A stretch of DNA of 64,000 bases from Halodesulfovibrio sp. GTDB lineage: Bacteria; Desulfobacterota; Desulfovibrionia; Desulfovibrionales; Desulfovibrionaceae. The notes beneath the pieces are model-generated. The model did not search any database and had not been told where the DNA came from. It worked only from the letters and a program-made list of their open reading frames with translations. Each line of letters opens with the position of its first letter. Positions within the stretch are counted from its first letter, which is position 1. The translations under genes were made by a program, and so were the position numbers. Of the stretch, positions 1 to 64,000 are shown in pieces. Location of the stretch: NCBI RefSeq assembly GCF_025210605.1, contig NZ_JAOARI010000028.1:1-64000 (forward strand), given 5' to 3'.

Positions 1-100
1 TCATGTCACCACTCTCCACTTGAGCAACAACAGCCAGTTTAAAGCCTAATGTGTAGTCCCGTTGTGTTCGCTTAGTCTTTGTTCTTGTTTGCTTTCTCAT
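1..100 (-). CDS. IS3-family transposase OrfA, N-terminal fragment
   Basis: An open frame reads leftward from an ATG at 100 and runs off the window after 33 codons. It begins MRKQTRTKTKRTQRDYTLGF and continues KLAVVAQVESGDM. I recognise the basic start, RDYTLGFKL and VVAQVE-G-M pattern as the beginning of the helix-turn-helix OrfA of IS3-family elements. A purine-rich AGGAC lies a few bases upstream as a ribosome site. OrfA binds the element ends and is normally fused to OrfB by frameshifting. OrfB would lie outside the window, so intactness cannot be judged. Confidence 0.75.
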   Translation of the reverse strand, partial: MRKQTRTKTKRTQRDYTLGFKLAVVAQVESGDM

Positions 101-140
101 AATAAGTCCTTTTCTTGTGAACTTATTCAAGGACGGGACA
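101..140 (-). mobile_element. Terminal end of the IS3-like element (putative inverted repeat)
   Basis: Read on the minus strand, the sequence outside orfA begins TGTCCCGTCCTTGAATAAG at about 140. IS3-family inverted repeats usually start with TG, and the distance to the orfA start (about 40 bases) fits. The boundary at 140 is inferred; the other end and any target duplication are not visible. Confidence 0.5.
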
Positions 141-148
141 GCAATAAT

Positions 149-182
149 AAAAAAGGCAGGCTCAAATGAGTCTGCCTTTTTT
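149..182. terminator. Bidirectional terminator between the IS end and ettA
   Basis: A-run and GGCAGGCTCA pair with TGAGTCTGCC and a T-run across an AA loop, giving about 16 pairs with one G-T. It works in either direction: it would stop ettA on the minus strand and shield ettA from plus-strand reads. Confidence 0.85.
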
Positions 183-222
183 ATTATATGTAATGAGATG
201 GGATGCATCTCATCAATATTCC

Positions 223-1908
223 TTATCGTGTAAGCTTGCGGTACTTAATTCGCTGAGGCTGGTCAGCTTCTTTACCGAGGCGCTTCTTACGATCAGCTTC
301 ATACTCGGTGTAGTTACCGTCAAAGAATACAACCTGTGAATCACCTTCAAATGCAAGAATATGCGTGGCAAGGCGATCAAGGAACCAACGGTCGTGAGAG
401 ATAACCAGTACAGAACCTGCGAAGTTCTCAAGAGCTTCTTCAAGCGCACGCATGGTATTTACGTCCAAATCGTTTGTCGGTTCGTCAAGCAAGATAACGT
501 TTGCACCGGATTTGAGAATCTGCGCAAGATGCACGCGGTTACGTTCACCACCAGAAAGAACATCAATTTTCTTCTGCTGATCTGCACCGGTAATGCCAAA
601 ACGTGAGCAATACGCGCGAGAGTTAACTTCCTGTGTACCAAGCTTAACAGTTTCGTATCCACCTGAAATAATCTCGTAAACTGTCTTACCAGATTCAAGG
701 CTGTCACGTCCCTGATCTACGTGAGCGAACTGCACTGTTTCACCGATTTTAACTTCACCGGAATCAGGCTTTTCTTCACCGATCAGCATCTTGAATGTAG
801 TAGATTTACCAGCGCCGTTAGGACCGATAATACCTACAATTGCACCCGCAGGAATGATGCAATTCATATTCTCTACAAGCAGTTTATCACCAAGAGATTT
901 GGTAACATCAACCATTTCGATTACACGTTTACCAAGACGAGGTCCCGGTGGAATGTAAATTTCGAGGTCTTTTGCATGCGCTTCTGATTCATGCGAAACA
1001 AGAGATTCGTATGCACTGATGCGTGCTTTAGATTTAGAATGACGTCCTTTCGGAGACATGCGAATCCACTCAAGTTCTCGCTGTAATGTCTTCTGGCGTT
1101 CAGACTCTTTCTTTTCTTCTTGTGCAAGGCGCTTCTGTTTCTGATCGAGCCAGCTGGAGTAGTTTCCTTTCCAAGGAATACCACGACCACGATCAAGTTC
1201 AAGAATCCAACCAGCTACGTTATCGAGGAAGTAACGGTCATGCGTTACAGCGATAACAGTACCAGGGAAATTCTGTAAGTAGCGTTCGAGCCATGCTACA
1301 GATTCTGCATCAAGATGGTTGGTAGGTTCGTCAAGAAGCAGGATGTCAGGGTTCTGCAAAAGCAGACGGCATAACGCCACACGACGCTTTTCACCACCGG
1401 AGATCACGTCTACAGGGGTATCTGCCGGAGGACAACGCAACGCATCCATTGCCATTTGCAAGCGGGAATCAATATCCCATGCGCCTTTCGCATCCATCTG
1501 TTCCTGAACCTTAGCCTGCTGCTCAATAAGAGCATCCATTTCTTCAGGTTCCATAGGTTCAGCAAATTTAGCGTTGATGTCATTGAACTCATTGATAAGA
1601 TTCATAACATCGCCAACGCCCTCTTCAACAACTTCACGAACAGTACGTGTTTCGCCGATAAGAGGTTCCTGCTCCAAGTATCCCACTGTGTAACCCGGAG
1701 AAACATGTGTTTCACCTTCAAACGCAGTGTCTACACCCGCAAGAACTTTAAGGAGGGATGATTTACCGGAACCGTTAAGCCCCAGCACGCCAATTTTTGC
1801 ACCATAAAAATACGAAAGAGAGATATTCTTAAGAACCTCTTTCTGACCGTGACGCTTGGTCACGCGAACCATTGAATAAATAATCTTATCCGGCTCGTTT
1901 TGACTCAT
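223..1908 (-). CDS. ettA: Energy-dependent translational throttle protein EttA (ABC-F ATPase)
   Basis: A 561-residue ABC-F protein with two ATP-binding cassettes and no membrane segments. Walker A motifs are at residues 43-50 (GLNGSGKS) and 362-370 (GPNGAGKST). The first signature is SGGEK at 170-174 with DEPTNHLD at 193-200; the second half has LSGGERNR and DEPTNDLD. A charged linker of about residues 254-300 separates the cassettes, as in ABC-F factors that enter the ribosomal E site. EttA is known to gate entry into elongation according to the ATP/ADP ratio. Length and overall match fit EttA rather than Uup or antibiotic-resistance ABC-F proteins. The gene stands alone and ends at the shared terminator. 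Confidence 0.95.
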   Translation of the reverse strand: MSQNEPDKIIYSMVRVTKRHGQKEVLKNISLSYFYGAKIGVLGLNGSGKSSLLKVLAGVDTAFEGETHVSPGYTVGYLEQEPLIGETRTVREVVEEGVGDVMNLINEFNDINAKFAEPMEPEEMDALIEQQAKVQEQMDAKGAWDIDSRLQMAMDALRCPPADTPVDVISGGEKRRVALCRLLLQNPDILLLDEPTNHLDAESVAWLERYLQNFPGTVIAVTHDRYFLDNVAGWILELDRGRGIPWKGNYSSWLDQKQKRLAQEEKKESERQKTLQRELEWIRMSPKGRHSKSKARISAYESLVSHESEAHAKDLEIYIPPGPRLGKRVIEMVDVTKSLGDKLLVENMNCIIPAGAIVGIIGPNGAGKSTTFKMLIGEEKPDSGEVKIGETVQFAHVDQGRDSLESGKTVYEIISGGYETVKLGTQEVNSRAYCSRFGITGADQQKKIDVLSGGERNRVHLAQILKSGANVILLDEPTNDLDVNTMRALEEALENFAGSVLVISHDRWFLDRLATHILAFEGDSQVVFFDGNYTEYEADRKKRLGKEADQPQRIKYRKLTR

Positions 1909-2218
1909 ATTACCACCTTGAATCTATTAGTAAACTGCAACCAGCTACTGTTTTTTTATTGCCATAGTGTTCTATACTACAGTGCTTGTTCAAAGCTCTC
2001 AGAAACAAGTCCAGTACTACAGAAAAATATTTTTTCTTCTTTTTGCTTATTTGCAACAAATTGTCCAGAAAAGGAAATCACATCTTTCCAATAAGGTAAG
2101 TACGTTTAATAGATAAAACCTGCCCTTCTTTCCGCAATCTAACACGTTGTAATGCCAGTCTGTTCTATGCTAGCTAAAAATAAAATTGACCATTTTATTT
2201 CGATTGTTCGGAGATTAC

Positions 2219-3001
2219 ATGAAAAACTACCCTGTAATGTACAGCAACACATATACTACTCCAGAAAATGCAAAGGGCTTTCTTTCCAGCTTATTCCCAT
2301 CAGCCGCTTTTTATCCTTCAATGGCTAAAATTGCTTTTTGTGCAAACAGAGAAGCTCAACAAGGTAAATCTTCGGATCAGGCATGGGTTAAAGCCAGCCT
2401 CGATATTATCAATGCGCTTGAACGGGTAGGCGTGTCCCTTTCATTCGAAAATATTTCTGCATTTACCGAATTAGACTCCCCTTGTGTATTTATCGGTAAC
2501 CACATGAGTACGCTGGAAACGTTTGTTCTACCTGCTATTATTCAACCGCACAAAGCAGTTACTTTTGTCATTAAAAGCTCACTCCTCACCTACCCTTTCT
2601 TTGGCGACCTTATGGCCTCACGCGATCCGATTGCAGTTGAACGCACTAATCCGCGTGAAGATTTAAAAACTGTTCTCAATGAAGGGTGTGAAAAAATCAG
2701 TCAGGGAAAATCCATCATTGTTTTTCCTCAATCAACACGCAGCACCGAATTTGATCGCAAAAAATTTAACTCTATCGGTGTAAAACTCGCCAAAAAAGCC
2801 GGTGTCCCTATTGTTCCTCTTGCTTTAAAAACAGATAGCTGGGGACATAGCAAATTAGGAAAAGAATTCGGACCAATCGATATCTCTAAGAAAGTCCATT
2901 TTGCGTTCGATGCACCAATCACTGTTGAGGGGAACGGTAAGGAAGCTCATGCTTCGGTGTGTAATTTTATTGAAACGTCGTTAACTAACTGGGCAAAATA
3001 A
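2219..3001 (+). CDS. PlsC-type lysophospholipid acyltransferase family protein
   Basis: A 260-residue protein starting at the ATG at 2219, preceded by CGGAG; an upstream TTG start at 2186 is less likely. It shows acyltransferase block I, NHMSTLE, with the HX4E catalytic pair at H95 and E100, and a block III variant FPQSTRS at 169-175 in place of the usual FPEGTRS. Such enzymes move acyl chains onto glycerol-phosphate or related acceptors at the inner face of the membrane. The substitution in block III and the short N-terminal region leave the acceptor open. It stands alone between divergent ettA and a downstream hairpin. Confidence 0.8.
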   Translation: MKNYPVMYSNTYTTPENAKGFLSSLFPSAAFYPSMAKIAFCANREAQQGKSSDQAWVKASLDIINALERVGVSLSFENISAFTELDSPCVFIGNHMSTLETFVLPAIIQPHKAVTFVIKSSLLTYPFFGDLMASRDPIAVERTNPREDLKTVLNEGCEKISQGKSIIVFPQSTRSTEFDRKKFNSIGVKLAKKAGVPIVPLALKTDSWGHSKLGKEFGPIDISKKVHFAFDAPITVEGNGKEAHASVCNFIETSLTNWAK

Positions 3002-3041
3002 CCATTGAGTGCCAAAACAGTAGAAAAGCATTTTATCTGTG

Positions 3042-3077
3042 ATGCGTGTATAGAATTTCCACTCTATGCACGCATTA
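3042..3077 (+). terminator. Hairpin after the acyltransferase gene
   Basis: ATGCGTGTATAGA pairs with TCTATGCACGCAT (one G-T) around an 8-base loop and is followed by TATTTTC, a weak U tract. Confidence 0.55.
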
Positions 3078-3254
3078 TTTTCTAGAGAAAAGAATAAGAG
3101 GCGTTCTTTGCACAGCCGCATGCGCTTTTCAAAAAACAGTTAAGAATCGGTTAGTTTTTCAAAACACACAGTATTTATTATACTTCTTCTATTTTTGTAA
3201 AAACACAATTTTCAGCGGATGATGCAGGGTAATACAGAATTATTTTCTCATGCA

Positions 3255-3283
3255 TTGACGCAAAAAAAATTGTAAGCTAAGCA
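3255..3283 (+). promoter_or_regulatory. Candidate promoter of the TetR regulator gene
   Basis: TTGACG, 17 bases, TAAGCA. The -35 is good and the -10 is weak. It lies about 90 bases before the chosen ATG. Confidence 0.4.
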
Positions 3284-3371
3284 TTATTGCGTGCTCAAAC
3301 AGTTTATGAGGTAGCGCTTCGAGTTGCCGCGAACCGCTGCTACATTAACCCTAAAACTACTGGGTCAAGCT

Positions 3372-3950
3372 ATGACAATGACAAAAAAAGAAGCTCTGCT
3401 ACTAGCTGCTAAAGAGCTTTTTGGTGAGTATGGTTACGCTGAAACTACGTTTAAAAAAATTTCTGAACGTGCCGGAGTCGCTCTGGGTCTGCTAACTCAC
3501 CATTACGGAAACAAAGAAAAGTTGTTTCTCGCAGCTGGACTGGATGTTCTTGACGACTTCATTATCAAGCTAAGAGAAGCTTGTTCTCAAGGTGATACCG
3601 GTTACGATTCTGTTATGAACTTTTGTCGTACCTACTTAGACTACTCTGTAACACCGGAATCACACTTCCTTGTTCTCGTTCGCTGCTCTCCATATTCAGA
3701 CATGAAAACTCAAACTGACCGTGATATTATGTACGAAAAGTTCAACCAAGTACCACGGGAACTCGAGTATCATGTACGCCGAGGAATAGAAGACGGTTCT
3801 ATTAAAGATTTACCAGCACACGAAACGACTTCTGTTCTTACCTGTAACTTGGTTGGTGCTATCCGAACCAGACTGCTCACTCCATATGCACCAGCCAACC
3901 TGTATGATGAAGTTCTTAAATTTATTTCCCGAAGCATAAAAAATGATTAG
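3372..3950 (+). CDS. TetR/AcrR family transcriptional regulator
   Basis: A 192-residue regulator. The N-terminal region has the TetR helix-turn-helix pattern: KEALLLAAKELFGEYGY, then TTFKKISERAGVALGLLTHH, then YGNKEKLFL. The remaining helical region would bind an unidentified ligand and dimerise. The start is placed at the ATG at 3372 (MTMTKKEA) because this matches the usual distance to helix 1; a TTG at 3324 in the same frame is possible. No good ribosome site marks either start. Neighbours do not reveal the target, though TetR proteins often control the adjacent gene; the acyltransferase upstream is the nearest candidate. Confidence 0.85.
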   Translation: MTMTKKEALLLAAKELFGEYGYAETTFKKISERAGVALGLLTHHYGNKEKLFLAAGLDVLDDFIIKLREACSQGDTGYDSVMNFCRTYLDYSVTPESHFLVLVRCSPYSDMKTQTDRDIMYEKFNQVPRELEYHVRRGIEDGSIKDLPAHETTSVLTCNLVGAIRTRLLTPYAPANLYDEVLKFISRSIKND

Positions 3951-3968
3951 CACAAATTGCTAAAGCAT

Positions 3969-4005
3969 AAAAAAAGGAAGAAGTTTTTACCTTCTTCCTT
4001 TTTTT
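3969..4005. terminator. Terminator between TetR gene and 4063 gene
   Basis: AAAAAGGAAGAAG pairs perfectly with CTTCTTCCTTTTT around a short loop. It is flanked by A and T runs and can serve both convergent genes. Confidence 0.85.
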
Positions 4006-4062
4006 ATGCAATGCCGTATGGTCTTACCCACGCACCACACAGAGACTTACAATCTCTAACGT

Positions 4063-4440
4063 CTATGCCGCCTTGATAACAAGCGGAATTATGTGGCGCT
4101 GAGCTGACTCTTCATGTGTTTTGCCGATTTCGAAAGTCACTTCATTTTTACCCGCAACCGCTGCGATTTCTTCAACCAACCCTTTAACATTAATAATAGG
4201 GTGACGCATGAATACCTGTGGAAGCCCATACGTCAAGTTACAGGCAAGACATGCACCGTTGCGCTGGTTTAAATAAAACGCAAACTCAAGGACATCGTCC
4301 GTACCATTTACAAAGGCAAGCTCGATATCGTATGCGCCACTTTCTGCCTCGCCATACAGCGCATCAAAAAATTCATCTGTTCTGGATGCCGGAAACAGCT
4401 CATCCAATTTTTCTTTTGTAAAGACGGTATCAAACTGCAT
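4063..4440 (-). CDS. Conserved hypothetical protein (125 aa)
   Basis: A soluble acidic protein of 125 residues beginning MQFDTVFTKEKLDELFPASR. The ATG at 4440 has a GGGAG ribosome site; an in-frame TTG four codons upstream lies on the wrong side of it. The middle contains CLACNLTYGLPQVF and the C-terminus ends with a hydrophobic IIPLVIKAA. No signal peptide or membrane segment is present. I believe homologues occur in other Desulfovibrio genomes, sometimes under a misleading homeobox-type name, but no function is known to me. The CLAC pair could be a redox or metal site; that is speculation. It follows gluQ on the same strand. Confidence 0.7.
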   Translation of the reverse strand: MQFDTVFTKEKLDELFPASRTDEFFDALYGEAESGAYDIELAFVNGTDDVLEFAFYLNQRNGACLACNLTYGLPQVFMRHPIINVKGLVEEIAAVAGKNEVTFEIGKTHEESAQRHIIPLVIKAA

Positions 4441-4555
4441 AATTACTCCCAACCTTTTCTTTCATATGTGCATTTTTTGGTTTTTCGCAGTAAATTTGGA
4501 AGCATAACAATGCTCAAAATTACCCGTTTATGCACCGTATAGATTTTAGACAAAC

Positions 4556-5602
4556 TCAGCAAGTGCCCGAGAGCTTCTTAAGCCGTATGAAAATGTCCTT
4601 CTCAAGCTGCAACGCCTGTGTAGTAATCGCATCTACCGAAAAAACATCAAGCACTTCTCTTGAAGACATTGGGCGGCATGTTGGGCAAAGCCCACCTAGA
4701 TACGCCAAGTACCCAATAATAGCTTCAGCTGAAATTCCTTCAGCACGCATTTTACGTAATTCAAAATGCCCATGCCTTTTTGCCAGACGCTCTCCTTCAT
4801 GGTCGATGACAAGCGGTAAGTGAATATACTCAGGAGGAGTACAGCCCAATAGCTCATATAAATACACCTGACGCGGTGTACAGTGTAAAATATCTTCGCC
4901 TCGCACAACTTGTGTAATCCCCTGTCGAATATCATCAACAACAACAGCAAGTTGATATGCAAAAACGCCATCAGAACGGCGAAGCGGGAAATCTCCACCA
5001 CACTCGTTCCAACTCATGCAGCAGTCGCCATGCAGCACATCAGTAAACTGAATCTCCGACTTTTCACAATGCAACCGCATTGAACTTCTACGCCCTTCTG
5101 CCTCACGCTCTTTACGTTCAGCATCAGAAAGATGAAGACATATTTCGGGATACGCATTGCCATAATCACTTTTATGAGGGGCTGACGCTAACGACCTAAG
5201 CTCCTTGCGGGTACAAAAGCAGGGATATACAAGTCCATCGGCTTGCAGAGCATCAATTACGCGCGCGTATAATTCTGTAGATTCACTCTGAGTATATGGC
5301 GCACAATCGCCGCCCACATCTACACCTTCATCCCAGTCAAGACCAAGCCAACGCAAGTCTTCGAGTATTCCCTCAACAAACTCCAGCTTTGATCTATCAG
5401 GATCAATGTCTTCAATGCGCAACACTAAACGTCCACCCGATTTTCTGGCAGCAAGCCAACAAACGAGAAACGACCATGCATTGCCTAAGTGCAGATAGCC
5501 AGTAGGAGAAGGAGCAAAACGACCTTTTACAACACCCTGTCGTGCAGACGCGGCGGGAGAAATTTCTGCTGCTATTTGAGCAAGGTTACGTGTAGAATTC
5601 AT
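4556..5602 (-). CDS. gluQ: Glutamyl-Q tRNA(Asp) synthetase
   Basis: A 348-residue class I synthetase-like protein that lacks the anticodon-binding half of GluRS. The N-terminal FAPSPTGYLHLGN carries the HIGH-type motif at residues 38-41, and a later LAKRHGH takes the place of KMSKS. CFCTRKEL and a downstream YPEIC supply the Cys and Tyr ligands of the zinc site typical of GluQRS. The enzyme is known to attach glutamate to queuosine in tRNA-Asp. It is somewhat longer than the usual 290-310 residues, mainly through a N-terminal extension of about 25 residues. The ATG at 5602 is the first in frame; a start further in is possible. Confidence 0.92.
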   Translation of the reverse strand: MNSTRNLAQIAAEISPAASARQGVVKGRFAPSPTGYLHLGNAWSFLVCWLAARKSGGRLVLRIEDIDPDRSKLEFVEGILEDLRWLGLDWDEGVDVGGDCAPYTQSESTELYARVIDALQADGLVYPCFCTRKELRSLASAPHKSDYGNAYPEICLHLSDAERKEREAEGRRSSMRLHCEKSEIQFTDVLHGDCCMSWNECGGDFPLRRSDGVFAYQLAVVVDDIRQGITQVVRGEDILHCTPRQVYLYELLGCTPPEYIHLPLVIDHEGERLAKRHGHFELRKMRAEGISAEAIIGYLAYLGGLCPTCRPMSSREVLDVFSVDAITTQALQLEKDIFIRLKKLSGTC

Positions 5603-5926
5603 GCACAGTTGAGATCATGCCACGCTTGATAAGTCAACCATCTAACAGAGCCATCCTGCTATGCCATACACGCAGTTTGAAAATAGACACTATATAATGC
5701 GATGACATTAAGGCAGCACCGCCTAAAAGATGTCACACAAAAGTCTAGCCTCGATAACCCGATGGTAAATATGCGCTACTTATTTTCCAAAGTTCGAAAT
5801 CGGGCCTCCAGTAGGCGATCATTTTCACTACAGATTGCCGCACGACTAGAGATAGTGATGATACAACACACTCAAGCCATTCGGCACTCATAGAATTTAT
5901 GCTATGCTAGCAAAAAAGGAGTGCCT
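5603..5926. other. Intergenic region, nothing recognised
   Basis: The 324 bases between the divergent gluQ and the 56-codon ORF contain a TATAAT hexamer at about 5692 but no well-spaced -35. No convincing gene, repeat or hairpin was seen. Confidence 0.4.
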
Positions 5927-6097
5927 ATGCTTAAAAAGAAAAACAAAACGAAGACCACCACCCACAAATCTACCACGCAAAATATGTATGAAGGTGCAAC
6001 ACAGCCCTCATACTTTACAACAGTACGCAAAGACATCCCCTTTGATGAGCTAGCCCAAATTGAAGCCCTGCTATGTGGTGCATGCCCTAAAAAATAG
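5927..6097 (+). CDS. Small basic protein (56 aa), unknown
   Basis: A 56-codon frame, MLKKKNKTKTTTHKSTTQN to the C-terminal CGACPKK, with a strong AAAAAAGGAG ribosome site six bases before the ATG. The first 20 residues are rich in Lys and Thr and likely disordered. The second half is more ordered, with FTTVRKDIPFDELAQIEALL followed by a CxxC pair at C50 and C53. No signal or membrane segment is seen. It matches no family known to me. The CxxC and its tail could bind a metal or thiol, by inference only. It lies immediately upstream of the putative small RNA promoter. Confidence 0.6.
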   Translation: MLKKKNKTKTTTHKSTTQNMYEGATQPSYFTTVRKDIPFDELAQIEALLCGACPKK

Positions 6098-6155
6098 CCA
6101 TCCAATTTTATCTTCTACGTTTTCGCAGCACTAAATAAATTTTTTGTAAAAAGTA

Positions 6156-6184
6156 TTGCCAAACTGATTACATGTGGATATTGT
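6156..6184 (+). promoter_or_regulatory. Sigma-70-type promoter of the putative small RNA
   Basis: TTGCCA at 6156-6161, 17 bases, TATTGT at 6179-6184. Predicted start is about 6191. No open frame of normal length follows before the terminator at 6373, which argues for a noncoding transcript. Confidence 0.6.
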
Positions 6185-6190
6185 GTAGTC

Positions 6191-6408
6191 AAGATAGACG
6201 AAATAGAAAAGTTGGTTAGTTCACTTCATAAACCTAACTGAATGAATCTGTAGTCTCAGGGAGGTGTCCATTTGGAAACTCCACCATGCACTTCAATTGG
6301 CGAATAAGCTAGGAGTATTTCGCCAATATTCAAGTAGGTAACTAATTAATTTTCAACGTAACACAAAGACTTAGCACCAAGGTGGCAACGCCTTGGTGCT
6401 TTTTTTTG
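6191..6408 (+). ncRNA. Putative structured small RNA, possibly 6S-like
   Basis: The segment folds into a nested rod. 6206-6221 pairs with 6340-6354 (15 pairs, one bulged G). 6232-6243 pairs with 6328-6339 (two mismatches), directly continuing the first stem on the 3' side but leaving a 10-base bulge on the 5' side. 6296-6304 pairs perfectly with 6319-6327 as an apical hairpin. Between 6244 and 6295 a small hairpin may form (GGTG with CACC). The rod with internal openings recalls 6S RNA, but I do not recognise 6S sequence signatures, so identity is open. A very short TTG-initiated frame at 6272 behind GGGAGG is an alternative leader-peptide reading. Confidence 0.5.
6372..6408 (+). terminator. 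Terminator of the putative small RNA
   Basis: AGCACCAAGG pairs perfectly with CCTTGGTGCT around TGGCAACG, followed by a run of eight T. Confidence 0.9.
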
Positions 6409-6718
6409 AAGTTCTTCCCCCCACCTTGCCGCGCTCCTGCCTCAAGACAATCATTTTATGTCTATTTGCTACTGAACAAACTAGTTAATCAACCAGTCGT
6501 GCTACTAATATTTTTTTAGTGGCATATTCAATCTCGATTGAGCACCTAAACATCGCACAGAGTGCATATTATCAAATTTTTCTATAAATTACAGGAGAAA
6601 TTATCGGCATCTTATTGACACATTTTAGGAGCAGGATGTACGTGTTTTATTGTTCTTCAACGTTATAGATTCGTTTGATACTTATAGTTTACAAACGCCA
6701 AAATGCAAGGAGGCAGGG

Positions 6719-7675
6719 ATGAGTCTCAATAGGCGTGATTTTGTTAAACTGTGCACAGGGACTGTGGCTGGACTTGGGGTTTCCCAGATGTTCAACCCAG
6801 CTGTTTGTGAAGCCATTTCCGGTTCACTTAACGGCGAACGCCCTCCAGTTTTATGGTTACAGGGTGCAGGCTGTACGGGATGTTCCGTATCTTTGCTAAA
6901 CTCTGTTAACCCACACATTAAAGATGTACTGCTCAAGGTTATCAGCCTCGAATTCCATCCTACCGTGATGGCATGGGAAGGCGAGCCTGCAATCGAACAC
7001 ATGTACAAAATTGCAGAAAAGTACGACGGCAAATTCTTCCTCGTTGTGGAAGGAAGCGTTCCTACTGAAGCTGATGGTAAATACTGTGTTATTGGCGAAG
7101 CCCATCACAGAGAAATTACCATGGTTGATGCAATGAAAGAGCTTGGTCCTAAAGCAGCAGCTGTGCTCGCAGTAGGAACCTGTTCAGCATACGGCGGCAT
7201 TCCTGCTGCAGAAGGCAGCCAGACCGGTGCTAAAGCTGTTCGTGACTTCTTCGAAGAAGAAGAAATTGCAACTCCTGTTGTTAACATTCCTGGCTGTCCT
7301 CCGCACCCTGACTGGATCGTAGGCACAGTTACTGTTGCTCTTGATGCAATCAAAAAGCACGGTCTTGCAGACGGTCTTGGAAAAGTTGTTGAAATTCTTG
7401 ATGATGAAGGACGTCCAACTCCTTTCTTCGGCGAGAACATTCACGACAACTGTCCATACCTTGACGACTTTGACAACGACGTGCTGGCAACTAAGTTCAC
7501 TGAGGTTAAAGGCTGTCGCATGGAGCTTGGCTGTAAAGGTCCTGACACCATGTCCGACTGTTACAAGCGTAAGTGGAACAACGGTATTAACTGGTGTGTA
7601 CAGAACGCTGTATGTATTGGTTGTACTGAGCCTGACTTCCCTGATGGCAAGTCCCCGTTCTACGAGCCAGCTTAA
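6719..7675 (+). CDS. hysB: Periplasmic [NiFeSe] hydrogenase small subunit
   Basis: A 318-residue electron-transfer subunit. The ATG at 6719 follows AAGGAGG; an upstream in-frame start at 6650 would displace the signal. The N-terminus MSLNRRDFVKLC is a Tat signal with the twin arginines at residues 5-6, so the heterodimer is exported folded. C52 and C55 (GCTGC) begin the proximal Fe-S site. The C-terminal part has C281, C293, C299 and C302. C293 replaces the Pro found in standard [NiFe] enzymes such as HynB here (P292), as expected for a medial [4Fe-4S] rather than [3Fe-4S] cluster. It closely resembles D. vulgaris HysB as I recall it. Confidence 0.97.
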   Translation: MSLNRRDFVKLCTGTVAGLGVSQMFNPAVCEAISGSLNGERPPVLWLQGAGCTGCSVSLLNSVNPHIKDVLLKVISLEFHPTVMAWEGEPAIEHMYKIAEKYDGKFFLVVEGSVPTEADGKYCVIGEAHHREITMVDAMKELGPKAAAVLAVGTCSAYGGIPAAEGSQTGAKAVRDFFEEEEIATPVVNIPGCPPHPDWIVGTVTVALDAIKKHGLADGLGKVVEILDDEGRPTPFFGENIHDNCPYLDDFDNDVLATKFTEVKGCRMELGCKGPDTMSDCYKRKWNNGINWCVQNAVCIGCTEPDFPDGKSPFYEPA

Positions 7676-7715
7676 CGGCTTGTGCGCCTTTACACATTCC
7701 TAAGGAGGAATTAAC

Positions 7716-9260
7716 ATGTCTGGTTGCAAAAGAAACGGAGCAGCAGCCAGCGGTAAGACAGCTCACATCGCAATCGATCCGGTAACCCGAATCGAAGGTC
7801 ACTTGAAAGCTGATGTTACCGTTGAGAACGGCAAAGTCGTGGACGCAAAGCTTTCCGGCGGTATGTACCGCGGATTCGAGCAGATTCTTCGTAATCGCGA
7901 TCCTCGTGACTCTTCACAGATCGTTCAGCGTATCTGTGGTGTATGTCCTGTAGCACACGCTACTGCTTCTGTTATGGCTCAGGATGCAGCATTTGGTGTT
8001 AAAGTAACTAACAATGCCCGCATTACCCGTAACCTCATTCTTGGTGCTAACTACCTGCAGTCTCATATCCTGCATTTCTACCACTTAGCAGCTCAGGACT
8101 TTGTACAGGGTCCTGATAGCGCACCATTTGTACCTCGCTACCAAAAGTCAGACCTTCTTGAAGATCGTAGCAAAGAACTGAAAGCTGTTAACGCAGCAGC
8201 AGTCGATCAGTACATTGAAGCTCTCGACGTGCGCGCAATCTGTCACGAGATGGTTGCTATCTGGGGCGGTAAAATGCCTCACGTACAGGGTATTGTTGCC
8301 GGTGGTGCAGCTGAAATGCCTAGCAAAGAACGTATCATTGAATACGCTGCCCGCTTACAGAAGGTACGTGACTTTGTTACTAATAAATATCTCCCAACCG
8401 TTTACACCGTTGGTTCCGTATACCCTGACCTCTTTAAAGTAGGACAAGGACACAAAGCATGTATCGCATATGGCGTATTCCCGCTTGATGATGCTCACTC
8501 CAAGTTCATGATGAAGAGCGGTGTATACTACGATGGTAAGGATCATAAATTTGATCCTTCCAAAATCCATGAAGATGTAAAATACTCATGGTTTGATGAT
8601 TCTACATCTGGTCTTCACTACTCTGAAGGTAAAACTGTTCCTGACCCTCATAAAGAAGGTGCATACAGTTTTGTTAAAGCTCCTCGCTACAACGGCGTTG
8701 CTTGTGAGGTTGGTCCTCTCGCACGTATGTGGGTTGATAACCCTCCTCTCTCACCTGTAGGTCAGAAAATGCTGAAAGAGAAATTCGGCTTGGATGCAAA
8801 ACGCTTCCGTGACCTTGGTGAAGATGCAGCATTCTCCCTTATGGGTCGTCACGTAGCGCGTGCTGAAGAAACTTGGTACCTGCTTGACTTCATTGATGCA
8901 TGGCTCAAAGAAGTTAAACCGGACGAAGAAACCTTCACCGCATTTGAAATTCCTGAGTCTGCTGAAGGTACTGGCTTCACAGAAGCACCTCGCGGTGCTC
9001 TGCTCCACTACCTTGACGTTAAAGACAGCACAATCAACAACTACCAGATTGTTTCTGCAACTCTTTGGAACTGTAACCCTCGCGATGACAAGGGGGTACG
9101 CGGTCCTGTAGAAGAAGCACTCATTGGTATTCCAGTACCGGATGTTGATAACCCAGTAAACGTGGCGCGTCTCATTCGTGCCTTCGATCCATGACTGGGC
9201 TGTGCCGTTCACGTGATGAACGCAGAGACCGGTAAAGTTTCCGTAGTTGAGTTCGAATAA
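7716..9260 (+). CDS. hysA: Periplasmic [NiFeSe] hydrogenase large subunit, selenoprotein
   Basis: The frame reads through a TGA at 9192-9194, giving 514 residues with selenocysteine at 493. The C-terminal motif is DPULGCAVH, with U493 and C496 as two nickel ligands; the N-terminal pair is C74 and C77 in RICGVCP. A conventional translation stops at 9194 and would lose these ligands. After H499 a 15-residue tail (VMNAETGKVSVVEFE) would be removed by a maturation protease. It catalyses reversible H2 oxidation in the periplasm, probably passing electrons to cytochromes c3. The ATG has a TAAGGAGG site 40 bases after hysB. The family assignment and Sec are well established for Desulfovibrio HysA. 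Confidence 0.96.
9192..9230 (+). promoter_or_regulatory. Sec UGA codon and putative bacterial SECIS hairpin
   Basis: Directly after the TGA, GTTCA (9207-9211) and TGAAC (9217-9221) form the tip of a hairpin with loop CGTGA. The loop lies 17 bases after the UGA, within the range of bacterial SECIS elements bound by SelB, and includes a GU as those loops do. Pairing lower in the stem is weak. Confidence 0.65.
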
Positions 9261-9284
9261 AACTCGCTTCTGAAATTGCCTAAT

Positions 9285-9313
9285 AAAAGAGGAACCGTTT
9301 GGTTCCTCTTTTT
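9285..9313 (+). terminator. Terminator after hysA
   Basis: AAAAGAGGAACC pairs with GGTTCCTCTTTT around GTTT. It sits 24 bases after the true hysA stop codon at 9258-9260, further support for readthrough of the TGA. Confidence 0.9.
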
Positions 9314-9792
9314 GTTAGATCGCATTTTATAGCACCCAGAAAAAGCACTTACCAAACCAAGTACGGATTACGGTCTACCGCAGGCAATGTATGCTTTCAC
9401 AACGCTGCTAAGAGCTTCAAACCGAAAAGACTGAGCGTGCTGGCTTCCATAAAAAAAAGAGGCAGAAGACCTCTCCCATATCCAGCGGCTTATCATTAAA
9501 TAAATCGATTGCCATCCAGCTCATTTCTGTACAAAATCGGTTTCAAAACTAGAGTGCAATTCTACATTATATATGCAGGGATGCTAGGCAGCCTTTTCTT
9601 ATTTAATGATAAGGAAAAAAATAATGAAAATTTGTAGGGCGCTATCGAATTTTTATCTGATAGCGCGGAACAAATATAAAAATCTAGCAACACAAATTTT
9701 GCAACCTAGCCCGTGCTCATATACACAAAATTTTCACGATACATATTCCATTACTTTTTTATTCGGCAAAAGCATTGCTTAAAGGACAGATC
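9314..9792 (+). other. Intergenic region with repeated element, copy A
   Basis: The gap holds no credible gene. It contains the 33-base motif at 9566-9598 shared with 56086-56118 and, 50 bases later, the hairpin GCGCTATC...GATAGCGC at 9639-9666. The first 250 bases show nothing recognisable. Confidence 0.5.
9566..9666 (+). repeat. Noncoding repeated element, copy A
   Basis: The 33-base core (ATTATATATGCAGGGATGCT, then AGGCAGCCTTTTC) is identical at 29 of 33 positions to copy B at 56086. A hairpin follows in both. It lies about 195 bases before the maturation protease gene. Whether it acts as DNA or RNA is unknown. Confidence 0.6.
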
Positions 9793-10266
9793 ATGGAAAA
9801 ACTTTTAGTGCTCGGTATTGGCAATACTCTCCTCACAGACGATGGCGTCGGTGTTCATGCAGCAGAAATTCTCTGGAAAGAGGAATGGCCGGAAAACGTT
9901 ACCGTTATGGAGGCAGGAACCTTTACGCAAGACATATACGCTTTTTTTCAAGGCTATGACAGACTTCTGGTTTTAGATGTTATTCATGCAGAACACGAGC
10001 CCGGCACTATCTACGAGCTTACAGAAGACGACATTCGCTCTAACGAAAAGCAGCGTGTTTCTATCCATGACATTGACATGCTTGATTCTTTGCAGATGTG
10101 TGAACTGCGTTGCGGAACACGTCCTAAAATGGAAATTATCGGCATGCAACCTCACGACATTACGACATGGAACATTGGTCTTTCCGAAGCCTGCCAAGCT
10201 AAGTTTGATTCCTATGTCGCTCATGTGCGTAAGCGTATTAAAGAAATAATTGAGGAAATGAATTAG
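9793..10266 (+). CDS. Hydrogenase maturation protease (likely for HysA)
   Basis: A 157-residue member of the HybD/HycI endopeptidase family. It opens MEKLLVLGIGNTLLTDDGVG, with the GIGNTLLTDDGVGVH signature including the metal-binding aspartate or glutamate pair, and has a central DVIHAEHEPGTIYEL. These enzymes bind the nickel site and cut the large subunit after the His of the C-terminal motif. Its place directly after hysBA suggests HysA as substrate, though Sec in place of Cys may change recognition. The ATG at 9793 has AAAGGAC. The closest relative in the window is the protease at 13357. Confidence 0.9.
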   Translation: MEKLLVLGIGNTLLTDDGVGVHAAEILWKEEWPENVTVMEAGTFTQDIYAFFQGYDRLLVLDVIHAEHEPGTIYELTEDDIRSNEKQRVSIHDIDMLDSLQMCELRCGTRPKMEIIGMQPHDITTWNIGLSEACQAKFDSYVAHVRKRIKEIIEEMN

Positions 10267-10571
10267 CCATTCCACTCCCCTCGAATCACCCAGCTGACAT
10301 TCTCACCTCAGCTTTGAATTTTTCATTACAATTCTCATCAGCCCCCTCTTGGGGGCTTTTTTTTGCTCCCTTCAGAATGACACCTTGCAAAATATAATAA
10401 GAATCACGGCATGATATTTTATTTTTCTATTATGAAAGAAAAACCAATTATGCTATGGTGATGCCAATTATTCCAGTTGACTTCGTTAGAATGTGTACAC
10501 GTAAGTATGAAGCCAACAACGTCTGGTGTAGCACCAAAGTGCAAACCGTTTCCTTCCTATAAGGAGGTTGT
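10267..10571 (+). other. Intergenic region before hynB
   Basis: This 305-base gap holds the terminator at 10340-10364 and the hynB leader. TTGACT near 10478 lacks a good -10 at the right distance, so no promoter is called. Confidence 0.4.
10340..10364 (+). terminator. Terminator after the maturation protease gene
   Basis: AGCCCCC pairs with GGGGGCT around TCTT, followed by a long T-run. Confidence 0.9.
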
Positions 10572-11525
10572 ATGAAAATTTCTATAGGTCTCGGCAAAGA
10601 AGATGTCGTTGAAAGACTAGAGAAAAAAGGGGTTTCCCGCCGTCAGTTCCTTAAGTACTGTACTGCTGCTGCGGTTTCCCTCGGAATGGCTCCAGGATTC
10701 GGCGCAAAAATTGCCGAAGCTGTCACCTCTAAACTTCGTCCTTCTGTTGTGTATTTGCATTGTGCAGAATGTACCGGCTGTACCGAAGCTCTCCTTCGGG
10801 CACACGAGCCGTACATTCAAGAAATTCTATTTGATACCATTTCATTAGATTACGATGAAACCATTATGGCAGCCGCTGGCGATGCTGCTGAAAAAGCACT
10901 TGAGCAGGCTGTTAACAATCCTAATGGGTTTATCCTTGCTGTTGAAGGCGGTATTCCTACCAAAGATGGCGGTGTGTATGGCAAGGTTGCCGGACATACC
11001 ATGCTGGATATGGTAACTAAAATTGCTCCGAAAGCTAAAGCGCTTATCAACCACGGCACCTGTGCCTGCTTTGGTGGCGTTCAGGCTGCTGCTCCTAACC
11101 CTACAGGTGCCAAAGGTGTCAACGACGTTCTTCAAGATCAAAAGATTGTCGGCATCAATGTTCCGGGTTGTCCTCCTAACCCATACAACTTTGTGCACAC
11201 CATTCTCTTCTACCTGACAAAACACCAAGCACCTGAGCTTGATGACCTGCAAAGACCAATTCCTTTCTTTGGAACTACTGTGCATGACCAATGTGAGCGG
11301 TTACCACACTTTGAGGCAGGAGAATTTGCTCCTTCCTTCGATTCTGAAGAAGCACGCAAAGGCTGGTGCCTGTATGAACTGGGATGTAAGGGACCAGACA
11401 CATACAACAACTGCCCTAAAATTAAGTTCAATCAGGTAAGCTGGCCTGTCGAAGCAGGTCATCCGTGTATCGGCTGCTCTGAACCTGACTTCTGGGACGA
11501 AATGACCCCGTTCTACGAAAATTAG
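10572..11525 (+). CDS. hynB: Periplasmic [NiFe] hydrogenase small subunit
   Basis: A 317-residue subunit with a longer Tat leader than HysB; the twin arginines are R23-R24 in SRRQFLKYC. The CAECTGC motif begins the proximal cluster. Toward the C-terminus C281, P292, C299 and C302 (SWPV then PCIGC) match the [3Fe-4S] medial cluster of standard Desulfovibrio [NiFe] enzymes, in contrast to C293 of HysB. The ATG is preceded by ATAAGGAGG. It forms an operon with hynA 38 bases downstream. It would carry electrons between the buried active site and periplasmic cytochromes c. Confidence 0.96.
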
Positions 11526-11563
11526 CAGCTTGAACCGATAGCTTATTCCAAGGAGCAAGATAC

Positions 11564-13252
11564 ATGAAAAGCAATTCCTCTGGATTCCCTGTTACCCCTC
11601 AGGGCAACAAGAACGGCAGAGTTGTTGTCGACCCAGTTTCACGAATCGAAGGTCACCTTCGAGTCGAGGTTGAACTTAAAGATGGTAAAATTGCCAACGC
11701 ATGGAGTTCCTCGACTCTTTTCCGTGGTCTTGAAATAATTCTTCAAGGTCGCAAACCAGAAGATGCCCAGCACTTTACTCAGCGTTCTTGTGGTGTTTGT
11801 ACATACGTACATGGACTCGCCTCAACCCGCGCTGCTGAAGATGCCTGCAACGTAACTATCCCAGAAAATGCAACTCTCATCCGTAACCTCGTTATGGCAT
11901 GTCAGTACATGCATGACCACCTTGTACACTTCTACCATCTCTGTGGGTTAGACTGGATTGATGTTGCAGGTGCGCTGAAAGCAGATCCTAAAAAAGCTGC
12001 TTCCATTGCCAACTCCATTTCTCCACGTGAAACCAAAGCAGAAGATCTTAAAGCTGTTCAGGCTACACTGAAAAAATTTGTAGACAGCGGACAGCTTGGA
12101 CCATTCACTAATGCATACTTCCTGAACGGTCACGAAGGGTACTACTTAAGCCCTGAATTAAACCTCATTGGCACTGCACATTACCTTGAAGCACTGCGTA
12201 TGCAGCTTCTCCCTGCACGCGCCATGGCAATATTCGGCGGCAAAAACCCTCACCCTCAGTTCATGCAGGTTGGTGGTGTTACTTGTTACAATGCGCTGAA
12301 AAAAGAGAACCTCAAGCAATTCCGCGACTTGGTCATGCAGACCAAGAACTTCATCGATCAGGTATACATTCCTGACCTCATTGCCATTGCTGGACAGTAC
12401 AAAGACTGGACACAATACGGCGGTTGCACCAACTTCCTTACATTTGGTGAATTCCCAACCAAAGGGCAGGAACTGGACTCCCGCTACTTCCCTGCTGGTA
12501 TTGTTATGGATCGTAAATTTGATGATGTTCAAAAGTTCGATCCAAGCAAAATTGCAGAGCACGTTCGCTACAGCTGGTACAAAGGCGACAAAGCGCACCA
12601 CCCTTACGATGGTGTAACTGATCCTAAATACACTGACATGTTCGGTGAAGATCGTTACTCATGGATGAAAGCACCACGCTACGAAGACAAAGCAATGGAA
12701 ACCGGTCCACTTGCTCAGGTTCTTGTTGCATACGCTAACGGACATCCAAAAGTTAAGCCGCTTGTTGACCACGTTATCAACACACTCGGTATCAAAGTCG
12801 AAAATCTGTATTCAACACTTGGTCGTATTGCAGCACGCGGTATTGAAACTGCTGTTGTTGCCGAGCACTGCGTTGATATGCTCAATCAGTTGGAAGGCAA
12901 CCTTGCAGCTGGCAAAAACCAGATTATCGAAAACATCGATATGGTTGATAAAGCAGAAGGCGTTGGCTTTGTTAACGCACCACGCGGTGGTCTCTCTCAC
13001 TGGCTTAAAGTTAAAGACAAGAAAATTGAAAACTTCCAGCTTGTTGTTCCATCCACATGGAACCTCGGACCTCGCTGTGCCAACGACTTGTTATCTCCAG
13101 TAGAAGAAGCACTCGTTGGAACTCCTGTAGCAGATGCAGAACGCCCTGTTGAAATCTTAAGAACAGTGCACTCCTTTGACCCATGTATTGCTTGTGGTGT
13201 TCACGTAATTGACGGTAACACAAACAAAGTACATAAGTTCCAAATTAGATAA
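11564..13252 (+). CDS. hynA: Periplasmic [NiFe] hydrogenase large subunit
   Basis: A 562-residue catalytic subunit. The nickel ligands are C76 and C79 (RSCGVC) and C541 and C544 in DPCIACGVH; the first of the latter pair is selenocysteine in HysA. Maturation would cut after H547 and release a 15-residue tail. It has no signal of its own and travels with HynB through Tat. The start follows CAAGGAG. It catalyses H2 uptake or evolution in the periplasm. Full length, without visible defects. Confidence 0.97.
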   Translation: MKSNSSGFPVTPQGNKNGRVVVDPVSRIEGHLRVEVELKDGKIANAWSSSTLFRGLEIILQGRKPEDAQHFTQRSCGVCTYVHGLASTRAAEDACNVTIPENATLIRNLVMACQYMHDHLVHFYHLCGLDWIDVAGALKADPKKAASIANSISPRETKAEDLKAVQATLKKFVDSGQLGPFTNAYFLNGHEGYYLSPELNLIGTAHYLEALRMQLLPARAMAIFGGKNPHPQFMQVGGVTCYNALKKENLKQFRDLVMQTKNFIDQVYIPDLIAIAGQYKDWTQYGGCTNFLTFGEFPTKGQELDSRYFPAGIVMDRKFDDVQKFDPSKIAEHVRYSWYKGDKAHHPYDGVTDPKYTDMFGEDRYSWMKAPRYEDKAMETGPLAQVLVAYANGHPKVKPLVDHVINTLGIKVENLYSTLGRIAARGIETAVVAEHCVDMLNQLEGNLAAGKNQIIENIDMVDKAEGVGFVNAPRGGLSHWLKVKDKKIENFQLVVPSTWNLGPRCANDLLSPVEEALVGTPVADAERPVEILRTVHSFDPCIACGVHVIDGNTNKVHKFQIR

Positions 13253-13282
13253 CGAAGTTACTTTCTTCGACAAGTCTCCAAC

Positions 13283-13320
13283 GGTCAGAGAACCTTTAAA
13301 CAAAGGTTCTCTGACCATTT
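13283..13320 (+). terminator. Strong hairpin between hynA and hynC
   Basis: A perfect 15-pair stem (GGTCAGAGAACCTTT with AAAGGTTCTCTGACC) around AAAC. The U tract is only ATTTTC. It may terminate most hynBA transcripts, or protect their 3' end, so that the protease gene downstream is expressed at a lower level. Confidence 0.65.
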
Positions 13321-13356
13321 TCAAACGTCCTGAGCCAAGACAAAAGGAAAACACAC

Positions 13357-13845
13357 ATGACAAATCCACCTGAAATTCTTGTGCTGGGTGTAGGCAATAC
13401 CCTGTATACTGATGAAGGTCTTGGCGTTCGCGCTGTTGAGCAACTAATCGATTCCTATAATTTTTCAGATAACGTTACCTTATTTGACGGTGGAACATTA
13501 GGCATGAAGCTGATGGATCACATTGTTAAATATGATAAGTTAATTGTTGTTGATGCCGTGCTGTGCGGTGATGAAGCAGGTTCAATTTATCGTCTGGTTG
13601 GTGAAGATTTAAGAAAAAGTCTTGGCTTCAACAACTCGATGCACCAAACCGATTTAGTCGACACACTCATTTTTTGTGAATTAATAGGCAACAGACCTGA
13701 TACCGTGGTTATCGGGATGGAACCTAACGACTATGAAACAATGAATATAAATCTCTCATCAGAAGTAGCTTGCAAACTCGATTCAATGTGTGACATTGTA
13801 CTTCAGGAAATTACTGAATCCGGCGGCGAATTTTTTACAAAATAG
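13357..13845 (+). CDS. hynC: Hydrogenase maturation protease (likely for HynA)
   Basis: A 162-residue HybD-family endopeptidase with EILVLGVGNTLYTDEGLGVR at the N-terminus and DAVLCGDEAGSIYRL in the middle. It would remove the 15-residue HynA tail once nickel is inserted. It follows hynA across a strong hairpin and precedes hypC, as in the hynABC arrangement known from Desulfovibrio. The ATG has AAAGGAA upstream. The symbol is based on position; the split of substrates between this protein and the one at 9793 is inferred. Confidence 0.88.
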   Translation: MTNPPEILVLGVGNTLYTDEGLGVRAVEQLIDSYNFSDNVTLFDGGTLGMKLMDHIVKYDKLIVVDAVLCGDEAGSIYRLVGEDLRKSLGFNNSMHQTDLVDTLIFCELIGNRPDTVVIGMEPNDYETMNINLSSEVACKLDSMCDIVLQEITESGGEFFTK

Positions 13846-13903
13846 CCTGCCGGAATATATATTTTGACGAATCATCAGCATTACGCTGTTCCTAGGAGTG
13901 CTT

Positions 13904-14155
13904 ATGTGTCTTGCAATTCCTGCTGAAGTTGTAGAAATTCAGTCTGATACCATGGCAAAATGTCGTGTGGGGCAAAGTGAAACGTACATTGATGCCTCAA
14001 CTATGCTTTTAGAAAGTCCTGCCGAAATTGGCGACTTTGTGATTGTTCACGCCGGGTTCGCGCTGCGTAAACTCGATTTTGATGAAGCACAGGAGACACT
14101 GCGCCTACTCAGGCAGATGGCAGGAATTAATGAAGATACACCGGGTGCTTTTTAA
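13904..14155 (+). CDS. hypC: Hydrogenase assembly chaperone HypC
   Basis: An 83-residue HypC/HupF/HybG protein. The ATG at 13904 gives the diagnostic N-terminus MCLAIPAEV, where the cysteine after Met is essential for binding iron-cyanide precursor and the immature large subunit. A GTG two codons upstream would bury that cysteine. The ribosome site is TAGGAG. HypC carries Fe(CN)2CO from HypD to the hydrogenase. The other hyp genes are not in this window. Confidence 0.95.
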   Translation: MCLAIPAEVVEIQSDTMAKCRVGQSETYIDASTMLLESPAEIGDFVIVHAGFALRKLDFDEAQETLRLLRQMAGINEDTPGAF

Positions 14156-14177
14156 TCTGTACGTTGTATAGCTTTCA

Positions 14178-14214
14178 AAAGTCTCCTGTAGAATTACTGC
14201 AGGAGACTTTTTTC
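14178..14214 (+). terminator. Terminator after hypC
   Basis: AAAGTCTCCTGTAG pairs with CTGCAGGAGACTTT (one G-T), followed by a T-run. It closes the hydrogenase island. Confidence 0.9.
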
Positions 14215-14329
14215 TTTTGACAAAAAAGTGATTTTTCTTCATCACAGCTGTGATCTTGACTTTAGCAAGCATTTAAATCAATTTAACTGACTTATTTCAG
14301 TAATGTTACTTCCGGAGGAAGAGATTCCC

Positions 14330-17143
14330 ATGAGCGACTACAAAAAGACGCTGCATCTCCCAAAAACTAAATTTCCTATGAAGGCTAACCTTTCCCAAAA
14401 AGAGCCAGAAATGCTCAAAGAATGGGAAAGCAAAAAAGCCTACGATGCAATGCTCGCTGCAAGCGGCGAGAACGGTGAGTACGTCCTGCACGACGGCCCT
14501 CCATATGCTAACGGTCACCTCCACCTTGGTCATGCACTGAACAAGGTTCTTAAAGATATAATTATTAAGTCTCAGAACATGCAGGGCAAAAAAGCTCAGT
14601 ACGTTCCGGGCTGGGACTGCCACGGTCTCCCAATTGAGCTTAAAGTAGAACAGCAGCTTGGTGATAAGAAAAAAACTATTCCTGAGCACGTGTTCCGTAA
14701 AGTATGTCGCGAATACGCAGAAAAATTTGTAGGCATTCAGCGTAAAGAATTTAAACGCCTTGGTGTGCTTGGTGAGTGGGAAAACCCGTACCTTACCATG
14801 CATCCTTCTTACGAAGCAGCAACTGCACGCGAACTGGGTCGTTTCATGGAAAACGGTTCTGTAGCACGCAGCAAAAAGCCAATTTACTGGTGTGCTTCTT
14901 GTAAGACAGCTCTCGCTGAAGCAGAAGTTGAATACGACGATCACGTATCCCCTTCTATTTATGTTCGCTTCCCTATGAACGACGCACGCGTTAAAGAAGC
15001 GTTCCCTCAGGCTGACCCTGCAAAAACCTATGCAATTATCTGGACAACCACTCCATGGACAATTCCAGATAACATGGCAATTGCGGTTCACCCAGAGCTT
15101 GAATACAGCCTTGTTGCTGTTAATGGTGACTTTTACCTTCTCGCTTCTGCACTTGTAGAAGACAACGCAGAAACTTTTGGCTGGGAAGATTACTCTGTAG
15201 TCGGCACCACCACTGGTGACAAACTTGAAGGCATTGTTGCAAAGCACCCTATTTATGATCGTGAATCTCCAATTTGCCTTGGCGATCACGTTACTACAGA
15301 ATCCGGTACTGGTTGTGTTCACACCGCACCGGGACATGGTCGCGAAGACTTTGAAGTAGGTCAGAAATACGGGCTTGAAATCTACTCTCCAATGGACGAC
15401 GAAGCTCGTTTCCTTGATTCCGTAGAGTTCTTTGCTGGTCTTACCATTACCGAAGCAAACCCTAAGGTAATTGAAAAACTTGAAGAAGTTGGTAATCTTT
15501 TAGCACAAGCGAAAGTAAAACACTCTTACCCGCACTGCTGGAGATGTAAAAAGCCTGTTATCTTCCGTGCGACCACACAGTGGTTCATCACAATGGAAGC
15601 TAACGATCTTCGCAAGCGCTCTCTTGATGCTATCCGTAACGATGTTAAATGGATTCCATTATGGGGTGAAGAACGCATCTACAACATGGTAGAAAACCGC
15701 CCTGACTGGTGTATCTCCCGTCAGCGCATGTGGGGCGTTCCTATTATCGCGTTGCTTTGTAAAAGCTGTGATGAAGCTTGGTACGACACCGACTGGGTTA
15801 AAGGCATTGTAGATAAATTTGCTGAACACAAAACAGGTTGTGACTACTGGTTTGAAGCAGATATTGCTGATCTCGTACCAGAAGATCTTGCTTGTCCTAA
15901 GTGTGGCGGTCACCACTGGAAGCGCAGCAGAGACATTCTCGACGTATGGTTCGATTCCGGCACAAGCTTTGCCGCTGTAGTTGAGCAACGCCCTGAACTC
16001 AGCTTTCCTGCTGACATGTACCTTGAAGGTTCTGACCAGCACCGTGGTTGGTTCCACAGCTCCTTGCTGGCTTCCATGGGTACTCGTGGATGTCCTCCAT
16101 ACAAAGAAGTTCTTACTCACGGCTACGTTGTAGACGGTGAAGGTAAGAAGATGTCCAAGTCTTTGGGCAACGGCATTGAGCCAGAAGAAGTTATCAAAAA
16201 ATACGGCGCAGAAATCCTGCGCATGTGGGCTTCTTCTGTTGAATACCGTGAAGATGTTCGTATTTCTGAAGAAATTCTGAGCCGCCTTGTTGACGCATAC
16301 CGTCGTATCCGTAACACAAGCCGCTACTTGCTCGGCAACATCAGCGATCTTCCTGCTGACGAGCTTGTACCATTTGAAGAAATGGAAGCTCTCGACCGTT
16401 ATGCTGTTGACCTTGTATGCCGCGCTCATGAAAAAATTCAGACTGCATACTCTGAATACGAATTCCACAAGGTATACCATACGCTGCATAACCTGTGCAC
16501 AACCGATCTTTCTTCATTCTACTTGGATATCCTGAAAGATCGCCTATACTCTTCCGCTGCAAACAGTAAAGAGCGCCGTTCTGCACAGACTGCCATGCTG
16601 CACATTATCACCTTGCTGGTTCGCAACATGGCTCCAGTTCTCAGCTTTACTGCTGAAGAAGTGTTTAAATACATCCCTGAAGGTCTCAAACCAAACGTTG
16701 ATACTGTATTTGCACTTTCTTCTAAAGAGTTACAGCTGTTCTCCATCACTGATGAAGAGCGTGCTAACTGGGAAACATTGCTTCATGTTCGTTCTGAAAT
16801 GACAAAAGCGATTGAGCCGGTTCGTAAAGAAGGTATTGTTGGTCATCCGTTGGATACCCATATTACCCTGTACATGACTGCACCTATCGCTGAAAAGCTT
16901 GAAGCACTGAAAACAGACCTGCGTGCAAACTTCATTGTTTCTCAGCTTTCAACAGCTAAATTTGAAGATGCTCCTGCCGATGCTTTTGCATCTGAAGTTG
17001 TGGAAGGTCTCAAAATTTCAGTTGCAAAAGCTGAAGGTGAAAAATGCGAACGCTGCTGGATTTACAGCAACGAGCTTGGTTCAGATAGCGAACACCCAAC
17101 AATCTGCCCACGCTGTACCAGCGTATTGCAGACTGCAAACTAA
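14330..17143 (+). CDS. ileS: Isoleucyl-tRNA synthetase
   Basis: A 937-residue class I synthetase. The start at 14330 ([13 protein letters not shown]) lies behind GGAGGA; an in-frame TTG at 14303 is rejected. It has [15 protein letters not shown] (HIGH motif), a large editing insert, KKMSKSLGN (KMSKS motif), the anticodon domain, and a C-terminal zinc finger with CERCW and CPRC. It loads isoleucine onto tRNA-Ile in the cytoplasm. lspA follows, as in many bacteria, but a terminator-like hairpin lies between them. No T-box leader was seen. Confidence 0.97.
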
Positions 17144-17455
17144 TACATAATGTTGTCTCGGGCGGCTGGAGAGCATCCTGCTGATATGATGTTCTCCAGA
17201 CCTCCCTTTACTACGATCCAGTGACCTTGATGTTACGCTGCAAGTGTCTTTAGTTGCAGCATTGGCACAGAAGCTGTGCATATTTTCTGTTTGCATCGTT
17301 CACCTTTGCTAGCAGCTGCTTGTACTGTATTGTTCATAACATTTTCAAAAAAGATCACTCTGCTCGCCTAAGACAGCAAGCCGTAATTACTAGAAAACCT
17401 GCCGGACTTGCTACGGCAGGTTCTTTTTATATATGCTTCCGCACATGGAGGTTCC
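17144..17455 (+). other. ileS-lspA spacer
   Basis: The 312-base spacer has a terminator hairpin at 17396-17428, only about 30 bases before the lspA start codon. No gene is seen in it. A promoter for lspA is not evident. Confidence 0.45.
17396..17428 (+). terminator. Terminator-like hairpin just upstream of lspA
   Basis: AACCTGCCG pairs with CGGCAGGTT around a 9-base loop, then CTTTTTAT. It may end ileS or attenuate lspA. Confidence 0.75.
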
Positions 17456-17926
17456 ATGCACACTCGATATCTGATCGTCTACGGAATTGGTATTTTTTCT
17501 ATCATAGCAGATCAGTTCACTAAATGGCTTACCGTTCAGAATATTCCACTTTGGAGCGGCTTCCCTGTTATTCCTGATTTCTTTAACTTAGTGCATGTGC
17601 TCAACCGCGGTGCAGCATTTGGATTTTTGAACAGCACTGAAACAGGCTGGCAAATATGGCTGTTCAGCGGTGCTGCCGTTGCAGCTTGTATCGCTGTGCA
17701 CCTCATGACCCGTTCTGCCAAGCCGAATAACATTCTTTTTATTGCCCTTGGATTGATTCTTGGCGGTGCTGTTGGCAACCTTATTGATCGCATCAGAATA
17801 GGTGCGGTAATAGATTTTCTCGATTTTTATTATAAAAGTTACCATTGGCCAGCGTTTAACGTTGCAGACATATGCATATGCATAGGCGCAGGGCTAATGC
17901 TGTTTACCATTAAAGACATCTCGTAA
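17456..17926 (+). CDS. lspA: Lipoprotein signal peptidase (signal peptidase II)
   Basis: A 156-residue polytopic inner-membrane aspartyl protease. The ATG at 17456 follows GGAGG. Four hydrophobic segments are visible. Conserved motifs are LNRGAAFGFL at about 49-58, GGAVGNLIDR and then VIDF with D120, and FNVAD with D138; these aspartates are the expected catalytic pair. It removes signal peptides from prolipoproteins such as the CpoB-like protein encoded two genes downstream. It is 13 bases from the next gene, suggesting one transcript. Confidence 0.95.
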   Translation: MHTRYLIVYGIGIFSIIADQFTKWLTVQNIPLWSGFPVIPDFFNLVHVLNRGAAFGFLNSTETGWQIWLFSGAAVAACIAVHLMTRSAKPNNILFIALGLILGGAVGNLIDRIRIGAVIDFLDFYYKSYHWPAFNVADICICIGAGLMLFTIKDIS

Positions 17927-17939
17927 TGAGGGGGACTTT

Positions 17940-18212
17940 ATGACTGACTTGCTGCCAATACTTAATGTCTTTTCTTTGACGGAAATGCATCCAGCGATGT
18001 TAGCCCTTGCTCTCGCACTTCCCATTCTGCCTAATTTATGGTCTATTTGGCATTCATATAAACATGAATTTTCTACACCAATGGAAAAATACGGCTGGAT
18101 GCTCGCTGGTGTAATGCTGCCAGTCATAGGCGGAATTATCTATTTACTGTTCGGCTTCCGTCGCACTACCGGTCTCGCCTCATGGGCTAAACCACCTCAA
18201 CATAAAGGATAA
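17940..18212 (+). CDS. Small two-helix membrane protein, PLDc_N-like
   Basis: A 90-residue protein behind GAGGGGGAC. It has two membrane segments (about 18-36 and 52-72) and a basic tail. The spacing of helices, LWSIWHS between them and GFRRTTG after the second resembles the PLD nuclease N-terminal (PLDc_N) domain found in small membrane proteins and cardiolipin synthases. No catalytic domain is attached. Four bases separate it from the next gene. Function unknown. Confidence 0.65.
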   Translation: MTDLLPILNVFSLTEMHPAMLALALALPILPNLWSIWHSYKHEFSTPMEKYGWMLAGVMLPVIGGIIYLLFGFRRTTGLASWAKPPQHKG

Positions 18213-18215
18213 TCC

Positions 18216-19151
18216 ATGCGAATTGCTATTCGTGTAACAGTTCTATGTATTAGTACCGTTTTTCTTTTCGCCTGCGTTAAGCAGGAACAAGTAAACCTGC
18301 TTGAGCGAAAAATTTCTCAGCAGGATCAACAGATTCTTGAACTAAACAACTCTGTTGGATCTACTTCTCAGGCACTTGAAAATGTGCGCCCAGAGCAAGC
18401 TGATATCTTGTCCGAACTTAAAGGAATGAAAGTTGCTGTTGCAACACTCGAAGGACAAGTTGAAGATGTCCAGAACGAAACAGGTGACGTTGCTACGCTC
18501 CAGGCAAATGTTTCCGACATTACAAAACGCATTGCACAAATTGAAAGTGCATTACGTATGATGTCGTCCCAGCTGGGCATTGAAAATTCGCTGCCTGCTC
18601 CTACTGCGGCTGCCTCAACACCACAAGCAGTTTCTAATCAGCAGCAGGCATCTTCTGGTGCAATGCTTCCAAACCAGAACGGACAAGTTGTTTCAGGTGC
18701 TGCGCAAGCTGCAACCACACCTACAGCTCAGACTCCAGCACCGACACCTACTCCGGCTCCACAAAAATTAGCACCTGAAGATCTTGCGGATGCTTTATAC
18801 AAAAGTGCATTGCAAGCATTTAATGAGCGCCGATACGAAGACGCACAGCGTATGTGGAGTGAGTATGAAAAAACCTACCCGAAATCAAAATTAGCGGCTA
18901 ACGCCAAGTTCTGGCAAGGTGAAGCATATTTCCAAATGAAAAACTACCCTCGTGCGACATTAGCGTATGAGGAAGTTATTAAAAAGTATTCAAAAAGTAA
19001 TAAGTACCCGCAGGCTTTGTTAAAACAAGGTCTCAGTTTCCTTAAACAAGGCAAAACGAATGCCGGTAAGTTCCGCCTTACTCAGTTGGTTCAAAATTTC
19101 CCTAAATCAGTGGAAGCCAAACGAGCAAAACAGGAGCTTGCTAAAAAGTAA
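18216..19151 (+). CDS. CpoB/YbgF-like lipoprotein with tetratricopeptide repeats
   Basis: A 311-residue envelope protein. The N-terminal hydrophobic stretch ends in the lipobox LFAC (about residue 20-23), so it is a substrate for LspA. A coiled coil covers about 25-110, then a Pro/Ala/Thr-rich linker to about 185, then TPR-like repeats (ALQAFNERRYEDAQRMW; AYFQMKNYPRATLAYEEV; GLSFLKQGKTNAGKFRL). This order is that of CpoB/YbgF, which links peptidoglycan synthesis with the Tol-Pal system. CpoB is usually a soluble periplasmic protein, so the lipid anchor is a variation. No tol or pal genes are nearby. Confidence 0.8.
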   Translation: MRIAIRVTVLCISTVFLFACVKQEQVNLLERKISQQDQQILELNNSVGSTSQALENVRPEQADILSELKGMKVAVATLEGQVEDVQNETGDVATLQANVSDITKRIAQIESALRMMSSQLGIENSLPAPTAAASTPQAVSNQQQASSGAMLPNQNGQVVSGAAQAATTPTAQTPAPTPTPAPQKLAPEDLADALYKSALQAFNERRYEDAQRMWSEYEKTYPKSKLAANAKFWQGEAYFQMKNYPRATLAYEEVIKKYSKSNKYPQALLKQGLSFLKQGKTNAGKFRLTQLVQNFPKSVEAKRAKQELAKK

Positions 19152-19169
19152 GTGCAATTGGTTAACATC

Positions 19170-19601
19170 ATGACAAAAGAGTACCGTAAAAATGTCCATC
19201 TGACTTTTCCTCCGACCATTTCCGGTTCACCTGTTATCTGTGACCTTACTCGAATGTTCGATCTTTCTTTCAACATTCTAAAAGCACAGATTACCCCTCG
19301 CAAAGAAGGGCATATGACAGTTGAAATCATAGGGTCGAAAGAAAATTACCAGAAAGGAATCGAGTATCTGGAAAAAAACCGCATTGTTGTAACACCTGTG
19401 ACGCAGCGAATCTCACGCGATGAAGAATCCTGTATGCACTGTGGTATGTGTACGGCAATCTGTCCTAATGGTTCTCTTTTTGTTGATCGTGAAAAACGTC
19501 TTGTAGAGTTTGATATTGACCGCTGCACTGCTTGCGGTATGTGCGTACGGGTTTGCCCTGTTAACGCAATGCATGTTGATTCTGAAAATGGAATGATCTA
19601 A
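19170..19601 (+). CDS. NIL-domain ferredoxin, 2[4Fe-4S]
   Basis: A 143-residue cytoplasmic protein. Residues 1-75 resemble the NIL substrate-sensing domain also found in methionine transporters. Residues 88-129 form two [4Fe-4S] sites: C88, C91, C94, C98 and C119, C122, C125, C129. Such NIL-ferredoxins occur in anaerobes and have been linked to sulfur transfer in methionine or homocysteine synthesis. That role is inferred from the family. An in-frame GTG at 19152 abuts the previous stop codon; the ATG at 19170 was chosen because the NIL domain begins there, although neither has a good ribosome site. Confidence 0.85.
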   Translation: MTKEYRKNVHLTFPPTISGSPVICDLTRMFDLSFNILKAQITPRKEGHMTVEIIGSKENYQKGIEYLEKNRIVVTPVTQRISRDEESCMHCGMCTAICPNGSLFVDREKRLVEFDIDRCTACGMCVRVCPVNAMHVDSENGMI

Positions 19602-19615
19602 CACCGGAGCTAGCT

Positions 19616-20125
19616 ATGGAAAAACAGGAATTTGCATCCATCTCATTGTATCTCAAAGGGCGCATGCGCCTTCTCACTGACAAAGATGAACCGCCCCGTT
19701 TTTCCGGCTTTGGTCTCTCGGATTCTGCTTCTGATGTTGAGGAACTGACAAATTCGCATACACCGGAAGCCATGATTTCGTTCTTGCTGAATATGAACGC
19801 TAAGCTTGACGCTATTCTTTCTCACTTAAAACATGACCAGCTTGAGGTTGACTTTCCTGATCCAATAGAAATTCTCGAATTAAGTGGATCGGCACTTACC
19901 ATCAAGAATACCAGAAAGCTCACAACGGGAACACATGTTGAATTGCTCGTCTTTTTAAGCGACTTCCCGCTAAGTGTTGCCGGGGCATGCGGTCAGGTGG
20001 CTAATGTTGATGAAGAAACAGCGACTATCGAATTTAGCCGAATCAGCGCCGAGGACAGAGAAAAGATTGTTCACCACGTTTTTGTAGAAGAACGCAGACA
20101 GATACGGACACAACGGCTTGCTTAG
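19616..20125 (+). CDS. PilZ-like domain protein (degenerate)
   Basis: A 169-residue soluble protein with a GGAGC ribosome site, 14 bases after the ferredoxin. The N-terminal 80 residues include a helical stretch (EAMISFLLNMNAKLDAILSHL). The C-terminal half has the alternating strands of a PilZ barrel and the terminal pattern FSRISAEDREKIVHHVFVEERR common at the end of PilZ domains. The usual RxxxR and D/N-x-S-x-x-G c-di-GMP motifs are degenerate (ELSGSAL), so nucleotide binding is uncertain. Confidence 0.6.
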   Translation: MEKQEFASISLYLKGRMRLLTDKDEPPRFSGFGLSDSASDVEELTNSHTPEAMISFLLNMNAKLDAILSHLKHDQLEVDFPDPIEILELSGSALTIKNTRKLTTGTHVELLVFLSDFPLSVAGACGQVANVDEETATIEFSRISAEDREKIVHHVFVEERRQIRTQRLA

Positions 20126-20398
20126 CCACTGTATCGACAAAACCATACCGTTATTCCTACCATCCTAGCAGTAAAGCTCTCCTGTTGTATGCAGCAGGAG
20201 AGCTTTTTCGTCTTACCTGTAAACTATTGCATCACTAATTCATTACATTTATTCACAATTACACGATGCTACAGAAAAACCCCGCATAACCCGTTGCTTT
20301 TCACGTAATAATTATTCATAGTTACAACGTTTTCACAGATAAGTTATTGGTTCACACTCTTTTTCTCACCTCAACGACGCCTTAGGGGGACTTGTTAC
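20126..20398 (+). other. Intergenic region before cheZ
   Basis: It holds the terminator at 20173-20207 and an A/T-rich leader. I see no well-formed promoter or gene. Confidence 0.35.
20173..20207 (+). terminator. Terminator after the PilZ-like gene
   Basis: AAAGCTCTCCTG pairs with CAGGAGAGCTTT around TTGTATGCAG, followed by T's. Confidence 0.88.
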
Positions 20399-21124
20399 AT
20401 GACATGCGAAGACACTCATGTAATGGATGAAATCCTAGATCGAGTTTCTGACCAACTCGCTAGCAGCATTACCAACACCATTACCGCCAGTGTGGAAAAT
20501 ACCCTAAGTGAACACCTTACACAGGCATTGCTTGAAGGTGAATTCTACAAAAAACTCAGTATTGAAATGCACGAAGGTCTTCAGTCCATTTATTCTGAGA
20601 TTACTGCCGGTGATACTACTGCTCCTGATGCATCTGAAGAAAAAAAAGCAACACAACTTTTCGGTGAAGCATCAGAACAGCTTGATGCTGTATACTCAAC
20701 ACTCGAAAGTGCAACTGACGACATCATGACAATCGTCGAACAGCAAATCCAAATGCGCGAGCTTGCGCTTGCCCACCTTCAAAATGCGCGCCGTGCACAG
20801 CCAGACAATAAAGACTTAGCCGCACTGGCCTCCCTTGAAGATAAACTCAGCCAGAATATGAACGGGATTATGACAGCACTAAGCTTTCAAGACCTTGCTG
20901 GACAACGTATTCTCCGCATTGTTGGCGCGCTGCAAAACCTTAAATCCACAGTATCTCACTTATACTCCACCAGTGACTTTATTGCAGTGAAGAAAGCTGA
21001 GAAGAAATCTCAAGCAAAGCAGGCTGATGTTACTAAACCAGTAACTAATTCCGAATTAAAAGGTCCAAGTGACACTGCAAGTCAGTCTGATGTCGACAAC
21101 CTGCTTGCGTCTCTCGGGCTTTAG
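20399..21124 (+). CDS. cheZ: Chemotaxis protein CheZ (CheY-P phosphatase)
   Basis: A 241-residue helical protein starting at 20399 behind AGGGGGA. The catalytic motif SFQDLAGQR places D165 and Q169 in the positions equivalent to D143 and Q147 of E. coli CheZ. The C-terminus, QSDVDNLLASLGL, is the amphipathic CheY-binding tail. It is joined to the catalytic bundle by a Lys/Ala/Thr-rich linker (about 195-225). It dephosphorylates CheY at the chemoreceptor array or motor. It is not next to other che genes; cheW lies at 53371 and a receptor at the right edge. Confidence 0.92.
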   Translation: MTCEDTHVMDEILDRVSDQLASSITNTITASVENTLSEHLTQALLEGEFYKKLSIEMHEGLQSIYSEITAGDTTAPDASEEKKATQLFGEASEQLDAVYSTLESATDDIMTIVEQQIQMRELALAHLQNARRAQPDNKDLAALASLEDKLSQNMNGIMTALSFQDLAGQRILRIVGALQNLKSTVSHLYSTSDFIAVKKAEKKSQAKQADVTKPVTNSELKGPSDTASQSDVDNLLASLGL

Positions 21125-21265
21125 AACTTACAGGATTAAGATTACTTTTCGTCATAGTTGCTGTATATTGCACCACAGTTACTACAAATTTCATAAATGT
21201 TGGTCGCAAAATTCTAAAAAATATTCTGAGAAGGAAACGAATCGTAACTTTTTTATGATTTGCAA

Positions 21266-21294
21266 TTGACAGAGAGTTACCAAGGTGTTAGCTA
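21266..21294 (+). promoter_or_regulatory. Promoter of the CAT tRNA gene
   Basis: TTGACA at 21266-21271, 17 bases, TAGCTA at 21289-21294. It lies 20 bases before the tRNA. Confidence 0.7.
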
Positions 21295-21313
21295 CTCCTC
21301 CTCAGCACAAAGA

Positions 21314-21389
21314 GGGCCTATAGCTCAGTTGGCAGAGCCTCCGGCTCATAACCGGCAGGTCGCAGGTTCAAATCCTGCTAGGCCCACCA
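21314..21389 (+). tRNA. tRNA-Met (CAT anticodon), elongator type
   Basis: A 76-base cloverleaf. The acceptor stem GGGCCTA/TAGGCCC is perfect, the D stem is GCTC/GAGC, the anticodon loop CTCATAA reads CAT, the T arm is GCAGG/CCTGC with TTCAAAT, and CCA is encoded. The outermost pair of the anticodon stem (T-C) is mismatched. A paired first position argues against the initiator. The same anticodon serves tRNA-Ile2 after lysidine formation by TilS, so the isotype cannot be fixed by eye. Confidence 0.9.
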
Positions 21390-21397
21390 GAGAATAT

Positions 21398-21431
21398 AAG
21401 GATTTGCGGAAAATTCCGTAAATCCTTTTTT
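21398..21431 (+). terminator. Terminator of the tRNA gene
   Basis: AAGGATTTGCGGA pairs with TCCGTAAATCCTT (one G-T) around AAAT, then T's. Confidence 0.9.
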
Positions 21432-21763
21432 CGTTTCTGCTACCCTATTGCACCCAACCACCTGCCACAATGCGCAAGTACATTTGCTACCTCTTAATAA
21501 CTGACCGACTTAATGCCATACCATACGGAAGTCACCAAACATTGCACTCCGTACTACATAACAATAGTTCTTTAGTATTAGCACGGTACAACCGATATAC
21601 ATGTTCATGCTGCAACCAAAAGGCAAAAGGGTATCGCTTGATTATTACGTTATGAATCAGCTCAAACCCGCAGCCACCTTGACTTAGAGCACTTACTAAC
21701 GTAGTACTCTCATTAAATATCGACACGCAATTAATAGACTTCGTAATTTAAGGGGCATAATTA
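21432..21763 (+). other. Intergenic region before the first Rrf2 gene
   Basis: No gene, clear promoter or repeat was recognised in these 332 bases. Confidence 0.35.
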
Positions 21764-22189
21764 ATGAAGCTTTCTGCGCGTACTCGCTATGCTGTCCGAA
21801 TTCTTGTAAAATTGGGACGGCATGGTACTGACTCTCCTTTGAAAACCACTTCCTTATCAGAATCTTCCGGAGTATCTGTACAATTTATAGAGCAAATTTT
21901 ACGTCCCCTGAAAAAAGCGGGACTGATTACAAGCATGCGCGGCGCAGCTGGCGGTCACATGCTTGCCCAAAAGCCCGACTCGATTTCAGTTGGGGACGTA
22001 ATCCGGATAATGGAAGGAAATGTTGGTCTTACAGCTTGTTGTGATAAAAAACTTGCTGATGACTGTCCACGCAAAGAGTTCTGCACAACTCGTAGTGTAT
22101 GGATAAAAGCATCACAGGTTTTAGAAAATGAGCTTAACTCAATATCTCTTCAAGATATTATTGATGGCAACGTCCATCCAATCGAATAA
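21764..22189 (+). CDS. Rrf2 family regulator with cysteine cluster
   Basis: A 141-residue IscR/NsrR-type protein. The winged helix-turn-helix covers about 1-65 (TRYAVRILVKL; SVQFIEQILRPLKKAGLI; RGAAGGHMLA). C92, C93, C101 and C107 in TACCDKKLADDCPRKEFC could ligate an Fe-S cluster, as in redox- or NO-sensing members. The ATG is preceded by AAGGGGC. Its target is unknown. Its place upstream of a second Rrf2 gene and an SQR-like oxidoreductase suggests local control of sulfur or redox functions. Confidence 0.9.
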   Translation: MKLSARTRYAVRILVKLGRHGTDSPLKTTSLSESSGVSVQFIEQILRPLKKAGLITSMRGAAGGHMLAQKPDSISVGDVIRIMEGNVGLTACCDKKLADDCPRKEFCTTRSVWIKASQVLENELNSISLQDIIDGNVHPIE

Positions 22190-22245
22190 TTTTTGATACT
22201 TCTTTCTACATATATTTTACTCAAACAAAATACGTAGATAGCCAT

Positions 22246-22293
22246 CAAATAACAATGCCTCACTATTTTTATATAGTGAGGCATTGTTATTTG
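22246..22293. terminator. Very long perfect hairpin after the first Rrf2 gene
   Basis: Twenty-one uninterrupted pairs (CAAATAACAATGCCTCACTA... with its complement) around TTTTAT. The 3' side ends GTTATTTGG, without a true T-run. It is probably a terminator or RNA-end structure. Confidence 0.65.
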
Positions 22294-22420
22294 GCTCTGG
22301 CCATTCAAAAAATCAAAATACCGCTAACCCCCTCTCACAACACACTAAAAACACGCCAACCCCAACTATTTATATACATAACCACCTATAATCTACGCAG
22401 ATATTTTTAAAAAATCCTTG

Positions 22421-22449
22421 TTGACACCGTTTTCTGATTCGGCTATTTC
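22421..22449 (+). promoter_or_regulatory. Promoter of the second Rrf2 gene
   Basis: TTGACA at 22421-22426, 17 bases, TATTTC at 22444-22449. The palindrome follows ten bases later, over the expected start site. Confidence 0.65.
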
Positions 22450-22458
22450 CGACCTATC

Positions 22459-22485
22459 TAATCCGGATTAAATTAATCTGGATTA
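22459..22485. promoter_or_regulatory. Palindromic operator, likely for an Rrf2 regulator
   Basis: The arms TAATCCGGATTAA and TTAATCTGGATTA surround one central A; 12 of 13 pairs match. A site over the transcription start would block the promoter, which fits autorepression by the encoded Rrf2 protein. The assignment is inferred from position. Confidence 0.65.
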
Positions 22486-22535
22486 CTGGAGTAGGAATTA
22501 ACAAATTGAACGACACACCAACCGAGGAGCTTGTC

Positions 22536-22946
22536 ATGCGTATCTCTACAACTGCACACAATGCATCACTATTGCTTGCTCATCTTGCTCTTCAGGATGG
22601 CAACAAACCAGTACCGGCAGCAACGCTGTCTGACAAAACAGGTATTTCCGTAAAGTTCATTGAAAAAATTATTCGTTCGCTCAAATCTGCCGGAATGGTA
22701 CGAAGCGTTCGCGGAGTCGCAGGAGGACACATCCTTTGCAGACGTCCGGAAGACGTAACACTCGCACAGGTATTACGAGTAATTGAAGGTGGAGTAATTG
22801 CCCCTACTCCACAAGCCGATGATGACTTTATGCAAGCACCGGTTGTCGGGTCCTGGGACAGTGTCGCTCAGGCACTAGAAGAAACTCTTGAAAAGATCAC
22901 CCTTGCAGATCTTATGCAAAAAGAGGCTTCAATCTACAGCCAATAG
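22536..22946 (+). CDS. Rrf2 family regulator lacking the cysteine cluster
   Basis: A 136-residue protein. The ATG at 22536 has GAGGAG six bases upstream; a TTG at 22506 is rejected. The HTH region (HNASLLLAHLAL; SVKFIEKIIRSLKSAGMV; RGVAGGHIL) is clearly Rrf2. The region that holds Fe-S cysteines in the neighbour is replaced by IAPTPQADDDFMQAPVV with no Cys, so it likely senses something else, perhaps through C62 in the HTH-wing, or acts without a cluster. Its promoter carries the palindrome at 22459. Confidence 0.88.
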   Translation: MRISTTAHNASLLLAHLALQDGNKPVPAATLSDKTGISVKFIEKIIRSLKSAGMVRSVRGVAGGHILCRRPEDVTLAQVLRVIEGGVIAPTPQADDDFMQAPVVGSWDSVAQALEETLEKITLADLMQKEASIYSQ

Positions 22947-23011
22947 ATTTGTTCGGTACACACAGGGACACGAGATATGCACACTCTCCCCTTTGTTACC
23001 TGCTCATATAA

Positions 23012-23078
23012 ATATACTCAGGAAAAGCCGCGTGTTGCCGCATGGACAGCTTCTTCCTGAGTATATGTTGCTTTTTTA
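23012..23078 (+). terminator. Large hairpin between the Rrf2 and SQR-like genes
   Basis: ATATACTCAGGAA (23012-23024) pairs perfectly with TTCCTGAGTATAT (23054-23066). An inner AAGC/GCTT encloses a G/C-rich 20-base tip. A run of T follows at 23072. The size suggests a terminator, or an attenuator for the downstream operon. Confidence 0.6.
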
Positions 23079-23167
23079 ATCGTCGTAAAATGACGTAACC
23101 GCTTACCGCAAGGCTAGTTACCTAGCACGTAGGCACTACTTCACTGATATGTAAGAGGAGATCAGGC

Positions 23168-24406
23168 ATGAAGAAACTACTTATTCTCGGTTCAGGTTGT
23201 GGCGGCACAATGATTGCCGCAAAAATGCGCAAGCTGCTTGCCGAGAAAGAATGGGATATCACAATCATCGATCGTGATCCGATGCACCACTACCAGCCGG
23301 GCTGGTTGTTTGTGCCTTTCGGTATCTACACTCCGGGTGATTGTGTGAAGCCGAAGGCTGAATTTATCCCAAAAGGTGTTAACTTCGTACTGGATACCAT
23401 TACCAATATTGATCCTAAGAACAAAGTTGTTTCCACAAAAGAAGGCAAGTACGATTACGACTGGATTGTAATCGGCACTGGCTGTCGTGTTGTGCCGGAA
23501 GAAGTAGAAGGCATGATGGACGACTGGCGTGGCGACATCCACGATTTCTATACACCTGATGGTGCTGCGGCTCTCATGCCTAAAATGCATGAATTTACTA
23601 AGGGTAAACTTATCCTTAACATTGCCGAAACACCGTACAAGTGTCCTGTAGCTCCACTCGAATTTCTCTACATGGCAGACGATTTCTTTAAAAAGCGCGG
23701 CGTACGCCAAAACATCGAAATCGAACTCGTCACCCCTCTCACAGGCGCATTCACCAAATCTGTTGCAAACAAAATCCTTGGTGGGCTCTGTAAAGAAAAA
23801 GGCATTAACATTGTGCCAAACTTTGTGCTCGATAGCGTAGACACAAAGAATAAAGCTCTTGTTGATGTGATGGGTGAAGAAATTAACTACGATCTGCTCG
23901 TATCAATTCCACCTAACTTTGGTCAGCAAGTACTCGAAGATTCCGGCATTGGTGATGCAATGTGCTTTGTCCCTACGGACAACCACACTCTCAAAGCTGA
24001 AGAGCATGAGAACATGTACGTTATTGGCGACGCTACAAACGTACCTACATCCAAAGCTGGTTCCGTTGCTCACTTCGAGTGTGACATCATCTGCGAAAAC
24101 CTCTTTGCAGAAATCAACGGTGATGCTCCGCATCATAAGTTTGACGGACACTCCAACTGCTTTATTGTTACCAGCCTTGAAAAAGCTTCTCTTATCGACT
24201 TTAACTACGATACTGAGCCGCTTCCGGGTAAATTCCCGCTTCCAGGCATTGGTCCTTTCGACCTTCTCGGTGACACACGCATGAACTACTACGGCAAGCA
24301 GATGTTCCGCTGGGTTTACTACAACCTCATGCTGAAAGGTCATGAGCTTCCGTTTGAGCCAAACATGTACATGGCTGGCAAAATCGACGTTCGTAAAAAC
24401 AAATAG
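23168..24406 (+). CDS. Sulfide:quinone oxidoreductase-like flavoprotein
   Basis: A 412-residue FAD enzyme of the SQR family. GSGCGG (8-13) is the N-terminal dinucleotide site and VIGDAT (285-290) the second FAD contact. C159 in YKCPVAPLEF and C331 in SNCFIV sit where the two redox cysteines of SQR lie. There is no signal peptide; SQRs attach to the cytoplasmic or periplasmic membrane face through C-terminal amphipathic helices. It would oxidise sulfide or a related sulfur species with transfer to quinone. In a sulfate reducer the direction and true substrate are uncertain. RBS AGAGGAG. It is 12 bases from a DUF1641 gene. Confidence 0.82.
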   Translation: MKKLLILGSGCGGTMIAAKMRKLLAEKEWDITIIDRDPMHHYQPGWLFVPFGIYTPGDCVKPKAEFIPKGVNFVLDTITNIDPKNKVVSTKEGKYDYDWIVIGTGCRVVPEEVEGMMDDWRGDIHDFYTPDGAAALMPKMHEFTKGKLILNIAETPYKCPVAPLEFLYMADDFFKKRGVRQNIEIELVTPLTGAFTKSVANKILGGLCKEKGINIVPNFVLDSVDTKNKALVDVMGEEINYDLLVSIPPNFGQQVLEDSGIGDAMCFVPTDNHTLKAEEHENMYVIGDATNVPTSKAGSVAHFECDIICENLFAEINGDAPHHKFDGHSNCFIVTSLEKASLIDFNYDTEPLPGKFPLPGIGPFDLLGDTRMNYYGKQMFRWVYYNLMLKGHELPFEPNMYMAGKIDVRKNK

Positions 24407-24418
24407 CGGAGCCTGACA

Positions 24419-25024
24419 ATGACCAACGAAGAACTCATTTTAGCCCGCCTTGAAGCCATGGAAGAAAAAATCAGCATGATGCATAGTCGCGCTGAAACCA
24501 TGGCTGAACTCGGAGCTACCCTTACTCCGATAATGCGGGACTCTCTTCACAACGTAATGCTTGGAGAGCTTGACACTCTACAACATCGCTGTGAACTTGA
24601 TGACTTGTCCGCTTTGTTGAAACGCTTTGTTATGAGCGTACGCAACATTACATGGGCACTCGAACGCCTTGATGACCTTGTCGACATCTGGGCACTTACA
24701 GAACCTATGATTAAGCCGACGTTCCTTGCTGCTATCGACAAATTCCAAGAACTCGATGAAAAAGGTGTGTTCAAATCAATTAGCGCACTTGGCGAATCAA
24801 TGGGCAAAATTACCGATAAATACTCTCCAGAAGAAATCGGACGTATGGGTGATGGCTTGGTAGTCCTTGCTGGTCTTCTTGAGAAGATGGGCGATGCAGA
24901 CCTTGACAACGCACAGCCTGTAAGTCCTCTTGGAATGGTTGGCAAACTCCATTCTCAAGAATCCAAGCAAGCGCTTGGTCTTATCATGGAACTTCTTGCT
25001 GCTCTTGGAAAAGAGAAAGCATAA
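24419..25024 (+). CDS. DUF1641 domain protein
   Basis: A 201-residue helical protein. The region from about 65 to 140 (RFVMSVRNITWALERLDDL to GESMGKITDKYSPEEIGRMG) is typical of DUF1641, which is often found beside SQR-like flavoproteins or formate dehydrogenase genes. It has a Met-rich N-terminal helix, and no signal or cofactor motif. It is probably co-transcribed with the SQR-like gene and may help it bind the membrane or assemble. That role is inferred. Confidence 0.82.
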   Translation: MTNEELILARLEAMEEKISMMHSRAETMAELGATLTPIMRDSLHNVMLGELDTLQHRCELDDLSALLKRFVMSVRNITWALERLDDLVDIWALTEPMIKPTFLAAIDKFQELDEKGVFKSISALGESMGKITDKYSPEEIGRMGDGLVVLAGLLEKMGDADLDNAQPVSPLGMVGKLHSQESKQALGLIMELLAALGKEKA

Positions 25025-25046
25025 AAATATACAAAATCCTAATGCG

Positions 25047-25078
25047 AAAGCCCTCTACATGGTGTAGAGGGCTTTTTA
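25047..25078 (+). terminator. Terminator after the DUF1641 gene
   Basis: AAAGCCCTCTACA pairs perfectly with TGTAGAGGGCTTT around TGG, then T's. Confidence 0.92.
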
Positions 25079-25305
25079 TTTATAATAAAAACAAGCCATT
25101 AAGCACACTCCGCACTGTTATATTTTCCCTGTTTTTAAATTCCTACAAAAATAGTAGGAAAAAGGTTGAACCAACGTCTCTGATATTGTACCATTTCTTC
25201 CAACAGTATGCTTATAATGAATCAAGCAAACTGGCAGCTACCTTTTCTGAATGTGTTTGAAAACATCAAGCAACAGCTGCTCGGTGTTATATATTTTTTA
25301 CCTGC

Positions 25306-25330
25306 AAATCATACTTTATTAGTATGATTT
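25306..25330. promoter_or_regulatory. Inverted repeat upstream of the small protein gene
   Basis: Ten-base arms AAATCATACT and AGTATGATTT surround TTATT. It lies about 115 bases before the start codon at 25445. It could be an operator; no regulator is assigned. Confidence 0.4.
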
Positions 25331-25444
25331 ATATAGTCACTGTATACACAGCAGGCAGCAAACACTGCCTCATTTTGTACAACGGTCTTTTTTATCAGAT
25401 TAAGCAAATCTGTCATGGGTACGCTCAAACAGGAGGAGAGGAAA

Positions 25445-25627
25445 ATGGTACAACTTAACACTACAACCAGCCCGAAAGACTGGAATGATCTATGGCAACC
25501 TCACAACAAAGAACGCTGGATTAAAAAAGCTGCTGAGCGCGCTAACTGTGCGGGAGATAGATCAAGCACTGAAGCTGTTAACCGCCCTATGGACTGGGAC
25601 ATGTGGCAGCCAAGCAAAAAACGATAA
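25445..25627 (+). CDS. Small Trp-rich protein with duplicated DWxxxWQP motif (60 aa)
   Basis: A 60-residue frame with a strong AGGAGGAGAGG ribosome site; the upstream ATG at 25415 has none and would overlap it. The protein has two related segments: KDWNDLWQPHNKERW near the N-terminus and MDWDMWQPSKKR at the C-terminus, joined by a helical basic stretch with one Cys. Charge and the lack of hydrophobic runs point to a soluble protein. I know no family for it. The gene has its own terminator, so it is probably a real single-gene unit. Confidence 0.65.
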   Translation: MVQLNTTTSPKDWNDLWQPHNKERWIKKAAERANCAGDRSSTEAVNRPMDWDMWQPSKKR

Positions 25628-25633
25628 CTTTCT

Positions 25634-25670
25634 TGTTCCTCCTGATGGTTTCATCAGGAGGAACTTTTTT
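25634..25670 (+). terminator. Terminator after the small Trp-rich gene
   Basis: GTTCCTCCTGATG pairs perfectly with CATCAGGAGGAAC around GTTT, then TTTTTT. Confidence 0.93.
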
Positions 25671-26183
25671 ATAGCCCCTCTGTATCTCGAACAAAAAACG
25701 AGGGAGTGCTTACTTGAATAGCCAGCAATACAAGACGGTCTTTTTCTCTCGGAAAAACAAAAGGTAAAGGGGCAGCAGTGCTACAGCGAAACATTTTTAC
25801 TAAGTTCATCGGTAGTGAAAAAAGTAGCAGAACGAGACTCACAAGCTAGAAAACGCCCGCCCCATTCCACTCTTCATTTCATTTTATTCCCTTCCCACCG
25901 CCGTCATTATTATCTGCTGTAAGACGCTGTGTGCATACTTTTCTTGACCATCCTTGCATGTTATGTCATAGCACACATCCGCTTTGCGACACGCAGCCAA
26001 TTGTGTGTGCAATAGCCATTCAAGAATACGTCCATATGAAGATATAAAATTACTGATTGTCTGAGTTCAAAAGACACTGTTAATTTTTCCTATTACTGGA
26101 TTTATTCTTAATTTTCGTTGATACTAACGCTGTTTTACAGGCGATGCATGATACCGCCTATCAAACTTGCTGAGAGAATATTT
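25671..26183 (+). other. Intergenic region before the NIF3-like gene
   Basis: About 510 bases without a convincing gene, hairpin, promoter or repeat. Confidence 0.4.
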
Positions 26184-27185
26184 ATGAAAACAGCTGACGT
26201 TATCAAAAAAATTGAAGAAACAGCTTTTCTTTGCGGTGCGGCTTCGTGGGATAATTGCGGTGTACAAATCCCCAGCCAGAAAAAAGAAGTACAAAAACTT
26301 GCTGTTGCCCTTGATCCAACAGAAAACACTATTCAACAAGCCATTGCAAAAGGTGCAGACTTTGTACTAACGCATCACCCCTTGTTGATGAAACCGCGAT
26401 ACTTGAACAAGCTGGATACACATTTTTCAATTGTATCAGCGCTCATTACGCACGATACATGCTTATACAGTGCGCATACCTCGCTGGATGCAAACCCAGA
26501 AGGTCCAGCTGGCTGGTTAGCAAGAGCGCTCAACTTGCAGCAGTGCAAATTATTGAGCAACACTTGCACCTTTGAACCGAAAGCTGTGGCTTTCTCACTG
26601 CCGCAACGCGTTGATACACACGCTATGCTCAATGACTGGGAAAACAACCCGCACGTTCTGCATATCCGTTACGCTGCTCCTTTGGTCAACGTAACATATA
26701 ATAAAGAACACAGAAGCGCTGTTCTTGCACAGCTTGTAGCAGATTTGGACGAGCTGCCAATTTTTATGCCTTCTACTCCAGACACGGATTCCAAAAGCCT
26801 TGGATTTGGAACTATCGGCACTTTGCCAAACCCCGTATCTTTTGGCATATTCGCTGAGCAGCTTGCCTCAGTCGTAGATCGTGATTATTGGGTTAGAAGC
26901 GGTCCGGTTCCGGAAACAGTATCAAAGGTTGCATACTGCACAGGATCAGGCAGCGATTTTGCCCCGAAAGCATTTGCGATGGGTGCAGATGTATTTATTA
27001 CTGGCGATGTCAAATATCACTCTGCTCTGGATACAACCGGATGCATTCTTGATGTTGGACATTTCAGTCTTGAAGAAGAAATGATGCGTCAATTCTCCGT
27101 GCAGCTCACGAAAGAACTTGATGGCATAGAAATATTTTTCCTGCCAGCGCAGGACCCTATGCGTTTGATTGGTCCATTCGCATAA
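26184..27185 (+). CDS. NIF3-like dinuclear metal-centre protein
   Basis: A 333-residue member of the NIF3/DUF34 family. The N-terminus MKTADVIKKIEETA followed by SWDNCGVQI matches the family start, so the ATG at 26184 is preferred over earlier in-frame starts. The metal ligands are seen in THHPLL near residue 66 and, toward the C-terminus, in VGHFSLEEE. These proteins form toroidal hexamers; the function is debated, with GTP cyclohydrolase and metal-chaperone proposals. It is 57 bases from the zinc-ribbon gene, a common pairing. Confidence 0.88.
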   Translation: MKTADVIKKIEETAFLCGAASWDNCGVQIPSQKKEVQKLAVALDPTENTIQQAIAKGADFVLTHHPLLMKPRYLNKLDTHFSIVSALITHDTCLYSAHTSLDANPEGPAGWLARALNLQQCKLLSNTCTFEPKAVAFSLPQRVDTHAMLNDWENNPHVLHIRYAAPLVNVTYNKEHRSAVLAQLVADLDELPIFMPSTPDTDSKSLGFGTIGTLPNPVSFGIFAEQLASVVDRDYWVRSGPVPETVSKVAYCTGSGSDFAPKAFAMGADVFITGDVKYHSALDTTGCILDVGHFSLEEEMMRQFSVQLTKELDGIEIFFLPAQDPMRLIGPFA

Positions 27186-27242
27186 TAGAAATTTCACAGT
27201 TTCGGTGAGTCCGAATCTTACGGTTTTCAGGAGGAAAAAACC

Positions 27243-27992
27243 TTGAGCCTGTATTTAAAGCAAATCGAACAGCTTGTTGCATTGCAGCTTGTTGATGATG
27301 AAATCCTTGGTATCACCAGTGAACTTGATGAAGCTCCAAAAGAAGTTGAAGCTCTTCAAGAACGCTTTGATGCGCTTGAAAACCAGCGCAACCGTTTCCT
27401 TGAGAAAATTGACCATCTCAAAGGACAAGAAAAACGCATTAACTCTGAGATTGAAAACGACTCTCTCAAAGTTAAAAAAAGTAAATCCAAGCTCATGCTC
27501 GTTGGTAACACCAAAGAGTACCATGCAATGATGCGCGAAATGGACAACTTGGAAAAGCTGAACCGTCTTCGCGAAGAAGAAAAGCTTGCTCTTTCTGAAG
27601 AACTAGATCGCCAGCAGATGGCTGTTTCTGACATGGATGAACGCTACAGCATCATCAAAGAGGAATTGGAAGAAAAGAAAGCCAGCCTCAAACGCCGTGT
27701 TGACGAAGCTAACGTTGTTCTCGAAAAGCTTGATAAAAAACGTAACGTAGCAGGTAAAGAAGTTCCTACTCCTATCCTTAACCGTTACGAATTCATCCGT
27801 TCTCGTCTGGATAACCCAGTTATCGTTTCTGTAAAAGAACAGGTGTGCAACGGTTGCCACATTGCTATTCCACCGCAGAGCTACATTGAGCTTCAGAAAG
27901 GTCATCAGATTCTTAGCTGCCCTAACTGCCAGCGTTTGATCTACTGGTCAGAACATTTTGGTAGCGAAGAAGAAGCCACAACAGAAGCTTAA
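27243..27992 (+). CDS. Coiled-coil C4 zinc-ribbon protein
   Basis: A 249-residue protein starting at a TTG behind CAGGAGG; there is no suitable ATG nearby. Residues 25-180 form a long antiparallel coiled coil rich in Glu, Lys and Leu. The C-terminal region carries a C4 zinc ribbon, VCNGCHIAI and SCPNCQRLIYW. Proteins of this type (formerly DUF164) are widespread and may bind nucleic acids; the detailed function is unknown to me. It lies between the NIF3-like gene and rnpB, an arrangement seen in several bacteria. Confidence 0.85.
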   Translation: MSLYLKQIEQLVALQLVDDEILGITSELDEAPKEVEALQERFDALENQRNRFLEKIDHLKGQEKRINSEIENDSLKVKKSKSKLMLVGNTKEYHAMMREMDNLEKLNRLREEEKLALSEELDRQQMAVSDMDERYSIIKEELEEKKASLKRRVDEANVVLEKLDKKRNVAGKEVPTPILNRYEFIRSRLDNPVIVSVKEQVCNGCHIAIPPQSYIELQKGHQILSCPNCQRLIYWSEHFGSEEEATTEA

Positions 27993-28002
27993 AAAGATAT
28001 TT

Positions 28003-28366
28003 TGGAGTTGGACAGGTTATCGTCGCGCACGTTTGTGCGGGGAGGAAAGTCCGGGCTCTAAAGGGCAGAGCGCTGGGTAACGCCCAGGGGGAGTGATCCT
28101 CGGAGAGTGCCACAGAAAGCAAACCGCCTAAGCAGTTTACTGCCGGCAAGGTTGAAACGGTGAGGTAAGAGCTCACCAGGTATCATGGTGACATGGTAGG
28201 CTAGGTAAACCCCGTTCAGAGCAAGACCAAATAGGAAAACAGTTACGACCGGCCCGGTCGTTGTTTTCGGGTAGGTTGCTTGAGGTTATGAGTAATCATA
28301 ACCCTAGACGAATGATAACCGCCCTCGCAAGAGGGAGACAAAACCCGGCTTATAGTCCTGGCTCCA
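28003..28366 (+). ncRNA. rnpB: RNase P RNA, bacterial type A
   Basis: The 5' end TGGAG pairs with CTCCA at the 3' end. The conserved GAGGAAAGTCCGGGCTC, ACAGAAAGC, GGTAAACCCC, and 3' AGACAAAACCCGGCTTATAG blocks of RNase P RNA are all present in the right order. The RNA is the catalytic part of the enzyme that trims tRNA 5' leaders. It directly follows the zinc-ribbon gene by 10 bases, so processing or an internal promoter must define its 5' end. Confidence 0.97.
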
Positions 28367-28372
28367 TATTGT

Positions 28373-28401
28373 AAAAAAAGGGTGCAATGCACCCTTTTTT
28401 T
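28373..28401 (+). terminator. Terminator of rnpB
   Basis: AAAAAAAGGGTGC pairs with GCACCCTTTTTTT around a three-base loop. Confidence 0.93.
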
Positions 28402-28453
28402 GTATGCTATACTTTTCTATCACTACCACTGCACACTATGTAAGGAAATTCCT

Positions 28454-29635
28454 ATGCATTGCTGGTCCATAATTCTTGCAGCCGGTTCCGGCACACGCCT
28501 TTCTGCCGCTACAAATGGCGTAAAAAAACAATTTTTAGAATGGAAAGGTGCTCCCCTTTTCTGGCATTCTGCAATTACATTTTCGCATACTGCCCGCGTT
28601 CGTGGATTGATCTTTGTCTTTCCCGAAGAAGACCTTGAAGAGGCAAAAGCGACGCTTACAAAGCTAGACTTTGGTCGCAGACTCGGACTGCCTTGGCTAG
28701 TAGTTGCTGGCGGAGCACGCAGACAAGATTCTGTCTACAATGGACTTCAAGCTCTTCCAACAAATTGCAGTCATGTGCTTATTCATGATGCAGCACGTCC
28801 TTTCTTTTCTGCCTCACTTAATAACACCCTTCTTGATGCTCTATCAGATGGGGCAGATGCAGTGATTCCTGCACTTCCGGTAACTGACACAATTAAAGTT
28901 GTTTCAGAAAATACCGTCAGTCACACTCTTGATCGCTCCACGCTGAAGGCTTGCCAAACTCCGCAAGGCTTCGACAAAAAGAAATTACTTGAGGGGCACA
29001 ATACAAGCCTAGCTGAAGGGTGGGAAGTAACGGACGACGCATCCATTGCAGAACAAGCCGGAATCAGTGTGACTACAGTTCAAGGCGAAGCTGCAAATAT
29101 CAAAATCACAAATCCGGAAGACCTTGCTATGATCGAACAAAAACAACCAGCAATGCCAGTACCAGTTACAGGATGGGGATACGATGTGCACCGCTACGGG
29201 ACAGGTCGCCCTATGAAACTGGGCGGAATCCCTATTCAAGGCGCTCCTGAGGTGGTTGCGCATTCCGACGGTGATGTTCTTCTCCATGCATTATGTGATG
29301 CTATATTGGGATGCATGGGCGATGGCGATATCGGCGAACATTTTCCAGACTCATCAGAGCAGTTCGACAACATTTCAAGCGGCGTGCTCCTCAATGAGGT
29401 CTATGACAAGTTTCTTCAAAAAGGCTACCGCCTCACTAACGTAGACCTCACAATTATTGCTCAGGTTCCGCGTCTTGTACCGTGGAAACCGCAAATCAAA
29501 AAGAATATTTGCCGGATGCTCAAACTAACTGACGAGCAAGTTAATGTTAAAGCCACAACAGAAGAAAAGCTTGGCTTTACCGGTGAAAAGAAAGGCATCA
29601 AAGCAGTAGCAGCAGTTATGGCGTTACGCGGATAA
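28454..29635 (+). CDS. ispDF: Bifunctional MEP cytidylyltransferase / MEcPP synthase
   Basis: A 393-residue fusion for the non-mevalonate isoprenoid pathway. The IspD half (about 1-230) starts SIILAAGSGTRL and has HDAARPFF and DRSTLKACQTPQGF. The IspF half begins GWGYDVHRYG, with DVH and HSDGDVLLHALCDA as zinc ligands, and ends GIKAVAAVMALRG. The fusion is known in Desulfovibrio and many alphaproteobacteria. The ATG at 28454 has AAGGA; earlier in-frame starts would lie within the rnpB terminator. Confidence 0.95.
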   Translation: MHCWSIILAAGSGTRLSAATNGVKKQFLEWKGAPLFWHSAITFSHTARVRGLIFVFPEEDLEEAKATLTKLDFGRRLGLPWLVVAGGARRQDSVYNGLQALPTNCSHVLIHDAARPFFSASLNNTLLDALSDGADAVIPALPVTDTIKVVSENTVSHTLDRSTLKACQTPQGFDKKKLLEGHNTSLAEGWEVTDDASIAEQAGISVTTVQGEAANIKITNPEDLAMIEQKQPAMPVPVTGWGYDVHRYGTGRPMKLGGIPIQGAPEVVAHSDGDVLLHALCDAILGCMGDGDIGEHFPDSSEQFDNISSGVLLNEVYDKFLQKGYRLTNVDLTIIAQVPRLVPWKPQIKKNICRMLKLTDEQVNVKATTEEKLGFTGEKKGIKAVAAVMALRG

Positions 29636-29662
29636 GCTGCAAGCGCCTTTACAAGATAGTTC

Positions 29663-29699
29663 AAAAAAAGCTGCTCTTTGTGAAAAAGAGCAGCTTTTC
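29663..29699. terminator. Bidirectional terminator of ispDF and the glycosyltransferase
   Basis: AAAAGCTGCTCTTT pairs perfectly with AAAGAGCAGCTTTT. It serves the convergent pair. Confidence 0.88.
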
Positions 29700-30722
29700 T
29701 TATTCCGATGCAAAAAGAACATCCAGCAGCTTTCGCATTCGATGTTCATATGTATGCTTAGATAACACAAGTTTCTGTGCATTCCGCACATACTCCAAAC
29801 GAGTATCCCGATCATCAACAAACTCTGTTATCTGCTCTGACAACTCTTCCGCTGATTCAAAAATCACCAGTTCGTCATACGAAAACATGCCTTCCATTAA
29901 TGTTCGCTTATCAACAAGCTGAAATCCACCACAGGATGCAATAGCAAATATTTCCATATTAACCGTATCACCGCCACCAATATTTTTGGAATGAAGGTTT
30001 ACGATAATAGCTGCATCCCGATATAATGCTTTGCGTTCAGACCGAGTCAGCGAGGACAGTTTACCCTGATAATATGGCACGAACTGTTCATACTTATCCC
30101 AACCGTCGCCCCACAAAACAATACCGCGCTCAATGTGGCGCACCAAGGCATTTGCCAATTCATCACTGGCGTCTCCAAGCACAACAATCATATCTTCCGC
30201 AGCCGTGTGCGTACTAACGGGAGTCTTGCAATCACTTTTTGCCGCAAACGGCAAATAAGCCGGTGTGTGCCCTAAAACTGAAAGCTCGCTGATAAAAGGC
30301 TCATGCTCAATTGTCGCAACAACGTCATACCCTTCTATAACTTTCCGCCAGAATGGAAATCTTCCGCTTTCGGTAGTCATCCAACAAACAGTACGAACAG
30401 ACTGCCCCTGCAACTCTTTTCGAGTGCTGGCAGTTATAGGCGAATCAGGAAATCCCAGCACTATGTCCACTTGTTTTGCTTCCGCAACTGCCGCAACAGC
30501 GCTGGAGATAAGCTCTATGCCTTGTGCGTTTAGCTTTTCCTGATAGTTGAGCCTGACAGGAAGCTTCTGTAATGCGGAACACATTGGTAGCCAAGGCTCT
30601 GTATCAAAAATAGAAACACTATGCCCTAACGCTTCGAGAGCCTCAGCACAGCCTGATGCAACACAGTAATCTGCTTTATCAAGAGGAGGGACAACAAGTA
30701 TCCGTTGTGGAGCATTAGGCAT
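29700..30722 (-). CDS. CgeB-like glycosyltransferase
   Basis: A 340-residue GT-B type protein. The start at 30722 lies five bases after GGAGG and overlaps the end of the upstream gene; the ATG at 30725 is equally in frame. It has an N-terminal Rossmann half (RILVVPPLDKADYC) and a C-terminal half with NLHSKNIGGGDTVNMEIFAIASCGGFQL, the pattern of the CgeB/glycosyltransferase 1-2 family that transfers sugars at the cell surface. Translational coupling with the GT9-like gene suggests that both act on the same glycan, perhaps LPS or flagellin. That target is inferred. Confidence 0.75.
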   Translation of the reverse strand: MPNAPQRILVVPPLDKADYCVASGCAEALEALGHSVSIFDTEPWLPMCSALQKLPVRLNYQEKLNAQGIELISSAVAAVAEAKQVDIVLGFPDSPITASTRKELQGQSVRTVCWMTTESGRFPFWRKVIEGYDVVATIEHEPFISELSVLGHTPAYLPFAAKSDCKTPVSTHTAAEDMIVVLGDASDELANALVRHIERGIVLWGDGWDKYEQFVPYYQGKLSSLTRSERKALYRDAAIIVNLHSKNIGGGDTVNMEIFAIASCGGFQLVDKRTLMEGMFSYDELVIFESAEELSEQITEFVDDRDTRLEYVRNAQKLVLSKHTYEHRMRKLLDVLFASE

Positions 30723-31932
30723 CATCACCTCCAAATTTTGAACAGTGCGGTAGCAGCCAGTCCTGTTCAACATAAAAATTAGCACAGCCAGCGGCAACCG
30801 TTTTACTGAGTTTTGCTATACCTACGAATTCAGACGCCACCCCTCGTAATGCAAGGCGCTCAACAGCATGTTCTTCAGCCCCGAAAACAGGCATATATGT
30901 TACACCAACTTCATCAAGCATTGAAACATAGCCCGTTACACCCTGAGGATAATTTTGATCAATTTTTCCTGCAAGAAAACGCTGTAACTGTTCTTCACCA
31001 AAAACATGCATACAAGGATAATTTTCTGCGCAACTACTGCTAGCACTACATGGAGCACAAGAGGTATCCGCCTGCCAAACTCTATGTCCTAAGCCATATG
31101 GTCCATTTTCCATGCACCATGCTGAAGAATGGAAAAACGCATTCACAGGTGTTCCAACATGAGCCGCTGCGTGCATTAAACTGCAATCAGCCGTAACAAG
31201 CATATCCAGCGTACTGATGCTATCCATATCTTCTTCAAAAGAAGATTCAAAACATCGATCAACCGCATTTGCCGCTACCTTTTCTTTCAATAATGGCAAC
31301 AAAGCTTTTACAAGCTCCTCATCTCCTGCTTCACCAAACAAAATAACTTTTGCTTCACGGCTCGCAGTGCATACAGCGTTCACACACCCAGCAAGCACCT
31401 CGACAGGAAGCGTCTGACCTGTGGCATCACGCAACACAACGCCAATGCCACCACCCTTTCGCATTGCAATTGGGTTTACCATATGTGACGGGACTGGCGC
31501 TTCGCACAGATGCGCCCATTTATCCATGACATTCAAAAAACGTTGCCTTCCCTGCACACGAGATAGACATCTGAGCCACGTATCACAGTATCCACGCTCG
31601 TCATGCTGCCAGTACCCTTTCATTATTTTGGGAGAAAACAGCGAAGATAGCAGCATGTTCTGCTGTGTTTCATGCAAGTTATAGACTGCTGTGAACTCTT
31701 CTTGCTGCAACGCCACTGAAACAGGGTTTCGTTGCAATTCTTCCAAACTTTGTACTTCACCAGAAACAATATGGAGCACGACTTCCGGATACAAAATAGC
31801 AGCTTGCTCTTGCAAAGACTCAGGTACAACAAGGTGCACTTGCCCCTGTTCCTTGCCCAACGATAAAATCAGCCGCTTTGTTTGAAATAGATCGGTAAGC
31901 GAGCCTAGCTGAATAACACAATATTTCTTCAT
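30715..31932 (-). CDS. Glycosyltransferase family 9 (heptosyltransferase-like)
   Basis: A 405-residue protein opening MKKYCVIQLGSLTDLFQTKR, the N-terminal strand and loop of ADP-heptose:LPS heptosyltransferases. A central TADCSLMHAAAHVGTPVNAFF corresponds to the donor-binding segment near the GT9 C-terminal domain. A Cys-rich stretch (CAPCSASSSCAENYPC) follows the donor site, a feature of some distant GT9 members. It presumably adds a sugar to an envelope glycan on the cytoplasmic side. The next gene overlaps by 8 bases. Confidence 0.78.
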   Translation of the reverse strand: MKKYCVIQLGSLTDLFQTKRLILSLGKEQGQVHLVVPESLQEQAAILYPEVVLHIVSGEVQSLEELQRNPVSVALQQEEFTAVYNLHETQQNMLLSSLFSPKIMKGYWQHDERGYCDTWLRCLSRVQGRQRFLNVMDKWAHLCEAPVPSHMVNPIAMRKGGGIGVVLRDATGQTLPVEVLAGCVNAVCTASREAKVILFGEAGDEELVKALLPLLKEKVAANAVDRCFESSFEEDMDSISTLDMLVTADCSLMHAAAHVGTPVNAFFHSSAWCMENGPYGLGHRVWQADTSCAPCSASSSCAENYPCMHVFGEEQLQRFLAGKIDQNYPQGVTGYVSMLDEVGVTYMPVFGAEEHAVERLALRGVASEFVGIAKLSKTVAAGCANFYVEQDWLLPHCSKFGGDDA

Positions 31933-32117
31933 AATAGTATAGCAAGGTAAAAAGGTATCTAACAGCGCGTGTCAGCATCTTACTTCAACAAAAAAGAATG
32001 TGCTTCAGGAAATAAACCGCAAAGCCGCTGTTTTTCGCAGCACGCATTCTTTATTTAAGAGATCAACTTCTCAAGGCAGCATTTTACAAGAGGCAACACA
32101 CAAGATATAAGACATGT

Positions 32118-32807
32118 ATGCGCTATTATCCTCTTCTTTTAGACCTTCATGGCACGCACTGCCTTATTGTAGGGTTCGGCAAAGTCGGTCAGCGAAAGCT
32201 TGCCACTCTTCTTAAAGCAAATCCAGCACAAGTCACCGTTCTGGATACCTTTTCGATAGAAGAGGTCGAAGACGCCGACATGCTGCAATTACTGAACAAC
32301 CCATTTGTTACCTACTCCCAGCGTAGTTTTGAAGCAAGTGATGTAGCGGGAAAAACGCTTGTTTTCGCTTCAACGGGCAGTCGAACGGTTAACAAACAAG
32401 TTTCAGATGCCTGTGCTGCACACAACATTCTGTGTAACGTAATCGACGATCCTTCAAGCGGCACATTCACCGTTCCCGCGCATATTGAAAAAGGTGACTT
32501 GCTCATTACGCTTTCTACAGGAGGTGCAAGCCCTGCCCTTTCGCGTAAAATCAAAAAAGAGCTAGAAAAACAGGTGGGTGACAAATACGCCCCTGTTGTC
32601 ACGCTTATGGGGCGGATTCGTCCATTGATACTTGAACTGGCAAATGATACTGAACAGAACACGACGGTGTTCCGCAATCTGGTTTCATCCGATATTGCAA
32701 CAGCCATTCAGAAAAAGGATCAGATTGCAGCTGAATCGATTTTACGGTCTATACTTCCAGAGACACTGCATTCTAACATAGGAGCGTTACTTCATGAGCT
32801 CATTTGA
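32118..32807 (+). CDS. Precorrin-2 dehydrogenase / sirohydrochlorin ferrochelatase family
   Basis: A 229-residue Met8p/CysG-N type protein. The Rossmann start is LLLDLHGTHCLIVGFGKVGQ, followed by NVIDDPSSGTFTVPA and LITLSTGGASPALSRKIK, the usual dehydrogenase signatures. It oxidises precorrin-2 to sirohydrochlorin, the branch point of siroheme and, in sulfate reducers, the alternative heme route. Chelatase activity is not certain in Desulfovibrio, which also has separate CbiK enzymes. It overlaps the hemX-like gene by 14 bases. Confidence 0.9.
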   Translation: MRYYPLLLDLHGTHCLIVGFGKVGQRKLATLLKANPAQVTVLDTFSIEEVEDADMLQLLNNPFVTYSQRSFEASDVAGKTLVFASTGSRTVNKQVSDACAAHNILCNVIDDPSSGTFTVPAHIEKGDLLITLSTGGASPALSRKIKKELEKQVGDKYAPVVTLMGRIRPLILELANDTEQNTTVFRNLVSSDIATAIQKKDQIAAESILRSILPETLHSNIGALLHELI

Positions 32808-33612
32808 GCTATTCTCTATCTTAATCGTCACGTTGTATTGTTTGGGTGCTCTAACCGTTTTTGCAGGCTCAATTACTAAGAGTGCCAAATTTAAAAAATT
32901 TTCCAACGCATTGACTATAACCGGCTTTGGATTTCATACAATCCTGCTGGGATACGCCATGGCGCAAAACGGCTGGGCGTTGCATTCCGGCTACTATATT
33001 TCCATGCTTTCATGGAGTTTGCTGCTTATTTACTTTTTCATGTGGTGGCGATTCAAACTTTCTTTTTTATCACTCACTGCATCACCGCTTGCACTTGTTC
33101 TCTTTATAGGTTCATTCCACGCCAAAAATGCAATGCATTTACCTAAAGCATGGTCAGGCGCGTTCTTTGGGCTGCACATCGGAACTTTGTTCTTGAGCTT
33201 CGGCTTACTTGCAATGGCTTTTGGTGCGGGAATTCTGTTCACCAGACTTGAACGAAAAATCAAGTCAAAAGAACCACTTAATGATTTTGAAAAAGAAATG
33301 CCTGCATTATCTACCTTTGACAAAGTTAACCAGCTTGCTGTAGTTGCCGGTTTTCCTTTGTACACTGTAGGCTTGGTAACCGGTTTTATATGGGCTCGTA
33401 TAGAATGGGGCAGAGTTCTTAGTGGTGACCCGAAAGAAATTGTTTCTTTAGGTGTCTGGTTTGTCTACGCGTGGCTGTTCCATCAGCGACTCGTAATGGG
33501 ATGGCGTGGTCGCAAGGCTGCACATGCAGCTATCTGGATATTCAGTATCTGCATGTTCTCATTAATTGGCATTAATATATTTACATCAACTCATCATAGC
33601 TTTCTTCAGTAA
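32794..33612 (+). CDS. HemX/CcsA-like cytochrome c assembly membrane protein
   Basis: A 272-residue integral membrane protein with about eight hydrophobic segments. The pattern with ALHSGYYISMLSWSLLLIYF, LHIGTLFLSFGLLAMAFGAG and the late QRLVMGWRGRKAAHAAIW resembles the CcmC/CcsA/HemX superfamily. The classical Trp-rich WWD heme-handling motif is not seen, which favours HemX, a protein encoded beside hemA that influences glutamyl-tRNA reductase levels in Bacillus. It overlaps the Met8-like gene, and hemA starts 5 bases later. Confidence 0.82.
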   Translation: MSSFELFSILIVTLYCLGALTVFAGSITKSAKFKKFSNALTITGFGFHTILLGYAMAQNGWALHSGYYISMLSWSLLLIYFFMWWRFKLSFLSLTASPLALVLFIGSFHAKNAMHLPKAWSGAFFGLHIGTLFLSFGLLAMAFGAGILFTRLERKIKSKEPLNDFEKEMPALSTFDKVNQLAVVAGFPLYTVGLVTGFIWARIEWGRVLSGDPKEIVSLGVWFVYAWLFHQRLVMGWRGRKAAHAAIWIFSICMFSLIGINIFTSTHHSFLQ

Positions 33613-33617
33613 TCAAT

Positions 33618-34928
33618 ATGGATCGCGATATTTATCTTATTGGTCTTAACCATAAGACCGCCGGTGTTGAAGTCCGCGAAAAATTCGCTCTTACAGACTG
33701 TAAACATCTTGAAGAAGGCGTTGTGCCTGTTGATGGATGTATTAAAGAGGCACTCACGCTTTCTACCTGTAACCGAGTTGAATTACTCGTTGTTGCCGAA
33801 GGCGAACATGCAATTGACCACGTATTGGAGTGCTGGGCAAAAGCTCGCAATCTTCCTGTAGAAGAGCTTGCTCCGTACGTTTACAAACATAAAGGTCTTG
33901 ATGCAGTAACCCATCTATTTACCGTTGCTGCAAGCCTTGACTCTCTGGTCATTGGTGAGCCGCAAATTTTAGGTCAGCTGAAAGATGCGTACCATGACTC
34001 AGTGGACAAAAACACTACCGGTGTTGTGCTCAACAGGTTGCTGCACAAAGCTTTTTCTGTTGCCAAACGAGTTAGAACAGAAACAGGCGTTGCTTCCAGC
34101 GCAGTTTCTATTTCCTATGCCGCAGTCGAACTTGCAAAACGCATTTTTGGCGATATGAGCGAACATAGCGCCATGCTTATTGGTGCTGGCGAAATGGCAG
34201 AACTTGCTGCAACCCACTTGCTTAACAATGGCATCAGCAAGGTCTACGTTGCAAACCGTACGTTCGCTCGTGGACAGGCTCTTGCAGAACAATTCAACGG
34301 CGAAGCAATTCCATTCGATCAACTTTTCGACCAATTAGAAAAAGTTGATATCATCATTTCGTCTACAGGAGCACATGAAGCTGTCATTCGCGCTAAAGAT
34401 ATCCGTCAGGTATTGAAAAAGCGCAAAAACCGCTCCATGTTCTTTATCGATATTGCCGTACCGCGTGACATTGACCCTGACGTAAATGGTCTGGACAACG
34501 TTTACCTGTACGATATCGACGACCTGAAAGAAGTTGTAGAAGAAAACCTTGCACAGCGTCAGGAAGAGGCCAACAAAGCACGGAAAATTGTAGAATGTGA
34601 AACTATAACATTCAATAAGTGGCTTAAATCACTACAATTACAACCGACTATTGTTGATCTTATCACCCGCACAGATGACATTATGGAAGAAGAGCTTGCA
34701 AAAACGCTCAAGCATATTCCTGATGCAACCCCAGAAATGGAAAAACATCTGCGCGAAATGATTTTTGCTATTTCCAAAAAGGTAAACCACGAGCCAATTT
34801 CTTTCCTCAAGCGTCGTCATGAGGAAGAAGAAGCAGGCGAACGTTATATCGACATCACCCGCCGTATGTTCAACCTCGACAGGGATGATGTGACAGAAAA
34901 AGCACATCCCCACAGAAGACGCTCGTAA
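33618..34928 (+). CDS. hemA: Glutamyl-tRNA reductase
   Basis: A 436-residue enzyme that makes glutamate-1-semialdehyde, the first step of C5 tetrapyrrole synthesis. It starts MDRDIYLIGLNHKTAGVEVR. The catalytic Cys lies in LSTCNRVELLV, and GEPQILGQLKDAY and the NADPH-binding GAGEMAELA follow. A C-terminal helical dimerisation domain is present. It sits between hemX and a small hypothetical gene and is probably in one transcript from met8 to tilS. Confidence 0.97.
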   Translation: MDRDIYLIGLNHKTAGVEVREKFALTDCKHLEEGVVPVDGCIKEALTLSTCNRVELLVVAEGEHAIDHVLECWAKARNLPVEELAPYVYKHKGLDAVTHLFTVAASLDSLVIGEPQILGQLKDAYHDSVDKNTTGVVLNRLLHKAFSVAKRVRTETGVASSAVSISYAAVELAKRIFGDMSEHSAMLIGAGEMAELAATHLLNNGISKVYVANRTFARGQALAEQFNGEAIPFDQLFDQLEKVDIIISSTGAHEAVIRAKDIRQVLKKRKNRSMFFIDIAVPRDIDPDVNGLDNVYLYDIDDLKEVVEENLAQRQEEANKARKIVECETITFNKWLKSLQLQPTIVDLITRTDDIMEEELAKTLKHIPDATPEMEKHLREMIFAISKKVNHEPISFLKRRHEEEEAGERYIDITRRMFNLDRDDVTEKAHPHRRRS

Positions 34929-34972
34929 GACTATTATTGAATACTGCCAGCAGAATAGAAGGAACGACTCAC

Positions 34973-35308
34973 ATGCGACTTTACCAGCTCGAAGATCTCA
35001 CAAGCGATAATATTGCAGCTATTACAGCCCGTTTTAACGAAATGGAACTTGCAGGCGCAATGGAAGGCATCTACTGGCTTCCGTGCCCTCATGATCTGCT
35101 TTCTGACACTCAGAAAGAACATACAGACGAATGTGGTCCACACTGTATGGCTGTTGAGATTGACGGCGGAACCTTGCGCCTTGAGCTGCTGGTTCGAGCA
35201 CGCAACAAATTACGTTGCGAATGTGTAGCCTATGCTTCTGCTGAATTGCGAGCACACATGATTCAATACATTGATGACATGCTCACAGAACTCAATATTT
35301 ACGTGTAG
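34973..35308 (+). CDS. Conserved hypothetical protein (111 aa)
   Basis: A 111-residue acidic protein, start ATG at 34973 behind AAGGAA. It contains YWLPCPHDLLS, EHTDECGPHCMAVEI and RCECVAYASAELR. The Cys and His residues (CPH, CGPHC, CEC) could form a metal or Fe-S site. There is no signal or membrane segment. I do not recognise the family. Its place between hemA and tilS suggests only co-transcription. Confidence 0.7.
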   Translation: MRLYQLEDLTSDNIAAITARFNEMELAGAMEGIYWLPCPHDLLSDTQKEHTDECGPHCMAVEIDGGTLRLELLVRARNKLRCECVAYASAELRAHMIQYIDDMLTELNIYV

Positions 35309-35332
35309 CATCGGCAGGTTACTGCATACGTA

Positions 35333-36352
35333 ATGAACCAACACCTCCCTACCAAACTACAAGAACTCAATCCCAAGGCAGCTCACATCTGTCTTGGGAT
35401 TGAGAATTTTATCACAAGCAAGCTGAAAACACCTCTAAATAGCACGAATTTGCTTGTTGCTCTTTCCGGAGGAGTTGACTCCAGCGCCCTGCTTGTCATT
35501 CTCAAATGCCTTTCGCAAAAAAATAACTGCACCATTCGCGCAGCGCACTTCAACCATCAACTTCGGGATGAAGCGGATGCTGAAGAATCCCATATCCGCA
35601 ATCTTTGCGCATCGCTCAAAATAGAATTAATCACAGATAACCAAGATGTTGGAGCATATGCAGCGCAACACAAAATGGGTATTGAAGAAGCGGCAAGAGC
35701 TTTGCGGTATGCATTTTTAGAGTCCAGCCGCCACGCGCTCAATGCGGACTGGATTGTTACAGGTCACCACGCAAACGACCTTGCGGAAGATATTGTAATG
35801 CGTCTTATTCGTGGCGCTGGATGGCCTGCGTTAGGTGGAATGCAAGGTAAGTGTCTAAATCGAAAAATAGTACGCCCTCTTCTCGCAACACCTAAAAGCA
35901 CCCTTATTTCTTTTGCAAAATCTATTGCGCTCAGCTGGTGCGAAGATACTTCCAACGCAGACGACTCATTCTTTCGCAATAGAGTTCGATCTCAAATTAT
36001 TCCAGAACTATGTAAAGAAAACCCTGCTTTTCTCAACACAGCCGCCTCTCTTTGGGAGCTTGCGCAAATTGACGCCGAACACTGGACAGAGGTCACTCAT
36101 CAAGCAACCGAAAATATAGAAAATTCATGCCCCAAGCTGCTTAAAGAAGACTTGCAGACTATGTCTCAAGCAACCAGATTACGTGTTTACAAAACAGTAT
36201 TGGACAGCATGGGCATCGGTCAGCCCCTTCAGCAAAACCTTATTGCCTTGGATTCCGCATGGAAAGCCAATATTGGTGGTAAAGTGGTGCAGTTCCCCGG
36301 TAAGAAACTAGCCACCATACGAAAAGGCTCAATTTATTTTAGCTACCGATGA
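35333..36352 (+). CDS. tilS: tRNA(Ile)-lysidine synthetase
   Basis: A 339-residue N-type ATP pyrophosphatase. The P-loop SGGVDSSALLV is near residue 44, followed by AAHFNHQLRDEADAEE and TGHHANDLAEDIVMRLIRG. It converts the wobble C of tRNA-Ile(CAU) to lysidine so that it reads AUA codons. It lacks the large C-terminal domain of E. coli TilS, as do many bacterial homologues of about 330 residues. A possible substrate-type tRNA with CAT anticodon is at 21314. The ATG has no strong ribosome site. Confidence 0.94.
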   Translation: MNQHLPTKLQELNPKAAHICLGIENFITSKLKTPLNSTNLLVALSGGVDSSALLVILKCLSQKNNCTIRAAHFNHQLRDEADAEESHIRNLCASLKIELITDNQDVGAYAAQHKMGIEEAARALRYAFLESSRHALNADWIVTGHHANDLAEDIVMRLIRGAGWPALGGMQGKCLNRKIVRPLLATPKSTLISFAKSIALSWCEDTSNADDSFFRNRVRSQIIPELCKENPAFLNTAASLWELAQIDAEHWTEVTHQATENIENSCPKLLKEDLQTMSQATRLRVYKTVLDSMGIGQPLQQNLIALDSAWKANIGGKVVQFPGKKLATIRKGSIYFSYR

Positions 36353-36435
36353 TTATTTATTTTATCTTTCGACGATTGACAGACGTTACAGCCTGCTGTA
36401 TTTCATTTGTGAAATAAATGACAAGGAGGAATGAG

Positions 36436-37110
36436 GTGAACATTCTCATTTTTGGACCAAACGGCAGTGGTAAAGGTACTCAGGGCGCTCTCATTAAGAA
36501 AAAGTACGATGGCATGGCTCACATCGAGTCCGGTGCTATCTTCCGCGCACACATTGGTGGCGGTACTGAGCTTGGTAAAAAAGCTAAAGAATACATCGAC
36601 CGCGGTGACCTCGTACCAGACGAAATCACCATTCCTATGGTTCTTGAAACCTTGAAAGTAGAAGGCGCAAAAGGCTGGCTGCTTGACGGTTTCCCACGCA
36701 ACATGGTTCAGGCTGAAAAATTGTACGAAGCTCTCAAAGCTGAAGACATCAAGCTTGACTACGTTGTTGAAATCCTTCTTCCTCGTGAAGTTGCTAAAAA
36801 CCGCATCATGGGTCGTCGTCTCTGTGAAAACGACAACAACCACCCTAACAACATCTTCATTGAGCCTATCAAGCCAAACGGAGAAGTTTGTCGCGTATGT
36901 GGTGGTGCTCTTTCTGCTCGTGCTGACGATCAGGACGAAGATGCAATCAACAAACGTCACGACATTTACTACAACACCAGCGATGGTACTCTCGCTGCTG
37001 CTTACTTCTACAAAGATCTCGCTGCTAAAGGCGAAACTAACTACATTGAGCTTGATGGTGAAGGTTCTATCGAATCCATCAAAGATCTGCTCATTTCTAA
37101 ACTCGCTTAG
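36436..37110 (+). CDS. adk: Adenylate kinase
   Basis: A 224-residue nucleoside monophosphate kinase. The GTG at 36436 follows AAGGAGG; the ATG at 36418 lies upstream of the ribosome site. It has GPNGSGKGTQG (P-loop), DGFPRN, and GRRLC in the LID. The LID is unusual: CENDNNHPNNIF and CRVCGGAL carry a partial set of cysteines with a His, unlike the standard four-Cys finger. It interconverts ATP, AMP and ADP. It stands alone and is followed by a strong terminator. Confidence 0.94.
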   Translation: MNILIFGPNGSGKGTQGALIKKKYDGMAHIESGAIFRAHIGGGTELGKKAKEYIDRGDLVPDEITIPMVLETLKVEGAKGWLLDGFPRNMVQAEKLYEALKAEDIKLDYVVEILLPREVAKNRIMGRRLCENDNNHPNNIFIEPIKPNGEVCRVCGGALSARADDQDEDAINKRHDIYYNTSDGTLAAAYFYKDLAAKGETNYIELDGEGSIESIKDLLISKLA

Positions 37111-37129
37111 TTTTAGCGCCTTAGAATAT

Positions 37130-37165
37130 AAGAACCTCCTGCCTTTGGCGGGAGGTTCTTTTTTT
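37130..37165 (+). terminator. Terminator after adk
   Basis: AAGAACCTCCTGCC pairs with GGCGGGAGGTTCTT (one G-T) around TTT, then a long T-run. Confidence 0.93.
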
Positions 37166-37269
37166 TTAGAAGAATCATACATCAAAACAACCTTATACTG
37201 TGTTTTAACCAAAGCAGTTAGCTACAGTTAAAGGCGATATTCTATTCGATAACAGACTAGAAGGTGATT

Positions 37270-39219
37270 ATGATTCGCAATTTATTTCATTTGTTCATAG
37301 TATGCAGCATCACTTTGCCATTGCTCGTTGCATCACCATGCTTTGGTAAAAAAAGCGCTAAAAATCCACTCACACCTCCAGACACATTCAGTCCGCAAGC
37401 TACCTTACAAAGTTATCTCACACACATCACCACCGCTTTTACGCTGCTGCAAGAAGCATTTGTTCTTGATCTCAATTCAGAAAACTTGTTCACACACACG
37501 CCTCAAGTCCTCAAGCTCCAAAAAAAAGCAAATATCCACTTTCAAAAAGCCATAGAATGCCTCGACCTTTCGGAAGTTCCCGATGTTTATAAAAAGGAAT
37601 TTTCTAAGGAAGTTGTTATCCAGCTTAAAGAAATTCTCGATAGAATAATTCTTCCTGATATCAACATGGTTCCTGCTGGTAACCATTCTGATAATACTAA
37701 AAACAAATGCTGGCGCATCCCTGAAACACCTATAGAAATGATGCTGATGACCGAAGGAGTTCGAGCTGGTGAATACCTTTTCAGCGCCGAAACCGTAGGC
37801 AAGATCCCTGACCTGTATCAGCAAGCAATGCTACTGCCTTACAAATCACACGATACAGAATATTTCTTTCAGTTCTATATTTCCACTCCGGGGAGCCTCC
37901 TGCCACCCAAATGGTTTCATTACATTCCGCGATGGATGTCTGAAAATCTTTACTATGGCGAAACTATTTTCCAATGGCTCATGCTCGTCCTATCCTTTCT
38001 TTTTTTATTTCTCTTCACAGCAGCTACGTATAAATTTTGCAAAAAAAGAATAGACCCTGAACACCCAGTTCGCTCAGATCTATATAAGTTAGCACTGCCA
38101 CTTATGCTGGCAATCCTTGCATTCCTGACAATGCGTTTTTTAGAAAATACCGTTAATCTTTCCGGCGCAACACTCTACTATACAACAGGACTGCTTGATG
38201 TCATACGATGGCTTAGCGCAGCTTGTGCAATAGTTGCTGGTGCGAGTCTTGCGGCAAATATATTCATTGCCAGCCCTAATGTTAATCCAGAATCTATTGA
38301 TGCAAGTCTCATCCGCACTGTTGCCTACCTGAGTGGCATTTTCCTCGCTATCTGTGTTTTGTTTTACGGTGGTTCCAATCTCGGACTTCCACTTATTCCA
38401 ATAATAACGGGGTTCGGAGTTATCGGGCTGGCAGTATCTCTAGCTGCAAAGCCTACCATCGAAAATATTATTGGGGGGCTCACACTCTTTGCAGACCGCC
38501 CCGTTCGTATCGGCGAATATTGTGCGTTTGAAGATCAATGGGGAAAAGTGTTGCATATCGGTTTACGCTCCACACGCGTCAGAGCCGGAGACCGTTCCAT
38601 CATATCAATACCGAATGCCATTTTTTCGCAAATGCAGCTCGTTAATATCTCCCACAGGGACGTCTACAGATTTAGCGAATACATTCAGCTAAGGCAGGAA
38701 ACAACAGGAACACAACTCCGCTGGATTCTAGCACGCATCCGAGAAATGCTCGTTGCACATCCTGAAGTGCTTTCAAAATACCTCTATAGAGTAAAATTTG
38801 ATTCCTATAGCCAATATTCAAAAACAGTACGGGTCTATACATTTATTAATGGAGAATTAGATTGGGAAGATTTTCTTGAGGTACGGCAGGATCTACTCTT
38901 TCGCATTGAAGAAATTATCCATGAAGCAGGAAGCGGTTTAGCCTACCCTGCGCAGACAATCTACCTTGCCAAAGACAAAGGAAATATTGCCCCCACCGAT
39001 AGTGTCCTTATGGACATGGAAAGACCGGAAAAAGAGTACCCGTACCCGCACACGAGTGATGATCGCTATGACGAGCTAGCTGATCGGATGGAATATCCAC
39101 CAAAGAGTGAAAAAGATTTTATAGGACTGACACTCAAAGATACGAAAGATATTTGCAAGACGGACGATATCGAAGAAGAAAACGACGAAGAGGAACCACC
39201 CAAAGCAATGAAACGATAA
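37270..39219 (+). CDS. MscS-type mechanosensitive channel with periplasmic N-terminal domain
   Basis: A 649-residue inner-membrane protein. A signal peptide of about 26 residues (ending ASPCFG) is followed by a 200-residue periplasmic helical domain, then four or five membrane segments (about 235-410). The MscS pore helix region GFGVIGLAVSLAAKPTIENII and the following GGLTLFADRPVRIGEYC are diagnostic. A cytoplasmic beta domain and an acidic tail follow. It should open under membrane tension to release solutes during osmotic downshift. The ATG at 37270 has AAGG; a GTG two codons earlier is possible. Confidence 0.9.
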   Translation: MIRNLFHLFIVCSITLPLLVASPCFGKKSAKNPLTPPDTFSPQATLQSYLTHITTAFTLLQEAFVLDLNSENLFTHTPQVLKLQKKANIHFQKAIECLDLSEVPDVYKKEFSKEVVIQLKEILDRIILPDINMVPAGNHSDNTKNKCWRIPETPIEMMLMTEGVRAGEYLFSAETVGKIPDLYQQAMLLPYKSHDTEYFFQFYISTPGSLLPPKWFHYIPRWMSENLYYGETIFQWLMLVLSFLFLFLFTAATYKFCKKRIDPEHPVRSDLYKLALPLMLAILAFLTMRFLENTVNLSGATLYYTTGLLDVIRWLSAACAIVAGASLAANIFIASPNVNPESIDASLIRTVAYLSGIFLAICVLFYGGSNLGLPLIPIITGFGVIGLAVSLAAKPTIENIIGGLTLFADRPVRIGEYCAFEDQWGKVLHIGLRSTRVRAGDRSIISIPNAIFSQMQLVNISHRDVYRFSEYIQLRQETTGTQLRWILARIREMLVAHPEVLSKYLYRVKFDSYSQYSKTVRVYTFINGELDWEDFLEVRQDLLFRIEEIIHEAGSGLAYPAQTIYLAKDKGNIAPTDSVLMDMERPEKEYPYPHTSDDRYDELADRMEYPPKSEKDFIGLTLKDTKDICKTDDIEEENDEEEPPKAMKR

Positions 39220-39252
39220 AAAAGCCTGAGGGTAACACCTCAGGCTTTTTCT
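39219..39252. terminator. Bidirectional terminator between the MscS gene and trkH
   Basis: AAAAAGCCTGAGG pairs with CCTCAGGCTTTTT around GTAACA. Confidence 0.88.
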
Positions 39253-39253
39253 A

Positions 39254-40702
39254 TTATTTTTTCCAAAACTCAGGAACGAAGAGAATAAATACTGTATAAA
39301 TTTCCAATCGCCCAAGTAGCATACAGAGCGTTAACACCCATTTTGCAAACGCTGGGAGGTGGGCAAAGTTTTCAGCAGGCCCTACAGAGCCAAGCCCCGG
39401 TCCAATGTTACCGATACATGCCACAACCGCAGCAAATGACGTCAACACATCCAGCCCTGTTGCAGACAGCAGAAATCCTGAAATCACAAACAACGCGAGA
39501 TAAATAACAAAGAAGCCCAGTACACCGGACATAACGCTTTGCGAAACAGTACGCCCGCCAAGCTTAATATGCTTTACAGCACGAGGATGCACTAGTCTAA
39601 ATAATTCATGGTAGCCTTGCTTCAACAACAGTTGGATACGCATGCATTTCATGCCACCACCTGTGGAACCTGCACAGCCCCCAAGAAACATGAGAAACAA
39701 TAGCAGCGCCTGTGCCAGCGGTGCCCACAACTCATAATCTGCCGTTGCAAAACCAGTTGTCGTACAGATTGAAACAACCTGAAACGCTGCGTACTGCAAT
39801 GAGGCAGACAAAGAATCGTAATTCGATCCATACACAGTGTACGTAATAATTGCGGTGAAAAGCACAATTATTGCGGTGTAGAATCTAAATTCAGAATCTT
39901 TCCAAAAGCATTTAAGATCACCGGCAAACGCTCTAAAGTGTAAGGAGAAGTTTGCACCGGCAATAAACATAAAGATGGTAATTACCCAATCAATATATGC
40001 ACTATTGTAATACCCTGCCGAGGTATTCTTCGTAGAGAAGCCACCCGTCGCCATTGTACCAAAGGTATGACAGATAGCATCAAACAAGTTCATTCCACCG
40101 AACATCAGCAAAATGCAAAGCAACAATGAGAAAAACACATATACTTTCCACAGCGCTGCTGCTGTATCTTTAATGCGCGGCTTAAGCTTGTCCGGAACAG
40201 GTCCCGGAACTTCTGCTTTGTACAGCTGCATACCACCGACACCAAGAAAAGGCAGAATAGCTAAGGAAAGAACAATGATTCCCATGCCGCCAAGCCAATG
40301 CGTCAAGCTGCGCCACATAAGCAAGCTTTTAGCCACAGATTCAATATCCGTCATCACACTGGAACCAGTTGTGGTAAATCCAGAAATGGATTCAAAAACA
40401 CAATCCGTCCACGAAGGAAAAACGTCACCAAAGTAAAATGGCAACGCCCCTGCAAGACCAGCCGCAAGCCAGCCAATGGCGACAATAGCCATGCCCTCTC
40501 TGTGATTCATCATCAGCTTTTGCTTAGGGCGGAACAGCAAAAACAACGCAGCACCAACGCACAATGTAATCGCAGTTGATGTCAGTAGCGGTGCCAATCC
40601 TGCGTCCTGATAATATATCGCCCAGCCAATAGGAAAGAGCATTGTGAGACCCACAGCCCCAAGCAACGCTCCAATAATATAAAGACAGTATTTAACTCGC
40701 AT
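39254..40702 (-). CDS. trkH: Trk-type potassium uptake membrane subunit
   Basis: A 482-residue polytopic protein of the TrkH/KtrB family. Four M1-P-M2 units are seen, with filter-type glycines in SGFTTTGSSV, GTMATGGFSTKN, STGGGMKC and GNIGPGLGS. The second TrkH loop NTSAGYYNS also fits. It moves K+ with H+ or Na+ into the cell. It lies 7 bases after trkA and is translationally linked with it. Confidence 0.95.
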   Translation of the reverse strand: MRVKYCLYIIGALLGAVGLTMLFPIGWAIYYQDAGLAPLLTSTAITLCVGAALFLLFRPKQKLMMNHREGMAIVAIGWLAAGLAGALPFYFGDVFPSWTDCVFESISGFTTTGSSVMTDIESVAKSLLMWRSLTHWLGGMGIIVLSLAILPFLGVGGMQLYKAEVPGPVPDKLKPRIKDTAAALWKVYVFFSLLLCILLMFGGMNLFDAICHTFGTMATGGFSTKNTSAGYYNSAYIDWVITIFMFIAGANFSLHFRAFAGDLKCFWKDSEFRFYTAIIVLFTAIITYTVYGSNYDSLSASLQYAAFQVVSICTTTGFATADYELWAPLAQALLLFLMFLGGCAGSTGGGMKCMRIQLLLKQGYHELFRLVHPRAVKHIKLGGRTVSQSVMSGVLGFFVIYLALFVISGFLLSATGLDVLTSFAAVVACIGNIGPGLGSVGPAENFAHLPAFAKWVLTLCMLLGRLEIYTVFILFVPEFWKK

Positions 40703-40709
40703 ACGATAC

Positions 40710-42107
40710 CTACACGGATTGCAGCGTTACCAGTAGAGCCTGCTCGACTCGGGCAACGTTTTCCGGCGTAGTCAGAATAATGATGCGGTCATCAGGATGG
40801 ATGACACTGTCGCCGCTTGGAATAATTGTCTGCGTATCACGCATGATACCGATGACCAATGTTCCTTTCGGAAATGGAAGATCTTTAATTGGCTTTCCGA
40901 CAATCTCAGAGTTGTTCTCGGCGATAGCTTCAAGTGCTTCAGCACCTTCTCCGCTAATAGAGACGGAAGAAAGCACTTTGCCTTGTCGAACATACTGAAG
41001 AATGGAGTTAACAGCAGACAGGCGCGGTGAAACAGAATGGTCAATGCCAACAGCTTTAATCAGTGGCTGATACGCAAGCTTGTTCACGCGAGTTACTGTT
41101 TTCTTTACACCAAGGTTTTTCGCAAGCAGCGATGTAAGAATATTGGTTTCTTCGTCAGAAGTAAGTGAAATGACCACATCCATTTCAGCAATATTTTCTT
41201 CCTGCAAAAATTCCTGATCGGTACCATCGCCGCAAAGAACGAGTGGAGTATCAAGTTTTTCTGCCAATACGCTGCAACGGCTAGGGTTGGAATCAACAAT
41301 TTTCGTGTGAATCCCCTTTTTTTCAAAAAGGGAGGCAAGTCGAAATCCAATATTCCCACCACCGATAATGAATGCATTTCGGATAAGCCCAAGGCTGATG
41401 CCGCACGCTTTACGCACAGATTCGATGCTTGTATCTTTACAAACGAAGTAAACAATATCGTCTTTACGGAGAATGTCGCTACCACCCGGAATAATAAGAA
41501 CTCCATCACGCACAATTGCTGCGATAATGACGTCTCTATCCGGAACAACATTGCGGAAATTCATGAGAGGTTGATCCAACAAAGGACCATGCTCTAAGCG
41601 AACACCGATCAGTTTAATTTTGCCAGCAGCAAACTCATTATAGTCTACCGCCCCCGGCATAGATAGCAACCGATCAATACTCTTAATGACTTCAACTTCT
41701 GGGTTGATAATAGCAGAAATATTGAGAAGATTTTCGGAAAGTTCTTTACTGTATCCGCTATATTCTTCATTACGGATACGCGCGAGTTTTTTTGCATTAG
41801 GAGCGATAATATTCGCAAATAGGCATGCAATAATATTAACTTCATCGCTGTCAGTCACTGCAAGGAAAATATCGGAATCCGCAGCACCGGCATCTTTAAG
41901 AACTTCTGGACTGGAACCGGAACCCAGAATTGTTTGCACATCCAGAATTTCAGAGATTCTTTTAAGTGCATTTTCATCCTGATCTATCACAACAACCTGC
42001 TTATGTTCCTGAGCAAGACGCTGTGAGATGTGATAACCAACTTCGCCAGCTCCGACGATAACAACTTTAAGCTGGTCAACCTTAGGTTCCCGATGGAATA
42101 AACGCAT
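40710..42107 (-). CDS. trkA: Trk potassium transport regulator
   Basis: A 465-residue cytoplasmic protein with two tandem RCK domains. The first Rossmann motif is VVIVGAGEVG near residue 15, and the second is FIIGGGNIGFR near the middle. Each is followed by a TrkA-C domain. It binds NAD(H) and ATP/ADP and gates TrkH. The start at 42107 (MRLFHREPK) adds a short leader before the Rossmann fold. A terminator-like hairpin lies about 40 bases upstream. Confidence 0.95.
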   Translation of the reverse strand: MRLFHREPKVDQLKVVIVGAGEVGYHISQRLAQEHKQVVVIDQDENALKRISEILDVQTILGSGSSPEVLKDAGAADSDIFLAVTDSDEVNIIACLFANIIAPNAKKLARIRNEEYSGYSKELSENLLNISAIINPEVEVIKSIDRLLSMPGAVDYNEFAAGKIKLIGVRLEHGPLLDQPLMNFRNVVPDRDVIIAAIVRDGVLIIPGGSDILRKDDIVYFVCKDTSIESVRKACGISLGLIRNAFIIGGGNIGFRLASLFEKKGIHTKIVDSNPSRCSVLAEKLDTPLVLCGDGTDQEFLQEENIAEMDVVISLTSDEETNILTSLLAKNLGVKKTVTRVNKLAYQPLIKAVGIDHSVSPRLSAVNSILQYVRQGKVLSSVSISGEGAEALEAIAENNSEIVGKPIKDLPFPKGTLVIGIMRDTQTIIPSGDSVIHPDDRIIILTTPENVARVEQALLVTLQSV

Positions 42108-42140
42108 ATAGAGAGTAACTCCCAAAAACGTGAGACACAA

Positions 42141-42163
42141 AAAAAGTTAGGGGCATATGCCCC
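42141..42163 (-). terminator. Terminator-like palindrome in the trkA leader
   Basis: On the minus strand GGGGC-ATAT-GCCCC is followed by TAACTTTTTTT. It may attenuate transcription of trkAH, or end a short leader RNA. Confidence 0.6.
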
Positions 42164-42391
42164 GAAAGTCAAAGACCGTAAACAACACCAATCGAAAAAA
42201 AGGTCTCACAACTGATTGAATTATCAACAACGTAACAAAAGATGTATACAACATCACTTGTTCAACTGCATTGAAACAAATGTAACAATTACATCAGTAC
42301 TTCTTACCGAAAGGTATCTAGGTTCATTAGAAAAATTTACCAGATTCAAGATACAACATCAACTAAGCATGACTACAGAAAAAACACAAAG

Positions 42392-42421
42392 AAAAAAGCC
42401 CGCTGGACAGCGGGCTTTTTT
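42392..42421 (-). terminator. Terminator of rpsT
   Basis: AAAAAAGCCCGCTG pairs perfectly with CAGCGGGCTTTTTT around GA. Confidence 0.93.
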
Positions 42422-42442
42422 TGAAAAGTCAAGCAGGACAGA

Positions 42443-42709
42443 TTAGGCTTTAATGCCAGCAACAGCCTTGCTCAAACGGGAGATCTTGCGACCAGCGGTT
42501 TTCCAGTGGATAACGCCTTTACCGGCTGCTTTATCCAGAATACCGTTAGCTACGCGGAGAGCTTCCTGAGCTTTCGTCAGATCTTCTTCAAGTACTGCTG
42601 TGCGAACGTCTTTGATAACGTTACGAACACGAGTTTTCATTGCACGGTTACGTGCAGCACGTTTAAGGGACTGACGATGTCTCTTGATGGCAGATTTATG
42701 GTTAGCCAA
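42443..42709 (-). CDS. rpsT: Ribosomal protein S20
   Basis: An 88-residue basic protein. The mature pattern (M)[17 protein letters not shown] places the start at a TTG at 42709, with GGAGG eight bases upstream; there is no ATG at that position. The frame opens five codons earlier, but those bases are the ribosome site. S20 binds 16S rRNA in the body of the 30S subunit. A weak TTG start for S20 is also known in E. coli, where S20 controls its own translation. Confidence 0.96.
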
Positions 42710-42779
42710 GGTAATTTCCTCCAAAACTATATGGTAGTAAGATTCAAATTTAAGACCTTACTGGAACACGGGAACTAGC

Positions 42780-42808
42780 TCATTACGCGCATCACTGCAC
42801 GCTGTCAA
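42780..42808 (-). promoter_or_regulatory. Promoter of rpsT
   Basis: On the minus strand TTGACA (42808-42803), 17 bases, TAATGA (42785-42780). The expected start is about 65 bases before the TTG start codon. Confidence 0.75.
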
Positions 42809-42851
42809 CTCAATTCCTATTTTTTATCAAAGTATCCCAGCAAAAAACAAT

Positions 42852-44942
42852 CTACATCTGCAATGCAGAAAAGTCCGCCAAACGACCAAGCTGCTGTACA
42901 AGAGCGCTCAACAAGTTCAAGCGGTTTGCGCGTACTTTCTGGTCGTCGCACATAACCATTACATTATCAAAGAATGCGTCAACCGCAGGGCGAAGCTCTG
43001 CAAGCAACGCGAATAACGCATCAAAATCTTCTTCTGCCCAAAGCTGGGCAAATTTAGGAGCAACGTCTTCAAGAGCTGCTGCAAAAGATTTCTCTGCGTC
43101 ATTTTCAAACAATGCAGAATCGTATGCGCCTGTAAGCTCTACACCTGCTTCACTACCCTGCTTGCGGATAATGTTTGCAGCACGCTTAAAGGTCAGCACA
43201 GCCTGATCGAAGCCTTCACCTTTGCTGTACGTAGCAAGAGCTTTCAGTCGAGCATCTGCTGCCCACACGTCATCAGAATCTGCATTAAGCACAGCTTCTA
43301 CCAGAAGAGTTTCATAACCTTTGCTGGTAAAGTAGTTTTTAAGGCGCTGTGCAAAGAACTCGTTAAGCTTAGCAAGAGCTTCCTGCTCATCGAGTTTCCA
43401 ATCAATATTTTCATAACGATTCTGAGCAGTAGCAAAAAGTTCTGCCGCAGAAATACGTAAATGCTTTTCAATAATAATACGTGCAATACCAAGGCAGCAG
43501 CGACGCAAAGCATACGGGTCAGCAGCACCGGTTGGAATCATGCCAAGACCGAAACAGCCTGCAAGCGTATCTGCTTTATCTGCCATGGAAACCAGCGCGC
43601 CACACAAGGATGATGGAACAGGGGAGTCAGGACCTGCTGGCAGGTACTGTTCTGCAATTGCATCCGCAACAACAGTGGACTCACCTTTACGTGCAGCATA
43701 AATGCCGCCCATAATGCCCTGAAGGCTGTCGAATTCACCAACCATTTCAGATACAAGATCAGCCTTGCAGATGCGACCTGCGCGTTCTGCATCCGCTTTG
43801 ATCTCTGGCGCAACCTTTGCTGCAAGATCAGCACACAAGCCGGAAATACGGCGAGTTTTATTCCCCATGCTGCCTAGTGGTGCAAGGAAAATAACACTGT
43901 CGAGCTTCTCAAGCCATGTGTCTACATCAACTTTGAGGTCTGTATTCCAGAAGAAACGACCATCTTCGAGACGCGCACGCAGTACACGTTCCCACCCTAC
44001 TTTTACCACTCCCATTTCATTCGGAGTAGTATTCAGTACAGTAAGGAAGTGTGGCAACAAGTTGCCTTCAGCATCTTCTACACCAAAACTTTTCTGGTGA
44101 CTCTGCATGCTGGTGAGCAGTGCCTGACGTGGCAGTTCGAGGAAAGATGCATCAAAATCACCAAGACAAGCGATTGGATGTTCAACAAGACCTTGAACTT
44201 CATCAAGAAGGCTATCTTTCCAAATAATGCGTCCGCCTGCTTTTTCAGCAAGAGCATTACCTTCCTCGATAATTTTTGCACGGCGTTTTTCCGCAGAAAG
44301 AACAATCGCACAAGTATTTTCGATTGTATCGAAGTAGTCAGCAGCGTTAGCAATCGCAAAAGGTCCTGCCGCGTGAACTCGGTGACCGTATGTTTTGTTA
44401 CCAGAAGTAAGCTCTGCAACAGTAAACGGCACAACTGCATCGTTCAGCATTGCGAGTAACCAGCGAATTGGGCGTGCAAAGGTGAATTCCTGATCGCCCC
44501 ACTTCATTTTCTTAGCGAAAGAAAGGTGTGCGATTAATTCCGGGCAAAATGCTGCAAGCAAATCAGCGGTTTTGGCACCGCCCATTTTTTTGCGAACAGC
44601 AAGGTATTCACCTTTATCAGTTTCAAGGCGGAAAGCATCCGCAAGATCTACACCCTGAGTTTTAGCAAAACCGGCAGCAGCTTTAGTCGGGTTGCCGTCA
44701 GCATCATATGCGATGCGTACAGGAGGTCCCGGAATGACTTCTTCACTTTCTTTCTGAACTTCTGCAATGTCATATACCATTACAGCCGCACGGCGAGGGG
44801 TTACATGCGATTCAACTTTATCAAAGTCCACGTTGGACTCTTTAAGAAAGCTAGAAAGGCGGGTAATTAATTCGTTTTCCAACCCCTTTTGAAAACGGGC
44901 GGGAAGCTCTTCTGTGCCGATTTCCAAAATAAATAAGGACAT
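42852..44942 (-). CDS. glyS: Glycyl-tRNA synthetase beta subunit
   Basis: A 696-residue subunit of the tetrameric GlyRS. It starts MSLFILEIGTEELPARFQKG and has VTPRRAAVMV, RPIRWLLAML and the HD-like internal domains, ending with the anticodon-binding region. It supplies tRNA binding to the alpha subunit. It is 18 bases from glyQ. Confidence 0.96.
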   Translation of the reverse strand: MSLFILEIGTEELPARFQKGLENELITRLSSFLKESNVDFDKVESHVTPRRAAVMVYDIAEVQKESEEVIPGPPVRIAYDADGNPTKAAAGFAKTQGVDLADAFRLETDKGEYLAVRKKMGGAKTADLLAAFCPELIAHLSFAKKMKWGDQEFTFARPIRWLLAMLNDAVVPFTVAELTSGNKTYGHRVHAAGPFAIANAADYFDTIENTCAIVLSAEKRRAKIIEEGNALAEKAGGRIIWKDSLLDEVQGLVEHPIACLGDFDASFLELPRQALLTSMQSHQKSFGVEDAEGNLLPHFLTVLNTTPNEMGVVKVGWERVLRARLEDGRFFWNTDLKVDVDTWLEKLDSVIFLAPLGSMGNKTRRISGLCADLAAKVAPEIKADAERAGRICKADLVSEMVGEFDSLQGIMGGIYAARKGESTVVADAIAEQYLPAGPDSPVPSSLCGALVSMADKADTLAGCFGLGMIPTGAADPYALRRCCLGIARIIIEKHLRISAAELFATAQNRYENIDWKLDEQEALAKLNEFFAQRLKNYFTSKGYETLLVEAVLNADSDDVWAADARLKALATYSKGEGFDQAVLTFKRAANIIRKQGSEAGVELTGAYDSALFENDAEKSFAAALEDVAPKFAQLWAEEDFDALFALLAELRPAVDAFFDNVMVMCDDQKVRANRLNLLSALVQQLGRLADFSALQM

Positions 44943-44960
44943 CTCAATTCTTCCTACGGA

Positions 44961-45842
44961 CTAATCGTTATTTTTAGCAGGCATCAACGGGAAACCAAGC
45001 TCTTCGCGCTGCTGTGCGTACAAGCGGGCAACGCCAGAGGCAAGGGCACGCACACGACCAATGTAGCCAGTACGCTCCGTAATGGAAATAGCGCCACGAG
45101 CATCAAGCATATTGAAGGTATGGGAACACTTCAAACAGTAATCATACGCCGGAAGAGGCAATCCGGTTTCGCAAAGCTGCTTGCACTCTTTTTCAAACAT
45201 ATTGAAAAGCTCAAGAAGCATTTCTGGATCACTGTGCTCGAAGTTGTACTTGGACATTTCCACTTCGTTTTGATGGTATACCTGACCGTATGTAACTGTG
45301 TCGTTGTACATGAGATCGTACACAGACTCTTTTTCCTGCAAGTACATGCAGATACGCTCAAGACCATAGGTAATTTCTACGCTGGTTGGATGCAAGTCGA
45401 TGCCACCGACCTGCTGGAAGTATGTAAACTGTGTTACTTCCATGCCATTCAGCCAAACTTCCCAGCCAAGCCCCCATGCACCGAGGGTTGGAGATTCCCA
45501 GTCATCTTCAACAAAGCGAATGTCGTGTGCAGACGGATCAATACCGAGTGCACGCAAGCTGTCGAGATAAATCTCCTGAATATTATCAGGAGACGGCTTT
45601 AACACAGCCTGAAACTGGAAATAATGCTGCAAGCGGTTCGGGTTTTCACCGTAGCGACCATCAGTTGGACGACGGGAAGGCTCTACATATGCCGCCTTCC
45701 ACGGTTCCGGCCCAATAACACGCAAAAAAGTTGCGGGGTTAAACGTACCGGCTCCACACTCGATGTCGAACGGCTGCTGCAAAACACAGCCCTGTTTGGA
45801 CCAAAAATCCTGCAGGGTGAGGATAACGTCTTGGAAGTTCAT
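44961..45842 (-). CDS. glyQ: Glycyl-tRNA synthetase alpha subunit
   Basis: A 293-residue class II catalytic subunit with [40 protein letters not shown] (motif 2 region) and TYGLERI (motif 3 region). It activates glycine; together with GlyS it charges tRNA-Gly. The alpha-beta type is normal for deltaproteobacteria and other bacteria that lack the dimeric form. Confidence 0.97.
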
Positions 45843-45910
45843 GTTGTTCCCCTGAATACTATATTCTCTACACGGCTTATGCCGAGTTGTTGTGGTAACT
45901 TTGTGTAGCG

Positions 45911-46648
45911 CTAAACGCGTCTAAACATTCCGTTTTCCCAGGAAAGACCTATATGATATTGAATAAAGCCGTCAATCGATCGCGAAAGCTCCTTGCGAGC
46001 TTTCGTGGAAAGTTTCAGCTCTGTCCAACGAAGCGGATAATTTTCCTGCACAAATCGCAAAGCGTCAAGAGATTCCTTACTTAATCTGAACCTCGGACCT
46101 TGCGATCGTGCACAGGCAGCGCATGTCAGCACGCCTTCCTGAACATGAAAAACAGGATATTTTAAGGTGTTAGAACACACCTGACAGACATGTAGCTCTG
46201 GATTATAGCCTTGATCGAATGCAAATCGAGCACGAAAAAAAATAGACCAGATTTTATCCAGTTCCTCTGATTCATTCAATAAAGCCAACATTTCAGAAAA
46301 AAGGTTGTATGCTGCGGGCGCACCTTCGAATGAAATACCCATAGCTTCCATAAACTTTTGGCAATTTACAGCAAGCCCGAGCCGCTCATGATTCACCCGA
46401 AGATTGTCAGGTGAGTCCATCAACGTACCCTCTTCTAAAGAAAAATATGTAGCCAGCTTACTTCCCTTAACGCGGAATAACACCCGATTCAAGTGATCTA
46501 AGCAGCCACAAAAACGCCTTCGGCTACGGCAGCCGCCAAAGGCAAAGGCATTCATAATTCCCCTTGTAGGAGACAAAAAGCGGACCCAAAGGTCCGCTTC
46601 TTTAAATCTTCCAATACGGAGGATAATAACTTTTTCGGTAAATTCCAT
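45911..46648 (-). CDS. recO: DNA repair protein RecO
   Basis: A 245-residue recombination mediator. An N-terminal OB fold ([32 protein letters not shown]) precedes a helical domain with a four-Cys zinc site, CQVCSNTL and CAAC. It helps load RecA onto SSB-coated single strands with RecR. The start lies 5 bases after rodZ. Confidence 0.93.
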
Positions 46649-46653
46649 CAGAA

Positions 46654-47625
46654 CTATGAAGCGGCAATATGTACGGTGCGTACTTTACCATCTGATCCAT
46701 TAAAGGAGTATGGTACGCCATCAAGTGTAAGTGAAATTCCGCCAGAGTTTCCTAAACGCAGAGACAGGTTTTTCGGGAAAGAAACAGTGAAACCTTCGCC
46801 ATTGCGGAGTAAAAACTCCTTGCGTGGGAACCCTTCACCGGATGCTTCAATCCAGCAGTCAGCAGTGGCTTCAATACGCAATAAGCGCATTGGACCATCA
46901 ACTTTTTTCTCCGCTGTTTTTTTAGCTGCATTTTGCGCAACAACATCAGAAGGAGCAACAACTGGCGCTGCTGGCTTCTTCGCGACAGCTTTAGCTTTAA
47001 CAGGTTTCGGCTTAGCTTCAACTTTAGCAGCCTTAGGTGTTGCTGGCTTAGTTGCTTTTGCCTTTGCTTCTGCTTTTACTTCCTGCTTCGGAGCAGGCGC
47101 TGCTTTTTCAACAGGAGCCACTTCAGCAACCTGTGACTGTTCAGCCTGCTCTACAGGCTCTACTGGCTCCTGCACAACAGGTTCCTGCTCAGCAGGTTTT
47201 GGCTGCACAGGAACTTCTACAGTCGCCTCTTCACTATCAAGTGTCGCGGTGCTGGACTGCATAAAGTAGTAGCCCACCGCAGCGAGAACAGCAATAAGGA
47301 CAATGATAGCAATAAGCTTAACAGGCGAACCCGATTTTTCCCTGCGGGCAATGACGGGTTCAGCAACTTCTTCCTCAAGCTCGTCCTTATACGCAACGTC
47401 AACCATTGCACCAAGTTCTTCAGGATCAAGCCCTACAACCATTGCGTAGCTTTTAACAAATCCTTTCACGTACACTGCATGAGGCAGTTCCGATTTAGTA
47501 CCTGATTCTATAAATGCAAGTGTGCGCGGCGCCAATTTTATGCGTTCAGAAAGTTCTTCGAGAGTTATACCTTTTCGTTCCCGTTCCTCACGCAACAAGG
47601 TTCCGAGCTCCAGCATTTCAGACAT
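46654..47625 (-). CDS. RodZ-like helix-turn-helix membrane protein
   Basis: A 323-residue protein. The ATG at 47625 follows GGAGG. Residues 1-75 form the RodZ HTH (LGTLLREERERKGITLEEL; LAFIESG; YVKGFVKSYA). A single membrane segment lies near 105-125 (VKLIAIIVLIAVLAAVGYYF). A long Ala/Lys/Pro/Glu periplasmic linker leads to a terminal DUF4115-like beta domain. RodZ links MreB filaments to the envelope. It is part of the mfd-to-glyS gene string. Confidence 0.88.
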   Translation of the reverse strand: MSEMLELGTLLREERERKGITLEELSERIKLAPRTLAFIESGTKSELPHAVYVKGFVKSYAMVVGLDPEELGAMVDVAYKDELEEEVAEPVIARREKSGSPVKLIAIIVLIAVLAAVGYYFMQSSTATLDSEEATVEVPVQPKPAEQEPVVQEPVEPVEQAEQSQVAEVAPVEKAAPAPKQEVKAEAKAKATKPATPKAAKVEAKPKPVKAKAVAKKPAAPVVAPSDVVAQNAAKKTAEKKVDGPMRLLRIEATADCWIEASGEGFPRKEFLLRNGEGFTVSFPKNLSLRLGNSGGISLTLDGVPYSFNGSDGKVRTVHIAAS

Positions 47626-47637
47626 CTGTACCTCCAC

Positions 47638-48570
47638 TTACAGCCGAACGTCTACGACGGCATTATTACGCAGTTTTTCAGCGTATTCTTTAAAACTAGC
47701 TTCAAGACGAGGCGCTCTCAGCTTCGCTTCAATTTCCTGCGCCACTTCATCAAGCGGACGCAGTGAACCTTTAGTCTTACTATGCAATTTAATCAGTGCC
47801 TTATTTGATCCAATAGACAGCACATTAGAAACAGTACCATCTTCCATGGTATCCACTGCTGCCATCATCTGAGGCGAAATATCTTTCACACCAAGTTCAC
47901 CAAGGTAGCCACCCTGCTCCTTGCCCGGTCCAACAGAATATTTTTGCACTGCTTCTTCGAACGAAATCTTTCCGGCAGCGAGTTCGCTTCTTACGTTGCT
48001 TACATTAGAATCATCACCAAAAATGAGTAAGCTAAGCTCGATTTTGCCATCAGCAGCAAACTCTGCCTTGTTTTTTTCGTAAAAACGCTCAACTTCTTCT
48101 TTTGTGATAACAACCTTACGCCCAACCATTAAACCAAGGAGACGCTGACGAATGATGGAAGCTCTTACACGCTCTTTTACAGAATCGACGGTAAGACCAT
48201 CCTTTATAATCTGCTCTTTAGCTTTAGCAAGTGTGAGACCTCGCTGCTGAGCAAGCTTACGCAGCTCATTTTCAATTTCAGCCTCATCCACGGTAATTCC
48301 GCGTCGCTCAGCATCCTGTAAAAAAAGTTTTTCTGTTACAATGTTCTCAAGAACAGAGCTCAGAATAGATTTTACTTTTGGGCTGTCAGCATATTTGGAA
48401 CCAAGCACTCCGGCTTTTTTAAGTTCCGGTATTGCAAGTTGTTTTAAATCATATAGTGTTACAATTTCACCATTCACCACCGCAGCAATTTTATTCACCA
48501 ACTGTTCGGCATGTGCAGGTGTAGCAAGCATTACAATAGCTGCCAGCGCAACTAAAAATCTGGAGGGCAT
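47638..48570 (-). CDS. SurA-like periplasmic peptidyl-prolyl isomerase/chaperone
   Basis: A 310-residue exported protein. The signal peptide ends TPAHA-EQ at about residue 21. A SurA N-terminal chaperone domain (NKIAAVVNGEIVTLYDL; LENIVTEKLFLQDAERRG) is followed by one parvulin domain (about 160-280; LSLLIFGDDSN, GGYLGELGVKDIS). E. coli SurA has two parvulin domains. It would assist outer-membrane protein folding. It sits 12 bases before rodZ. Confidence 0.88.
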   Translation of the reverse strand: MPSRFLVALAAIVMLATPAHAEQLVNKIAAVVNGEIVTLYDLKQLAIPELKKAGVLGSKYADSPKVKSILSSVLENIVTEKLFLQDAERRGITVDEAEIENELRKLAQQRGLTLAKAKEQIIKDGLTVDSVKERVRASIIRQRLLGLMVGRKVVITKEEVERFYEKNKAEFAADGKIELSLLIFGDDSNVSNVRSELAAGKISFEEAVQKYSVGPGKEQGGYLGELGVKDISPQMMAAVDTMEDGTVSNVLSIGSNKALIKLHSKTKGSLRPLDEVAQEIEAKLRAPRLEASFKEYAEKLRNNAVVDVRL

Positions 48571-48746
48571 ATTCTTCTCCCGATAGAGGTGATAAACATC
48601 TGCACACCATAGCTCCCCTTGTGATGCGCGAGTTCTTACTCCTTGGGTCTGTATTACCTTTTAAGCAATTATGCAATAATGAGAAAACTCAAATCCGCTA
48701 TCCTTGCTGGATGTTTCATAAAATATTTTCTCATTGAATTTCAATC

Positions 48747-49775
48747 CTATATACCATCACCATCTTCGCTTTCACCGCCGGATTCATCAGCCGGTTCAGC
48801 GGAGGCTTCTTCTTGAATCGGGGCAGAATCAACCGGATTCTCATCATTATTTTTTTCGTGCAGCTTTTGTGAAAGAAGCGGTGTCACTTTAATTTGAGCA
48901 CTTGTAACCTGCTTTTCCAACCAATCCATAAACGCACTGTTCATTTTTTGATCGATCAATACTCGCTCAATCACTGCGTATGCTTGAGATGGACCGAGAA
49001 GTTTTTCAGGAAGAACAGATAGCAACACCAGCTGCTCATACCCATATGCAGTCGTTGAAATATTACTGCTTGTTTTTGGTTTTAGCTGCTGTAGTGCTGA
49101 TGCCCACTGGTGTGGCAAACGATTCTTTTTCAATTTAAGCTCACGCACAACCACATCAGACGGTAACGTCTCAACAACTTTTTTCCAATCTTCCGCTTTT
49201 TCTAACAGCACAGAAGACCGGAGCACCGCTTTTCTGTCGTTACTGCGAATAAGAAGAACATGGACACGCTCTGGAATATAAAACTCAGAAAGATTGTCTT
49301 TGTAATACTGTTCTGCTTCTTGGTATGTCAGAGATATTTTCGGGCGCAGAACATCATTAAAGAATAATTTCATTTCCAAATGACGCTTTAAAAACAATCG
49401 CCATACTTCGATATCAATATATTCTTCCGTAAGGGTCCGTTCGAAAAGGTCGTCTGGATAATCTGCTCTGATAGCAGCCTCTTCTTTTTCTACCTCCTCA
49501 GCAGAAACACTCAGCCCTTCTGCCTCCAAGGCGTCACCCACAAGCTTATAAACAATAAGTTCCGAAAGAACATTACCGTATTCCTCACTCATGGATTCAA
49601 CAGAAGGGATAATACCGGACACCCATCCTATATTATTCAAATCATAACGCGATTCTAACTCTTTAAGATAAATCGGTTTACCATTAACCCGTGCTACAAC
49701 ACCTTTTTCTTCTGGATGCTGTGAGCAGCCTGCAACAAGAAACAGCAGGGTCAATATTAGTATGACTCGGCGCAT
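48747..49775 (-). CDS. SurA N-domain lipoprotein, putative peptidyl-prolyl isomerase
   Basis: A 342-residue envelope protein with a lipobox LVAGC at about residue 13-17. A SurA/PrsA type N-domain (VVARVNGKPIYLKELESRY; LSELIVYKLVGDALEAEGL) is followed by a degenerate parvulin-like region (YYKDNLSEFYIPERVHVLLI) and an acidic tail. It resembles the other chaperone downstream and is probably an anchored partner. The isomerase core looks weak, so catalysis is uncertain. Confidence 0.78.
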   Translation of the reverse strand: MRRVILILTLLFLVAGCSQHPEEKGVVARVNGKPIYLKELESRYDLNNIGWVSGIIPSVESMSEEYGNVLSELIVYKLVGDALEAEGLSVSAEEVEKEEAAIRADYPDDLFERTLTEEYIDIEVWRLFLKRHLEMKLFFNDVLRPKISLTYQEAEQYYKDNLSEFYIPERVHVLLIRSNDRKAVLRSSVLLEKAEDWKKVVETLPSDVVVRELKLKKNRLPHQWASALQQLKPKTSSNISTTAYGYEQLVLLSVLPEKLLGPSQAYAVIERVLIDQKMNSAFMDWLEKQVTSAQIKVTPLLSQKLHEKNNDENPVDSAPIQEEASAEPADESGGESEDGDGI

Positions 49776-49785
49776 TCAATACCCT

Positions 49786-52700
49786 TTATGCAGTTATAAG
49801 AGGTTCAAGTTCTTTTTTCAGTTTTGCAAGACGAGTACGCAAGTCATCTGTCCCCTTCAAAAGCAACTCAAGCGTTGCTGGAGGCGTGAGCTTGGCTCTG
49901 TCTATATTATCGTTCACCCATCCTACAAGTAACGCCGGAGAAATCACATCTGCATTTTCCGCCCATGTAAGACGCACTTTATCACGCAAAATATCAGCAC
50001 GTTGCACCTGAATAGCCATAAGAAAACGCTTAAATTCAAGCACACCCAGAAAACTCACAAGCTCTGGAGGCAACGCGCCGAAGCGGTCTCTGATTTCAAG
50101 TTCAACATCCTGCATTTGCGCAGCATCTACAGCTGAAGAAAGTGCCTTGTAGAATTTCAAACGTTCTTTTCCGTCTGGAATATACGACTCTGGAATATGC
50201 GCGTTAATGCCAAGGTTGATTTCGGTTTCAACCACAACATTTTCTTTTTCACCTTTCAAGCGTTTTACTTCGGCTTCGAGCATCTCCAGATACATGTCGA
50301 GACCTATTCGCGCCATTTGACCGGATTGCGCTTCGCCTAAAATGTTTCCTGCTCCACGCAAACGTAAATCTTCCATAGCGACCCTGAACCCAGCGCCGAG
50401 ATAATCCAACTCAAGAATAATGCGCAAACGCTTACGAGCCGGTGCTGGCAACTTATCAAGGTTGTTTACAACAAACACAGCATGAGCTTGTCTATCGGAA
50501 CGTCCCACACGCCCCCGCAACTGGTACAACTGTCCTAACCCGAACATTTGTGCCTGATCGACAATAAGGGTGTTAGCACGCGGGAAATCGAGTCCAGATT
50601 CTACAATGGACGTACATACAAGTACATCCAATTCGCCATGCCAGAACTGATGCATTGTCTCTTCGAGATTCTTTTCAGACATTCGCCCATGAGCCATGCC
50701 AATGCGTGCATCAGGTACGAGTTCGCGTACATACTCTGCAACACGTTCCAGCCCTTCCACTCTGTTGTACACCCAGAATACCTGTCCATCGCGAGCAAGC
50801 TCACGTTCCAGAACACCTTTAAGCTCCTGTGCTTCACGTTCAATTAAGGCTGTCTTAACAGGCTTGCGTCCTACAGGAGCTGTTTCAATAACAGACAATT
50901 CTCGAACACCGGACATAGAAAGCTGAAGTGTTCGAGGAATAGGCGTTGCGGTTAATGTTAATACGTCAACGTTACGCTTAAGTTTTTTTAATTTCTCTTT
51001 ATGGCGTACCCCAAAACGCTGCTCTTCATCTAACACGAGAAGGCTCAGATTCGGTAAATCTACGTCGTCAGACAACAAACGATGTGTACCGATAAGGATA
51101 TCTATCTGTCCACGGGCAGCAGCGGACAACACCTCTTTCTGACGCGTGCGTGTTACAAACCGGCTGAGCAGCCCAATGTGCACAGGGAAACGGGAAAGAC
51201 GGCTTTTGAAAGTCTGATAATGCTGTTCTGCAAGAACAGTTGTCGGACAAAGCAAAGCAACCTGCTTACCTTCACAGGCTGCACGGAACGCGGCACGAAT
51301 CGCAACTTCTGTTTTACCGAACCCAACGTCACCACAGACCAGCCTGTCCATCGGCTCCGGCTTTTGCATGTCATCAAGAACATCCTGAATAGCTCGCGCC
51401 TGATCGGGAGTTTCTTCAAAGCCGAAAGACGCTTCAAATTCACGATACAGTTCATTTACAGGACCATATGAAAAGCCTTTAGCTAATCTTCGCCATGCAT
51501 ACATTTCCATAATGTCATGCGCGACCTTTTCAATAGCCTTACGTGCTTTAGACTTGCTTGCCTGCCAAGCTGCACCGCCAAGCTTATCAAGCGCAGGGGC
51601 GGCTCCATCCGGTCCTTTGAAAAGCTGAATGAGAGAAAGTCTATCTACCGGAAGATACAGCTTATCTTCACCGGCATATTGAAGCAGTAAGAAGTCGTTA
51701 GCAACGTCACCCAGATCAAGTCGATGCAGTCCACCAAAAGTGGCAATACCATAATCCCTGTGAACCAGATGTGCGCCAACCTTCAGGTCGTCGTAATCTT
51801 TTAAACCAGAGAAAGCACCAGAGCGAGCACGAGTTTGCCGTTCTATTTTAGGTTGTAAAACATCTTCACCGAGCAAAAGAATATTATCCCATTCAAGCTC
51901 AATGCCTCTACGAAAAGAGGAGACAAGCGCAAACAAGCCCCTTTCGCGCGGGGCATAGCACATGTGCGGCATCAAACCATCTTGCTCTGCCAGCGTAAGA
52001 AATTTTTTACGGCTACGGTCTGTGGCAAAGCTCAAAACAACCTGCCGTTTTTCTTTCATCCATTCTTGCAGACGCGCAACCAACGTATGCCACGGACGTT
52101 CAACATCTTCCGGTTTTTGGAATATATCCTGAAACGCACCATAGCTACGTTCTTGAAGCGAGGAGCCTTGCACCTCGATGCCCATCTTCAATTCTTCAAA
52201 ATGAATTCTGCGGCTTTGCTCCCATACGCTTTCAGCCGTATCAGCAGGACGAAGCACACAGCTGACAGGCTGGCGAACTCCGTGTTCGTTTGCCTGTTCA
52301 TCTAAAAAGGATGTCCACAGCCGCTCAGATTCTTTCAAAGCTTCTGTAAGACCACTTTCCGATGGCAGAATGTACACAGCTCCCTTTGGAAGCCAGTTTT
52401 CGAGGTAGCTGGAGTTCTTATAAAAAAATCCGGGTAAAAAAGTGTAGTTACCGTTTTCAGCCACATGCTGCATTGCAGAGGATTGACCAGCAGCTAAAAC
52501 ACCATCAGCCTCAAGATGCTTCCACCAAACCGATGCCTGCGCCACATTAGAGTCACTTAGCACGACCGGAGCAGCAGGAAGCAATACTAGCTCCTGAATA
52601 TTACCGCGTGACCGCTGAGATGTCGGTTCAAACAGTCGAATCTCTTCTAAAATGTCACCAAAAAATTCCATGCGAACAGGAAGAGTGAATCCCGGACAAA

Positions 52701-53247
52701 AAATATCTAGAATATCACCACGCAGAGCAATCTCACCCGGCTGCGTCACTAACGGAACGCGAGTATACCCCCACTCAACAGCCTGCTCGATAATAAGATC
52801 TGGTCCTGTCTCATCACCAAGGGCTAGCAGCAACTCGTTATGTAAAAAAATATCTTCTGGCGGCAGCGCAGGAAGGAAGTTATCGATGGAAAGCAGCACA
52901 CCTTGTGCAGCACGCTTAAGCCCAAGTCCGTACAGACTCGCCATTCGTGTTGCCCATCGTGATTTGCCATACGTACCCGCTGGATGTTGTGGAATTGTAA
53001 GCCACTCGTCATCCCACTGCGGGGTTGCTAAGGAAACAGGCCCTCGGGAACAGTTCGGAGTAAATAGTCGCAACAGCCCGTTAAGTTCTGCAAACTCTTT
53101 GGCATCCCGTGCGACGACTACCACATGTTCGCCCCTGTCGCGTAGTGTTCGCGCTAGCCGAGCCTGACTTGCAGGTCCGCTTCGCGCCACATGGACAACG
53201 GCATCTTTGTCATTTTGAATTTTTCTGACGATTTCAGAAAACAGCAC
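49786..53247 (-). CDS. mfd: Transcription-repair coupling factor Mfd
   Basis: An 1153-residue ATP-dependent translocase. It has UvrB-like N-terminal domains (EWGYTRVPLV; LRGDILDIFCPG), an RNA polymerase interacting domain (GAHLVHRDYGIATFGGL), RecG-like helicase motifs (CGDVGFGKTEVAIRAAF; LVLDEEQRFG; TLTATPIPRTLQ; QLRGRVGR) and the C-terminal autoinhibitory domain. It removes stalled polymerase at lesions and recruits UvrA. It starts the long minus-strand gene string, 10 bases from the chaperone gene. Confidence 0.97.
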   Translation of the reverse strand: MLFSEIVRKIQNDKDAVVHVARSGPASQARLARTLRDRGEHVVVVARDAKEFAELNGLLRLFTPNCSRGPVSLATPQWDDEWLTIPQHPAGTYGKSRWATRMASLYGLGLKRAAQGVLLSIDNFLPALPPEDIFLHNELLLALGDETGPDLIIEQAVEWGYTRVPLVTQPGEIALRGDILDIFCPGFTLPVRMEFFGDILEEIRLFEPTSQRSRGNIQELVLLPAAPVVLSDSNVAQASVWWKHLEADGVLAAGQSSAMQHVAENGNYTFLPGFFYKNSSYLENWLPKGAVYILPSESGLTEALKESERLWTSFLDEQANEHGVRQPVSCVLRPADTAESVWEQSRRIHFEELKMGIEVQGSSLQERSYGAFQDIFQKPEDVERPWHTLVARLQEWMKEKRQVVLSFATDRSRKKFLTLAEQDGLMPHMCYAPRERGLFALVSSFRRGIELEWDNILLLGEDVLQPKIERQTRARSGAFSGLKDYDDLKVGAHLVHRDYGIATFGGLHRLDLGDVANDFLLLQYAGEDKLYLPVDRLSLIQLFKGPDGAAPALDKLGGAAWQASKSKARKAIEKVAHDIMEMYAWRRLAKGFSYGPVNELYREFEASFGFEETPDQARAIQDVLDDMQKPEPMDRLVCGDVGFGKTEVAIRAAFRAACEGKQVALLCPTTVLAEQHYQTFKSRLSRFPVHIGLLSRFVTRTRQKEVLSAAARGQIDILIGTHRLLSDDVDLPNLSLLVLDEEQRFGVRHKEKLKKLKRNVDVLTLTATPIPRTLQLSMSGVRELSVIETAPVGRKPVKTALIEREAQELKGVLERELARDGQVFWVYNRVEGLERVAEYVRELVPDARIGMAHGRMSEKNLEETMHQFWHGELDVLVCTSIVESGLDFPRANTLIVDQAQMFGLGQLYQLRGRVGRSDRQAHAVFVVNNLDKLPAPARKRLRIILELDYLGAGFRVAMEDLRLRGAGNILGEAQSGQMARIGLDMYLEMLEAEVKRLKGEKENVVVETEINLGINAHIPESYIPDGKERLKFYKALSSAVDAAQMQDVELEIRDRFGALPPELVSFLGVLEFKRFLMAIQVQRADILRDKVRLTWAENADVISPALLVGWVNDNIDRAKLTPPATLELLLKGTDDLRTRLAKLKKELEPLITA

Positions 53248-53284
53248 TCGTCACTGCTCCCATAGTATAAAATACATAAACTAA

Positions 53285-53321
53285 AAAAGCCGCTTACCTA
53301 AAGAATAGGCAGGCGGCTTTT
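53285..53321 (-). terminator. Terminator downstream of cheW
   Basis: This hairpin lies between cheW and mfd, both on the minus strand. On that strand AAAAGCCGC pairs with GCGGCTTTT, with CCTA/TAGG inside. A run of T follows. Confidence 0.75.
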
Positions 53322-53370
53322 GCTTTTCAAAAGAGGAAATTTATTTTTTTAAAAAACCCTCAAGGAAAAA

Positions 53371-53847
53371 CTACATCTGTCCGAGGACATCAAGATCTTC
53401 ATTAGAAAGCAAACGATCAAGATCAAGCAAAATAAGCAAACGATCCTGAAGCTTACCAACACCACTGATGTACTCAGACTCCATACCTGCAACTACAGCC
53501 GGAGGTGGTTCCACCGTGCTTGCTGGAATTCGCAGAACTTCAGACACGGAATCAACAACAAACCCGACAATCATATTGTTGATCTCGATTACAATAATTC
53601 GGGTGTGTTTGTCATGCTCTTTGGAGCTAAGACCAAAACGCCTTCTAAGGTCAATGATTGGAATCACTTTTCCTCGAAGGTTGATTACCCCTTCAACAAA
53701 ATCTGGAGCTTTTGGCACTTTGGTGATTTCCATAGTTCGGATAATTTCCTGAACTTTCAGAATATCAACACCAAATTCCTCTTCACCTATACTAAAGGTG
53801 ACTAGTTGCATCAGCTCGTCATCCTGTTTCTTTTGAGGCTCATTCAT
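53371..53847 (-). CDS. cheW: Chemotaxis adaptor CheW
   Basis: A 158-residue protein. The ATG at 53847 has AAGGAG; the frame continues upstream without a plausible start. It has FSIGEEEFGVDILKVQEII, VEGVINLRGKVIPIIDLRRR and GFVVDSVSEVLRI, all CheW hallmarks. It couples receptors to CheA. No cheA lies nearby; CheW acts with receptors such as the one at the right edge. Confidence 0.94.
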   Translation of the reverse strand: MNEPQKKQDDELMQLVTFSIGEEEFGVDILKVQEIIRTMEITKVPKAPDFVEGVINLRGKVIPIIDLRRRFGLSSKEHDKHTRIIVIEINNMIVGFVVDSVSEVLRIPASTVEPPPAVVAGMESEYISGVGKLQDRLLILLDLDRLLSNEDLDVLGQM

Positions 53848-54048
53848 ACAGAACAACTCCTTGCTTTCCCGAGCAGCATAGTACGGGAAAAAATTTAGTA
53901 AATCGACACATACCTGTTCTCTCAACCCAAGGCAACTACAGGAAATACCATCAGCATAAAAGCAGTTGTAAAAACACAGAGTGTTAGATACTATAACCTC
54001 GCTCAAAAGCAATTGAGTACAACGCTATCCGCGAGGAGTACCAAATTG

Positions 54049-54276
54049 ATGGCGAACATCCTACCATTCCCTGAAGAAACGCCGCTTGCCACACAGATTA
54101 AATCACTCGGCGACGACGAACTACTTGATTTCTGGGAAGAAACACAGTTTCTTGAACGCTTTCTGAAAGAAGGCACCCCTGTGCAGAATCAAAATTCAAT
54201 GCAATACGAGAAATTGATTCTACAGGAACTTCAGCTGAGATCTTGCAGACGGTGTGCCGCTACTGCTCAACTATAA
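54049..54276 (+). CDS. Small hypothetical protein (75 aa)
   Basis: A 75-residue acidic protein beginning MANILPFPEETPLA, with GAGGAG upstream of the start; the TTG one codon earlier is possible. It contains LLDFWEETQFLERFL and ends in a Cys pair (CRRC). No family recognised. It is divergent from cheW and ends at its own terminator, so it is likely real. Confidence 0.6.
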   Translation: MANILPFPEETPLATQIKSLGDDELLDFWEETQFLERFLKEGTPVQNQNSMQYEKLILQELQLRSCRRCAATAQL

Positions 54277-54290
54277 GATTTTTCCTAAAG

Positions 54291-54330
54291 AAAAACCCTG
54301 CCGTTGAATCCTCATCGGCAGGGTTTTTCT
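54291..54330. terminator. Bidirectional terminator between the 75-aa ORF and ugd
   Basis: AAAAACCCTGCCG pairs perfectly with CGGCAGGGTTTTT around a 12-base loop. Confidence 0.9.
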
Positions 54331-54378
54331 TTTCTTAAGGCTTTATCAGCGAGTGCTGCAACGCAGTACCGCTATTGC

Positions 54379-55713
54379 CTAATCTTCCTTGCGTCCGATG
54401 CAGAAGTACGCAAAGCCTTTTTCTGCCATTGCAGCAGCATTATACAGGTTACGTCCATCGAACAGGATTGGTGCAGTGAGCTGCTCTTTGACACGATCAA
54501 AGTCCGGTGTACGGAACTGATGCCATTCTGTAACAACCATCAGTGCCTGAGCACCATCAAGTGCTTCATACTGCTCATCTACAATTTCAACTAAGTCATT
54601 ATCTGCAAAACGCTCTTTTACTTTCTCACCTGCTACCGGATCAAAAGCACGAATACGCATACCTTTCGCAGTAAGCTCTTCAATAATAGTCAGCGCTGCT
54701 GCTTCGCGGGTATCGTCTGTGTTTGCTTTAAAAGCAATACCCCACAGTGCTAATGTTTTCCCTTCTACGCCACCCTGTGGCTCAAAGTACTCAACAAGAC
54801 GCTCTGCCATGCGCTTCTTCTGGCGTTTGTTCACGTTTTCTACAGCTTCAAGTAACTCAGGAGTGTATTCATACTGATGTGCTGTATGAATAAGTGCTTT
54901 CACATCCTTAGGGAAACAAGAACCGCCGTAGCCTACACCAGGGTAAATAAATTCGTACCCAATGCGGCTATCGGAACCGATACCTGTACGCACGTCACGT
55001 ACATCAGCACCCACGCGTTCACAAATATTAGCTACTTCGTTAATGAAGGAAATTTTCGTCGCCAGCATGCAGTTTGCTGCATACTTAGTCATTTCAGCGC
55101 TTCGGACACCCATAACAATTAGCTTTTCACGGCTACGGGCAAATGGTGCGTACAGTTCGCTCAGCGCTGCCGCAGCATTTTTGTCTTCAGTACCTACAAT
55201 AACGCGATCCGGCTTCATAAAGTCGTTAACCGCATCACCCTCTTTCAAGAATTCCGGGTTAGAAACAACTGTGAAGTCAATAGATTCGCCACGCTTATCA
55301 AGCTCTTCCTGAACAAGGGAAGTAACAAAATCCGCAGTACCCACTGGTACTGTAGACTTATCTACAATAATTTTAGGGGAAGTCATCGCCGCACCAATCT
55401 GGCGTGCAACCTGCTCTACATAGCAAAGGTCGCATGAACCATCATCACTGGACGGTGTTCCTACAGTGATAAATACAACATCGCATTTATCAATGCCTTC
55501 TTGCAGGCTTGTTGTAAAAGTAAGACGCTTTTCTGCGTAGTTGCGTTGTACAAGCTCTTCCAAGCCCGGTTCCCAAATATGAACCTTACCGTTAGAGAGC
55601 ATTTCAACTACGTCTGGGTTAACATCAACACACGTGATTGCGTTACCCATTTCTGCAAAACATGCAGCGCTTACCAAACCAACATAACCAGTACCAACAA
55701 TACAAACGTTCAT
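54379..55713 (-). CDS. ugd: UDP-glucose 6-dehydrogenase
   Basis: A 444-residue enzyme of the UDP-glucose/GDP-mannose dehydrogenase family. The ATG at 55713 (MNVCIVGTGYVGLV) follows GGAG. STVPVGT and NPEFLKEGDAVNDF come next. The catalytic Cys lies in GVGYGGSCFPKDVKAL. FKANTDDTREA marks the C-domain. It makes UDP-glucuronate with two NAD+, for envelope or capsule glycans. It stands alone. Confidence 0.94.
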   Translation of the reverse strand: MNVCIVGTGYVGLVSAACFAEMGNAITCVDVNPDVVEMLSNGKVHIWEPGLEELVQRNYAEKRLTFTTSLQEGIDKCDVVFITVGTPSSDDGSCDLCYVEQVARQIGAAMTSPKIIVDKSTVPVGTADFVTSLVQEELDKRGESIDFTVVSNPEFLKEGDAVNDFMKPDRVIVGTEDKNAAAALSELYAPFARSREKLIVMGVRSAEMTKYAANCMLATKISFINEVANICERVGADVRDVRTGIGSDSRIGYEFIYPGVGYGGSCFPKDVKALIHTAHQYEYTPELLEAVENVNKRQKKRMAERLVEYFEPQGGVEGKTLALWGIAFKANTDDTREAAALTIIEELTAKGMRIRAFDPVAGEKVKERFADNDLVEIVDEQYEALDGAQALMVVTEWHQFRTPDFDRVKEQLTAPILFDGRNLYNAAAMAEKGFAYFCIGRKED

Positions 55714-56264
55714 AAACGAACTCCAGTTCATCTCTATAGAGATGTCAGATTTCATGTAAAATATGGACACACTCTTTACTGAGTTGTACCTGAACAGTCA
55801 ATTATGTGAAAAACGACGAATGCGGCGCTTACAGTACCCTATATTATAGGATTCTGCCATGTGTTACCGGTTCGATTGCTCAAAAAAAATGTACATACTA
55901 TCAAGAGGCAAATTGCCACCTTTTAGAATTCCTTTTTCCTTCCGTTCAAGTCGATTGCAGTTTGTGCATGAAATTTATCGTAAAAGAGTGTATAAAACCT
56001 GTAGAGTCTGCAAAAACAATGTTTTCTTTGCGCAAGACTTTATATAAAGTGACAAGATACATCTGCGATTAAGGTGTGTTTCCAAATTATATGTGCAGAA
56101 ATGCTAGGCAGCTTTTTCATCTTACACGGCAGACACGAAAAATGTGCTGAAGGCGTACCAACGCTACGCCGAAACAGATTTTTTGTTACCACGTAAGGAG
56201 AAAAAGCGGACAGCCGCACAAGGTTACCATGTAAAAACACACCCTCGTTATATGAGGAGAAAAT
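55714..56264 (+). other. Intergenic region between ugd and pdxJ with repeated element B
   Basis: No credible gene is seen in these 551 bases. The repeated 33-base motif lies at 56086-56118 with a hairpin GGCGTA...TACGCC at 56152-56170. Confidence 0.5.
56086..56182 (+). repeat. Noncoding repeated element, copy B
   Basis: The core ATTATATGTGCAGAAATGCT, AGGCAGCTTTTTC matches copy A (9566) at 29 of 33 bases. Then CTTAC, GGCA, AAAAA and TGT blocks are shared with copy C. A hairpin GGCGTA/TACGCC follows, then CGAAACAGATTTTTT. It lies 147 bases before pdxJ. Confidence 0.6.
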
Positions 56265-56990
56265 ATGCCCGTTTTAGTAGTTAATGTTGACCATGTTGCA
56301 ACCCTTAGACAGCAACGATTAGGGATTGAACCAGAACCTGTTACAGCTGCACATTTTGCAGAACTTGCAGGCGCACGCGGTATTATAATGCACCTGCGCG
56401 AAGATCGCCGTCATATACAGGATCGAGATGTAGAACTTGTTTCCCGCTGCCTAAACACCCGTTTCCATTTTGAGATGGCAGCCACTGAAGAAATGAAAGA
56501 GATCGCACTTCGTCTGAATCCGTACATGGTATGTCTGGTTCCGGAAAAACGCGAAGAGCTTACCACAGAAGGTGGTCTCGTTGTTGCCGGACGTGAGAAA
56601 GAATTGCATGACTATCTTGCACCAATCCACGCTGCTGGCATTAAATCCAGCCTGTTCATTGAAGCAAGTGAAAAGCAGATTGACGCTGCGCATGCCTGCG
56701 GCGTTGAATACATTGAAATTCACACCGGTCACTTTGCAGATGCAAAAACTCCGGAGAAGATGCAGCTTGAACGCGATAAGATTATTAAAGGCGTAGCATA
56801 CGCAAAACGCCTTGGACTTAAAGTTAATCTCGGTCACGGACTAAACTACACCAACGTATATGAATTTGCGAATGTTCCGGGTATCTCAGAATATTCTATC
56901 GGACATTCCATTATTTCCCGCGCTGTTCTTGTCGGTATGGATCGCGCCGTACGTGAAATGAATGAAATTATAAGCACCTTTGCTGAATAA
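56265..56990 (+). CDS. pdxJ: Pyridoxine 5'-phosphate synthase
   Basis: A 241-residue TIM-barrel enzyme. [28 protein letters not shown]-type (here [14 protein letters not shown]), [15 protein letters not shown] and [10 protein letters not shown] are all PdxJ signatures. It condenses aminoacetone phosphate with deoxyxylulose phosphate, the last step of B6 synthesis by the DXP route. The start has GAGGAG. It heads the pdxJ-acpS-nnr-CBS-tsaE string. Confidence 0.97.
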
Positions 56991-57013
56991 CATATATATA
57001 GTGGAGCCATCAG

Positions 57014-57388
57014 GTGATTGTCGGACTTGGTATTGATACGACAGAACTCGATCGCATTGAAAAAGCACTTACGCGACATGGAGACCGATTTACATCACGT
57101 ATCCTGCATCCAAATGAATTAGCAAAACTTCCCAAGCACCCTGTAGCATATCTTGCAGCTCGTTTTGCCGCAAAAGAGGCAGCAGTAAAAGCGCTTGGGA
57201 CAGGCTTTACTCAAGGCATTCAATTTCAGGATATTGAAATCAACTCGGAGTCTTCCGGCAAACCTGTTCTCGTTTTACATAACAAAGCAGCAGAAGTTGC
57301 AGATACACTCTCCGCAACCAATTATCATGTCAGCTTAACGCATGGCAGAGATACAGCATCTGCTGTAGTTATCCTCGAGTCTTTATAG
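57014..57388 (+). CDS. acpS: Holo-[acyl-carrier-protein] synthase
   Basis: A 124-residue phosphopantetheinyl transferase with a GTG start at 57014 ([19 protein letters not shown]). [12 protein letters not shown] and [14 protein letters not shown] contain the Asp and Glu ligands for Mg2+. It activates acyl carrier protein with the coenzyme A arm. It follows pdxJ by 23 bases, a common bacterial pairing. Confidence 0.95.
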
Positions 57389-57414
57389 TTACCAACGCAG
57401 TTAGCGGAGGCTCA

Positions 57415-58980
57415 ATGGCTTACATTCCACTGCCCACACCGGCAGAAATGAACAGCTGGGATACTCAGGCAATTACGACCTTTGGTATCCGTGAAGAAAT
57501 TCTTATGGAAAACGCCAGTCGGGAAGCACTGCATGTGCTTCTCGATCTGACGGGTTCCGTCGCAGGCAAACGTATTCTTGCATTTATGGGAAGTGGAAAT
57601 AACGGTGGCGACGCTGCCGCTATTGCAAGGCACTTACATACCCTCGGTGCAAATGTTCTGTTGCTTCACACCAAGCAAGTACGAAAATATACCAAAACAA
57701 CTGGTTACCACTTCAAATTAGCCAGAAACATAGACACGCCGCACGCGCTGCTTACGCCACAAAATGCCGCACGCCTTTTGCAGCATGAACAGCCGGATAT
57801 CATTATTGACGGGCTCCTCGGTACTGGCATGCGCGGCACACTGTCCTCAGACAAATCAGTTCTCATCAACCAGCTTAATGCGCTGGGAGAAAAAGCTTTC
57901 GTTCTTGCTTTGGATATTCCTTCAGGACTACACGGCAGGCTAGGAACAGTTGACCCTATTGCAGTAAAAGCTGATGCTACTGTTACATTTGAAGCAGCCA
58001 AGTGTGGACTTGCCATGCCGGAAACCAAGCAATGGGTTGGCGATCTATACGTACGCCCCATCGGTATTCCTGCACAGGTACGGACATTCCATCCTGCGTC
58101 CAATGTAGGCATGACAGACAGCGTCCTCTCTTTTCGAAGACCATTATCTGAAACGATGCATAAAGGATCTGCTGGCAAAGTGCTCATTATCGGCGGGTCA
58201 AAAGGGCTTACCGGAGCACCGCACTTATCTGCCCTCGGAGCCATGCGCTCAGGTGCTGGCTACACTACAGTTGCATCTCCTGCCCTGCTCACACAAGAAA
58301 TTAAGGCGGGACAACCAGAAATTTTAACACTAGCCATCGGGACATCGGACGAATGGTCGACTCATGTTCCCGATGCAGTAAAAAAAGCCATAGAGGGTGC
58401 AGACAGCCTCATCATCGGTCCCGGCATGGGACGTTCCACCAATGCAGCTCACTTCTTAAAAGAGCTTATTGCACTGGATCGCCCACCGTCGGTTTTCGAT
58501 GCTGACGCTCTCTATCATCTTGCTGAACATGAAAATCTTCTACAATCATTGTCAGACAGAGATATCCTGACCCCGCATCCGGGGGAAATGGCTAGGCTCT
58601 GTCAAAAATCAATTACAGAAATACAGGCAGACAGACTTACTTCAGCCAGATTACTCGCTGATTCTTTCGCAGGTGCTGTTATACTTAAAGGAGCAGCAAG
58701 CTGCATAGTACAGCGTGGAAAACCGACCGTCATTTCTCCATTCTGCACACCTACTCTTGCCGTTGCGGGATCAGGAGATGTTTTATCGGGAATACTAGGA
58801 ACGCATCTTTCACACGATATTCCTACACTGGAAGCTGCCTGCCTTGGAGTCTATGAACACGGGCTTGCTGGTGAGTTTCTTGAAAAGCAATTTCCTCACC
58901 GAGGTAATTTACCACAAGAGATCGCGCATGCTTTGCCAAAAGCCGTAAGGGAGTACCTATGCTCACAGCCTTCGACCTGA
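57415..58980 (+). CDS. nnr: Bifunctional NAD(P)HX epimerase and dehydratase
   Basis: A 521-residue fusion that repairs hydrated NAD(P)H. The epimerase half (about 1-215; MENASREA, GSGNNGGDAAAIARHL, GLLGTG) is followed by the dehydratase half (GKVLIIGGSKGLTGAPHLSALGA, DADALYHL, LTPHPGEMARL, VAGSGDVLSGILG). The fused form is usual in bacteria. Its end overlaps the CBS gene by 22 bases. Confidence 0.95.
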   Translation: MAYIPLPTPAEMNSWDTQAITTFGIREEILMENASREALHVLLDLTGSVAGKRILAFMGSGNNGGDAAAIARHLHTLGANVLLLHTKQVRKYTKTTGYHFKLARNIDTPHALLTPQNAARLLQHEQPDIIIDGLLGTGMRGTLSSDKSVLINQLNALGEKAFVLALDIPSGLHGRLGTVDPIAVKADATVTFEAAKCGLAMPETKQWVGDLYVRPIGIPAQVRTFHPASNVGMTDSVLSFRRPLSETMHKGSAGKVLIIGGSKGLTGAPHLSALGAMRSGAGYTTVASPALLTQEIKAGQPEILTLAIGTSDEWSTHVPDAVKKAIEGADSLIIGPGMGRSTNAAHFLKELIALDRPPSVFDADALYHLAEHENLLQSLSDRDILTPHPGEMARLCQKSITEIQADRLTSARLLADSFAGAVILKGAASCIVQRGKPTVISPFCTPTLAVAGSGDVLSGILGTHLSHDIPTLEAACLGVYEHGLAGEFLEKQFPHRGNLPQEIAHALPKAVREYLCSQPST

Positions 58981-59426
58981 TGACAGAGAATCCACAAACA
59001 ATTGCTCCGGACGATGATGTTGTAACCGCAGCACGTATCATGCTCGACAAACGATACAATGGACTGCCAGTTGTTGAATCTGACGGAACACTTGTAGGCA
59101 TTCTTTGCCAGAGTGACCTCATCAATCAGCACAAGCGGCTTAACCTTCCTTCTTTTTTTACAGTTCTGGATGGAATTATTCCGTTGCGTTCCGGCTCCGA
59201 TATGGATGCTGAAATGAGAAAAATATCTGCCAGCAAGGTTGCAGAGGCTATGACGCCTGCTCCAACGTCCGTAACGGAAGAGACTCCTATTGACGAAATT
59301 GCGACTCTTATGGTGGATAACAAGTACCACTCGCTGCCAGTTGTCAAAAATGGCAAATTGGTAGGAATTGTAGGAAAAGAAGATATATTGCGAACACTCC
59401 TCCCCAAGGAAGAACCCAAAGAGTAA
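58959..59426 (+). CDS. Two-CBS-domain protein
   Basis: A 155-residue protein made of one pair of CBS domains: AFDLMTENPQTIAPDDDVV to LVGILCQSDLI, then VAEAMTPAPTSVTEETPI to LVGIVGKEDIL. Such pairs bind adenine nucleotides and act as energy sensors. It lies in the pdxJ operon, overlapping nnr, so the two are co-translated. No effector domain is attached; its partner is unknown. Confidence 0.88.
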   Translation: MLTAFDLMTENPQTIAPDDDVVTAARIMLDKRYNGLPVVESDGTLVGILCQSDLINQHKRLNLPSFFTVLDGIIPLRSGSDMDAEMRKISASKVAEAMTPAPTSVTEETPIDEIATLMVDNKYHSLPVVKNGKLVGIVGKEDILRTLLPKEEPKE

Positions 59427-59433
59427 CTAACCT

Positions 59434-59925
59434 GTGCTTCTTTATCTAAAAAACGCAGAAGAAACTGAACTTCTCGGAAAATATATTGCACAGGCTCTCG
59501 TTTCGACAGACCCTGTGCAAAATTTATTGTTTAAAGGTACACTTGGCTCTGGCAAGACAACCCTTGTCCGCTCGCTTGTACAGCACCTTCCCGGTGGTGA
59601 TGAAGCAGAGGTGAGCAGCCCTAGTTTTAACGTATACAACCTGTACCCGACCATCCCCGAAACCGCCCATTTTGACCTCTACAGGCTGGCTGGCGGAAGT
59701 GTTGATGAGTCCTTTCATGAACTGCTTGATGAAGAACAGACCCTTATGCTTGTTGAATGGGCTGAACACCTTCCTGAGCAAGATTACCCGAATGAATGGT
59801 TGCAATTCAGTTGGATTCCATGCGAAGAAGGACGACAAATTGACATTTTGGTAAAAGGGGCAGGAGCTACCCGTGTAATCGAGGCATTAAAACCACTTGT
59901 GACCTCGATGCAAGTAGCACCATAA
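59434..59925 (+). CDS. tsaE: tRNA threonylcarbamoyladenosine biosynthesis ATPase TsaE
   Basis: A 163-residue P-loop protein with a GTG start. Walker A GTLGSGKTTL lies at about 35-44; VSSPSFNVYN and HFDLYRL follow, then VEWAEHLPE. It partners TsaB and TsaD to make t6A37 in tRNAs for ANN codons. It is 7 bases after the CBS gene and ends the operon. Confidence 0.94.
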   Translation: MLLYLKNAEETELLGKYIAQALVSTDPVQNLLFKGTLGSGKTTLVRSLVQHLPGGDEAEVSSPSFNVYNLYPTIPETAHFDLYRLAGGSVDESFHELLDEEQTLMLVEWAEHLPEQDYPNEWLQFSWIPCEEGRQIDILVKGAGATRVIEALKPLVTSMQVAP

Positions 59926-59954
59926 TTATTTGAGTAGAAAAAGTGTGATTCTAA

Positions 59955-60050
59955 ATTGTCCATGCAACGGTGCTAAATAGCTTCAAACCTTACGGGCAAA
60001 AGTAAAAAACATGTCGAAATGTAGCAGTTCTACGTCGAAATAGTTTTTTT
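59955..60050 (+). repeat. Noncoding repeated element, copy C (diverged)
   Basis: ATTGTCCATGCAACGGTGCT then AAATAGC matches copies A and B at about two thirds of core positions. CTTACGGGCA and AAAAAACATGTCGAAA parallel copy B. A small hairpin GTAG-CAGTT-CTAC is flanked by direct repeats GTCGAAAT, then TAGTTTTTTT. It lies about 110 bases before lysC. Confidence 0.45.
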
Positions 60051-60160
60051 ACTGCTAACGCGTTAAGGTATAAAGACTGACAATAGTACAAGCGTGCAAT
60101 TCAGAAACACAACCTAATATCTACCCTTCTCATTTTCTTTCTAACGACAAAGGAATCAGT

Positions 60161-61375
60161 ATGCGTATTCTGGTTCAGAAGTTCGGCGGAACTTCGGTTG
60201 CCAACTTAGAGTGCATGAAAAAAGTACGTGAAAAAGTTCTTGCCGCTCGTGCCAAGGGATTTAAAGTAGTGGTTGTCCTCTCTGCAATGTCAGGAGAAAC
60301 AAACCGACTACTAGGACTTGCGAACGAATGGTCCCACTCCCCTGACCCGGCAGAAATTGATGTTCTCGTTTCAACTGGTGAACAAGTATCTGTAGCATTA
60401 TTTTCAATGCTTATGAACGACGCCGGTGTTAGAACCCGTTCCCTGCTTGGGTATCAGGTTCCTGTAAGCACAGACTGTGCACATGGTAATGCCCGTATTC
60501 TCGGAATTAATCAGGACAAACTCCAAGCCCTGCTTGATGAGCACGATGTTCTGGCTGTAGCAGGCTTCCAAGGCTGTACTGATGAATCCCGAGTGACAAC
60601 ACTGGGTCGTGGTGGTTCTGACACCTCTGCCGTAGCGTTTGCAGCGGCTCTTGGCTGCGAATGCGAAATCTACACAGACGTAGATGGCGTATATACAACC
60701 GACCCGAATATTGTGAGCACCGCTCGTAAAATGGACCGCGTTTCCTATGATGAGATGCTAGAAATGGCCTCAATGGGCGCCAAGGTATTGCAAATTCGTT
60801 CTGTAGAATTTGCTAAAAAGTACAAAGTACCCGTACTTGTCCGTTCAACATTTTCAGACGCCCCAGGCACGTTAGTAACTCAGGAGGATTCACGCATGGA
60901 AGCCGTTTTAGTTTCAGGTATCGCATATGACAAGGATCAGGCACGCGTGACATTGCGTGATGTTCCGGACGTGCCGGGTATCGCTTCCAACTTATTTGGT
61001 CCGCTTGCTGAAGGCGGCGTTGTTGTTGATATGATTGTACAGAACCCAAGCCGTGACAATAAAACAGATATGACTTTTACTGTTCCACGCGGGGATCTGG
61101 ACAAAACTCTTGAGCTGATGGCTGAAATTCAGAAAGAAACAAACGCAGCAGAAGTGTTACACGATTTACATGTTTGTAAAGTTTCTGCAATCGGCGTTGG
61201 TATGCGTAACCATTCCGGTGTTGCAGCACAGGCTTTTGATGCGTTGCGCAGAGAAAATATCAATATTCTTATGATTAGCACTTCAGAAATTAAAATTACC
61301 TGCCTTATTGAGGAGAAGTATACGGAGCTTGCAGTAAGAACACTGCACGATGCCTTCGGGCTCGGCAAAGAATAA
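60161..61375 (+). CDS. lysC: Aspartate kinase
   Basis: A 404-residue enzyme with MRILVQKFGGTSVANLE and TLGRGGSDTSAVAFAAALG in the kinase domain. Two ACT domains follow (VSGIAYDKDQARVTLRDVPD; VSAIGVGMRNHSGVAAQAF), the site of lysine and threonine feedback. It phosphorylates aspartate for Lys, Met, Thr and DAP synthesis. cimA starts 16 bases later. It has an AAAGGA start signal. Confidence 0.96.
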   Translation: MRILVQKFGGTSVANLECMKKVREKVLAARAKGFKVVVVLSAMSGETNRLLGLANEWSHSPDPAEIDVLVSTGEQVSVALFSMLMNDAGVRTRSLLGYQVPVSTDCAHGNARILGINQDKLQALLDEHDVLAVAGFQGCTDESRVTTLGRGGSDTSAVAFAAALGCECEIYTDVDGVYTTDPNIVSTARKMDRVSYDEMLEMASMGAKVLQIRSVEFAKKYKVPVLVRSTFSDAPGTLVTQEDSRMEAVLVSGIAYDKDQARVTLRDVPDVPGIASNLFGPLAEGGVVVDMIVQNPSRDNKTDMTFTVPRGDLDKTLELMAEIQKETNAAEVLHDLHVCKVSAIGVGMRNHSGVAAQAFDALRRENINILMISTSEIKITCLIEEKYTELAVRTLHDAFGLGKE

Positions 61376-61391
61376 CAAAGTTGAAAGGGCC

Positions 61392-63011
61392 ATGAAAAAA
61401 ATTCAGATCTACGACACAAGTTTGCGTGATGGAACTCAGTCCGAAGACATAAGTCTTACCACCGATGATAAGCTTAAGATTGCTCATAAGCTTGACGAAC
61501 TTGGTATTGACTTTATTGAAGGCGGCTGGCCGGGATCAAATCCAATTGATATGGCATTCTTTAATGATATTAAACGTACATCACTAAAGCATGCTAAAAT
61601 TGCTGCGTTCGGCAGTACCCATCATCCAAACTCTACAGCGGAAAACGATTCCAATTTACGTAACTTACTCAGTTCCGAAGCGGATGTATGTACTATTTTC
61701 GGGAAAACGTGGGATATTCACGCAACCGAAGCACTACGGATTCCGTTAGAGCAGAACCTGAAGATAATTCATGACTCTGTTGCGTTCCTTCGCTCTATGG
61801 GACGCCCTGTTGTTTTTGATGCTGAACACTTTTTTGACGGCTTCAAGGCAAATCAAGAATACGCCATTGCTGCTATTACTGCGGCACATGAAGCAGGAGC
61901 TCAGACTCTTAGTCTTTGTGACACCAACGGCGGCACATTGCCGCACGAAGTCTATCGCATAGTCAAAGCAGTTGCTAACGCTCTTCCAGAAGCCCGACTT
62001 GGTATTCATGCTCATAACGACTGTGAGGTCGCAGTGGCTAACTCCATTGCGGCTGTGCAAGCGGGTGCAACCCATATTCAAGGAACCATTAACGGCATCG
62101 GTGAACGATGCGGCAATGCAAACCTCTGTTCAATAATCCCTACCCTTGAGTTAAAATTCAACAACGAATACACGACACTGGGTAAGGAGCAATTGGCACT
62201 GTTAACAAGTACATCAGCCTTTGTAACAGACGTAGCCAACGTAATGCCATTTGACCGACAACCATTTGTCGGCAGATCTGCATTCGCACATAAGGGCGGT
62301 ATCCATGCAAGTGCAGTTAACCGAAACTCCACACTGTATGAACATATTGATCCAGAAGTTGTAGGCAACAGACAACGGGTACTGCTCACCGAGCTTGCCG
62401 GACGAGCTAATATCGTCAATATGGCAAAAAAATTCGGATTCCATCTGGATAAAGATGAGCCGGTTGTCAAAGGGCTGCTTAACGAACTGAAAAAACGTTC
62501 CAGCATGGGATATGACTACGCAGCAGCAGAGGCATCTGTTGAATTACTTCTGCTCAAAAAGCTTGGTCGCCGCGGAGTACGGGAGTTCTTTACTCTCAAC
62601 CAATTCCGTGTGCTGGAACTTAAAGAAGCGCAAGAAAAAGATCCTATTTCAGAAGCTTCTGTTATTGTAGAAGTTGAAGGTGTAACAGAACACACCGCTG
62701 CTACAGGTCGCGGTCCTGTTAACTCACTGGACAACGCCTTACGCAAAGCGCTTTGCAACTTCTATCCGCGACTTTCCGAAATGAAACTGCTCGACTTTAA
62801 AGTACGAGTCATGACAGCAGAATCACCGGAAGGCGGCGGTACAGCATCGTTTGTTCGAGTGTTAATTGAATCTGGCGATCATCTGTCACGCTGGGTGACT
62901 GTAGGAGTTTCCTACAACATCATAGAGGCTAGTTGGCAAGCAGTTGCAGATTCGATTACATACAAGCTTTATAAGGATGAATACGAACAACGAGCCCAGT
63001 TTGAAAGCTAA
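61392..63011 (+). CDS. cimA: Citramalate synthase
   Basis: A 539-residue DRE-TIM enzyme. The start at 61392 (MKKIQIYDTSLRDGTQSED) has GAAAGGG. GGWPGSNPIDMAFF, HAHNDCEVAVANS and GIGERCGNANL are in the barrel; the C-terminal LeuA regulatory domain follows (about 410-539). It joins pyruvate and acetyl-CoA to citramalate, giving the threonine-independent route to isoleucine. The sequence fits the CimA (type 2) rather than the isopropylmalate synthase branch. It is paired with lysC. Confidence 0.92.
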   Translation: MKKIQIYDTSLRDGTQSEDISLTTDDKLKIAHKLDELGIDFIEGGWPGSNPIDMAFFNDIKRTSLKHAKIAAFGSTHHPNSTAENDSNLRNLLSSEADVCTIFGKTWDIHATEALRIPLEQNLKIIHDSVAFLRSMGRPVVFDAEHFFDGFKANQEYAIAAITAAHEAGAQTLSLCDTNGGTLPHEVYRIVKAVANALPEARLGIHAHNDCEVAVANSIAAVQAGATHIQGTINGIGERCGNANLCSIIPTLELKFNNEYTTLGKEQLALLTSTSAFVTDVANVMPFDRQPFVGRSAFAHKGGIHASAVNRNSTLYEHIDPEVVGNRQRVLLTELAGRANIVNMAKKFGFHLDKDEPVVKGLLNELKKRSSMGYDYAAAEASVELLLLKKLGRRGVREFFTLNQFRVLELKEAQEKDPISEASVIVEVEGVTEHTAATGRGPVNSLDNALRKALCNFYPRLSEMKLLDFKVRVMTAESPEGGGTASFVRVLIESGDHLSRWVTVGVSYNIIEASWQAVADSITYKLYKDEYEQRAQFES

Positions 63012-63012
63012 T

Positions 63013-63048
63013 AAAAAAGACCAGATACAATGTATCTGGTCTTTTTTA
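63013..63048. terminator. Bidirectional terminator after cimA
   Basis: AAAAAAGACCAGATAC pairs perfectly with GTATCTGGTCTTTTTT around AAT. It may also serve the minus-strand receptor gene. Confidence 0.93.
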
Positions 63049-63124
63049 TTAGCTATGTAAAATCACAGTGCAATCTGTACACGACACTGATAACAGCATG
63101 AAGTGAAACAACCTTTTAGAAGTG

Positions 63125-64000
63125 CTATTCATCTTGCAAAAGGTCGTCAACAAGCGCCTTCAGCTCACTTGTCATCTCAGTTAGCTCGGTAACCGACTGT
63201 GCAGATATTGACATGTTCTGCTCTGTCTCTTCAGCAATATGCTTAACCTCATCGGCTCTTCGGCTCACCTGCTCACTTGTAATTGCCTGTTGCTCACTTA
63301 CGGTAGCAATATGTTGAACCTGCTCAGCACTCGTTTCAATCATCTGTACGATTGAATTCAGAGAATCTCCAGCACTAGTCGCGAGTCCTGTCGACTTCTC
63401 AACAGTCTTCATGACACGCTCCATGCCAGCAATATTTTCCTGTGACGCCTGCTGAATATCTGTAATGGCTTGTCCTACCTCTTGAGTAGCATCCATGGTT
63501 TTTTCTGCGAGCTTCCGCACTTCATCTGCGACTACAGCAAACCCACGCCCAGCATCTCCAGCACGAGCAGCTTCAATAGCTGCAATAAGCGCCAGCAGGT
63601 TAGTCTGATCTGCAATATCTGAAATCACGTTCATAATGCTATTGATGCCCTCAGCTTTCGAAGCCAACTCATTAAAGTTCAACTTCATCTGCTCAGCCTG
63701 CCCATCTACTTCCGTAATTGCTTCACTAACAGAATTAACCACCGTTGCGCCATTCACAGCCCCTTCGCGTGCATTTTCAGCGTAACCAGACGCATTATTA
63801 GCATTGTGAGCAACATCCACAACAGAAGTATTAATCTCTTCCATTGCTATTGCAGCTTCAGCAGTTTTTTCCAGTTGAATCCTCGCTCCAGACACAGCAT
63901 CTTCAACATTTTCTGAAAGAGCGTGTGTTGCTTTTGTTACACGTCCAACAATTCCGTTTAACTGTCCCGCTGCTTGTAGTACCTTTTCGCGACGCGATTC
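63125..64000 (-). CDS. Methyl-accepting chemotaxis protein, C-terminal part
   Basis: The last 291 codons of a receptor that continues beyond the right edge. The signalling hairpin tip shows LLALIAAIEAARAGDAGRGF and AVVADEVRKLAEKT. Long coiled coils flank it, with methylation-type Glu/Gln/Ala stretches (EKTAEAAIAMEE). The sensing and membrane parts are outside the window. The reading frame is open to position 64000, upstream of a GTG codon at 63895. Confidence 0.93.
   Translation of the reverse strand, partial: ESRREKVLQAAGQLNGIVGRVTKATHALSENVEDAVSGARIQLEKTAEAAIAMEEINTSVVDVAHNANNASGYAENAREGAVNGATVVNSVSEAITEVDGQAEQMKLNFNELASKAEGINSIMNVISDIADQTNLLALIAAIEAARAGDAGRGFAVVADEVRKLAEKTMDATQEVGQAITDIQQASQENIAGMERVMKTVEKSTGLATSAGDSLNSIVQMIETSAEQVQHIATVSEQQAITSEQVSRRADEVKHIAEETEQNMSISAQSVTELTEMTSELKALVDDLLQDE

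Follow-up and report, generated by a model that had tools for sequence, protein, structure and literature searches.

The window analyzed here, a 64,000-nt stretch of Halodesulfovibrio DNA, contains a gap upstream of the hydrogenase gene hysB that runs from the end of a 56-aa ORF near position 6098 to hysB at 6719 and holds a promoter, a structured segment, and a terminator. The sigma70-type promoter (6156–6184; forward strand, like the RNA elements and the TTGACA element described below) consists of a −35 element TTGCCA, a 17-base spacer, and a −10 element TATTGT, as the first-pass annotation had read it. The 17-base spacing aligned in all six species that carry the element, and the −10 sequence was TATAGT or TATTGT in five of them, with a weaker TAAGCT in G008. 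Taken singly, the promoter was not above chance: two promoter-like sites were observed, against 3.7 ± 2.0 in shuffled sequences. Folding and alignment place a small RNA gene of about 215–218 nt at 6191–6408, its start near 6191 being set from the promoter. It ends in the strong intrinsic terminator that had been reported together with the promoter (6373–6408; a 12-pair stem followed by eight T), two stem pairs of which showed changes on both sides across species. The upstream 56-aa ORF (MLKKKNKTK..., 5930–6098) had a recognizable relative only in H. spirochaetisodalis (two of six loci in a motif search).

Within the predicted RNA, folding and alignment give the 5' arm (6208–6221) two alternative partners, 6340–6353 in a closing stem or 6236–6250 in a local hairpin. 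The 5' arm of a second, weakly conserved stem (6232–6243) pairs with 6328–6339. It is followed by a conserved GGAGGTGTCCATTTGGAAACTCCACCATGC element (6260–6289) with a hairpin formed by GGAG:CUCC and UCC:GGA, of which GGAG:CUCC is paired and invariant in all six species, and by an apical hairpin, GGCGAA/TTCGCC (6296–6327). An alternative 3' hairpin (6330–6349), incompatible with the closing stem, has a GNRA loop that reads GTAA in the window and GAAA in four relatives. The most conserved segment in the alignment (AACTAATTAATTTTCAACGTAACACAA, 6340–6366) is mostly single-stranded beyond 6353.

Conservation and distribution

The six RNA-bearing genomes are the window's own (G000), G001, G004, G007, G008, and G009; the four genomes of the genus without the RNA are G002, G003, G005, and G006. 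A DNA search of 39 genomes returned strong matches (E below 1e-27) in five relatives beyond the window's genome, all of the same genus, and beyond the genus its top hit spanned 33 bases, with an E value of 0.002. The homologues had 74–79% identity and were found in five of the nine other genus genomes, each upstream of hysB, which places the small RNA at the same site in six of the 10 genomes of the genus. When genome contigs were scanned for an exact pattern, two named records matched, Halodesulfovibrio spirochaetisodalis JC271 and Halodesulfovibrio sp. N3; one such scan of viral contigs gave no match. With a covariance model of the core, 297 genomes of the order yielded seven matches at E ≤ 0.05 (the six genomes and one at noise level), and 348 genomes of the class yielded the same six only at E ≤ 0.01; no reliable homologue outside the six was found among these 348. 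The R2 match in G023 (E 0.03) was treated as noise. Searches of over 40 genomes run with stricter filters, under which weak matches are lost.

The first-pass annotation had looked to the same gap in related genomes for support, and there the RNA aligned in six species and its flanks did not. Mean pairwise identity was 74% (0.739) over the whole RNA, 82% in the terminator, and 91% in the 3' segment 6336–6366 (25 of 31 columns invariant), and fell to 44% upstream and 22% downstream, where the flanks were unalignable. Two segments of the RNA were conserved beyond the needs of pairing. A covariance search with all Rfam families, in which a known family might have been recognized, gave no match at the gathering threshold and none credible at E ≤ 10. 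Five sub-threshold matches were put down to chance; the one to ncS54, scoring 20.8 bits, rested on the terminator hairpin.

Conservation of promoter, body, and terminator in six species against unalignable flanks bears out the small RNA gene proposed earlier, and on these comparative grounds we regard the prediction at 6191–6408 as confirmed: an independent gene for a structured small RNA, equipped with its own promoter and intrinsic terminator. The conserved arrangement at one locus, the clade restriction, the lack of a known family, and the lack of coding constraint can be read directly from the sequence. The predicted small RNA is clade-restricted and new to Rfam, and represents a small RNA family that had not been catalogued.

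Predicted fold of the RNA

The 218-nt RNA had a predicted folding energy of −66.9 kcal/mol (z = −5.2 relative to shuffles), and the core without the terminator had a z of about −3 in four of six species, whereas G008 gave −1.85 and G007 −0.27. Both stems of the nested rod described in the first-pass annotation exist in the window sequence (6208–6221 with 6340–6353, and 6232–6243 with 6328–6339), and the closing stem reached a pairing probability of 0.99 in G000. The rod was, however, the preferred fold in only two of the six species: it dominated in G000 and G008 and was mixed in G009, and its closing stem was unformed in the remaining three. The nearer partner of the 5' arm was preferred in G004 and G007, along with the GNRA-loop 3' hairpin; in G001, the 3' hairpin formed and the 5' arm was in neither of its two stems.

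Compensatory changes, which the first-pass annotation had named as support if present in the three stems, were found in the apical hairpin (one change in the conserved part of its stem, with some pairs broken in one species), but not in the closing stem, and the two helices of the second stem were 77% and 67% paired across species. The closing stem was 92.9% paired, with nine of 14 pairs invariant and a composition rich in A-U and G-U pairs, and the alternative stem set was 90.1% paired, with three pairs changed on both sides. Overall, compensatory changes were located in the terminator, the apical hairpin, and the 5' hairpin; this covariation rests on six sequences and is correspondingly thin. 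Shuffles reached the observed values in 11–106 of 500 cases for the alternative and 18–124 of 500 for the rod. This control was only modestly exceeded, and the rod fold varies by species; the results thus support a structured RNA but not the rod in its exact form. Switching between these folds may be envisaged, as a thermodynamic prediction that is not common to all species.

Relation to hysB and coding potential

The RNA was adjacent to hysB and co-oriented with it in all six species, its end lying 302–352 nt from the gene, and this adjacency is the sole support for the earlier suggestion of a riboregulator or leader tied to hydrogenase expression. A cis-acting leader or riboregulator of the hysB operon has to be set against the terminator of the RNA and the roughly 200 bases that separate it from a conserved TTGACA (6615–6620), which would belong to a separate hysB promoter and thus part the two units. 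The last part of the gap, with TTGACA at 6615, is almost invariant, and this hysB-proximal segment is taken to be a non-coding leader because it carries one-base indels between species. The duplex energy of the RNA with this leader was no better than with shuffled targets (110 of 200 as low), so that complementarity did not exceed chance and an antisense role found no support either. Four sister genomes, moreover, have hysB beside a gene that we take to be rho, with a similar TTGACA element before hysB and no such RNA. Given the separate conserved TTGACA and leader and the shuffle-level duplex energy, the RNA is probably not the hysB leader, and the present evidence does not make it an antisense regulator of that gene either; we consider a cis-acting role in the hydrogenase operon distinctly unlikely.

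Three further observations concern the hysB region itself. The nearly invariant leader (6590–6719 of the window) is a candidate regulatory leader in its own right. A conserved AAACTAGTTA(A/C)TCAACCAGTCGTG-like element (6478–6506) lies upstream of hysB in the six species and contains the palindrome AACTAGTT, possibly a regulator site. In the four sisters (L081–L084), hysB lies downstream of the rho-like gene and not beside gluQ, the neighborhood having been rearranged between clades.

The 11-codon frame starting with TTG at 6272, from which the segment had alternatively been read as a leader, has good ribosome-site spacing and a length conserved in five of six species, as a translated micro-gene might. 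Its variable codons nevertheless alter amino acids and not silent positions, and G007 has lost both the start and the frame. Because the differences change amino acids, a peptide was rejected; the frame is not conserved as a protein, and we attach almost no probability to a micro-gene.

6S RNA and candidate modes of action

The first-pass annotation had likened the rod to 6S RNA (RF00013), and the candidate does share with it the length, its own gene with a housekeeping-type promoter, and, in the window sequence, a rod-like minimum-energy fold. It differs in that no model matches it, it lies elsewhere in the genome, it lacks a conserved large central bubble flanked by two long helices that are themselves conserved, and its closing stem shows no compensatory change. 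RF00013 matched neither the window nor its genome, even at E ≤ 10. A 6S model built from 13 related Desulfovibrionales 6S RNAs (13 of 14 loci; L035 was left out) scored the candidate loci at noise level with the filters switched off, and the reverse test of the candidate against 6S likewise gave noise. The site before hysB also differs from the genus-ancestral 6S site, which lies between two genes that we take from their sequences to be zapA and rny. The resemblance therefore did not hold, and 6S membership was rejected on sequence, covariance model, synteny, and rod conservation. It is known that models can in principle miss 6S RNAs, and a relocated, heavily diverged true 6S RNA would agree with the length class and with the absence of canonical 6S elsewhere in these genomes. 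Such an origin is very improbable, considering the noise obtained in both directions, the missing bubble, and the recognition of 6S in loci down to 35% GC, by which base composition is not the reason.

Following up the 6S idea led to the discovery that these genomes are without canonical 6S RNA. In a sample of 120 genomes from the order, 115 contained RF00013, and the misses besides the window's genome were four assemblies of 82–96% completeness. Within the genus, G002, G003, G005, and G006 had it, whereas the six RNA-bearing genomes gave no match even at E ≤ 10, and the clade-specific 13-RNA model gave the identical split. The four sister genomes have 6S in a zapA–rny gap of 380–388 nt; the same gap measured 160–172 nt in the six, leaving no room for 6S. 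As loci of 35–39% GC still matched 6S at above 100 bits, low GC was excluded as the reason for its absence. As 6S is a general feature of the order, the four are unlikely to have gained it, and the comparison indicates that 6S was most likely removed from the zapA–rny site in the six. The shortened site corresponds to L055–L060, upstream of rny (contig C37 in the window's genome). According to PMC11124144, Oleidesulfovibrio alaskensis G20 has 6S RNA as a single copy. Our literature search found no paper on 6S RNA in Halodesulfovibrio and, within the literature searched, nothing related to the small RNA. What emerges is an apparent clean loss, in sulfate reducers that can be cultured, of a regulatory RNA that is otherwise nearly universal.

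Since the six and the four form separate clades by rny, the match between 6S loss and presence of the RNA counts as a single event, and this one clade-level match may be fortuitous. Lineage-specific small RNAs are common. These two points weigh against a non-homologous 6S replacement, in which an abundant RNA would bind and control RNA polymerase in a clade that has deleted canonical 6S, as do the closing stem, A-U/G-U rich and with zero compensatory changes, and the rod itself, which G004, G007, and G001 do not adopt as their preferred fold. A replacement would nonetheless account for the loss of 6S, so widespread in the order, in exactly the six genomes with this RNA and for their shortened zapA–rny gap, and the length, the housekeeping-type promoter, and the absence of Hfq all fit. 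It would also agree with the proposal, in excerpts of PMC11077062, of one abundant RNA polymerase-associating RNA per species. According to excerpts of PMC9130861 and PMC11077062, 6S is mostly unrecognized in actinobacteria, where RNA polymerase is accompanied by Ms1 or CoRP RNAs. Like these, the candidate is an uncatalogued RNA in a lineage without canonical 6S; its binding to RNA polymerase is putative. We consider a replacement rather unlikely, but RNA polymerase binding is an interesting alternative by analogy, and the RNA is worth testing as a 6S stand-in. If true, a non-homologous replacement would have been caught inside a single genus whose 6S-bearing sisters provide natural controls. 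The clade would be a direct test of the one-RNA-per-species proposal as excerpted from PMC11077062, with a candidate named and close relatives that keep 6S.

We put at about even the chance that the gene encodes a clade-restricted trans-acting regulatory RNA, independently transcribed, about 215 nt long, and with its own terminator, the transcript being predicted from sequence. Base pairing in trans is the likeliest mode and our default reading. The homologues upstream of hysB, the identity of the RNA against that of its flanks, the compensatory changes, the lack of an Rfam match, the absence of Hfq, the two over-conserved segments, and the separate hysB promoter-like element favor this reading, whereas the thin covariation, the fold switch, a thermodynamic prediction that does not extend to all species, and the 5' arm of G001, unpaired in either stem, count against it. 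The RNA would act without Hfq through the conserved segments ACUCCACCAUGC and UCAACRUAACWCAA, by mRNA pairing or protein binding, and its 5' arm, by closing the molecule or folding locally, would hide or expose the 3' segment.

Hfq was undetected in all 10 genus genomes (a 14-genome control was positive in five), which makes long-range mRNA pairing less usual and counts against base pairing in trans. The candidate shares with Hfq-type trans-acting small RNAs its own promoter, an intrinsic terminator with a T run, and conserved unpaired segments, but differs in that its genomes are without detectable Hfq and no conserved target was found. An Hfq-binding RNA is reported in O. alaskensis G20 in excerpts of PMC11124144.

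In contrast to Hfq, CsrA was encoded in all 10 genomes of the genus, and two GGA motifs were invariant in all six species, as a CsrA-sequestering RNA might require. The number of such motifs, two to three per RNA, nevertheless equaled that in shuffles, and the two invariant ones both lie in predicted stems. A sponge of the CsrB/RsmZ type, with many GGA motifs in loops, was rejected, and CsrA sequestration is scarcely credible.

For base pairing in trans, the search for an mRNA target returned none, as perfect complements of the 3' segment were about as frequent as those of a reversed control pattern. Seventeen perfect seed matches occurred in 10 genomes, six of them being the RNA locus itself; the others were unshared across the six species, except for the homologous pairs L095/L096 and L097/L104, each shared by two genomes.

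Follow-up and report, generated by a model that had tools for sequence, protein, structure and literature searches.

MITEs are short, gene-less, intergenic sequences with terminal repeats and stable stem-loops, and with duplications that fade with age (PMC10969869). Bacterial examples such as RUP, Correia/NEMIS, Nezha and Chunjie (PMC10969869) resemble the family described here from Halodesulfovibrio sp., which is likewise short, carries no gene, has terminal inverted repeats and a stem-loop, and lies between genes in tens of copies. It differs from them in that no resident parent IS was found (in a search for the IS630 DDE_3 domain), its target duplication is only likely, and its unrelated core recurs in structured elements of other genera. 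ERIC sequences, whose copy number varies greatly between genomes (PMC10969869), are similar in size range, palindromic sequence and intergenic position, and the copy number of our family and its relatives likewise varies greatly between genomes; a parent transposase is not evident for our family. REP sequences are palindromes of 20–40 bp with a GTAG or CGTC tag at the end (PMC3733652). They share with the present elements palindromic sequence, high copy number and, in other genera, a strand-specific hairpin, and the apex GGCGTAGC..GCTACGTC of the hairpin superfamily proposed below contains both GTAG and CGTC. However, the present elements measure 120–180 bp as against 20–40, have stacked stems and conserved internal motifs, and do not carry the tetranucleotide at their termini. 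REP identity for the family was rejected on length and ends, which differ from the definition in PMC3733652.

The window is the whole stretch of DNA analysed, the first 64,000 nucleotides of contig NZ_JAOARI010000028.1, and all window features are given on its plus strand. An earlier note on this sequence had reported near-identical cores 46 kb apart, and the likeness is real: 29 of 33 bases are identical between 9566–9598 (in copy A) and 56086–56118 (in copy B), and the runner-up 33-mer in the window matches the core at 21 of 33. The 19-base pattern TGCAGRRATGCTAGGCAGC has two exact occurrences in the window; when up to three mismatches are allowed, a shuffled window should hold 0.1 matches, and none of the shuffles gave two. 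Across the 3.38-Mb genome this core pattern is confined to the two window copies and one place with three mismatches, and on that count we discarded the exact core as a regulon motif. Two-mismatch matches to the core in 247 genomes of the bacterial family were dispersed variants, many being recurrences of a single sequence, TGCAGGGATGCCCGGCAGC, and a regular expression of four ordered motifs was too strict to be informative. Both copies are intergenic, A between hysA ([NiFeSe] hydrogenase large subunit) and the gene for a HycI-type maturation protease, and B upstream of pdxJ. The hydrogenase gene (window 7716–9256) has an in-frame TGA at 9192–9194 (DP*LGCAVH) that is apparently read through and is a probable selenocysteine codon; because of it, plain ORF callers stop the gene early.

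A BLAST search with the insert of copy B against its own genome returned further copies, and a consensus written from these found 22 good places there. R1, a sequence-only model built from 22 copies, finds more than 30 distinct loci; since the sequence is a palindrome, many of these score on both strands. A second model, built without any window copy, recovers copies A, B, C and D, and the reversed window, used as a control, gave nothing below 0.07 against it. The family is a palindromic element of ~175 bp at ~30–40 intergenic places in the genome, four of them in the window; the earlier note recognized a repeated noncoding element correctly but underestimated its size, A and B being members of this one family. 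The consensus ends in inverted repeats of ~25 bp, YTA-GGGTGTGTTTCTA...TAGAAACACACCC-TAR (the majority consensus is approximately (Y)TA-GGGTGTGTTTCTAAATTGTATG...TACAATTTAGAAACACACCC-TA(R)), and is predicted to fold end to end at −77.9 kcal/mol. Nearly all strong copies (26/27) overlap no long ORF, and a few touch ORFs of fewer than 100 codons, which we take to be spurious; the element has no long ORF of its own and is shorter than 500 bp. Copies occur in all gene orientations, their neighbouring genes are unrelated, and they diverge from the consensus by 15–30%.

Copy A, with its flanking CTA, occupies 9549–9721, the right end being approximate. R1 matches it at 9548–9710 (E 1.4e-19, a value that is not independent, as copy A belonged to the R1 training set), and the leave-out model gives E 4.2e-13. 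Its core is the subterminal portion of the 5' arm. Copy B, with flanking TA / TC that are presumed to be the target duplication, occupies 56070–56246 and is found at E 6.6e-37 by R1 and 2.9e-44 by the leave-out model. The element proper (56072–56244, 173 bp) folds as a single imperfect hairpin (z −4.2 against shuffles), in which the left terminal inverted repeat (AGGTGTGTTT, 56072–56081) pairs with the right end, where its counterpart lies (AAACACACCC, 56235–56244); the inserted piece starts with AGGTGTGTTT and ends with AAAACACACCC. A hairpin does follow each core, as the earlier note had it, but the two are not homologous: that of B is the apical hairpin of the element (GGCGTACCAACGCTACGCC, 56152–56170), whereas that of A (9638–9666) is, from arm positions in the family alignment, an accidental pairing of an apex remnant (GGCGCTATC, 9638) with a piece of the 3' arm (GATAGCGC, 9659). 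Copy C lies between tsaE and an aspartokinase-like gene (59940–60117; R1 E 5.3e-31, leave-out E 3.3e-31), and copy D is heavily decayed and has lost its left end (25703–25852; R1 E 2.2e-8, leave-out E 3.3e-8). Copy E is on the same contig beyond the window (C28:74699). The contig itself ends near 75066 inside what appears by eye to be the beginning of a transposase gene of the IS3 type (MRKQTRTKTKRTQRDYTLGFKLAVVAQVESGDM), likely an assembly break at a repeat.

Orthologous intergenic regions were compared in nine other species of the genus, of which five close ones align around B; the comparison is between species of the genus rather than between strains of one species. Copy B is a clean insertion relative to the five, with flanks that align well on both sides and ~180 bases missing between them. 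The copy A segment is also missing in five congeners, and clean empty sites are seen for C in four and for E in three, the flanks of both aligning closely right up to the insertion point; the site of D is not clean. At B and C the empty-site lengths are those expected if 2 bp (TA) had been duplicated within YTAR. Insertion at TA with such a duplication is therefore likely rather than proven, given that the copies have degenerated and that the TA might be part of the terminal repeat. Searched against the nine congeners, the consensus gave two weak partial matches only, both at one orthologous locus that shares just the core. The genome has no IS630-type DDE_3 domain, and neither a longer element nor far ends were found at the partial copies, which are truncated elements, not termini left by some larger transposon; the element is thus non-autonomous, with its helper not found. 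The exact terminal-repeat string is absent from GTDB, neither the consensus of this family nor that of the elements in other genera was found in plasmids and phages, and viral contigs gave no match to the exact patterns.

The earlier note had suggested a conserved core with a variable but preserved stem, and had named compensatory changes as the sign of an RNA. Among the copies of the source genome the stems decay randomly, and no convincing compensatory changes are seen. RNAalifold returned 0 common pairs for the family copies; 69.6% of the cells of the consensus structure are paired, against 68.2% with shuffled partners; and double changes number 64 against 51.5 shuffled, a slight excess that relatedness alone can yield. 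G.T pairs show no excess over A.C mismatches (120 against 157). With pairing near chance and G.T not above A.C, the copies are drifting, and the window copies are fossils, not conserved RNA. Many copies beside diverse genes, together with the lack of convincing compensatory change, therefore indicate a mobile repeat, which the earlier note had offered as the alternative to a regulon.

The two weak matches in the congeners are a single orthologous locus, present also in the source genome (G000:C37:49740–49874), that shares the element centre CAAGGC..GAAGGCGTAGCAGCGCTACGTCGA..GATAACGCAG. Here ~424 bp are 88% identical in three species, against ~72% in the flanks, and next to other conserved sequence the locus contains a hairpin-superfamily member. 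In a search of 348 genomes of the order, the centre matched in three other genera. There it is part of longer hairpins, with stems that vary from copy to copy yet remain complementary. An 800-kb stretch of one such genome, G191 (G191:C1:1400001–2200000), contains 20 elements by a first profile search and ~28 by R2, a structural model built from another genus only, without any sequence of the source genus. These elements are ~120 nt long, and extrapolation from the 800 kb suggests that the whole genome probably has more than 100. In G139, a congener of G191, there are three R2 elements in 400 kb. The samples of the two genomes overlap too little for a synteny comparison, and gene-orientation bias in G191 is unreliable, given spurious ORFs at high G+C.

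Pairing in 19 G191 elements is well above chance: 93.9% of cells are paired against 79.4% shuffled, 27 of 47 pairs carry double changes, and double-change cells number 115 against 33 with shuffled partners and 15–22 with slid partners. There are 78 G.T pairs against 8 A.C, in a structure predicted from the analysed strand, which somewhat favours G.T; without the four pairs that are mostly G.T, the counts from the pair table are 34 against at most 8. With G.T so far above A.C, one strand is kept as a hairpin, either as RNA or as single-stranded DNA. The pattern that the earlier note described, a conserved core with a preserved stem, thus holds for the related elements of another genus, though not at the positions it named. 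These elements covary like structured RNA, yet neither they nor the window family have a credible Rfam match. The openly searchable literature yielded no paper that mentions the core sequence or repeats of this kind in Desulfovibrionaceae, and within that search the element is undescribed. A difference from ERIC is that the consensus of the elements in other genera, used as the query in place of the 184-base window consensus, matched none of the E. coli genomes.

R2 also connects these hairpins with the window. Copy B is its sole match in the 64 kb (56101–56216; 21.8 bits, E 6.6e-4) and again its only match when 272 kb more sequence of the source genus is searched. At the repeat loci R2 detects four more copies at 20–26 bits, and one more reaches 16 bits (E 0.064). 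The conserved orthologous locus scores 45–51 bits; most decayed copies, A included, fall below its threshold. Common descent of the core of the window family and the hairpins of other genera is likely. Farther afield, a search of GTDB for paired terminal repeats gave 24 stretches, among them a 172-bp palindromic family with ends GGGTGTGTTTC in the Verrucomicrobia MAG CAIRBK01 (seven loci) and an Opitutus MAG (one). Four of these loci match R2 at 29–40 bits. The verrucomicrobial family is young, shows no evident target duplication, is G+C rich, has a different apex and was retrieved solely through its ends; its relation to the window family is suggestive only.

We put a probability of about 0.85 on the reading of A and B as decayed remnants of a MITE-like element, ~175 bp long, palindromic and non-autonomous, because the copies are dispersed and intergenic, share terminal repeats, fold end to end, form clean insertions and lose their pairing at random. 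Counting against this are the 15–30% divergence, a large figure for insertions that postdate the split from the congeners, the target duplication, which is likely but unproven, and the outcome of the searches for the IS630 DDE_3 domain and for longer elements at partial copies, which gave no transposase with matching ends. A chance likeness of two intergenic stretches is negligible as an explanation, as the shuffles gave no such pair and both R1 and the leave-out model find the two copies. The conserved leader or regulator site that the earlier note had proposed does not survive the comparison with congeners, which have the same sites, upstream of the same genes, without the element. A cis-regulatory RNA governing the downstream genes (hydrogenase maturation, pdxJ and others) would account for the position of B and C shortly upstream of genes, for single copies that fold better than shuffles and for the strong covariation of related elements elsewhere, but hardly for neighbours that are unrelated, copies in every gene orientation and pairs that decay at random, and we regard it as very improbable.

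The structured relatives bring in further alternatives. The strong, strand-specific covariation in G191, and the one orthologous locus that is better conserved than its flanks in three congeners, could mean that the family is a multi-copy functional RNA, or a single-stranded DNA hairpin with a role in the host, whose function was lost here and kept in G191. This is improbable, though less so than a leader: copy number swings from 28 in 800 kb of G191 to 3 in 400 kb of G139, insertions in the source genome resemble mobile DNA, and hairpins can owe their form to selection for transposition itself, or their symmetry to template switching. Less improbable again, but still unlikely, is movement of single-stranded hairpins in which an HUH/Y1 enzyme (REP/RAYT or IS200/IS605-like) takes the place of a DDE transposase of the TA type; the strand-specific hairpin constraint in G191 and the young verrucomicrobial look-alikes without target duplication speak for it, and the well-kept terminal inverted repeats of the window family, with their YTA/TAR borders, against it. 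Tentatively, and at somewhat less than even odds, the elements could together form an undescribed superfamily of mobile hairpins in several genera (perhaps including Verrucomicrobia), selected as one defined single strand made up of an AAGGC arm, covarying stems, the apex quoted above and a CAACGCnGC arm, with the hairpin a transposase substrate or a host-binding RNA and the window family a branch of burst and decay.

If the window family is MITE-like, an unseen transposase acting in trans on the GGGTGTGTTTCTA ends would have spread the copies after the source species had split from its congeners, the probable targets being YTAR sites in which TA (2 bp) was duplicated on insertion. This transposase may since have been lost, or may never have been resident, and the copies would now be drifting. 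Where a copy stands in a leader, as B does ahead of pdxJ, the mRNA would carry an extra hairpin of ~175 nt and may change in stability. The core would stem from a wider superfamily of hairpin elements within the same bacterial family.

The family is a new MITE-like one, and it has a relative in neighbouring genera that is unexpectedly structured. A mobile-element family thus takes the place of a supposed regulatory leader, which urges caution in reading intergenic repeats as regulons, and some of the divergence of intergenic regions between these species is due to it. The G191-type elements are a good candidate for a mobile structured RNA or single-stranded DNA hairpin. Elements in Chloroflexi MAGs, from the same GTDB search for paired terminal repeats, were also considered as relatives and set aside, as most have 9-bp duplications and none matched R2. 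At five of these loci the elements are palindromes that carry GGGTGTGTTTCA ends and lie between perfect 9-bp target duplications; they appear to be a MITE family of separate origin.
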